From positions 1 through 25,226 of IMG/VR virus record IMGVR_UViG_3300037325_000529: a stretch of 25,226 bases of DNA; one strand, given 5' to 3'. Each line of letters starts with the position of its first letter. Position 1 is the first letter of the stretch. The notes beneath the pieces were generated by a model. That model worked only from the letters and a program-made list of their open reading frames with translations, did not search any database and was not told the DNA's origin. This document shows positions 1-25,226 of this stretch, one piece after another. This DNA comes from a virus. The position numbers and the translations under genes are program-made.

Positions 1-1017
1 ATGTCCTTCCGTTTCTGGCGCCGTATCCGCATTGCTACCGGGGTCACGCTGAACCTGTCGAAGTCGACGGCGTCGCTGTCCTTCGGCCCGCGCGGCGCGA
101 AATACACCGTCAGCCCGCGCGGCAACCGTGTCACGGCGGGACTGCCGGGCACCGGCCTGTTCTACACCGTGCACGAGCCGCGTCGTGCGTCAGCCGCCAA
201 TGCGCCCCAGGTCGCCCAGCGCGATCGGCTCAACCTCGGCTTCTTCCAGCGGCTGTTCACACCGGCGGACGAGCGCGCGCTCGTCGATGGCTTGAAGGCA
301 CTGAATGCGGGCGACGAGGGAGCGGCGCTTGCGGAATTCGAGAAGTCGGCAGACCTGCCCGATGCCGCCTGGATGGCGGGCATGCTCCGTCTGCGGCGCG
401 AAGAGTTCGGGCCTGCGCGGCGCCATCTGGAGGCCGCGCTGGGCGGGCTCGACCGGCTGGGTGGCCTGCTGGAGAAATACGAGATCGCCGCGCAGGTCAC
501 CTTTCCGGTGACGCCTGAGGTCGATGCCCATGCCCGCCCCTGCGAGCGGGGGACAAGGCTGGCGCTGGTCGAGATCGCGCAGTTTGAGGGGGACCGCGCA
601 GCGGCGATGCGCCATGTCGAGCAGCTGCTGGCGATCGAACCGGACGATCCGGTAGTGCTGCTGTCCTTCGCAGAATTCACCCTCGAGGGCGATGCGGACC
701 GCGCGCAGCTGGAAAGGGTCGTCGCCCTGACCACCAGCATCATGAATGAGACGCCGGTCGAGACGGTGCTGCTGCTCTACCGCGGCCGTGCGCTCGCCCG
801 GCTGGGGCTGGCGGACGCGGCCATCGACGTGTTCACGCTGGCGCTCCGCCGGCGCAAGGACCGCGCCGAGACCCTTCTGCGCCAGCTGCGCTACGAGCGC
901 GCGGTGCTCTACAATCAGGTCGGGCGCAAGGCGCAGGCGCGGCGCGAGCTGGAACGCGTCTATGCCGAGGATCCGGGGTTTGAGGATGTGCGCGAACGGC
1001 TGGGGTTGGGGGAATGA
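1..1017 (+). CDS. DUF4236 domain protein with TPR-like repeats
   Basis: The 338-aa product begins with a compact basic, beta-rich module (about residues 1-58) containing 'LNLSKS', 'SFGPRGAKYTVSPRG' and 'GLPGTGLFYT'. This is the hallmark pattern of the DUF4236 domain, and it fixes the ATG at base 1 as the true start. The rest is helical and alanine/leucine-rich, with TPR-like units such as 'ALNAGDEGAALAEFEKSA', 'ARLGLADAAIDVFTLALRRR' and 'YNQVGRKAQARRELERVYAEDPG', so it is probably a protein-protein interaction scaffold. There is no signal peptide or membrane segment. The gene overlaps the next one by 4 nt (ATGA), so the two probably form an operon. It lies on the opposite strand to the phage late genes and may be host chromosome or cargo. 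The molecular function of DUF4236 proteins is unknown. Confidence 0.8.
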   Translation: MSFRFWRRIRIATGVTLNLSKSTASLSFGPRGAKYTVSPRGNRVTAGLPGTGLFYTVHEPRRASAANAPQVAQRDRLNLGFFQRLFTPADERALVDGLKALNAGDEGAALAEFEKSADLPDAAWMAGMLRLRREEFGPARRHLEAALGGLDRLGGLLEKYEIAAQVTFPVTPEVDAHARPCERGTRLALVEIAQFEGDRAAAMRHVEQLLAIEPDDPVVLLSFAEFTLEGDADRAQLERVVALTTSIMNETPVETVLLLYRGRALARLGLADAAIDVFTLALRRRKDRAETLLRQLRYERAVLYNQVGRKAQARRELERVYAEDPGFEDVRERLGLGE

Positions 1018-1379
1018 CCGACACGGGTGATCATCCGACCGCGTTGGCGGCCGAGGTGCGGGCGCTGCTGTCGCGCCACTCACTGGCTGACCTCTTCCTG
1101 ACCTATCAGTCGGTGGCCGCGGCACTCGGCCTGACGCCGCCCGGTACGATCCAGCGCGTCGCCGCAGCGCTCGAGGAGACGATGCGCGAGGATGTGGCCG
1201 CATGCCGCCCGATGATCGCCGCGCTGGTGATCAGCCGCGCGGGCGACATGCCCCGGCGGGGCTTCTTCGATCTCGCGGTTGCGCTGGGCCGTTTTCCGAA
1301 GGATCCCCACCTGCACCGCGCGGCCTGGCAGGCCGAATGCGCGGCGGTCTTCGGGACGCAGGCTGACGCTTCCTCCTGA
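1014..1379 (+). CDS. Hypothetical protein coupled to the DUF4236/TPR gene
   Basis: The 121-aa product is mostly alpha-helical, with no membrane segment and no motif I recognise. Its start ATG overlaps the stop of the upstream gene (ATGA), which supports translation as a coupled pair. The middle section 'DLFLTYQSVAAALGLTPPGTIQRVAAALEETMRED' could form a helix-turn-helix-like fold, but this is only an impression. The gene ends 16 bp from the convergent stop of the first minus-strand gene, so the strand switch between possible host DNA and the phage cluster lies at about 1380-1395. The function is unknown. Confidence 0.65.
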   Translation: MTDTGDHPTALAAEVRALLSRHSLADLFLTYQSVAAALGLTPPGTIQRVAAALEETMREDVAACRPMIAALVISRAGDMPRRGFFDLAVALGRFPKDPHLHRAAWQAECAAVFGTQADASS

Positions 1380-1395
1380 CGCGGATCGGCTCGGA

Positions 1396-1596
1396 TCACC
1401 TTATCTCGAACCAGCGCATGGCGGTCCGCAGCAGATGATCGTAATCGCCCGCCATGGCCTCGTCCATGAATGCGGCAATATCGTCTTCGGGTAGCCCAGC
1501 GACCCGGGCTGCCTCTTGGCTGCGACCGAGGACGGCGAAGGCGTTGCCGTCCTGGCCGGTCAGTGTGACGGTGATGTCGGGGTATTTCGGGGTCAT
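1396..1596 (-). CDS. Small hypothetical protein at the end of the late cluster
   Basis: The 66-aa acidic protein has a start, 'MTPKYPDITVTLTGQDGNAF', that reads like a genuine small domain. The C-terminal part is helical ('DDIAAFMDEAMAGDYDHLLRTAMRWFEIR'). A GGAA sequence lies about 10 nt upstream of the ATG. I recall similar short proteins in Rhodobacterales genomes but cannot assign a function. It is separated by 155 bp from the preceding gene, so it may be transcribed on its own as a moron-type gene. It has no membrane segment. Confidence 0.6.
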   Translation of the reverse strand: MTPKYPDITVTLTGQDGNAFAVLGRSQEAARVAGLPEDDIAAFMDEAMAGDYDHLLRTAMRWFEIR

Positions 1597-1696
1597 CGGG
1601 GGCGGTTCCTTGGACAGGTCGCAGCGACATCAGGCGTGACCCGCACGCATAGTCAAGTTGAATGTCGAAGGGGCTTGTGCGGGTTTGATTCCGGGC

Positions 1697-1714
1697 ACCT
1701 GCCTGAGGGCAGGT
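1697..1714. other. Short perfect inverted repeat in an intergenic gap
   Basis: The arms ACCTGCC and GGCAGGT are perfect 7-bp complements around a TGAG loop. The element lies in the 155-bp gap between the 121-aa and 66-aa minus-strand genes. No T-run follows it on either strand, so it is not a clear intrinsic terminator. It could be an RNA hairpin or a protein site. Confidence 0.4.
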
Positions 1715-1751
1715 CTACGCGCGCACCCTTCGTGATCCTTACTTCGCAGCA

Positions 1752-2117
1752 TCACTCCGCGCCGCGGCTGATCATCCTCGGATCGATTTCTGGCTCATCC
1801 CATTTCGTCGCAACGCTTATCCAGCGTTCGACGGTCGCCGTCAGCTTGGGATCGTCAGCCTCGAGATGGAACGTGTAGAGGCGGTTGACGATCTCCTGCA
1901 TCAGCTCGCACATTTCTGTCTCGTCGATGCGGGAGACTTCGGGCCAGGGAATGCGTCGACCATCGGCATCGTGGACAAAGACGTCCGAATAGTCGCCTGT
2001 CCTCGCGACAGGGGTCAGTCCGGAATGCAGCGTTTCCAGCTGCGTGTTGCGCACGCAGAGCATGCCCATGATCCTGGCCAGATTCGCTGCGATGCGCTTT
2101 TCGTCGTCTTTGTTCAT
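1752..2117 (-). CDS. Hypothetical protein, possible moron
   Basis: The 121-aa protein has a helical N-terminus ('KRIAANLARIMGMLCVRNTQLETLHSG'), a short beta section ('DYSDVFVHDADGRRIPWPEVSRI') and a helical C-terminus ('EMCELMQEIVNRLYTFHLEADD'). There is no signal peptide, transmembrane segment or catalytic motif that I recognise. Its composition matches the neighbouring genes and the reading frame is intact. The ribosome binding site is weak. It follows the spanin genes, where temperate phages often carry accessory genes. The function is unknown. Confidence 0.6.
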   Translation of the reverse strand: MNKDDEKRIAANLARIMGMLCVRNTQLETLHSGLTPVARTGDYSDVFVHDADGRRIPWPEVSRIDETEMCELMQEIVNRLYTFHLEADDPKLTATVERWISVATKWDEPEIDPRMISRGAE

Positions 2118-2174
2118 GGCCTGAGAATATGCGCATCATGGCGGCCACGCCACGATTCAGATGGCGCGCAAAAA

Positions 2175-2429
2175 TTACTGTCTCGCACAGACCCGCGCCT
2201 GGTCGCGCAGGACGGCATAATCGGCGAGCCAGGCCATGATCAGCGCCCCCTCGGGCAGCGCTGCGACGTCCTCGACCATGCGGACCTCTTCGGCCCGGCT
2301 ATACTCTACCACCGGTGGGCATGCGCCATGCGGCGCGTCAAAACTCACCCCTGCGCAGGCGGTCAAGAAGATCGTCACGGCTGCGAGGGCGGCGGCTTGC
2401 GGCGTCCAGCATCTGGCGGTGGATGGCAT
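2175..2429 (-). CDS. Rz1: Rz1-like outer-membrane spanin lipoprotein
   Basis: The 84-aa product has an N-terminal hydrophobic segment (about residues 11-24) ending in the lipobox L-T-A-C with Cys25, so it should be cleaved and lipidated and the mature protein (about 60 aa) anchored in the outer membrane. The gene starts inside the upstream Rz-like gene in a different frame and overlaps it by 92 bp, the classic Rz/Rz1 arrangement. In the known spanin mechanism the lipoprotein binds the inner-membrane Rz partner, and together they disrupt the outer membrane after the endolysin has cut peptidoglycan. Assignment rests on position, overlap and lipobox, because spanin sequences diverge strongly. 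Two further cysteines are present (residues 37 and 81). Confidence 0.8.
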   Translation of the reverse strand: MPSTARCWTPQAAALAAVTIFLTACAGVSFDAPHGACPPVVEYSRAEEVRMVEDVAALPEGALIMAWLADYAVLRDQARVCARQ

Positions 2430-2598
2430 TGGTGCGCTCCAAGTTGTTTAGCCGTTCGGCGGCGCGGCTAGCGCGCTCGGCCTGACGGCGAAGGTTGAGG
2501 ATGAACAGGGCAACAGCCAGCACGAATAGGCTGAGCGGTGCCACGCGCCGAGCCCATGCTCGGCCAAGGATGCCGGTGGTCAAACCGCCCCACATCAT
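2338..2598 (-). CDS. Rz: Rz-like inner-membrane spanin
   Basis: With the ATG at 2598 the product is 86 aa and its start overlaps the endolysin stop by 4 nt (ATGA), so I prefer this over the upstream in-frame ATGs. It has one transmembrane segment (about residues 20-37, 'APLSLFVLAVALFILNL'), followed by a charged helical stretch of coiled-coil type ('RQAERASRAAERLNNLERTNAIHRQMLDAA'). This is the i-spanin topology: an N-terminal anchor and a periplasmic coiled coil that contacts the Rz1 lipoprotein. The overlapping lipoprotein gene in another frame makes the assignment firm despite the short length. Confidence 0.78.
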   Translation of the reverse strand: MMWGGLTTGILGRAWARRVAPLSLFVLAVALFILNLRRQAERASRAAERLNNLERTNAIHRQMLDAASRRPRSRDDLLDRLRRGEF

Positions 2599-3275
2599 CG
2601 TGCCCATTTCTTCCAATCATCGACCCGCGCCCAGACCGCCACTGCGATGCCGCCCAGCGCCAACGCAATGAAAAGCCAGCGCAGGGTGTCCAAATGCGGC
2701 ACCAGCGGCAGAATGGCACCCTGCGCTTCAGTCAATATTTCCTGCGCCACCTCAACCCCGGCGGCACCAACCGTGGCCACCCCGGCTGCGCCAGTGCCTT
2801 TCAGCGTGCGGCTTTTTGCCAGGACCTCCCGCGCAGGTGGCACCTCAGTGGCAAAGGATACTGCACGGACGGGAAACGGTTCACCCCACGCGCGGACTGG
2901 GCCCAGATCGATGTGCATGAAGCCAGAGCGCGGATAAGTGCCAAAACCGAGGAAACCCACATCCCGCGCAGCCGTCTCAAACGCCACCGGGTCATGGTTG
3001 GCCATAGCGATATCAAAAGCCGTGGCATCCATATGCTTCGAGCGCGGCGCACCGCCGACAGCACGATTGTGTTCCAGACTACGATAGGCCGATCGCAAGA
3101 TCAGCGGCTTGCCCAGCCGGTTGCGTAGCTCCTGCAGCTTGTCCATTGCAGCAGGTTGCAGCTTCAGCTGACCGGTGCCGCGGCAGGCGATCTCAGCCGG
3201 GCTGAAGTTGGGCCAGCGCCATAGAGTATCGGGGACGTCGCGAAAATGACGGAAAGTGCGGATGGGTTCAGACAT
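2595..3275 (-). CDS. M15-family peptidase, phage endolysin with C-terminal membrane segment
   Basis: With the ATG at 3275 the product is 226 aa. I chose this start because a GGAG lies 5-10 nt upstream; another in-frame ATG at 3287 would add four residues. Residues about 20-125 match the peptidase M15 (M15_3) family: 'RSAYRSLEHNRAVGGAPRSK' followed by zinc ligands His81 and Asp88 ('HMDATAFD') and His121 ('FMHIDLG'). Members cleave peptide cross-links in peptidoglycan. The C-terminal part has a glycine/alanine-rich linker and one strong transmembrane helix (about residues 197-216) ending in basic residues 'DDWKKWAR'. This anchored layout differs from the N-terminal SAR signal of many endolysins. 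The gene sits directly before the spanins, as expected for a lysis cassette. Confidence 0.85.
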   Translation of the reverse strand: MSEPIRTFRHFRDVPDTLWRWPNFSPAEIACRGTGQLKLQPAAMDKLQELRNRLGKPLILRSAYRSLEHNRAVGGAPRSKHMDATAFDIAMANHDPVAFETAARDVGFLGFGTYPRSGFMHIDLGPVRAWGEPFPVRAVSFATEVPPAREVLAKSRTLKGTGAAGVATVGAAGVEVAQEILTEAQGAILPLVPHLDTLRWLFIALALGGIAVAVWARVDDWKKWAR

Positions 3276-3418
3276 CGTGGTCTCCATAGAAGTTGGGAAT
3301 GAAAGGGAATGACCCGCCGTCCGGAAGGCAGCAGGAGATTTAGGCAGGAGTGCTTGAAACATTGGATAAGGGGTGCGGTTTGCTGCCGGGTATCAGCGGC
3401 GCGCAGTAGCGAGGGATT

Positions 3419-3709
3419 TCAGCTGCCCAAGCCAAAGACCTTCAGCTTCATCGCAATCCCGGCGAGTAGTGCCAGGATCACGCCGGTGGTGATGATATGT
3501 ACGGTGGTCTGCACGGCGGTGCGGCGCACAAAGCGGATCGAGGCCAGCAGGCTGCGCAAATCACGGATGTCGAGCGCGGCCTCACTGCCATCGAGCCCGA
3601 CATCGGCCAGCGCACGTTTAGCGCCCTCCTTTGCCGCGCGCGCCAACAGTTCTTCGAACTCGGCGTCTGGCATGCGGACATGGCCCTGGCCGGAGCGACG
3701 CGGGCTCAT
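3419..3709 (-). CDS. DUF6127-type small membrane protein, holin candidate
   Basis: The 96-aa product has a charged helical N-terminal half ('MPDAEFEELLARAAKEGAKRAL', 'DIRDLRSLLASIRFVRRTA') and one C-terminal transmembrane segment (about residues 72-92, 'ITTGVILALLAGIAMKLKVF'). I recall this pattern from the DUF6127 family of Rhodobacterales prophages. Its start overlaps the stop of the preceding tail gene (ATGA). It precedes the endolysin gene and is the only small membrane protein before it, so it is a reasonable holin or holin-accessory candidate. With a single helix near the C-terminus it does not match any classical holin class that I can name. The role is inferred from position. Confidence 0.7.
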   Translation of the reverse strand: MSPRRSGQGHVRMPDAEFEELLARAAKEGAKRALADVGLDGSEAALDIRDLRSLLASIRFVRRTAVQTTVHIITTGVILALLAGIAMKLKVFGLGS

Positions 3710-4704
3710 GCGGACAGGATCCCGACCTCGGTGGGCAGTGTCAGGTCGCTCCAGGGCGTCGCATCGACCGGGTTTACGGCCCAGCTTGAGTAAGCTGAAC
3801 TGGGGGCCAGGATTGGCACCGTCGTTGGTGGGGCGTCATAGTTCACGCCGCTGATGCGAAGGAACCCGGTGATGGCGTCGGGCCCATCGTTTCCCGCTTG
3901 CGCAATCTGTTTGAGGTGTACGCCCGCGATAGCCGATACCGATGCAGGGCCCGTCGGGCCGGTCAGTGAGAAGGACATGCGCTGGCCTGCCGCTGTGCTC
4001 GCCACACGGGTGGCAATATCGTTATCCTTGAGCGCGTCGATGCTGCCAGTCATCTGGTTGAAACTGGCGATGGCGTTGGGGCTGCGCCGCACGAAGCGCC
4101 GTCCAATTGTCGAAACTCCGTCCAGGACCGCAATGTGAGCATAGTACCAGGTACGGGTGCTGCTTGTGCCATGCAGGCCGACATTTACAAACACGACCTG
4201 AACTGGCTTGCCCTTGCCACCTGTGTTCACCGCCGTGGCCGCGCTCTGCAGCACGCCATCAACGTAGAACTCGATGGTGATGTTGGCCCCCACCGCCAAA
4301 CGCACATCGACCCATTGCGTCTGGCCGTTAGCTGCTGTGTAGCTGGAGCTGCCCTGCACCGTAGTGTCGCCCAAGGCCTCCGCGTGGTAGCGATTGGTGC
4401 TGGTGAGTGGTCGGATCTGCGCAATCTTGACGTTGTCGGCGTCGTAGAATTCCAGAAACCCGGCATTGCTTTGGGTAATGCTTTCAGAATCGCTGTTGGG
4501 CGGCACGTATCGAAACCCGAGCCACATATCACCCGTAGGCGCCGGACATCCGATAGCGAAGGGGCTAGCCAATGTCCGGCTGCCGTTAAAGCGGAGGCCG
4601 TTGATGTCAAGCGTGTCGTCAAAACCTGCCGCGACGGTGCTCAGAAGCCCTGAGATGCCGGAAATATCGGTGGGCTGATGGCCCAGATGGAGAACGTAAC
4701 TCAT
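3706..4704 (-). CDS. Tail-tip protein with concanavalin A/LamG-like fold
   Basis: The 332-aa product starts at the ATG at 4704, which overlaps the upstream stop as ATGA; a longer in-frame extension upstream is shadow sequence. Residues about 20-200 look like a beta-sandwich lectin-type domain: 'LDINGLRFNGSRTL', 'DMWLGFRYVPP', 'QWVDVRLAVGANITIEFYVDGVLQ' and 'VQVVFVNVGLHG...TWYYAHIAVLDG', a strand order typical of LamG/concanavalin A-like domains that bind glycans. The C-terminal part ('FNQMTGSIDALKDNDIATRVAS') may be a trimerisation or second carbohydrate module. It sits last in the tail group, directly before lysis, which is typical of receptor-binding proteins. The specific ligand cannot be read from the sequence. 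Confidence 0.65.
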   Translation of the reverse strand: MSYVLHLGHQPTDISGISGLLSTVAAGFDDTLDINGLRFNGSRTLASPFAIGCPAPTGDMWLGFRYVPPNSDSESITQSNAGFLEFYDADNVKIAQIRPLTSTNRYHAEALGDTTVQGSSSYTAANGQTQWVDVRLAVGANITIEFYVDGVLQSAATAVNTGGKGKPVQVVFVNVGLHGTSSTRTWYYAHIAVLDGVSTIGRRFVRRSPNAIASFNQMTGSIDALKDNDIATRVASTAAGQRMSFSLTGPTGPASVSAIAGVHLKQIAQAGNDGPDAITGFLRISGVNYDAPPTTVPILAPSSAYSSWAVNPVDATPWSDLTLPTEVGILSA

Positions 4705-5570
4705 GGCAATTCCACTTCGATGTAGAGGGAGGTCTGGGCGGCGGTGAGGCCTGTCCCGCCACCGTGATCGAGAAACAACGACGCAGTGGCCGCGGTGAGG
4801 CGTGTTCCGCCCCCGAGGACGAGCCACGCTTCGAATTCACCAACACTGAGGTGCTTGTCCCACCCGAACTCGATGAAGGTCTGGGCCTCAAAGATGCGAA
4901 GGTCGGGTTCTTCAAAGCCCAAGGCTTGCACCGTTGGTGGGACTGGATAGCTGAACTGTGACGGTTGGGATCGCAATGTGCCGCCTTCACCAGGATTGCG
5001 GCCTTGGACTTGCGGATAGAAGGCAGCGCTGCCACCGGCGGTCCAAGTTGGGGGCCCGCTCACCGGATCGTCTCGCCAGATGCCATTCTTGCCGATCCAG
5101 AGACTGGCGGCGGCAGGATCAAGCACAAACATCAGCACATCGCCTGCGCCGTAGGGTGGCAGGCCGGTAAGGCGCTGGGATGCGGTGGAGGTGTCAGACG
5201 ACCAGAGTGAGCCATTGCCACGCCAGCCGATCGAGCCCAGAGTGATCGGGTTGTTGCCACTGTCGAATTCTTCACGCTGCGCGGCCGACACAGGGCCGAT
5301 GTAGCCATCGAAACTTGCAGCGCCACTTGCGGCGCAGAGCACCTCCCAATAGCGTCGCCCATCCGAGGGCAGGATCGCCTTCTCACTGGGCACCCAGCGG
5401 CGGTAATCGCTTCCGCCCGAGCTGTTGATGGCGGTCTGGTTCCCGTCGGAGAGCGTGTAGCCAGCCGGGGTGCGTGTGGCGTCAAGTTCCCAGACAGAGC
5501 CGATATCAACCGGCGGCGCTGTATCGCCGCCTTGCGCCAAGATCGCAGCGCGCATCATGAACAGGCTCAC
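4701..5570 (-). CDS. Tail protein with SPRY-like domain and C-terminal tandem repeat
   Basis: The start is a GTG at 5570 that overlaps the preceding stop (GTGA) and gives 289 aa; an internal ATG pair at 5558 and 5555 is an alternative. Residues about 60-200 carry a SPRY/B30.2-like signature: 'RRYWEVLCA', 'DGYIGPVSA', 'GSIGWRGNGSLW', 'GAGDVLMFVLDPAAASLWIGKNGIW', then a hydrophobic strand. SPRY domains are beta-sandwich binding modules. The last 40 residues contain two near-identical units, 'GGGTRLTAATASLFL' and 'GGGTGLTAAQTSLYI', a recent internal duplication. The gene lies between DUF2793 and lectin-like genes and is translationally coupled to both. It is probably a tail-tip or fibre component that contacts the host surface; the exact role is inferred. 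Confidence 0.65.
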   Translation of the reverse strand: MSLFMMRAAILAQGGDTAPPVDIGSVWELDATRTPAGYTLSDGNQTAINSSGGSDYRRWVPSEKAILPSDGRRYWEVLCAASGAASFDGYIGPVSAAQREEFDSGNNPITLGSIGWRGNGSLWSSDTSTASQRLTGLPPYGAGDVLMFVLDPAAASLWIGKNGIWRDDPVSGPPTWTAGGSAAFYPQVQGRNPGEGGTLRSQPSQFSYPVPPTVQALGFEEPDLRIFEAQTFIEFGWDKHLSVGEFEAWLVLGGGTRLTAATASLFLDHGGGTGLTAAQTSLYIEVELP

Positions 5571-6244
5571 GTTACGGCCCCCGCCAGCGCGCCCTGGATG
5601 ACCCAGGCATCCGCCCCGCGCTTCACGAGTGCTGCGCCCGACCATTGGCCATCGAGCGCGACTGCGCCGCCGGTCACGCCATTGAGCGAGACGCCCGGTC
5701 CTGCTGCGACCGTCGCGACTCCGGCGCCGACCTGCGTGACATTGATCAGTGTGCCGATCTCGAAGAGCACCGAGGCCTCGGGCGGGATTGTCACGATGAC
5801 GGCCGAAGAGCCTGTTGTCTCGAGAATTCTTCCCAGATCGACAGCTTCCAGCGTGTGGCTGGTGGCCGTCAACGTCCGGATGCGCACCACACCGGGACGC
5901 GGCACCTCGACCCATGCCCCTGCAGTGAAACGCACATGCTGCCCCTCGTCGGCGATCCAGACCTGCCAGCCCTCCTCAGGGGGCAGGTAGACCCATGCGG
6001 CCGCCCCGGCTGGCGACTCGTCCCACAGAGCCAGTGCATTGGCATTGGCACCCGCCAAGGCGGGCACAATGGAGATCTGACCCTCGGTGCCGGTCGCTGG
6101 CAGGACGGCGGTCCGCGATGTGGCACGCACCTGAACCAGTGCCGAGAGGCGACGCAGGTCTTCGCTGAGACTGGTGCCCCAGTTGCGCTGGCCGGGGTCA
6201 TAGAAGGCGCGCAGCCCCAGTCCCGGCATGATCCGTTCGGGCAT
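5567..6244 (-). CDS. DUF2793-domain tail protein
   Basis: The 225-aa product contains 'LVQVRATSRTAVLPATG', 'ALALWDESPAGAAAWVYLPPEEGWQVWIADEGQHVRFTAGAWVEV', which matches the DUF2793 pattern often found in tail-fibre-like proteins of Rhodobacterales prophages. The N-terminus ('GLRAFYDPGQRNWGTSLSEDLRRL') differs from the usual DUF2793 start and may dock on the hub. The C-terminal half is beta-rich with valine/glycine repeats ('GVATVAAGPGVSLNGVTGG', 'AALVKRGADAWVIQGALAG'), typical of fibre or baseplate decoration domains. The gene begins 75 bp after the hub gene, one of the larger gaps in an otherwise tightly packed tail-tip run. Confidence 0.7.
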   Translation of the reverse strand: MPERIMPGLGLRAFYDPGQRNWGTSLSEDLRRLSALVQVRATSRTAVLPATGTEGQISIVPALAGANANALALWDESPAGAAAWVYLPPEEGWQVWIADEGQHVRFTAGAWVEVPRPGVVRIRTLTATSHTLEAVDLGRILETTGSSAVIVTIPPEASVLFEIGTLINVTQVGAGVATVAAGPGVSLNGVTGGAVALDGQWSGAALVKRGADAWVIQGALAGAVT

Positions 6245-6319
6245 GCTTGGTCTCGCTTGTCGTTGTGAAGGTGGTGGTGATGCTGGCGCTCGCGATAGCG
6301 TCGAGCCGAATGGCGTCGA

Positions 6320-9300
6320 TTAGATGCCCCAGAGAAACCCCCAGCCACGATCCCAACCGGCAGCAAAGGGAGCAGTCAACTGGTACCGGCGCGCTTCCTG
6401 GTCGGAGAGCCAGGTGTCTCCGACCAACCGGCGCGACCGGACGGCGATGTCGATCTCAGCTGTTCGATCGGGCGCGCCGCTCTCTGGGATGGCCTCGGGC
6501 GCCAGCGTCCAGCTTGTGCCGATGCCCGCGTCAGTGACGATGCCGGGCGGCATCAGGGCCAGGCCGGTGTCGGGGTCAATCCAGCGCACCTCGATCGCAT
6601 AGCCGACGCCCGGCTCCGGCCCGATGGAGCCGCCCGTGTGATCGACGATGACCGGGCTGGTCTGGGTGAGGCGATCGCGATGAGCCCACGTCAGAACCAG
6701 ATCACCGGCCACCAACACATCGACATCGGGCGTGTAACTGCCGTTGGCTTGCACCCGCCCAGGCGGCAAGGGTCGGATGGCCCGTCTGTTCAGCATCACG
6801 CTGTCTTCCGGGGCCAGCGCAAACGCCAGCGTGCCGCGCCCGGTCTCGGGCAGCAATCGCACTGCAAGTGTTTCTCCCGACGCCCAGCTTTCTTCAGTGA
6901 TCCGCGCGCCTTCGTCAAAGAAGACCACCGGTGTGCCTGCCGCATGGGCGCGCGGCACGGTGTCGAGGCACCCCCGGCCTACGGTGATGGCCGTGGAAGT
7001 GATCCCGTCGACGCGCACCAGTTCGCCATCGATGCTGCCCAGCGTGCCAATCCCGACTTCGCCAATGTCGCGCCAGCCGGTGACGGGGAGGACGCGCGCC
7101 TCCGGGTGGTCCGAGACGCCCGCCGCGAGTAGCGCCGTCGGCGCAAAGGCGACCACGCCCTCCTGCGCAGGGCCGGTGCCGGGATCAATCCAGAGTTCTG
7201 CCACCAGCGCGTCGGCACTGGGACGTTCGCCAGTGGCGACCAGCACGCCCGCATCAGGATCCTCTGACAGGATACGGTCGGCCTCGCTGTGGCTCAACTC
7301 GCGGACCAGCAGCCAATACGGCGCTTCAGCCGCTATGCGGCGGGTCAACGCGCGTGGGGGTGCGGCAACGCCTTTCCCGGTCGGCATGCGCCCGCCTGCA
7401 ATGGCGGTGGCCCCCAGCGCAAAGACATCCTCGGCCAACTTCAGCCGGATGCCATTGTCGCGGCCATCGCCCTGACCGATTTCGGAGATGCGCATCACCA
7501 CATCGGCCAGCCCGAGATGCGGCGCGCGCAGCCGGATCACATCGCCGGGCCCGAGGTCCGCGCCTTTCCGGTTCACCACGATCTCACCCGACAGCAGCGG
7601 CACCGAAAGAGCCCGCAGGTCACGTTCGGCCACGCGGATCGCCAGCCCCTGATAGCGGATGCCAGGATAATCGAGTGTGGTCGCAATCACCTCACCCATA
7701 GCCTGTACCCGGGCCGTGTCAGTAACGCTGACCGCACCCGTATCGTCCGTCCAGGCGTCAGTGAAGCGCACGGTGACGCTGTTTACGAGGTCTGAGGGCG
7801 CGCGCCGCCCCAGCCGACCCCAGTCCACGACATTGGTGTCGTCGAAGAGTGGCAGGTTTGCTGCCACATAATCCGCCCGGATGAGCTTCAACTCCCAGAG
7901 CCCGGTGCGCCGGTCGATGAACAGCGTGGCGTCAATGTGGTCGAGAACGCTGCCGATGAAGTCCTCGATCGAGCTGTCCTGCTGCCAGATCAATGAGAGG
8001 CCGAAGCCCTCGGTGTAAAGCGTGTCCGCCGCGCCGGTAAAACTGGCCCCGATCTCGACCGATGCATAGCCCAGACCCCAGTCGCGGTTGGTGAGGCACT
8101 CGCGGATGATATGCGCGGGGTTCATATCGGGCCCGTTGCCGAAGGCCCCGCGCAGGGAAGACACAAGCGCTTGGGGGTTCCCGGGCGGGATGACCGGCAC
8201 GCCGTCGACAGGCGTGTTGTCAATGCGCGCGGTGAAGGTCGTATTGGCCAGCGCGATGTTGAAGCCGAAAATGTCGGCCGGCGGCAGGGTGGCGATGGTG
8301 GCGACTGCTGCATCAACCGAAGAGACTGGCGACGGCTCACCATCGGTTACGAAGATGACGATCCTGCGCTTGGACCCGCCGCCGGCAAAAAAGGTCGCCG
8401 CTTGCGAGAAGGCTGCGTTAAAGCTGGTGCCGCCTGAGGTGCTGTTCGACAGCGCCAGCATCCAGGCCTCGAGCGCCATGTAATCCTCGGGTTCCATGTC
8501 GCGTCGCTCAATCGCGCCTGCGACGCCCGCGTTCCACAGCACTATCGCCATATCATTTGGCCGGTCAGGATCGACACCCGCCCCGATCTCGCGGATCAGC
8601 GCTGCGACGCCCGCCTTTTGCGCCGCCATGCGCGTGCCCGACATCGAACCCGAGACATCAAGTGCTACGTAGATCGCCGCATCCGAGATATTGGCCTCGG
8701 GCACGATGGGGGCCTTGTCCGGATACCATTGCACTGAACCCGCTTCGCCGGTCAGCACCCGGGTCACGCGCACGGCCCAAGGTTTCAGATAAGGGTTGAT
8801 GCCGAGATACACCTGCCGCAGCACCAGGCTGCAAAGCCCGCGATATGCGGGCACATCCCCGTTTATGCGCGCTGCCAGATAGTCGTTCTGTCCCTGGCCC
8901 GGCCCGCCCACCAGCACATCGACATTACCGACGATCCCACCCTCGCGGCTCTCACCGCCAAAGAGGTCTGGCTTGTCGATCCGGATACGCCCACCACCCG
9001 CACCGGCATTGCTGGCGGCAGTCGTTGCCTCGAACACCTCAACCGACTGCGCCGGGAAGCTCAGTCCTTCGGGGAGGACGGACCAGGAGGTGACATTGCT
9101 GGCGGCATTGAAGGCAACGCCGCGCAGCGTGACCGTCTGGCTCGCGCCATTCGCCAGCAGCAAGCGGTAGTCCCTCCCGATCCGCACCCCGGCACGCGTC
9201 CCCGGAAAGGTGATCGTGGCACCGGTGTCGCCTGCGAGGGCTGCGGTGGCGACCATGCCCGCAACCGTGCCGATGCGCACTTCGACTGCCGCGCCACCGC

Positions 9301-9451
9301 CCGAGACACTGCTGCCTGTGGTGACTGACCAGGCAGTGCGGCGGTCGACAAGGATCTCCCGGATCGCATCGATCGGCCCGTGGCAAAGCGCCATATGCAT
9401 TCCGAGCGAATAGCGAAAACCGACCGTCTGCGCCTTGCTACGCCCGCCCAT
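6320..9451 (-). CDS. Tail hub / host-specificity protein with inserted vWA domain
   Basis: The 1043-aa product is the largest in the cluster and sits where lambda gpJ would be. It starts 'MGGRSKAQTVGFRYSLGMHMALCHGPIDAI', the usual opening of phage tail hub proteins, and carries 'DMNPAHIIRECLTNRDWGLGY' (about residues 442-462), also typical of that family. Between them lies a von Willebrand A-type domain (about residues 258-435) with a complete MIDAS: D265-V-S267-G-S269, T342 in 'SGGTSFN' and D370 in 'VTDGEPS'. MIDAS sites bind Mg2+ or other divalent ions and support adhesion. The rest is beta-rich hub and fibronectin-like sequence. It overlaps the upstream 72-aa gene by 14 nt. The expected role is to form the tail tip and take part in receptor recognition or DNA entry. 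Confidence 0.88.
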   Translation of the reverse strand: MGGRSKAQTVGFRYSLGMHMALCHGPIDAIREILVDRRTAWSVTTGSSVSGGGAAVEVRIGTVAGMVATAALAGDTGATITFPGTRAGVRIGRDYRLLLANGASQTVTLRGVAFNAASNVTSWSVLPEGLSFPAQSVEVFEATTAASNAGAGGGRIRIDKPDLFGGESREGGIVGNVDVLVGGPGQGQNDYLAARINGDVPAYRGLCSLVLRQVYLGINPYLKPWAVRVTRVLTGEAGSVQWYPDKAPIVPEANISDAAIYVALDVSGSMSGTRMAAQKAGVAALIREIGAGVDPDRPNDMAIVLWNAGVAGAIERRDMEPEDYMALEAWMLALSNSTSGGTSFNAAFSQAATFFAGGGSKRRIVIFVTDGEPSPVSSVDAAVATIATLPPADIFGFNIALANTTFTARIDNTPVDGVPVIPPGNPQALVSSLRGAFGNGPDMNPAHIIRECLTNRDWGLGYASVEIGASFTGAADTLYTEGFGLSLIWQQDSSIEDFIGSVLDHIDATLFIDRRTGLWELKLIRADYVAANLPLFDDTNVVDWGRLGRRAPSDLVNSVTVRFTDAWTDDTGAVSVTDTARVQAMGEVIATTLDYPGIRYQGLAIRVAERDLRALSVPLLSGEIVVNRKGADLGPGDVIRLRAPHLGLADVVMRISEIGQGDGRDNGIRLKLAEDVFALGATAIAGGRMPTGKGVAAPPRALTRRIAAEAPYWLLVRELSHSEADRILSEDPDAGVLVATGERPSADALVAELWIDPGTGPAQEGVVAFAPTALLAAGVSDHPEARVLPVTGWRDIGEVGIGTLGSIDGELVRVDGITSTAITVGRGCLDTVPRAHAAGTPVVFFDEGARITEESWASGETLAVRLLPETGRGTLAFALAPEDSVMLNRRAIRPLPPGRVQANGSYTPDVDVLVAGDLVLTWAHRDRLTQTSPVIVDHTGGSIGPEPGVGYAIEVRWIDPDTGLALMPPGIVTDAGIGTSWTLAPEAIPESGAPDRTAEIDIAVRSRRLVGDTWLSDQEARRYQLTAPFAAGWDRGWGFLWGI

Positions 9452-9656
9452 CGCTGGCCTCCATCGTTGCGGCGCGCGTTTTGGCGACCTGAATTACTGG
9501 TTCCACCAGCGCGTCATTGGTGGCGCGCAAGCGATCAGCGTCTATCCCGTGGGTCAGAAAATCCTGCCAGTCCAACCCATGACGGCGGAACCATGGCCGC
9601 ACACCGGCGAGGCAATAGCGAGCATCGCGAAGGTCATGGATTGTCACGCGCGTCAC
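9438..9656 (-). CDS. Small tail-tip-associated protein
   Basis: The 72-aa protein begins at a GTG that overlaps the preceding stop as GTGA. The motif 'VTIHDLRDARYCLAGVRPWFRRHGLDWQDFLTHGID' followed by a helical C-terminus recurs, as I recall, in tail operons of Rhodobacterales phages directly before the hub gene. No enzymatic motif or membrane segment is visible. The 14-nt overlap with the hub gene suggests coupled translation. It could be a chaperone or a minor tail-tip protein; the function is unknown. Confidence 0.72.
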   Translation of the reverse strand: MTRVTIHDLRDARYCLAGVRPWFRRHGLDWQDFLTHGIDADRLRATNDALVEPVIQVAKTRAATMEASDGRA

Positions 9657-9901
9657 TTCTTGCCGCCTTTCTTCTTGATCGGGTCCACTTTCAGATCCCC
9701 CGCCCAGACCACGTTGGGTCCGGTGATCAGCACGGTGCCAAAGATGACCGGGATTGGGCGGCCTTCCTCGGCCGTGGGCAGGCTGAAATCATCAAGCCCC
9801 GCAGCGAGAGGCTTTTCAACCTTAGGGCGCGGGCTCAGTGCATAGGATATCGCCGAGAGCACCAACCCGAGAACGAGCTGCGCGATGAAGTTCCAGACCA
9901 T
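9653..9901 (-). CDS. Small tail assembly protein with N-terminal hydrophobic helix
   Basis: The 82-aa product has a hydrophobic N-terminal helix (about residues 4-22, 'NFIAQLVLGLVLSAISYAL') followed by a short soluble part ('RPIPVIFGTVLITGPNVVWAGDL') and a lysine-rich end ('KKKGGKK'). The phrase 'PIPVIFGT' also occurs at the start of hub proteins of other tailed phages, so this may be a detached N-terminal piece of the hub or a companion that inserts in the membrane during infection. It is coupled to the downstream gene (GTGA) and lies 9 nt after the DUF2163 gene. The role is inferred from position only. Confidence 0.7.
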   Translation of the reverse strand: MVWNFIAQLVLGLVLSAISYALSPRPKVEKPLAAGLDDFSLPTAEEGRPIPVIFGTVLITGPNVVWAGDLKVDPIKKKGGKK

Positions 9902-9910
9902 GATGAATTC

Positions 9911-10777
9911 TCAGACGATGGAGCCGCCGCCGAAGGGGTTGCGGCCGGGGATTTCCGGAAAGCCCCCGAAATTAGCGAGGTTGCCGAACTTCGCCGCACA
10001 GGTGCTGGCGCGCAGATCGCAACCCGGGGCGATGTCGGCGAGGACAGGGAGTGGATCGCCCGTATCCGGGTCGAATTCCGGCATGGTGAGCGCTGCGGCG
10101 AGTTCCGGCATCGGGCGCGAAAGCGTTATGGTCCCGGCTGAGTGGCCCGTGATGAAGCCCAATTGCAGCCCAAACCGCAGCACCCCGCCGCGATACCAGC
10201 CGTTCGGTGCGCTGGCAGCTTCGGGGATTGTCACCGTCGATCCGCCATTTGCAGCGGTTGTCACTGTGCCTGTCAGCCAGGAAAGCGCGATGTCGAGTCC
10301 GCAACCCCGCCCATAGAGGGCATGACGGCAGAGCCGCTGGTATTTTGCCCGCACGCCCGCGCGGCGCAGCGTGCTGAAGATCGACTCGGCTTGCAGCAGA
10401 ATACGCTGCCCTTCAACTTCTGCACCCACCACGCGACCTTTCCAATGCGCCACCGTCTCGCCCAGCACCTGCTCGTGGCCGCGAAAGATGGTCAGCGTGA
10501 CAGACGTATTGCCTAATGGGGCAAGGAAGCGCCGTACAAAAAAATGAGACAAGGGCCAGGTCAGTCCTAACCGCCCGCGCTCGATCTCGCTTGTCTGCAC
10601 CACATCGCCATGCGCCACGGCGGCGGGTTCCCAAGTGATCGCATCTCCGCCACTTCCCACGCTGGTCCATGCCGTTGCGCGACTGGTGAAACGCCAGACC
10701 TGATCGCCTTCCACGAATTGGTAGAGGAAGTAGGGGCGGCCCTCGGCGGCAGAGGCTTCGATACTGGCGTAGGTCAT
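9911..10777 (-). CDS. DUF2163 / phage BR0599-family tail-tip protein
   Basis: The start is the ATG at 10777, which overlaps the stop of the preceding gene (ATGA) and gives 288 aa; the much longer open frame upstream is shadow sequence. Residues about 1-165 fit DUF2163 ('FTSRATAWTSVGSGGDAITWEP', 'IERGRLGLTWPLSHFF'). The C-terminal part fits the BR0599 domain, with conserved cysteines 'YQRLCRHALYGRGCGLD' (C150, C159) and 'GCDLRASTCAAKFGNLANFGGFPEIPGRNPF'. The same domains occur in the gene transfer agents of Rhodobacterales and in related siphophages, in the tail-tip region between tape measure and hub. It is probably a hub or baseplate ring component. The paired cysteines might coordinate a metal cluster; this is not tested here. 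Confidence 0.85.
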   Translation of the reverse strand: MTYASIEASAAEGRPYFLYQFVEGDQVWRFTSRATAWTSVGSGGDAITWEPAAVAHGDVVQTSEIERGRLGLTWPLSHFFVRRFLAPLGNTSVTLTIFRGHEQVLGETVAHWKGRVVGAEVEGQRILLQAESIFSTLRRAGVRAKYQRLCRHALYGRGCGLDIALSWLTGTVTTAANGGSTVTIPEAASAPNGWYRGGVLRFGLQLGFITGHSAGTITLSRPMPELAAALTMPEFDPDTGDPLPVLADIAPGCDLRASTCAAKFGNLANFGGFPEIPGRNPFGGGSIV

Positions 10778-11940
10778 GCGGGCACCTCGATGACAGGCAG
10801 TGTCACTTCGCTTGAAACTGCCCCGTGTTGGATCTCCACGCGGTCGGCTTCCGAGCGCATCGCGGTCAGGAAATGCACCTTGGTCGTCAGTGGGACCGGC
10901 TCGCCGAGGTTTGAGGACAGTGTTAGTCGATGATCGGCACCCTCGACGATGGCGGCAGTGATCGAGCGGAACCGCAGTGCACCGGGCATCTCCAGCATGA
11001 TCGGGCGGCCCACATAGGCCGCAAGCGACGCGACCGGTGCCACGCGCATCAGTACCGAGCCCGAGGTCATGGCCGTGCGTAGCTGCAACTCGTGCCCCCA
11101 AGTTGGCAGCCAGAAGCTCGCCTGCCGCCCGCGGAGCGACCAGAGCCAGCGGCGCAGGGCGTGACGCACGCTCAGACCTTGCGCCTTCAGCGTGATCGTT
11201 TCACTGCGTTCAAACACGTCGCGCATCGGCTCCACCACAACGGGTCCGAAGCCGTTGTCGACATATTCGACAGCGCGGCGCAGGCTGGCGCTGAGAGGGC
11301 GGCGCACAAGGCTCGCGTCGGTTTGCACCGAACGGCCGAGGTAGGTCAGTAGAACTGGCGCGGTGATGTCGGGTGCATCCCGAAGCATGAAGCTGGCCGT
11401 AACCGTGCCATCGCCCTGCCTGCGGCGCACGATCTCGACCGCTGAGGTCAGCACGCCCGCCCGGATCGGCGCGACCGTGATCCGCCGCGCCGCCACCAAC
11501 ATGTCTGGCAGCTGCAGCACCAGCGGGTCAGCCAGGATCAGCCGGTCGGCCTGAACGGTGGCGATGGCCACGATGGCCGCCGCCCCACCATCGACAGCAA
11601 TTGCCGCAAAATCGCCACCACGGAAATCCGACAGACCCGTGTCGAGCAGGATCTCACTCGCACCCTGCACTAGGTCTGACCCTGGCTGCGGTGCAAGATG
11701 CCAGAGCGGTAAAAGCCAGTCGCTCGCAAATCCTGCCCGCGCCAGCTCCGCAGCACGGGCCATGCCAAGCGCATCCAGACGATGGCGGAAGGTCGCGATC
11801 TCGCGCGGGCGGGGCCGGAGTGCGATGCGCTGTTCACCCAGCTTCGCCTGCAGCACATCAGTGCGCCATTCCAGCACCTCGCTGATCTCCTGCGCCGCCG
11901 GGAAGGACCAGAGAGGCAGCATGCCTACAGCATCAGGCAT
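10774..11940 (-). CDS. Tail protein of unknown fold, distal tail candidate
   Basis: The 388-aa product has N-terminal sequence 'LPLWSFPAAQEISEVLEWRTDVLQAKLGEQRIALRPRPREI', a pattern I associate with proteins lying between tape measure and DUF2163 in alphaproteobacterial siphophages. It is beta-rich throughout, with no signal peptide, no membrane segment and no catalytic motif. It overlaps the tape-measure stop by 8 nt and the DUF2163 gene by 4 nt. An in-frame ATG at 11922 is an alternative start. Position just after the tape measure makes it a candidate distal tail protein, the adaptor between tail tube and hub. I cannot confirm this from motifs. Confidence 0.7.
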   Translation of the reverse strand: MPDAVGMLPLWSFPAAQEISEVLEWRTDVLQAKLGEQRIALRPRPREIATFRHRLDALGMARAAELARAGFASDWLLPLWHLAPQPGSDLVQGASEILLDTGLSDFRGGDFAAIAVDGGAAAIVAIATVQADRLILADPLVLQLPDMLVAARRITVAPIRAGVLTSAVEIVRRRQGDGTVTASFMLRDAPDITAPVLLTYLGRSVQTDASLVRRPLSASLRRAVEYVDNGFGPVVVEPMRDVFERSETITLKAQGLSVRHALRRWLWSLRGRQASFWLPTWGHELQLRTAMTSGSVLMRVAPVASLAAYVGRPIMLEMPGALRFRSITAAIVEGADHRLTLSSNLGEPVPLTTKVHFLTAMRSEADRVEIQHGAVSSEVTLPVIEVPA

Positions 11941-14386
11941 TCAATGCACTCCGATTGCGCCGGATGACATTCAGGATGGCCCGCTCGCCGGAGGCCGTGG
12001 CGAGGTAGTCGCCGACCACGGACGGGTCGAGGACGTTGATGATGCGGGTCGACATGTCCTGCGCGGGTTGCGTCGCTCCGGCGCCGTTCATCTCCACCCC
12101 CAGCCGCCCGTCGCGTCCGCGGCGCAGCGGCAGGATCGCCTCGGGCCCGGCCTCACCCATCAGTCCAATCCCGCGTGAAAACGGAAACACCGTCGGCCGG
12201 TTCACCACGCCCCCGCGGGCAAAGGCCGTCAGTTCCTGCCCCCCGGCGAAAACGCCACCGCGCGCAAAGCTGAAGAGGCTGGCGAAGAAACCGCCACCGC
12301 CACCCATGCCGGAAAAGGCGTTGATCAGCGCGTTCTCAATCGGTTTGAATGCCGCCTCGATCAGCCGGTTCGCAAGATTCTGGGCGATGGTTGAGACGGC
12401 GCTGGCGAAGGTCTGCCAAGTGAACTCGCCAGATTTCAACGCCTCCTTAATCGGCCCTGTAATGTCCTGCGCCAGGCCTTGGGCGATCTCGCGCGAGCGT
12501 TCCTGCGCGGCACGAACTGCCTCAGTTGTAGCCTCCCAGGCATTGCGGGCGGTGTCCGCTGCTTCGCGCAGGGCCTGACCAGCACCGCGACCGGCACCAC
12601 CCGCGCGCCCTGCGGTCTCGCTGGTAGCATCCAGCGCATCCTCCAGCCCTTCGGCGGCGGTGCGCGCGCCAGTGAGCGCGGCCTCCGAGTCCATTCCTGA
12701 CGCAGTGACGGCTTCGCGCAGGGCGGCGACGGTTTCGAGCGGGGCTGTTGCCGCCTCGACCACACCCGTCATCGTCGCGCGCAGAGCCTCTGCCTGAACG
12801 CGCGCTTCCTCAGCATAAGCACCGAGCCCGATGTCTGGCATTGTGATTGGCTCGGTATTGAACGCCGCCTGAAACACTGCCCGGGCCTCCGTCCCTGCAT
12901 CAGCCACTGATCCTGCAAAGGGATTGTCGATCCGACCCAGTTCCAGATTGCCGATCAGCGAGATGCGCCGCTCGATGCCCAGCGCCTCGAGGCCCGCATT
13001 AATCCCGTCCAGAAATCCGTTGATGCGCTGGCCAACACCATTCAGCATCGCCTCGACGCCGGAGATTAGCGCATTTGCTGCCTGAAACGCGAAGTCGCCA
13101 ATCGCACCGGGTAGTGCGCCCCAGAGCACCTTGATCGCCTCAAGTGCTCCTTGAAAGGTATTGATCGCCGCGTTGCCAAAACTGACCACCGCTTCCAGTG
13201 AGGCCTGCAGTGCTTCGGCGATTGCTGCCTTTATCTCAGCCCAGCTGGCCATGATCGCGAGCCCCATGGCGACAGCACCCAACTGCACGCGCTCCCACAC
13301 CTCGCGGGCGAGATCGCCCAGAAGCGAGAGCGCGTTGCCAAACCCGCCCGCACCGCGCACGAGCCGTCCAAACCAATGGATCAGTTCTCCTGCCGCCACG
13401 ACAAGGCCGATGAGTGGCAGACGCAGCAGCGCGCCGCGCAGGATCACCAGTGCCATGGCAAGACCGCGCACTGAAACCGCCGCCGCGATCTTGGCCACAA
13501 CGAAGCGTCCCGCCATCAAGGTAGCAATTCCTGTGGCATAGGCTGTCAGCCGTCCAAGGTTCTCGAAAACTGTCCGAATGGCGATCCCGAGCGGTCCGGT
13601 AGTGCGTGCCACCGCGGCCATCGCATTGGCCACGGCCTCCAGCGCAGGTGCTGCGGCGACTGCGAGCTGGTTCGAGAGCCCACGCCAGATCAGCCCCAGC
13701 CGCGAGATCGCATCATTTGTGCGCTCGATCTGAGCAGCGTCCTGATCAGACACCACCACCCCGAAATCGCGCACATCCTGCGTGGCTTGCCGCAGTGTCG
13801 CGGTGTCGATGCGCGTGAACACCAGCCCCGCACGATCCCCGAAGAGCTGCGAGGCTACCGCAGCGCGTTCGGCTTCTGGCACGAATTCCGCAAGCCGGTC
13901 CTGTATCAGCGCAATACGCTGGTCCAGCGGCAGTGCCTGCAACTCGGCTGCTGACAATCGCAAACGGTCGAGCGCGTCCGCAGCAGGGCCCGTGCCAGCA
14001 GCGGCCTGGCTCAGCCGTCGCGTCAACTGCATGGCGGCCTGTTCGACCTGACCCATCGACACGCCCGCCAGATCGCCTGCACGTTCCAGCACTTGAATGC
14101 TTTCAACAGTCGTGTCCAGCGAGGCGGCCAGCTTTGCCTGGGCATCCACCGTCTGCAGACCGGAGCGGATCATCGCTGTGGCCGCCGCCGCAATCGCTGC
14201 AGCTGCCGCGGCCATCGCCACCCGCGCACGCCGCGCAAAGGCGGCCAGCCGGGTATTGGCACCTTCCATTTCACGCGACAGACGGCCAAAGCCCCGGGCC
14301 CCGGCCTCGCCCACACCTTCCAGCTCGGCCTTTACCTGCCGCCCGCCAGTGGCGGACAGGCGCACGCTGACACGCTTTTCAGTCAT
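11933..14386 (-). CDS. Tail tape measure protein
   Basis: The 817-aa protein starts with 'MTEKRVSVRLSATGGRQVKAELEGVGEAG' and an alanine-rich helix, continues through long heptad-like helical regions, has a hydrophobic stretch (about residues 265-345) that may cross the membrane during DNA injection, and ends with the module 'FARGGVVNRPTVFPFSRG' and 'GLMGEAGPEAILPL', a strong signature of lambda-type tape measure proteins. It sets tail length during assembly; at about 1.5 angstrom per residue the tail would be roughly 120 nm (inference). It directly follows the tail chaperones; the -1 frame of the chaperone pair stops at 14379, overlapping this start by 8 nt. Confidence 0.92.
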   Translation of the reverse strand: MTEKRVSVRLSATGGRQVKAELEGVGEAGARGFGRLSREMEGANTRLAAFARRARVAMAAAAAAIAAAATAMIRSGLQTVDAQAKLAASLDTTVESIQVLERAGDLAGVSMGQVEQAAMQLTRRLSQAAAGTGPAADALDRLRLSAAELQALPLDQRIALIQDRLAEFVPEAERAAVASQLFGDRAGLVFTRIDTATLRQATQDVRDFGVVVSDQDAAQIERTNDAISRLGLIWRGLSNQLAVAAAPALEAVANAMAAVARTTGPLGIAIRTVFENLGRLTAYATGIATLMAGRFVVAKIAAAVSVRGLAMALVILRGALLRLPLIGLVVAAGELIHWFGRLVRGAGGFGNALSLLGDLAREVWERVQLGAVAMGLAIMASWAEIKAAIAEALQASLEAVVSFGNAAINTFQGALEAIKVLWGALPGAIGDFAFQAANALISGVEAMLNGVGQRINGFLDGINAGLEALGIERRISLIGNLELGRIDNPFAGSVADAGTEARAVFQAAFNTEPITMPDIGLGAYAEEARVQAEALRATMTGVVEAATAPLETVAALREAVTASGMDSEAALTGARTAAEGLEDALDATSETAGRAGGAGRGAGQALREAADTARNAWEATTEAVRAAQERSREIAQGLAQDITGPIKEALKSGEFTWQTFASAVSTIAQNLANRLIEAAFKPIENALINAFSGMGGGGGFFASLFSFARGGVFAGGQELTAFARGGVVNRPTVFPFSRGIGLMGEAGPEAILPLRRGRDGRLGVEMNGAGATQPAQDMSTRIINVLDPSVVGDYLATASGERAILNVIRRNRSALNA

Positions 14387-15043
14387 CTTGTCCTGCCATC
14401 TGCTCGTTGGGCTGCCGCACCATCACCGCCTCAATGACGGGAAGGAATTCGACCGCTGCGCGCGGGTTGATCCCCAGCGCCTCGGCCATGGCCATGGCCG
14501 CGCTCATGTCCCAGCCCAACACAACGCCGGGCACCGCCCGGATCTGGCCGCCAAGGCGTCCGGCGAGATCCCAGACTTCCCAACCTTCCAGCGTGCGCGG
14601 TGCATGAATTACTTGCGGGCAGTCTTTGCAGTTTTGCGTGCACGCGGCGCAGTAGCCTTCGCCCCCGCCGTAGACCCAGTCGGCGAGGGCGCGAAGGCGT
14701 TTTTTTCTTGTTCCAGCTCCAGACCCTTGGCGACATAGCCCATTTGGAACCGCTCAAAGATCGGCCACATGTCCAGAAGGGCCGCGATGCCTTCGGGCGT
14801 TACTGGTGTCGGATTGCCCTCAGCATCGCCCACACCCTCCCAATCGAGAATGGCGCGGTCGGCCAACACCTTGCCGAAGATCACCGCGATCTCGTCGTCG
14901 CTGGTCCCTTCCGGCAGACCCCGCACGGCGGGGTCGCTGCGGGCGGCGACCATCAGCGCGGTGGTCAGCGGTTCGACATTGACGCGGACACCAAGGCCAA
15001 GATCGAGCCAGTACGGCTCACGGGCGAGGTTCAGGCGCAGCAT
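14379..15043 (-). CDS. Tail assembly chaperone fusion (GT) made by -1 frameshift
   Basis: Reading the 0 frame from 15043 to the slippery heptamer at 14705-14699 and then shifting -1 gives an uninterrupted frame to a TGA at 14379-14381. The predicted fusion has 115 residues of the G-type protein plus 106 new residues, 221 in all. The new part reads 'RLRALADWVYGGGEGYCAAC' and 'TLEGWEVWDLAGRLGGQIRA', then 'VVLGWDMSAAMAMAEALGI' and ends 'RQPNEQMAGQDD'. It has a C-X2-C-X3-C-X2-C cluster that could bind zinc. In lambda, gpG and gpGT are made in this way and act with the tape measure before tail tube assembly. The -1 frame has no usable start near the slip site, so frameshifting is the simplest route. 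Similarity of the new part to DUF1799-like T proteins is only an impression. Confidence 0.8.
14609..15043 (-). CDS. Tail assembly chaperone (G-type)
   Basis: The 144-aa 0-frame product reads 'MLRLNLAREPYWLDLGLGVRVNVEPLTTALMVAARSDP', then an acidic helical section and 'LLDMWPIFERFQMGYVAKGLELEQEKN'. Its size, its place between tail tube and tape measure, and the frameshift site near its end identify it as the G-type chaperone. In the lambda system it coats the tape measure and recruits tail tube subunits, and is absent from the finished virion. The last 29 residues, after the slip site, are low-complexity and basic ('GAKATAPRARKTAKTARK'). A GAGGAA lies about 9 nt upstream of the start, within the end of the tail tube gene. 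Confidence 0.85.
   Translation of the reverse strand: MLRLNLAREPYWLDLGLGVRVNVEPLTTALMVAARSDPAVRGLPEGTSDDEIAVIFGKVLADRAILDWEGVGDAEGNPTPVTPEGIAALLDMWPIFERFQMGYVAKGLELEQEKNAFAPSPTGSTAGAKATAPRARKTAKTARK
14660..14705 (-). promoter_or_regulatory. Programmed -1 frameshift signal
   Basis: On the coding strand the heptamer A AAA AAC (14705-14699) sits in the correct 0-frame phase (GAA AAA AAC). It is followed by a 7-nt spacer (14698-14692) and an 11-bp stem whose arms are CGCCCTCGCCG (14691-14681) and CGGCGGGGGCG (14670-14660), with ten Watson-Crick-type pairs, one G-U pair and a 10-nt loop. A longer alternative pairing starts immediately after the heptamer and has one mismatch. Both heptamer and spacing match well-studied bacterial -1 frameshift signals. 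The efficiency cannot be predicted from sequence alone. Confidence 0.85.
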
Positions 15044-15045
15044 GG

Positions 15046-15987
15046 TTAATATTCCTCAATGCTGTTGATCAGCGTGACGGTGCACATCCGCCCGAGAATG
15101 GCATCGCGCGCGGCCTGCCAGTCGAAGGTGGCTTGCACGCCCTGGGGCCCCGCGATCTCAACGCGCGGCCGGGGCAGATAGACGGCGTGGGCGGTGAGTG
15201 TCAGAGATTCACCTGAGGGCAAAACATAAGCGAAGGTCATCTCGCAGGGATCGCCATTGATCGCCTGGTTCACCAGCACCTGGTCAGCAAAGCGCACCTC
15301 GATCCGGTCGGTCAGCGCAGCGATCGAAGGATCGGCGCCATCAATGCGTCCATCCGAGCGGATAGTCTCCACGCGGTCGAGGTTGTTGGCATAGGTGATC
15401 TCGGCCGAGACAATATTGCCAAGGGGCTGGCCGTTGCGGGTGATTGCCCCGTTAAAATGGCCGTAGCGCTGGAGGGCGAGATCGGCGAGCGTGCCGGCCG
15501 TGGATGCGGCACCAATGGCCTCGCCCTGCGCCACCAAGCTCGCTGTCGCGGTCAGCAGCCCCGAGCGCCGCATCTGCCAGCTCAGCGTATCAAGCACGCA
15601 GCCCGAATACATGGCATATCGCGGCACCTCGGGCATGCCGGTCTCGATGGACATCGAGGGCAACACCCAACCGCCCGAGCGGAACTCATGGGTATAGGGC
15701 GCGGCAGTGCCGGTTGTCGTGGGTTGGCCGAAGGCCGCCTTGAGCCAGAAGCCGAAGCCCTGTGCATCAATCGGCACGATGACATTGCCGTCAGCCGTCA
15801 CCGCATCCTTGATCGGTGCCAGTGGATCGCGGCCATAGCCCAAGAGTTCGCTGTTCAGCAGCGGCTGCTCTGCACCCAGCGTGGCGCTAGCAAAAGGCAT
15901 CCGCGTGAAGCCGCTCGCAGGCGGCGTTCCATAGGTCGTCTCGAACGCAAGCGCCATCTGCGCCCGCGCTCCTTGAGCTCGTGCCAT
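15046..15987 (-). CDS. Major tail tube protein
   Basis: The 313-aa product starts 'MARAQGARAQMALAFETTYGTPP', and has the alternating beta pattern of tail tube proteins ('FTRMPFASATLGAEQPLLNSELLGYGRDPLAPIKDAVTADG'), followed by domains rich in small residues. The start has a good ribosome binding site (AGGAG, 7 nt upstream). It lies at the lambda V position, between the tail terminator candidate and the tail chaperones. Hexameric rings of this protein would stack to form the tail tube. It is longer than lambda gpV (246 aa); the C-terminal part may be an extra surface domain. The assignment rests on order plus recalled family similarity. Confidence 0.85.
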   Translation of the reverse strand: MARAQGARAQMALAFETTYGTPPASGFTRMPFASATLGAEQPLLNSELLGYGRDPLAPIKDAVTADGNVIVPIDAQGFGFWLKAAFGQPTTTGTAAPYTHEFRSGGWVLPSMSIETGMPEVPRYAMYSGCVLDTLSWQMRRSGLLTATASLVAQGEAIGAASTAGTLADLALQRYGHFNGAITRNGQPLGNIVSAEITYANNLDRVETIRSDGRIDGADPSIAALTDRIEVRFADQVLVNQAINGDPCEMTFAYVLPSGESLTLTAHAVYLPRPRVEIAGPQGVQATFDWQAARDAILGRMCTVTLINSIEEY

Positions 15988-16015
15988 GTCTCAACTCCTC
16001 AGATTGTCAGATGGG

Positions 16016-16440
16016 TCAGCCGAGTGGATCGGCTGTGGAATAGTGCAAGATCAATGGTATGACTGCGGCCTTGAAAGTCGCTGCGCCCTCGACCGGCAGA
16101 TCGATCGAGCGCGGGGCCTCAGGCTCGATCCAGTCGCAGCGCCCGCCCAGCGTGCGGTCAGCGGCGATCACCGCGCCAATGCTAACGCAGAGCGCGTCGA
16201 AGGTGGTATTGCGACCCTCACCTTGGACTACTGCCTCGATCTCGATCTCGGCCCGGTGCTGGTAGTGGTAGCGCAGCGGAGAAAGCGTCACGCCGGGCTC
16301 TCCTGGCTCGCCATCGCGCAGGATCATCAGGCCAGCGGGGGCACGCGCTCGGGCAAAACCTCGCCACGCAGGACTGGCACATGCGGCACTGTGCGCAATA
16401 GGTCTGTCAGGGCAGTGAGGATGGTTTCGCGAGGGGTCAT
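16016..16440 (-). pseudogene. Frameshifted tail terminator candidate (U position)
   Basis: Two open frames cover one gene. The first runs from an ATG at 16440 (ATGA overlap with the DUF6441 gene) and encodes 37 residues, 'MTPRETILTALTDLLRTVPH' to 'GEVLPERVPPLA', then a TGA at 16327-16329. The second runs from 16327 to 16016 and encodes 103 residues, 'MILRDGEPGEPGVTLSPLRY' to 'LILHYSTADPLG'. Adding one base in the run of five G on the plus strand (16337-16341) joins them as 'ERVPPAGLMILRDGEP', a 141-aa protein that I recall as one continuous family in Rhodobacterales phages (often labelled acyl-CoA transferase). By order it replaces lambda gpU (131 aa), which ends the tail tube and joins it to the head. 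As given, the gene is broken; the ATGA overlap could allow some reinitiation. Confidence 0.75.
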
Positions 16441-17069
16441 CCGATCTTTCCTTCTACCCAATGCGCAACAATCGACGCGGGGAGCTCCGTCTGCGCCCGC
16501 TCGGCGTCCCGTGCGAGATCCAGCCGCTTGGACAGTTTCACCTGCGGCACCAGCAGGAAGATCGGGACTGTGGTTGCACCTCGCCCTGTTTTGGACCGTG
16601 ATGCCACGGCACGTCCGCGCGTGTTCAGACGCCCCTCAGCCACAAGCAGGCTCGGTCCCGTTCGTCGGTAGACGAACCGCAAGCGCAACCCTGACCGCCG
16701 CTCCCATTCGCTGGTGGTAATACGGCCGCCGCGCGCGGATTTGCCAGCCGCCGCTGTGGGGATGGCCAGCCAAAAGCCCGTCTTTGAGCGGGTCAGTGGA
16801 CCAGTGTCATGGGCACCGATGATCACTGGCGCTTTTGACCAGATCACGGCGGCCGCGTTCAAGCTGGGTCTGCCTTTCGGGAATTGTTCTGAGCGAATGG
16901 TATTGGCAAGCCGCTGACCCAGCCCAGCACCTGTGATTTGCGCGCGCCAGGAAGTTTTGACACTGTTGCCCGCCTCGCTCACAGCCTTGCTGACCGCCTG
17001 TTCGCCTGCCTTGATTTCAGCGGCCATCATGGCAACCAGGTCAGGCGTGATGTCGAGTTTCAATTTCAT
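16437..17069 (-). CDS. DUF6441-family tail completion protein (Z position)
   Basis: The 210-aa product reads 'MKLKLDITPDLVAMMAAEIK', then 'SWRAQITGAGLGQRLANTIRSEQFPKGRPSLNAAAVIWSKAP' and 'IGAHDTGPLTRSKTGFWLAIPTAAAGKSARGGRIT', a pattern that I recall for DUF6441. Its position and length match lambda gpZ (192 aa), a tail completion protein that acts on the tail end joined to the head. The N-terminus is helical and the middle is basic ('RRSGLRLRFVYRRTGPSLL'). It is coupled by ATGA overlaps to both neighbours. Functional assignment by order is inference; the family itself is uncharacterised. Confidence 0.78.
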   Translation of the reverse strand: MKLKLDITPDLVAMMAAEIKAGEQAVSKAVSEAGNSVKTSWRAQITGAGLGQRLANTIRSEQFPKGRPSLNAAAVIWSKAPVIIGAHDTGPLTRSKTGFWLAIPTAAAGKSARGGRITTSEWERRSGLRLRFVYRRTGPSLLVAEGRLNTRGRAVASRSKTGRGATTVPIFLLVPQVKLSKRLDLARDAERAQTELPASIVAHWVEGKIG

Positions 17070-17377
17070 GCCGGGCGCAGATCCACTGTCCAGACAAGCC
17101 GCTCACGATCGCGCACCGGCTCACCCTGAATGTTGAAGGCGTCCCCATCAATCTCGATCCGGTTGCCGGGGCGCGGGTTGGGCACTTCGGCTACGCGCAG
17201 ATCGATGCGAGTCGTTTCCGACCAGAGCTGTGCGTCGCCGAAGCTGGTGACCTCATCCGCGCGGCGGGTGACCACGCGGACGAGTTGGGGCGCACCACCG
17301 TCCGCGATGTAGATCGCGTCACGGGCGATGTTCGCATCCGCAAAGAGATTGTCGATCGCAGCCGCGAAGACAGACAT
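17066..17377 (-). CDS. Head-tail joining protein (FII position)
   Basis: The 103-aa product starts 'MSVFAAAIDNLFADANIARDAIYIADGGAP' and continues as beta-rich sequence 'RIDLRVAEVPNPRPGNRIEIDGDAFNIQGEPVRDRERLVWTVDL'. The segment 'PRPGNRIEIDGDAFNIQGEP' with a following short strand is typical of small head-tail joining or attachment proteins. Its place directly after the major capsid gene, and its size, fit lambda gpFII (117 aa), which caps the connector and receives the tail. It is coupled to the DUF6441 gene (ATGA). No gpFI-like gene is seen between it and the capsid gene. Confidence 0.78.
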   Translation of the reverse strand: MSVFAAAIDNLFADANIARDAIYIADGGAPQLVRVVTRRADEVTSFGDAQLWSETTRIDLRVAEVPNPRPGNRIEIDGDAFNIQGEPVRDRERLVWTVDLRPA

Positions 17378-17388
17378 GGTTTTGCGCG

Positions 17389-18411
17389 TCAGTTTGAGCT
17401 GTGTAAACGGATCGCCATGCGCGGCCGCTTGTTGACGGGCAGGATCGAACTTTCGGTCATCAGATCGATCCAGCGGCCTTTCTCGTCCAGATGTTGGCGC
17501 GCATAGAGAGGAAGTCCGACCGTGTTGGCTGCCTCAAGAAGATTGGCGGGTCCGCCATAGGTGCTGAAGGTGTCAAATGTGCCCAGCGGGAAGGCGATAC
17601 CGTCGCCAGCCGGGATCAGCCGTTCCGAGACGCCGTTGGAAAGCGTGACAGAGGCGTTGTATTCCTCAAACAGAACGCCCGCGAAGGGGAAGGCGCGACG
17701 CATGTCCTCGCGAAGGGGCTGGCCACCGGTTGCTGAGAAGAACTTGTAGGCCTCCTCGGTCTTGGGATGGCTGATTAGCTTGTCGAAGAACTCGGAGCTG
17801 ACCAACGCATGGGCCGTTGTCATGGTCTCGCCCAGCAGATTGTCCTCGATCGCGCGCAGTACGGTGCGGACCTTGCCCTGCACATTGGTGCCGGCCGTGC
17901 CGAAGACGAAGTCGACTGAGATCTGCTCCAGCCCGAATTCGGTGAAGTAGTTGTAGAGTGTGGTGCCAGCGCCGTCTTTCACGATGCCGCGCAGCGCGTT
18001 CATCTCCATGTATTCGCGGGTCTGCGCGTGCTTGCGCCGCATCAGCGTGAGCTTTTCCGTCATCACCTCTGCCAGGCGATCAGGGGCGTCCGAGCTAGCC
18101 AGCAGAGGCATGCCTTGAATGTCTGATGGCAGGATCACATCGTCATGCGGGATCCAGGGCAGGGCAAAACTGCGCATGGAGCGGGCCTCGCGGTTGCCCA
18201 CCGTGGCGGGCGCGCCCAGCGGGACCGAAGGCAAAAGGCTCAGAACCCCCTCGCGCTGCTCGATGATGACAGCGCGCTGCGTGACACCTTGGAACCGAAA
18301 GAGGCCAATCTGGCCAAGGCGGGTGTAAAGGTTGGGCAGAATGTTGATGGCTTGCGTCATCTCGGCGAGCGAATAACCGCCCGCGTCAAATGGGTTGCGG
18401 ATGATGGTCAT
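17389..18411 (-). CDS. Major capsid protein, lambda gpE family
   Basis: The 340-aa product has nearly the same length as lambda gpE (341 aa). Family features include 'NPFDAGGYSLAEMTQAINILPNLYTRLGQIGLFRFQGVTQRAVIIEQREGVLSLLPSVPLG' at the N-terminus, 'LPWIPHDDVILPSDIQG', and 'RKHAQTREYMEMNALRGIVKDGAG' in the middle, ending 'IDLMTESSILPVNKRP'. It should form the icosahedral shell with an HK97-type fold. The start ATG has GGAG 6 nt upstream. It follows the decoration protein by 71 bp, the same D-E order as in lambda. Confidence 0.93.
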   Translation of the reverse strand: MTIIRNPFDAGGYSLAEMTQAINILPNLYTRLGQIGLFRFQGVTQRAVIIEQREGVLSLLPSVPLGAPATVGNREARSMRSFALPWIPHDDVILPSDIQGMPLLASSDAPDRLAEVMTEKLTLMRRKHAQTREYMEMNALRGIVKDGAGTTLYNYFTEFGLEQISVDFVFGTAGTNVQGKVRTVLRAIEDNLLGETMTTAHALVSSEFFDKLISHPKTEEAYKFFSATGGQPLREDMRRAFPFAGVLFEEYNASVTLSNGVSERLIPAGDGIAFPLGTFDTFSTYGGPANLLEAANTVGLPLYARQHLDEKGRWIDLMTESSILPVNKRPRMAIRLHSSN

Positions 18412-18482
18412 GGGGAACTCCGGGGAAAAAGGGGCGAGAAGGAAGGTCTTTAGGGAAGGGCAATGCGGTGTGTGCGGCCCGA

Positions 18483-18863
18483 TCAGGCCGTGTCGCGCGG
18501 GATGATGCCGAGGCTCGCCAGCTGAGCGTGTTTAGTGGCGGTCTTGGGGGCATCATCGACGGTGACGTCGAAGGCGAGGGCCGCTTTCGAGACGATCGAG
18601 GGGCCGCGCGCGATCACCACGCCGATGGCGTCGGTGGCACTGGCATCCACCGCGTAGAGCAGTACGGCGGCCGCTGTCTGCGCGCCGTCAGAGCCGCCTG
18701 AGGTGGCCAGCTTGTATTTGCCGCTGGCGGTGATGCGGCCAAGCACGGCGCCGACCGGGTAGTCGGTCCCGGTGAGCAGGGTGACGCTTTCGCGGGTGAA
18801 GTTGGGGTTGACCTCATATTTGAGGACATCGCCCGTGGTGGCGGGTTTTCTGAGGACAGTCAT
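18483..18863 (-). CDS. Head decoration protein, lambda gpD family
   Basis: The 126-aa product reads 'MTVLRKPATTGDVLKYEVNP', 'SVTLLTGTDYPVGAVLGRITASGKYKLATSGGSDGAQTAAAVLLYAVDAS', and ends with 'ATKHAQLASLGIIPRDTA'. These are typical of gpD-like trimers that bind the expanded shell and stabilise it against DNA pressure. An AAGGA lies 8 nt upstream of the ATG. It directly precedes the major capsid gene. A hairpin with a T-rich tail lies just upstream, so its expression may be set apart from the packaging genes. Confidence 0.9.
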   Translation of the reverse strand: MTVLRKPATTGDVLKYEVNPNFTRESVTLLTGTDYPVGAVLGRITASGKYKLATSGGSDGAQTAAAVLLYAVDASATDAIGVVIARGPSIVSKAALAFDVTVDDAPKTATKHAQLASLGIIPRDTA

Positions 18864-18888
18864 CGGGGGGATCCTTTTGAGATGGCTT

Positions 18889-18927
18889 GCAAAAGAAATC
18901 CCCCGCCGGGGAGGAGCGGCGGGGGAT
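18889..18927 (-). terminator. Intrinsic terminator-like hairpin between protease/scaffold and decoration genes
   Basis: On the transcribed strand a perfect 10-bp stem is formed by ATCCCCCGCC (18927-18918 side) and GGCGGGGGAT (18907-18898 side) around a 10-nt loop, and it is followed at once by TTTCTTTT. This is the shape of an intrinsic terminator or attenuator. It lies in the 96-bp gap before the decoration gene, inside what should be one late operon, so read-through, antitermination or mRNA processing is likely. Confidence 0.65.
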
Positions 18928-18959
18928 CAGGTGGGCTGTGCAGATCTGAGCGTTGCGCT

Positions 18960-19424
18960 TCAGTACCTACTGCCAGCCGTGGCAGCTTTCTTTGCGGCAG
19001 CCACAATCGGGCTCTCTGCGCTTTTGGGGATGATTGGCGATGGTGGTGCCGCGACAATATCGCGGGCATCGGCTGCGGCGCTGGCGCGCTCCAGAACCAG
19101 GCGCCGCAAGGCCTCGGGGGCGGTGCCTTCGCGCAAGGCTTTCGCCGCGTCGATCGCGATACCAAGACGCCCCGCCTGCGCTACGATGTCCGTGATTTCC
19201 GCCGCTGCCTCGCGCAGCTGCGCCGACAGTTCCGCCAGATTGCTGGGTTGAACTGCAACTGGAACGGCAGCTGGTGCCGATGCTGCGGGCAGTTGAGATG
19301 CCGCGGGGGTCGGGGTTGGAGCAGCAGGCGGAGCATCGGCGGCATCTGTTTTGCTATCCGCAGTGTCCAAAACGTCTGGACCTGTGTCCTGCGGGGTCTC
19401 TACGGGTTTGTTCTTGGTGGCCAT
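18960..19424 (-). CDS. Internal in-frame scaffold protein (Nu3-like)
   Basis: An ATG at 19424, codon 325 of the protease gene, is preceded by AGGAGG with 5-nt spacing (19435-19430), a near-ideal ribosome binding site and stronger than those of most genes here. Starting there gives 154 aa: 'MATKNKPVETPQDTG', an acidic and alanine/proline-rich linker, and a helical C-terminus. This is exactly the lambda C/Nu3 arrangement, in which the C-terminal part of the protease gene is also made separately as the major scaffold. The protein would act inside the prohead and be removed before packaging. Confidence 0.8.
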   Translation of the reverse strand: MATKNKPVETPQDTGPDVLDTADSKTDAADAPPAAPTPTPAASQLPAASAPAAVPVAVQPSNLAELSAQLREAAAEITDIVAQAGRLGIAIDAAKALREGTAPEALRRLVLERASAAADARDIVAAPPSPIIPKSAESPIVAAAKKAATAGSRY

Positions 19425-20396
19425 GATTGCCTCCTGTCTGGGTTGAGGAAGGGATGCGCGCTGAATACGCGCAGGTGGGAGTATTAAAGTTGCGGCGAGC
19501 ATCTGCCGGAAACTGGCAAAGCCGCGGGCCAGATCGGTGACCTCGTCGGCGAGACCTGCGGTGACGGCATCCGTGCCGCGATAGGTCGCAGCTTCGGTCG
19601 TCATGGCGGCCTCCTGGCTCAGCCGACTGGCGCGACCAGCGGCGACGGTTTCGGCGAACAAAAACCGCAGCACGTCGATCTCGCGCTGGATGTCGGCGCG
19701 CACGCCCTCGGGCAGTGACTCATAAGGATTGCCATCGACCTTGTGATTGCCGGAGTGAATTAGGGTGACTGTTACCCCATCCTGATCAAGCTGACCGCTC
19801 ATATCAGCATGCATCACGACCACGCCGATGCTGCCCAGCGCGCCGGTGCGCGGCAGCAGGATGCGATCGGCCTGAGAGGCGAGCGCGTATCCAGCCGAGA
19901 AAGCGTGTTCTGCTACAAAAGCCCAGACCGGCTTGCTGCCGCGGATGGCACGAATACGATCTGCGAGATCAAAAACCCCAGCGACCTCGCCGCCAAAACT
20001 GTCGATTTCCAACGCGAGGCCGCGCACTGCTGGGTCGCTCGCCGCCGCCTCGATCTGCGCGGCGATCCCCTCATAGCTGGTCTGGCCCGAGGATTGGCCG
20101 ATCCATCCGCCGCGATGGATCAGCACGCCGGAGATCTCGATCACGGCGATGCCGTCCAAGACCGGATAGGGTGCGTCGCCATGTTGCTGCAGGTGCTCGG
20201 CGAGGTTTCCGGCGAGAATGCTGGCGCGGGCGGGTGTGGCGGCGGTGCCGGGCGCATCGTTCAGAACACTGCCCAACAGTTCAACCTGCCGGCCAAGGAT
20301 GCGCGGCCCGAGGCCGGACAGAAAAGCCATAGCTTTGGAGGGTTCAACCAGCAGCGGCGTGTTGAATGCGCGCGCGGCGATGCGGGCATGGAGCAT
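18960..20396 (-). CDS. S49-family prohead protease with scaffold C-terminus (lambda gpC family)
   Basis: The 478-aa product combines an S49 (SppA-type) serine protease domain (about residues 75-300) with a C-terminal scaffold domain. The likely catalytic pair is Ser167 in 'AEHAFSAGY' and Lys219 in 'HSGNHKVDGNPYESL'; 'GALGSIGVVVMHADMSG' is also typical. After residue 325 comes an alanine/proline-rich linker and a helical end ('LAELSAQLREAAAEITDIVAQAGRLGI'). In lambda, gpC is carried into the prohead and processes head proteins while Nu3 scaffolds the shell. It shares one base with the portal stop (TGATG). Confidence 0.9.
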   Translation of the reverse strand: MLHARIAARAFNTPLLVEPSKAMAFLSGLGPRILGRQVELLGSVLNDAPGTAATPARASILAGNLAEHLQQHGDAPYPVLDGIAVIEISGVLIHRGGWIGQSSGQTSYEGIAAQIEAAASDPAVRGLALEIDSFGGEVAGVFDLADRIRAIRGSKPVWAFVAEHAFSAGYALASQADRILLPRTGALGSIGVVVMHADMSGQLDQDGVTVTLIHSGNHKVDGNPYESLPEGVRADIQREIDVLRFLFAETVAAGRASRLSQEAAMTTEAATYRGTDAVTAGLADEVTDLARGFASFRQMLAATLILPPARIQRASLPQPRQEAIMATKNKPVETPQDTGPDVLDTADSKTDAADAPPAAPTPTPAASQLPAASAPAAVPVAVQPSNLAELSAQLREAAAEITDIVAQAGRLGIAIDAAKALREGTAPEALRRLVLERASAAADARDIVAAPPSPIIPKSAESPIVAAAKKAATAGSRY

Positions 20397-21886
20397 CAGG
20401 ACTGGTCCTCGTCTGTGCGCGGGCTGTCTTCCGCGTCATCGGTTGTTTCGCTGTCGTCGTTGCTTTGCGGCACTGCTTGCACGCTCTGTGCAGGCGAACC
20501 CGGCCTCCTGAAATCGAGGCCCAGCAATCGCTCACGTTCCCGCTCTGCGGCAATCTCACGATCAACCTGTTCGGCGTCATAGCCGCGTTCGGCGATGGCT
20601 TGGGTGCGGGATTTGAGGCCCGCCTCAATCTGGGCAATCTCGGCATTGGCGTCTTTGAGCGGATCGACCCAGTCCCATTTGGTTGGTAGCCAGTCAGCGG
20701 TCAAAAACCGGGACCGGTTATCTTCATAGCCTGGCAAGGTAAGCGCACCGGACAGGATTGCCGCATCCATCCAGTGTGCATAGACGGGGCGGCAGAGCTG
20801 ATAGACCATGACGGAATGCTGCCAGGCGGACACTCGGCGGCGAAACTCGATGAGTGCCAAGCGGGAGTTTGAGAAGTTTCCCTTCACCATGTCATTGGCG
20901 ATGTAGGGGTAGGGGATTCCCAGCGCTGCCGAGATCTGCAGCAGGGTCCGGTACTGGAACGGCTCATAGGTTGCGCCGCTGTCAGCGGGTTGGCCCACAG
21001 TCACATCCTCACCGGGATCTAGCCGGACAATCTGGCCGGGGCTGATCTCGACACCGGCTGGAGCATCTTCATCCTCGGCCGGTGCCAGCGGATTCTCCGG
21101 CGCAGGCGAAGTGACAAACATCGCGTACATCGCTGCGACTTTTTTGCGGTCGAGCTCGGCGTCGTCATATTGATCGAGCAGGAACAGCTTCACGATGGCT
21201 GGCGCCAGTTTTGACACACCGCGCAGCTGCCCGCCCTCGACGGGATCAATGATATGGATGACCTCCGAGGCTGGCACACGAACAATCTCCCCTGCCAGTC
21301 CCGGATCAGTGCTGTCACCGGGATGGCGACGGAAGAAGTGATAGGCGGTGCGGCGTCCAATCCGGTCAAACTCAATGCCCTGCCGGATGGCATTGCCGTT
21401 GGCAGCGATCCCCGTCTGTTCCAGCGGCAACATCTCAGCGGGCAGCATCTGCAACTGTAGCGGCACGCTCAGCCGATCGCCCGCGCGGCGCATCCGGATC
21501 CGGAAGAACACCTCGCCCGCCATGAACACTTCGCGGGCAGCGCGACGCTGTAGCCCGTAAAAATCAGTCAAACCCTCAGCATCCGCCTCGTCGGTCCACG
21601 CGAGCCAGAGACGCTGTAGCTCTTCCTTGCGGGAGGGATCCGCGATATTCGAGATCGGCTTGATGCCATCGCCCACGATGTTGGCCGCCCAGCTTTCAAC
21701 CGCATTCACGGCATAGCCGTTGTTGCGCACCAGCCAGCGGGCACGGGCCGTAATATCCGGACCTGACGCCGCGATGAGCGCATTCACATGCGCGCGCGTC
21801 GCCTGAAACCCGCGCAGCCGCCGGTGGTGCTGGCCTGCATCAAACCCACCTATGAAAGCACCGAGACGCTGTCGCCAGTTCATCAC
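20396..21886 (-). CDS. Portal protein, lambda gpB family
   Basis: The 496-aa product matches lambda-family portals: 'RARWLVRNNGYAVNAVESWAANIVGDGIKP', 'EVFMAGEVFFRIRMRRAGD', 'VPASEVIHIIDPVEGGQLRGVSKLAP', and 'ISAALGIPYPYIANDMVKGNFSNSRLALIEFRRR'. It forms the dodecameric ring through which DNA enters and leaves the head. The start is a GTG at 21886 giving a GTGA overlap with the connector gene; an ATG at 21883 is equally possible. The C-terminal 40 residues are acidic and polar. Lambda gpB has 533 aa and is cleaved near its N-terminus; cleavage here cannot be judged. Confidence 0.93.
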   Translation of the reverse strand: MMNWRQRLGAFIGGFDAGQHHRRLRGFQATRAHVNALIAASGPDITARARWLVRNNGYAVNAVESWAANIVGDGIKPISNIADPSRKEELQRLWLAWTDEADAEGLTDFYGLQRRAAREVFMAGEVFFRIRMRRAGDRLSVPLQLQMLPAEMLPLEQTGIAANGNAIRQGIEFDRIGRRTAYHFFRRHPGDSTDPGLAGEIVRVPASEVIHIIDPVEGGQLRGVSKLAPAIVKLFLLDQYDDAELDRKKVAAMYAMFVTSPAPENPLAPAEDEDAPAGVEISPGQIVRLDPGEDVTVGQPADSGATYEPFQYRTLLQISAALGIPYPYIANDMVKGNFSNSRLALIEFRRRVSAWQHSVMVYQLCRPVYAHWMDAAILSGALTLPGYEDNRSRFLTADWLPTKWDWVDPLKDANAEIAQIEAGLKSRTQAIAERGYDAEQVDREIAAERERERLLGLDFRRPGSPAQSVQAVPQSNDDSETTDDAEDSPRTDEDQS

Positions 21887-22092
21887 AGATCCTTCACGGC
21901 GTTGGGGCGAAGGATACGCCCAGCGCCGCGCTCCAGCTTGGCCACGCGCCGCTCAATATCGCTGATCGCCGCGGCAAGCTCCGCATCCGTGCCGTAATTC
22001 ACCGTCTTGCCGTCATAGCTGACCGAGCGCGTGCCGCTGTAGCGGGCGGCCAGCAGCGCGCTGTGGCGGGATTTCAACTCGTCGAGTGTCAT
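21883..22092 (-). CDS. gpW-like head-tail connector
   Basis: With the ATG at 22092 the product is 69 aa ('MTLDELKSRHSALLAARYSG' to 'RILRPNAVKDL'), nearly the length of lambda gpW (68 aa). A helix, a beta hairpin ('TRSVSYDGKTVNYG') and a second helix ('DAELAAAISDIERRVAKLERG') match the gpW fold. It would bind below the portal to keep DNA in the head and provide a site for the joining protein. It lies between large terminase and portal, as in lambda, with an 11-bp gap to the terminase stop. The longer open frame upstream overlaps the terminase and is not needed. Confidence 0.88.
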   Translation of the reverse strand: MTLDELKSRHSALLAARYSGTRSVSYDGKTVNYGTDAELAAAISDIERRVAKLERGAGRILRPNAVKDL

Positions 22093-22103
22093 CGTGGGTC
22101 TGG

Positions 22104-24143
22104 TCACTCCATGTATCGAGGCGTGCTGATCTTCCAGCCGCGCCGCCTTGGTGCTGTCACTTGCCCGGCTTGCGGGCTGTTTGGTTTCTCGGGTTCGCTG
22201 TTCGGTGCGACAGCCACGGTCTCGACCCCGGCCTGTTTCTCGAGCTGCCGCCACATGCGCTCATCAAAGCGGTCGGCGCCGAGGATCCAGGCCGCGGCGC
22301 GTGCATAGACACGGGTATCCAGGGCCTCGTTGCGCTCGCGCATCTTTTGCCATTCCTGACGCGCGTAGCCCCGCTTGTTGCGGATCGTCACCAGCTGTTC
22401 ACCCACCAGCTGTTTCAACCACTCGCTGTCCGCCCAATCAGGCAGGTGAATGGTCCCGGCAGGCGGTGCCACGCCCAGCGCGCGATCTTCATCCGACAGC
22501 TTCTCGATCCGAAGATAACGATAAGTCTCGGCCTTGAATGTCGCTGTGGCCACGGTCCAGAGCCGCGCCCCGCGTTTCAGTTTCCGCCCATTCACGGTCG
22601 CATCAACGAAGGTTGGGCCCGAGACTGGCGTGGCCCGGTTGAATCCCTCGAGCCCCTTCACAGGCGCCACCTGCGCAATGCCCTGCTTGCGCGCCCAGGC
22701 ATAGACAGCGGCGGACTCGTAACCCGTATCGATGGCGAGTTTCGCCAGCGTCATGATCGCGCCGTTCTGGTGCGTCCAGGTCTGGCTGAGCAACGCCGTC
22801 AGCGTCTCCCAGCAAGCGGGATCGTCCGGCCCGCCCGGGATCACGATGTGATCCACCAGCCAGCTTTCGAGCCCGCGTCCCCAGGCCCAGACATCCACTT
22901 CGATCCGGTCCTTCTGCACATCTGCCCCGGCGGTCAGGAACAACCCACCTGCGGGGATCTGCGCAGGGAAGGTGATGCGCCGGTCTGCCAGCCGTTGCCA
23001 TTCCGGGGCTTCGCCGCTCTCTATCCAGGTTTCGCCCAGCAGCGTGTTGCGCGCGGCGCGCAGCATCTCGTCGGAGCCCTGCGCTGCCAGCCACTCCCGT
23101 GCGACCTGTTCCCAGCTTTTCCAGCCGATCGGCGAATAGATCGCTGAGATGTGGAAGCCGATCGCGTTTGGATCGGTACCGACAGCGGTTGCCCGCCATT
23201 CGCCCCGCGCCAGCATCTCCGTCTTATGGTGCTCCGCGATGGGTTTCTCACACCCTGCGCAGTGGTAGGCTGCGGTGTCAGGCTGCCCTTTGTCCCAGCG
23301 CAGCCGTTCAAACTGCAGCCATTGCATGTGGCCGCAATGCGGGCACGGGACAAAATACCGCCGCTGGTCCGATGCCTCAAACTCACGCTCGATCCGGCTC
23401 AGACCCCGGATCGTGGGCGTCGAGACCATGAACACCTTGCGCCTGTGCGCGAAGGTCGTGGTGCGCGCTTCCGCCAGCGTGACCGGATCGCCTTCTTCAT
23501 CGGCTGAGGCCGGATAGGCATCGACCTCATCGAGAAATACATAGCGCGCGGGCATCGACCGCAAGCCCGTAGCCGAATTCGCCCCGGTCAGCACCAGAAT
23601 GCCGCCGGGGAATTCCTTGGACAGCATCGAATTGCCCGCATCGCGCGAGCGCGCCGGCTTCACCCGCTCCTTCAGTGCAGCGCTATCTTCAATCAGCGGA
23701 TCGATCCGGCCGCGCGATGTGCGCTTGGCCATCTCGACCGTCGGCAGTACCGCCAGCATGGGGCCCGGCGCGTGGTGGATGACAAAGCCGATCCAGTTGT
23801 TGCCCGCTTCCGTGGCCCCGACCTGCGCGGCCTTCATGAACGAAATCCTCTGCGCCGGGTGTTTCGGCGAAAGAGCATCCATGATGCCGCGCAGATAGGG
23901 CGTGCGCGTGGTGCGGTATCGCCCTGGCTCAGCCGAGGCGCGCGAGCTGAGCCAGCGATGCGCATCTGCCCATTCCGACACCGTGAGGTCGGCATCGGGC
24001 CGCATTCCGCGCCGCCATGTGCGCAGGATGTCTTGTGCCCCCTCGAAGCTAAGGTCGAGACCCTCGGTCAGGTCTGATGTTGCCCCCTCATCATGCAAGC
24101 GAGACCCTGAGGTCCGCCAGGGCGTCGAGCTGCTCTCGGACAT
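22104..24143 (-). CDS. Terminase large subunit, lambda gpA family
   Basis: The 679-aa product has a Walker A-like loop 'KAAQVGATE' (residues 104-112), Walker B 'VFLDEVD' (202-208), a coupling motif 'STPT' (241-244), a zinc-ribbon-like C267-X2-C270 and C295-X2-C298 pair, and an endonuclease half with acidic residues ('LFLTAGADVQKDRIEVDVWAWG', 'LAIDTGYES'). It drives ATP-dependent DNA packaging and cuts concatemers. The start is uncertain: ATG at 24143 overlaps the small subunit frame by 53 nt, TTG at 24098 is also in frame, and the natural coupled ATG at 24094 (ATGA with the small subunit stop) is out of frame by one base at the C5 tract 24083-24087. The rest of the frame is intact. Confidence 0.93.
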   Translation of the reverse strand: MSESSSTPWRTSGSRLHDEGATSDLTEGLDLSFEGAQDILRTWRRGMRPDADLTVSEWADAHRWLSSRASAEPGRYRTTRTPYLRGIMDALSPKHPAQRISFMKAAQVGATEAGNNWIGFVIHHAPGPMLAVLPTVEMAKRTSRGRIDPLIEDSAALKERVKPARSRDAGNSMLSKEFPGGILVLTGANSATGLRSMPARYVFLDEVDAYPASADEEGDPVTLAEARTTTFAHRRKVFMVSTPTIRGLSRIEREFEASDQRRYFVPCPHCGHMQWLQFERLRWDKGQPDTAAYHCAGCEKPIAEHHKTEMLARGEWRATAVGTDPNAIGFHISAIYSPIGWKSWEQVAREWLAAQGSDEMLRAARNTLLGETWIESGEAPEWQRLADRRITFPAQIPAGGLFLTAGADVQKDRIEVDVWAWGRGLESWLVDHIVIPGGPDDPACWETLTALLSQTWTHQNGAIMTLAKLAIDTGYESAAVYAWARKQGIAQVAPVKGLEGFNRATPVSGPTFVDATVNGRKLKRGARLWTVATATFKAETYRYLRIEKLSDEDRALGVAPPAGTIHLPDWADSEWLKQLVGEQLVTIRNKRGYARQEWQKMRERNEALDTRVYARAAAWILGADRFDERMWRQLEKQAGVETVAVAPNSEPEKPNSPQAGQVTAPRRRGWKISTPRYME

Positions 24144-24660
24144 GGGTTTCCAGCACCCTTTGCAGGATCGCAGTCTCGATCGTCACGGGTATGCCCGAGG
24201 CCTTCTCCATTTCTGCGGATAATTGCGCGGCCATCAGGGCTGCCACGCGGGTGGGCTAGGTGACCCATGTGTCGCGCTCCTGGCGCGCAAGGCGAAACAC
24301 CAGCGTTTCGGCGCGTGCGCGGTCGACCAACACGCCCTTCTTCTTCTGGATCGACAGCTGGCGCTCCTGCGCCTGGTAGACCGTCAGTGCCCTGCGCGCC
24401 TTCAGATATGAGGTGCTGTCGCCGGGACCGGAGACGCTGCCGCCGCCGATCGCTCCGCCATCACCCCCAGCACCCATTCCACCTCGTGAGCGCATTTGCT
24501 GATCGGGATCGGTCATCACTCCGCGGCGCGCATCCGAGGCGGCAGCGTTGATCGACCCATCCGAGAACAGCACCAACCGCCCGTTCTTGCGCGCCTTTTG
24601 CACGGCCCCGCGCGAGAGGCCGGAATGGGCGGCATAGGCGCGTTCAGACAGTCCTTCCAT
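24091..24660 (-). pseudogene. Terminase small subunit (Nu1-like) interrupted by an amber codon
   Basis: The frame from ATG 24660 gives 134 aa up to a TAG at 24256-24258. Reading on in the same frame adds 54 residues ('PTRVAALMAAQLSAEMEKAS' to 'HVREQLDALADLRVSLA') before a TGA at 24091, so the intact protein would have 189 aa, close to lambda Nu1 (181 aa). The N-terminus has a winged-helix DNA-binding motif ('SERAYAAHSGLSRGAVQKARKNGRL') for cos recognition. The expected residue at the stop is tryptophan, since related proteins carry W-x-x-W-P before the C-terminal helix; one G-to-A change would give TAG. The lost part corresponds to the region that binds the large subunit. It may be read through, truncated or non-functional. 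Confidence 0.85.
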
Positions 24661-24788
24661 GGCGCTGTGATTATCCTCAACATATTGTAACTAAATGAGA
24701 ATAACGATCTTATTCAGTTGATTACACTCCCACATAGAGCGACTCTGGGTGCAGGAAAACGATGCAACTCAGCCCCGGAGACGACGCC
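24661..24788. promoter_or_regulatory. Divergent control region between terminase genes and the right-hand genes
   Basis: This 128-bp gap is clearly more AT-rich than its surroundings (24665-24730). It contains a perfect inverted repeat GAATAA/TTATTC with a 5-bp centre (24699-24715), a possible operator. On the plus strand TTGTAA and TCTTAT, 17 bp apart, could form a weak promoter; on the minus strand TACAAT is a possible -10 element with a poor -35. The assignments are by eye. The region should control both the late genes and the small plus-strand genes. Confidence 0.45.
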
Positions 24789-24971
24789 ATGACCACCAAG
24801 ACGAAAGCCCCCAGCGAAGCCCTGCTGCTGGAAATCGCAGCGAAGCATTTCCACACCGTCGAGACGCTGGAAACCCGCAACCGCGATCGCCTCGACTTCC
24901 ACGATGTCGCCGTCTGGTCCATCCGCGCAGCGCTCGAGGAGGCTTTCGAGGCCGGACGCCGCGCCGCTTAA
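24789..24971 (+). CDS. Small DUF6900-type protein
   Basis: With the ATG at 24789, preceded by GGAG at 8-nt spacing, the product is 60 aa; an upstream in-frame ATG at 24762 is less likely. The sequence 'LLLEIAAKHFHTVETLETRNRDRLDFHDVAVWSIRAALEEAFEAGR' fits the DUF6900 pattern I recall from Rhodobacterales plasmids and prophages. It is helical, with no membrane segment. It is transcribed away from the terminase genes and is followed 42 bp later by another small gene, so the two probably form an operon that continues beyond the window. The function is unknown. Confidence 0.72.
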   Translation: MTTKTKAPSEALLLEIAAKHFHTVETLETRNRDRLDFHDVAVWSIRAALEEAFEAGRRAA

Positions 24972-25013
24972 AACCCCACACGTCCAACAACCTACTCCTG
25001 AAAGGACACGCAC

Positions 25014-25226
25014 ATGGCCATCGCCACCACTTCCGACACGACACGCATCTTCATCGACCGCAGCCGCTTTATTGAGGCCATGACCGTGCCCGCGCTGCAG
25101 GGCCATTTCAACGACATCAGCCTGAATGCTGAGGTCTTCGAGATGGCGGGCCGGGTCGGGATCGACTGCCTGACGATCGAACTGACCGATGTCGTCCCCC
25201 TCCTGCAACAGCACGGACTCATCTGA
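25014..25226 (+). CDS. Small hypothetical protein at the right edge
   Basis: The 70-aa product reads 'MAIATTSDTTRIFIDRSRFI' and 'HFNDISLNAEVFEMAGRVGIDCLTIELTDVVPLLQQHGLI'. The start has AAAGGA 8 nt upstream, and the stop TGA is the last codon in the window, so the gene is complete. It is mixed alpha-beta with no motif that I recognise. It probably belongs with the preceding small gene to an early or accessory operon. Confidence 0.65.
   Translation: MAIATTSDTTRIFIDRSRFIEAMTVPALQGHFNDISLNAEVFEMAGRVGIDCLTIELTDVVPLLQQHGLI

Follow-up and report, generated by a model that had tools for sequence, protein, structure and literature searches.

A von Willebrand A domain in the modular slot of a siphophage baseplate hub, a candidate host-recognition module

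What is a von Willebrand A (vWA) domain doing in the baseplate hub of a long-tailed phage? The question is raised by IMGVR_UViG_3300037325_000529, of which positions 1 to 25,226 were analyzed (25,226 nucleotides, referred to here as the window). Its minus strand carries a siphophage morphogenesis block of terminase, portal, S49 protease, capsid, tail tube, tape measure (TMP), Dit, upper baseplate protein, two small genes and hub (Table 1). The original prediction was that a vWA domain with a complete MIDAS sits in the hub; the residues are as it gave them, and Pfam VWA_2 matches hub aa 262-372 above its cut-off (E 1.3e-7, 32.6 bits vs 27). We note that the domain by itself is not the surprise, which lies in where it sits, a slot that phages with pilus fibers always leave empty.

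A MIDAS-type vWA domain in a JBD30-type hub

By sequence and fold the window hub is a JBD30-type siphophage hub (phrog_1101, Phage-tail_3). In phmmer it matches the solved hubs 8rk3_o (4.7e-84) and 8vjh_A (7.6e-102), the best-scoring stretches of these matches being window hub aa 439-956, and the whole hub model aligns with JBD30 gp53 (8rk3_b) at Z 34.4 over 698 residues. The window and JBD30 (PDB 8rk3; PMC11445458) are alike both in the hub fold and in the order TMP - Dit - upper baseplate - two small genes - hub. They differ in that JBD30 has 11 aa at the slot and no insert, together with fiber genes and a Dit clamp, whereas in the window the vWA insert is combined with a short Dit and a lack of fibers. 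Since the tape measure gene overlaps the Dit gene, there are no gp47/gp48 fiber genes between them in the window, which had no match to the fiber HMM; the HMM for the N-terminal fiber clamp of Dit (gp49 domains I-II) was likewise negative, the window Dit beginning at the core.

The ends of the insert were set by flank HMMs (195 aa) plus alignment A1. The limits first given, 8145-8680, locate the insert correctly and fall slightly short of its true extent (Table 1). The expectation that its flanks would be adjacent in homologs is borne out by phage AAT-1, whose hub without insert joins nearly directly (AAT-1 aa 173/171 vs window aa 254/442), and by fiber-type hubs, in which the slot is -6 to 8 aa long in all 77 that could be measured among 78 loci. 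The segment is therefore absent from insert-free hubs aligned with it, and the alternative that it is ordinary hub sequence was rejected on those same direct joins.

Table 1. Coordinates of the hub, its insertions and motifs, and the neighboring tail genes in the window
Feature	Positions	Strand	Evidence
Tail-fiber-like gene downstream of hub (DUF2793), possible tip receptor-binding protein	5567..6244	-	Pfam DUF2793 4.4e-10; phrog_7049 tail fiber 2.3e-14
Tail (baseplate) hub gene, 1043 aa, JBD30 gp53 / phage Chi hub family	6320..9451	-	phrog_1101 E 1.5e-264; phmmer; structure
Hub-slot insert (aa ~247-442, 195 aa) holding vWA (aa ~252-440)	8126..8713	-	flank HMMs, alignment A1, Pfam VWA_2, fold
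D-N-T-P-x-D-G motif, aa 411-417	8201..8221	-	six named positions each 84-97% identical in 37 dereplicated phage vWA domains
MIDAS motif 3, D370	8342..8344	-	D in 37/37 dereplicated vWA rows
MIDAS motif 2, T342	8426..8428	-	position from hub ORF
MIDAS motif 1, D265-x-S267-x-S269 (DVSGS 265-269)	8645..8659	-	conserved together with T and D
Second hub insertion, beta-rich, aa 42-152	8996..9328	-	without counterpart in 12 other phage hubs of alignment A1; strands in model
Small gene, JBD30 gp52-position kin	9438..9656	-	phrog_1196 tail assembly chaperone 1.6e-26
Small gene, JBD30 gp51-position kin	9653..9901	-	phrog_1180 tail assembly chaperone 3.6e-28
Upper baseplate protein (JBD30 gp50 kin), without vWA here	9911..10780	-	Pfam Phage_BR0599 5e-14; phrog_778, phrog_15205
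Short distal tail protein (Dit, JBD30 gp49 kin), 388 aa, without fiber-clamp domains	10774..11940	-	phrog_1082 9.6e-77, profile 507-895 only
Tape measure protein	11933..14386	-	phrog_8462 1.2e-170

The AlphaFold model of the hub, made from 48 sequences, has a mean pLDDT of 81, with ~66-94 per ten-residue block over aa 251-440, and at aa 258-437 its strands and helices follow in vWA order. Compared by VIA-align with CMG2/TEM8, integrin I domains and TRAP, the vWA model gave Z 19-20.5 and rmsd 2.1-3.0 Å over 161-184 residues; the top single-domain structural matches (Z about 18-20) were the vWA of ANTXR2/CMG2, bacterial 4fx5, TRAP, the Aeromonas large adhesion protein and integrin I domains. Structure prediction, proposed at the outset as a check, thus returned a vWA fold at Z ~20, and chance resemblance to vWA is ruled out by the Pfam match above cut-off, the Z 20 fold and the conserved MIDAS. 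CMG2/TEM8, integrin I domains, TRAP and the Aeromonas large adhesion protein all function in adhesion. The window's domain has the vWA fold in common with them (for the Aeromonas adhesin, 9das) at ~10-20% identity, but these are cell-surface proteins and the window's is a virion protein.

The MIDAS is complete in 164 of the 170 phage vWA domains collected (hubs 143/148, upper baseplate proteins 13/13, Dit 8/9). The exceptions are L065 and L230, which are gapped at MIDAS columns (the L065 contig begins within the gene), three Gilliamella hubs with E opposite the MIDAS T, and L146, with G opposite the second D; three sequences with doubtful starts (L055, L237, L255) were left out of the structure alignment. 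We conclude that a genuine vWA domain of the MIDAS type occupies a modular slot in the window's JBD30-type baseplate hub. A vWA acting as partner of an AAA protein (MoxR/AAA-vWA, CobS-CobT or archaeal-virus type) was also considered and rejected, as no AAA+ gene adjoins the hub and the neighbors on both sides are tail genes.

Slot occupancy, pilus fibers and the Dit clamp

According to the accessible text of the JBD30 paper, the phage attaches first to the type IV pilus through its gp47/gp48 fibers and afterwards to the surface through gp54, and the Dit protein gp49 wraps its domain I (aa 2-74; domain II is aa 75-174) around the tail fibers (PMC11445458). The fiber family scored here is that of JBD30 gp47 and gp48 (phmmer 6.7e-26 and 2.8e-15; HMM), phrog_687 in PHROGs. 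Hub loci were gathered by hub sequence plus named phages, and their called ORFs were scored with HMMs built for the purpose, in a sample in which the window's own query and the genome-scan ranking favor vWA relatives. From 331 sequences we obtained 316 with a hub >600 aa and 198 complete loci (covering the region to Dit and no less than 1.5 kb ahead of it; not dereplicated), those without a complete TMP-side region being left out of the exclusion count. Fibers are present in 78 of the 198, vWA in 89, neither in 31 and both in none, and 81 representatives at 80% repeat the pattern (29 fiber-bearing, 30 vWA, 22 neither). Beside the near-zero length already given for fiber-bearing loci, the slot measures 188-224 aa in all 81 loci with vWA in the hub, 14-18 aa in the 8/8 with vWA only in Dit, and 122-346 aa in 28 of the 31 with neither; the three that depart from this are L133, whose Dit ORF is fragmentary, and L274 and L322, from one contig, with a 1401-aa Dit in which the clamp is embedded.

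The clamp goes with the fibers. Its HMM (JBD30 gp49 domains I-II) matched 77/78 fiber loci, a count that holds partly by construction as the HMM was built from fiber-type Dits, vs 0/89 vWA loci and 2/31 of the loci with neither, and the clamp is present in 8/8 fiber-bearing phages outside the seed set. Divergent fiber genes that escaped detection in the vWA loci were considered and rejected, since the large upstream ORF and Dit lie >500 nt apart in 0/84 of them vs 63/69 fiber-bearing loci, with 5 vWA and 9 fiber-bearing loci that have no large ORF in reach omitted from this count.

The same alternation is seen among named phages. For instance, of two Pseudomonas phages whose records are both labeled Pamexvirus, AAT-1 combines two fiber genes and a 560-aa Dit with a hub that lacks the insert, and PaMx28, which lacks fiber genes, has a Dit of 386 aa and a vWA in its hub as well as in its upper baseplate protein. 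Thirteen named phages were scored afterwards, and nine have fibers, clamp and an empty slot: JBD30 (whose Dit is one of the clamp HMM seeds), DLP1, AXL1, Vibrio 033B, HCMJ, MMDA13, AXL3, DLP5 and WP2. Aeromonas PhAER-6 and Ruegeria V16 have no fibers and no clamp, and carry a non-vWA hub insert of 468 and 221 aa, respectively. Fibers and hub insert are both absent from two Casjensviridae, Klebsiella N137 and Salmonella ST-101, in which Dit is extended at the N terminus; the hub of ST-101 also has a long C terminus. The exclusion holds in all 13 phages, but because of these two a rule of one or the other fails, and the slot is not the sole solution. For two phages that are fiber-type here, DLP1 and AXL1, type IV pili are described as experimentally shown receptors in the portions of the papers available to us (PMC6024842, PMC9206674).

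A tree of the hub flanks (84 rows) gave at least 6 state changes for fibers, 8 for the hub insert and 11 for vWA. On this first tree, before ten phages were added, 4/4 contrasts were reciprocal (p 0.125). The enlarged tree (94 rows, 93 scored) held 6 independent contrasts on supported branches, and the insert changed opposite to the fibers in 4-5 of them, in the same way in 0 and without difference in 1-2 (median p 0.0625), one of 200 pairings giving 3 opposite and 3 without difference. The trees omit L133, for its fragmentary Dit ORF, and the window itself (L001), and the trait tests omit L274 and L322. This tree support for reciprocity of fibers and insert is suggestive, that is, modest and not conclusive, and the linked loss of the Dit clamp provides a mechanism for it.

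A slot that holds vWA here and is empty in phages with pilus-type fibers leads us to favor, with fair but by no means full confidence, the reading that the vWA is a host-recognition (adhesin) module that replaces the gp47/gp48 pilus fibers and is probably how the phage recognizes its host. By analogy with JBD30, from which the copy number is taken, three vWA copies per hub trimer would be displayed at the tail tip, where each may grip a host-surface protein or other ligand via a divalent metal in its MIDAS. The organ of first contact at the Dit/upper-baseplate tier, again by the JBD30 analogy, would here be the hub vWA and not a fiber, and opening of the tip after contact would proceed as in JBD30. 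Adhesion at the tail tip, as first suggested, is in our view the best-supported role.

Alternatively, the insert, whether vWA or another domain, might brace the baseplate where fiber and clamp would otherwise touch it and bind no host at all. Several observations would suit such a structural role: the presence of an insert closely follows the loss of fiber and Dit clamp, the vWA can instead be placed in Dit, where domains III and IV meet, and it is no more variable than the adjoining hub regions (mean conservation 0.848 vs 0.885 and 0.901 in the flanks, with 0.742 in the hub C terminus). A fitted brace, however, would hardly allow unrelated domains of 122-346 aa to fill the slot, there is nothing at this place in JBD30 and other hubs, and the MIDAS that is so widely kept (164/170) is a requirement of ligand binding and not of the fold. 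We therefore consider a purely structural role unlikely. We note separately that a vWA evolving no faster than the rest of the hub is a weak point for a receptor binder in an arms race.

Other slot occupants and movement of the domain

In a Pfam scan that covered 10 of 21 representative non-vWA inserts, LamG lectin-like matches were found in L286 (1.7e-9) and L313 (8e-4, under cut-off) and a weak GH2 sugar-binding match in L261 (0.0041, under cut-off), several of the inserts having no match. The model of the L261-family insert (5 sequences, mean pLDDT 72) found its best Z, 13.3, with rmsd 2.9 Å over 135 residues, to the N-terminal jelly roll of a GH2 enzyme. Some slot occupants are thus predicted to resemble carbohydrate-binding jelly rolls, a common fold being no proof of sugar binding. 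That the non-vWA inserts are degenerate vWA was rejected, as a search of the 21 at full sensitivity gave no match better than E 0.5.

This variety of occupants bears on another proposal, that the MIDAS senses Mg, Mn or Ca, reshapes the domain and so opens the hub for DNA release. vWA and I domains can indeed change shape upon metal or ligand binding, and the complete MIDAS is the one point in favor of an ion-triggered switch. Phages with non-vWA domains or with nothing at the slot must open too, however, and vWA is also found in Dit and in the upper baseplate protein, so that we hold this proposal to be very improbable.

Indeed, the domain appears to move. A quick tree of 41 vWA domains, with several weak branches, has at least 5 changes of carrier gene. 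Wenxinia marina (L220) has vWA in both hub and Dit, and their 70% identity suggests a recent copy. Two lineages share one site of vWA insertion in Dit, at about model column 190; on our reading this site would correspond to the JBD30 gp49 domain III/IV junction near aa 356. Where some upper baseplate proteins have an N-terminal vWA, the hub has one as well in 11/11 complete loci. The Rhodobacter phages RcSpartan and RcTitan are like the window in having a baseplate-module vWA with MIDAS and no fiber genes, but unlike it in that their vWA is in Dit, at the gp49 III/IV junction, and the hub slot is empty. Hub vWA domains sharing 28.6-41.3% identity with that of the window, across 89-94% of the query, occur in Bordetella MW2/FP1/CN1/CN2, Erythrobacter R6L/ZS04 and Xanthomonas Elanor/Mallos, and others in the same range in Pseudomonas PaMx28, Stenotrophomonas QH3/Bhz59 and Variovorax BAPIC_0004/V45iii.

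vWA in phage baseplate genes has published precedent. For instance, the accessible text on Bacillus thuringiensis phage 0305phi8-36 describes in gp164 a vWA swapped in and out of a baseplate/fiber gene (PMC2147016); the host of this phage is Gram-positive and gp164 is no JBD30-type hub, and the likeness to the window's domain is one of description. Similarly, VWA is listed, in what was available of a study of eCIS tail fibers, among the numerous receptor-binding domains that a tail-derived device can exchange (PMC12923769), there in fiber proteins of contractile injection systems and in the window in a siphophage hub. The paper on Lydia and the Mesyanzhinovviridae describes gp47/gp48-like fibers, and its accessible text does not contain the word Willebrand (PMC11946847).

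We propose, more tentatively and as something we would not yet bet on, that this hub family has a general recognition slot, served either by Dit-clamped pilus fibers or by a plugged-in module, with vWA as a swappable cartridge that moved at least 5 times among hub, Dit and upper baseplate, and that the window's clade uses it to bind some protein structure of the host that is not a retractile type IV pilus.

The fiber-like gene downstream of the hub in the window could itself be the receptor binder. Its presence there would fit an alternative in which the vWA provides accessory adhesion, to matrix, capsule or filament, and the DUF2793 protein is the decisive receptor binder; JBD30 sets a precedent for two steps, with fibers attaching to the pilus first and gp54 to the surface next in the accessible account (PMC11445458). 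The exchange of fiber for vWA, on the other hand, suggests a part in the first attachment step either way, and the sequence does not separate this alternative from the recognition role that we favor. We think such an accessory function improbable.

Hosts, candidate ligands and distribution

If recognition is the role, which ligand might be bound? The PilT family (TIGR01420) scored above cut-off in 14/37 host genomes, some of them MAGs: 8/8 hosts of fiber-type phages, 4/25 of vWA phages and 2/4 of phages with other inserts, a pattern that is confounded with host taxonomy, which accounts for part of it. The vWA hosts with PilT are three Gilliamella, two of whose matches contain a stop, and one gammaproteobacterial MAG, and no PilT above cut-off was found in the 18 Rhodobacteraceae hosts of vWA prophages. 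With PilT not above cut-off in 21/25 vWA hosts (18/18 in Rhodobacteraceae) and the fibers missing from the phages, retractile type IV pili (T4aP) are an unlikely ligand for the window's clade, so that of the original suggestion of a surface protein or pilus the pilus option loses ground to this extent. In Rhodobacteraceae hosts, the gene content points to a ligand that would be something other than retractile type IV pili. The Tad/Flp pilus was rejected as a general ligand: Flp_Fap was above cut-off in 3/18 vWA hosts and at E <= 1e-3 in 6/18, weak evidence from a short model. The accessible text on the Xanthomonas phages Elanor and Mallos reports no receptor and does not use the words pili or pilus (PMC9316219).

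If the pilus-fiber system (fibers plus Dit clamp) and the hub-slot module do exclude each other as a rule, this would be how long-tailed Gram-negative phages change receptor. A genome alone could then place the recognition domain and forecast whether retractile type IV pili are likely to be needed. To our knowledge, few phage receptors are known in Rhodobacteraceae, and the rule would bear on phage choice and on receptor finding in this family.

The original prediction knew of no characterized example of such a domain in a phage hub. That holds for function, since we found no functional study of vWA in a siphophage hub in a full-text literature search with most subscription journals outside its coverage, but the domain itself recurs. 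By tblastn the insert is present in 27 of 50,697 phage records (several being RefSeq/GenBank pairs) and the hub in 758, and of 99 relatives in the first IMG/VR scan 80 were retained, giving about 80 loci with vWA. A genome scan returned many vWA prophages, mainly in Rhodobacteraceae, and in an even sample of one host's family the hub was found at E <= 1e-50 in 10/149 genomes. vWA in phages of this kind is thus not rare; the PHROGs profile phrog_15205 contains a vWA domain, and GenBank already labels one hub gene, that of Bordetella phage MW2, as 'von Willebrand factor type A'.

Further features of the window hub

In addition to its vWA insert, the tail hub protein of the window carries a second, beta-rich insertion, which was not found in any of the 12 other phage hubs of our alignment; the hub of phage AXL1 has approximately 24 aa at a similar place. 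Within the vWA domain itself we note a D-N-T-P-x-D-G motif that is distinct from the MIDAS residue set and whose conservation across phage vWA domains almost equals that of the MIDAS. At the edge of the window lies a gene encoding a DUF4236 domain followed by TPR repeats.

Coordinates of features in the window and in comparison loci
Feature	Window position	Strand	Protein residues
Second hub insertion	8996-9328	minus	42-152
D-N-T-P-x-D-G motif	8201-8221	minus	411-417
DUF4236-TPR gene	1-1017	plus	
Fibre-clamp match, L274/L322 Dit			898-1017
LamG domain, phage SCUT-S3 hub (L093)			918-1043

Other domains in related hubs

The Mesorhizobium prophages L241 and L242 have large non-vWA hub inserts (341 and 343 aa), and a Pfam scan of the L241 insert, the one scanned of this pair, returned no match; a sister hub, L237, has a vWA domain at this place. 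The hub of phage SCUT-S3 ends in a LamG lectin-like domain in addition to its slot insert.

Distal tail proteins where fibre genes and hub insert are both missing

Loci L274 and L322, which are one contig, have an empty hub slot and no separate fibre genes, and their Dit ORF of 1401 aa includes a long N-terminal part; this protein may perhaps be a fibre-Dit fusion. Fibre genes and hub insert are likewise missing from two Casjensviridae, Klebsiella phage N137 (L336) and Salmonella phage ST-101 (L337), in which Dit is extended N-terminally by about 490 and 150 aa, respectively; the ST-101 hub also has a long C-terminus.

Hub copies in host genomes

One genome of Alterinioella nitratireducens contains four hub copies (L177, L204, L205 and L221) and thus several related prophages. 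Related or near-identical hubs (L178, L212, L232, L233 and L236) occur in MAGs labeled Burkholderiaceae, Acidobacteria and Anaerolinea, and binning error appears to account for the first two.

Follow-up and report, generated by a model that had tools for sequence, protein, structure and literature searches.

The window analysed here is a 25,226-nucleotide stretch of viral DNA (IMG/VR record IMGVR_UViG_3300037325_000529, positions 1 to 25,226), and the tail genes described below lie on its minus strand. A tail tube protein of 313 residues is encoded at 15046–15987 (Phage_tube_2, PF18906, E 1e-54). It adjoins, on the upstream side, gene G at 14609–15043, which encodes a tail assembly chaperone with a 0-frame product of 144 residues (phrog_313, E 5.4e-23) and is also homologous to the annotated chaperones of the RcC-cluster phages in a sequence search. 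The T extension occupies 14379–14699 in the -1 frame, and the tape measure protein of 817 residues follows at 11933–14386 (phrog_8462, tail length tape measure, E 1e-170). The profile matches thus give the order tail tube, G, T and tape measure. The head genes of the locus encode portal_2, an S49 peptidase, decoration protein D, capsid E and a gpA-type terminase. A further tail protein of 1043 residues, at 6320–9451, combines a Phage-tail_3 domain with a von Willebrand factor A domain (residues ~262–372).

The interval from the tail tube gene to the tape measure gene contains two overlapping ORFs, of which the second is in the -1 frame. The unshifted G product consists of 115 residues up to the end of a slippery heptamer, followed by a 29-residue tail rich in Ala, Pro, Lys and Arg. 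The preliminary description of this locus gave the -1 frame 106 open codons and an end 8 nt into the tape-measure gene. This is correct: the 106 codons are followed by a TGA at 14381–14379, and the tape-measure ATG is at 14386. The gap without a gene, put there at 230 bp, is in fact 222 bp between the G and tape-measure ORFs (14387–14608). Translation through the -1 shift predicts a GT fusion of 221 residues with the junction peptide LEQEKNRLRALADW. The first ATG, GTG or TTG in the -1 frame lies about 51 codons ahead of the stop, at about residue 55 of T.

The sequence A_AAA_AAC at 14705–14699 is the sole in-phase heptamer of the form X_XXY_YYZ in gene G, and its phase is the one first assigned to it. 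It is the textbook heptamer for mammalian ribosomes and has low efficiency in E. coli (PMC4066793; PMC5009743). The word "textbook" in the preliminary description therefore suits the mammalian ribosome and not that of E. coli.

To sample relatives, a protein search with the extension yielded 57 viral-contig loci, 13 genome loci and 15 phage records, seven of the latter being taken into this first set. The second set comprises loci with a DUF7697 match, taken from genomes that carry the domain and from the bacterial family to which one of these belongs; in that family, 44 of the 199 genomes sampled had a match. It overlaps the first set at a few loci. Both sets together gave 69 distinct cassettes of 55 nt. 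Of the loci that extend to the site, all 75 in the first set and all 37 prophage loci in the second have an in-phase heptamer at the homologous place. By its own terms the preliminary description would have been refuted by close relatives lacking the heptamer or the -1 frame; at these sites both are kept. Wherever G is present in a first-set locus, it is in the 0 frame. The only first-set loci without the heptamer are L049, which starts inside T, and L078, which looks chimeric.

The heptamer is not only present but nearly invariant. The 69 cassettes comprise 65 with AAAAAAC, two with GGGAAAC, one with AAAAAAA and one with AAAAAAT, so that A_AAA_AAC, which is weak in E. coli, is almost fixed across the relatives. 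Elsewhere in 239 kb of related loci AAAAAAC occurs just nine times on both strands. Among 47 distinct first-set sequences, the AAA and AAC codons of the heptamer display zero synonymous variation; where a pair of sequences encodes the same residue, codon identity is 1.00 at AAA and AAC, as against 0.34–0.99, mostly below 0.92, at codons upstream. Two further ideas bearing on the heptamer were considered. A Shine-Dalgarno-like GGAG lies about 10 nt before it in the window, but such a motif is found in only 37 of the 69 cassettes, too few to claim an upstream stimulator, and it overlaps the codons for a conserved Leu-Glu. A second tRNA-Lys (CUU) in the hosts, as a reason for AAC over AAG, is unsupported: in the one host genome examined (G002), 39 tRNA genes were found and 32 of them read, and the sole tRNA-Lys among those 32 was UUU.

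Downstream of the heptamer, a 7-nt spacer GCCTTCG (14692–14698) leads to a stem-loop at 14660–14691. The arms CGCCCTCGCCG and CGGCGGGGGCG, at 14691–14681 and 14670–14660, form 11 base pairs including one G-U, closed by a 10-nt loop, which is the anatomy given in the preliminary description. The fold itself needs a qualification. When the 44-nt stretch is folded freely, an alternative register of 16 bp that begins right after the heptamer is favoured (-29.6 kcal/mol, z -3.6; 2 of 200 shuffles are as stable). If the first 6 nt are kept out of pairing, as a ribosome would keep them, the 11-bp stem forms at -27.5 kcal/mol. The relatives keep the 11-bp stem, and the extra lower pairs of the alternative fold are mostly not kept.

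The 48-nt window downstream of the heptamer is more stable than 99.9% of the windows in its own locus, and across 49 loci it ranks, at the median, at the most stable 1.3%. In 66 of the 69 cassettes at least ten of the 11 stem pairs form. The spacer ranges from 5 to 8 nt among relatives and is 7 nt in 52 of the 69. Thus a stable and conserved hairpin lies 3′ of the heptamer, within the roughly 5–9 nt called for in a stem-stimulated -1 signal. Three stem pairs are altered on both sides, compared with an average of 1.0 in shuffles, 4 of 500 of which reach three. This covariation lends the stem modest support, since the stem bases also encode conserved residues.

The pattern of substitution between relatives changes at the heptamer. 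Upstream of it, 0-frame third positions take 59% of the substitutions; downstream of it, 50% are at -1-frame third positions. In the downstream part the -1 protein is 79% conserved, against 68% for the 0-frame tail. The shift in third positions and the higher conservation of the -1 protein demonstrate that the -1 frame is under coding constraint from the heptamer onward. The T residues ahead of the first usable start, at about residue 55, are conserved among relatives as well.

The C-terminal part of T matches DUF7697 (PF24752) and phrog_11212 at 14385–14534 (E 5e-24 and 8e-22), and T matches two further PHROGs weakly. DUF7697 was matched by 10 of 10 diverse T sequences. The literature library searched had nothing on DUF7697. 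The DUF7697 and phrog_11212 models both start around extension residue 54–56. Their span is that of the short ORF called from the first internal start, which makes both look like truncated versions of a tail-chaperone half that is reached only by frameshifting. In all likelihood, gene callers have cut off the C-terminal half of a chaperone fusion, and this half is the domain of "unknown function". Both models could be corrected on this basis, and DUF7697 matches could serve to locate prophage tail modules.

The part of T that precedes these models contains a CxxC...CxxC motif at 14619–14651, made up of C17, C20, C24 and C27 of the extension. The four cysteines are invariant in 35 of 35 T sequences of the main group. 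The insert between the two pairs is variable, and in some relatives, such as L042, it is rich in Cys, Gly and Glu. The cysteines are also present in the T proteins of the RcC and cyanophage members, and three of the four align in a distant faecal-phage member (L064). The motif suggests a putative metal site. An AlphaFold2 model of T built from 35 sequences has a mean pLDDT of 66, with about 40–50 in the cysteine region, and a Foldseek search with this model, in which that region is poorly modelled, gave no significant fold match in the PDB.

The closest annotated counterparts are in phages of Rhodobacter capsulatus. The RcC-cluster phages RcKemmy, RcOceanus and RcBaka, together with RcKai, have a homologous G (~42%), a homologous T (~50%) and a homologous stem, and their gene order and shift position are the same as here. 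They differ in the heptamer, which is GGGAAAC, and in the upper stem arm, where GGGGG has become AAGGG and pairing is retained with CCCTT; this is the clearest compensated case in the stem. Their records present the gene as a two-piece joined CDS, "tail assembly chaperone", and frameshifting is called usual for these genes in the paper on these phages (PMC8601537). The records of Synechococcus phage Sc-Yong805-1 and Nostoc phage Nsp-JY21 list the homologous G and T genes as two separate ORFs. In both Synechococcus and Nostoc loci (L061 and L062, 1160–1857 in each) the G/T pair carries AAAAAAA. The frameshift has probably been overlooked in these two annotations.

As judged from the sequences compared, the arrangement of G and T almost certainly represents a signal for programmed -1 ribosomal frameshifting like that of lambda G/GT. 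The phrog_313 match and the tail tube and tape measure neighbours support the original explanation of the locus as a tail-chaperone frameshift. Other mechanisms could give similar products and have to be weighed. The run of seven A would allow RNA polymerase to insert one A, so that G and T would come into one frame in some mRNAs and the product would be nearly identical. Runs that serve such slippage in bacteria are usually longer than seven A. The RcC-cluster phages, moreover, have GGGAAAC at this place and no run above three, and a conserved stem at 5–8 nt fits ribosomes better than polymerase. Transcriptional slippage is for these reasons very improbable. The same homopolymer could raise the suspicion of a sequencing or assembly error in which one A was lost from a true single ORF. 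The identical frame relation is found in more than 100 other loci, including the GGGAAAC phages, and G and T are never in one frame among relatives with an intact site. Since RcKemmy-type phages have GGGAAAC at the same place, a homopolymer error is excluded as a general cause, and the chance that it accounts for the window is negligible.

T might instead be a separate small protein, made from the internal GTG or ATG about 50 codons before the -1 stop, with no need for a frameshift. The Pfam and PHROG models span just such a short form, and the first start codon leaves 42–63 residues in most loci. This leaves unexplained why the first ~55 residues of T, with their four invariant cysteines, are conserved, why the heptamer is fixed and why there is -1 codon periodicity directly after it. 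There is accordingly only a slight chance that T is made solely in this way. A short T started internally could coexist with GT as a minor product.

Under the programmed frameshift, the majority of ribosomes would read G to its own stop and yield the 144-residue chaperone. A minority would be paused by the stem-loop while the Lys codon of A_AAA_AAC occupies the P site and its Asn codon the A site. Stimulated by the stem, the two tRNAs would slip in tandem by -1 onto AAA AAA, and the ribosome would continue in the -1 frame to yield the 221-residue GT fusion. The ratio of G to GT would be set by the frameshift signal. If assembly proceeds as in lambda, the tape measure protein would be coated by G and by the G portion of GT, and the T portion would recruit the tail tube subunit. 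We infer the occurrence of the shift, its efficiency and these roles in assembly.

In lambda, G/GT likewise has the tail tube gene on one side and the tape measure gene on the other, shifts in the -1 direction and yields a short chaperone and a longer fusion (Levin 1993; Xu 2004, 2013, 2014, as cited in PMC5009743); the lambda G:GT ratio is given as about 30:1 in the same source. Here the signal differs, with the heptamer A_AAA_AAC and a strong conserved stem. The lambda heptamer is G_GGA_AAG. The profile libraries used reported no similarity between T and lambda T. The contrast with the lambda signal drawn in the preliminary description is real, but it is not new, given the A_AAA_AAC of HCTV-2 and the joined genes of RcKemmy-type phages. 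Among the haloarchaeal tailed viruses with a g-t frameshift (HCTV-1, HCTV-2 and HCTV-5), the reported g-t heptamer is A_AAA_AAC for HCTV-2 and G_GGA_AAC for HCTV-1 (PMC5009743). Both heptamers occur in the present loci; the hosts of these viruses are archaeal, and the likeness drawn here is one of heptamer. A_AAA_AAC is also used by IS elements, and the -1 frameshift of the IS1 and IS3-family transposases relies on low-efficiency motifs that set the product ratio, in genes unrelated to these (PMC4066793).

Because RcKemmy and its kin are annotated as joined and HCTV-2 is reported with the same heptamer, the locus is another case of a known kind. The signal is a real and strongly conserved further example of the tailed-phage chaperone frameshift, in phages of Rhodobacter-like bacteria. 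Modest new points are the truncation of DUF7697 and phrog_11212, the four cysteines invariant in the main group, and the near-fixed A_AAA_AAC. A weak heptamer with a stem would be suited to a low G:GT ratio, and these loci, with a near-fixed heptamer that is weak in E. coli, offer a clean natural series in which to study the control of a low frameshift ratio by a stem. A bolder and rather doubtful reading would make them a distinct variant: a chaperone frameshift of alphaproteobacterial phages, fixed on the "mammalian-type" low-efficiency A_AAA_AAC, with its output set by a strong conserved hairpin, and with a frameshift-only T that is a metal-binding CxxC...CxxC protein known only as the truncated DUF7697.

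Several loci depart from the common pattern. In L049 and L114, one end of the sequence falls within T. In the MAG contig L078, T is fused to an unrelated sequence, most likely by chimeric assembly. In L057 (3200–3300) a deletion within T of an otherwise intact cassette shortens the -1 product. In L058 a 0-frame stop near 1914 falls one codon past the heptamer and leaves unshifted G almost tailless, so the usual tail of 29–30 residues is not essential in that member. Single host genomes may contain five (G002 and G115) or four (G044) DUF7697 loci, which suggests several related prophages or remnants in one genome.
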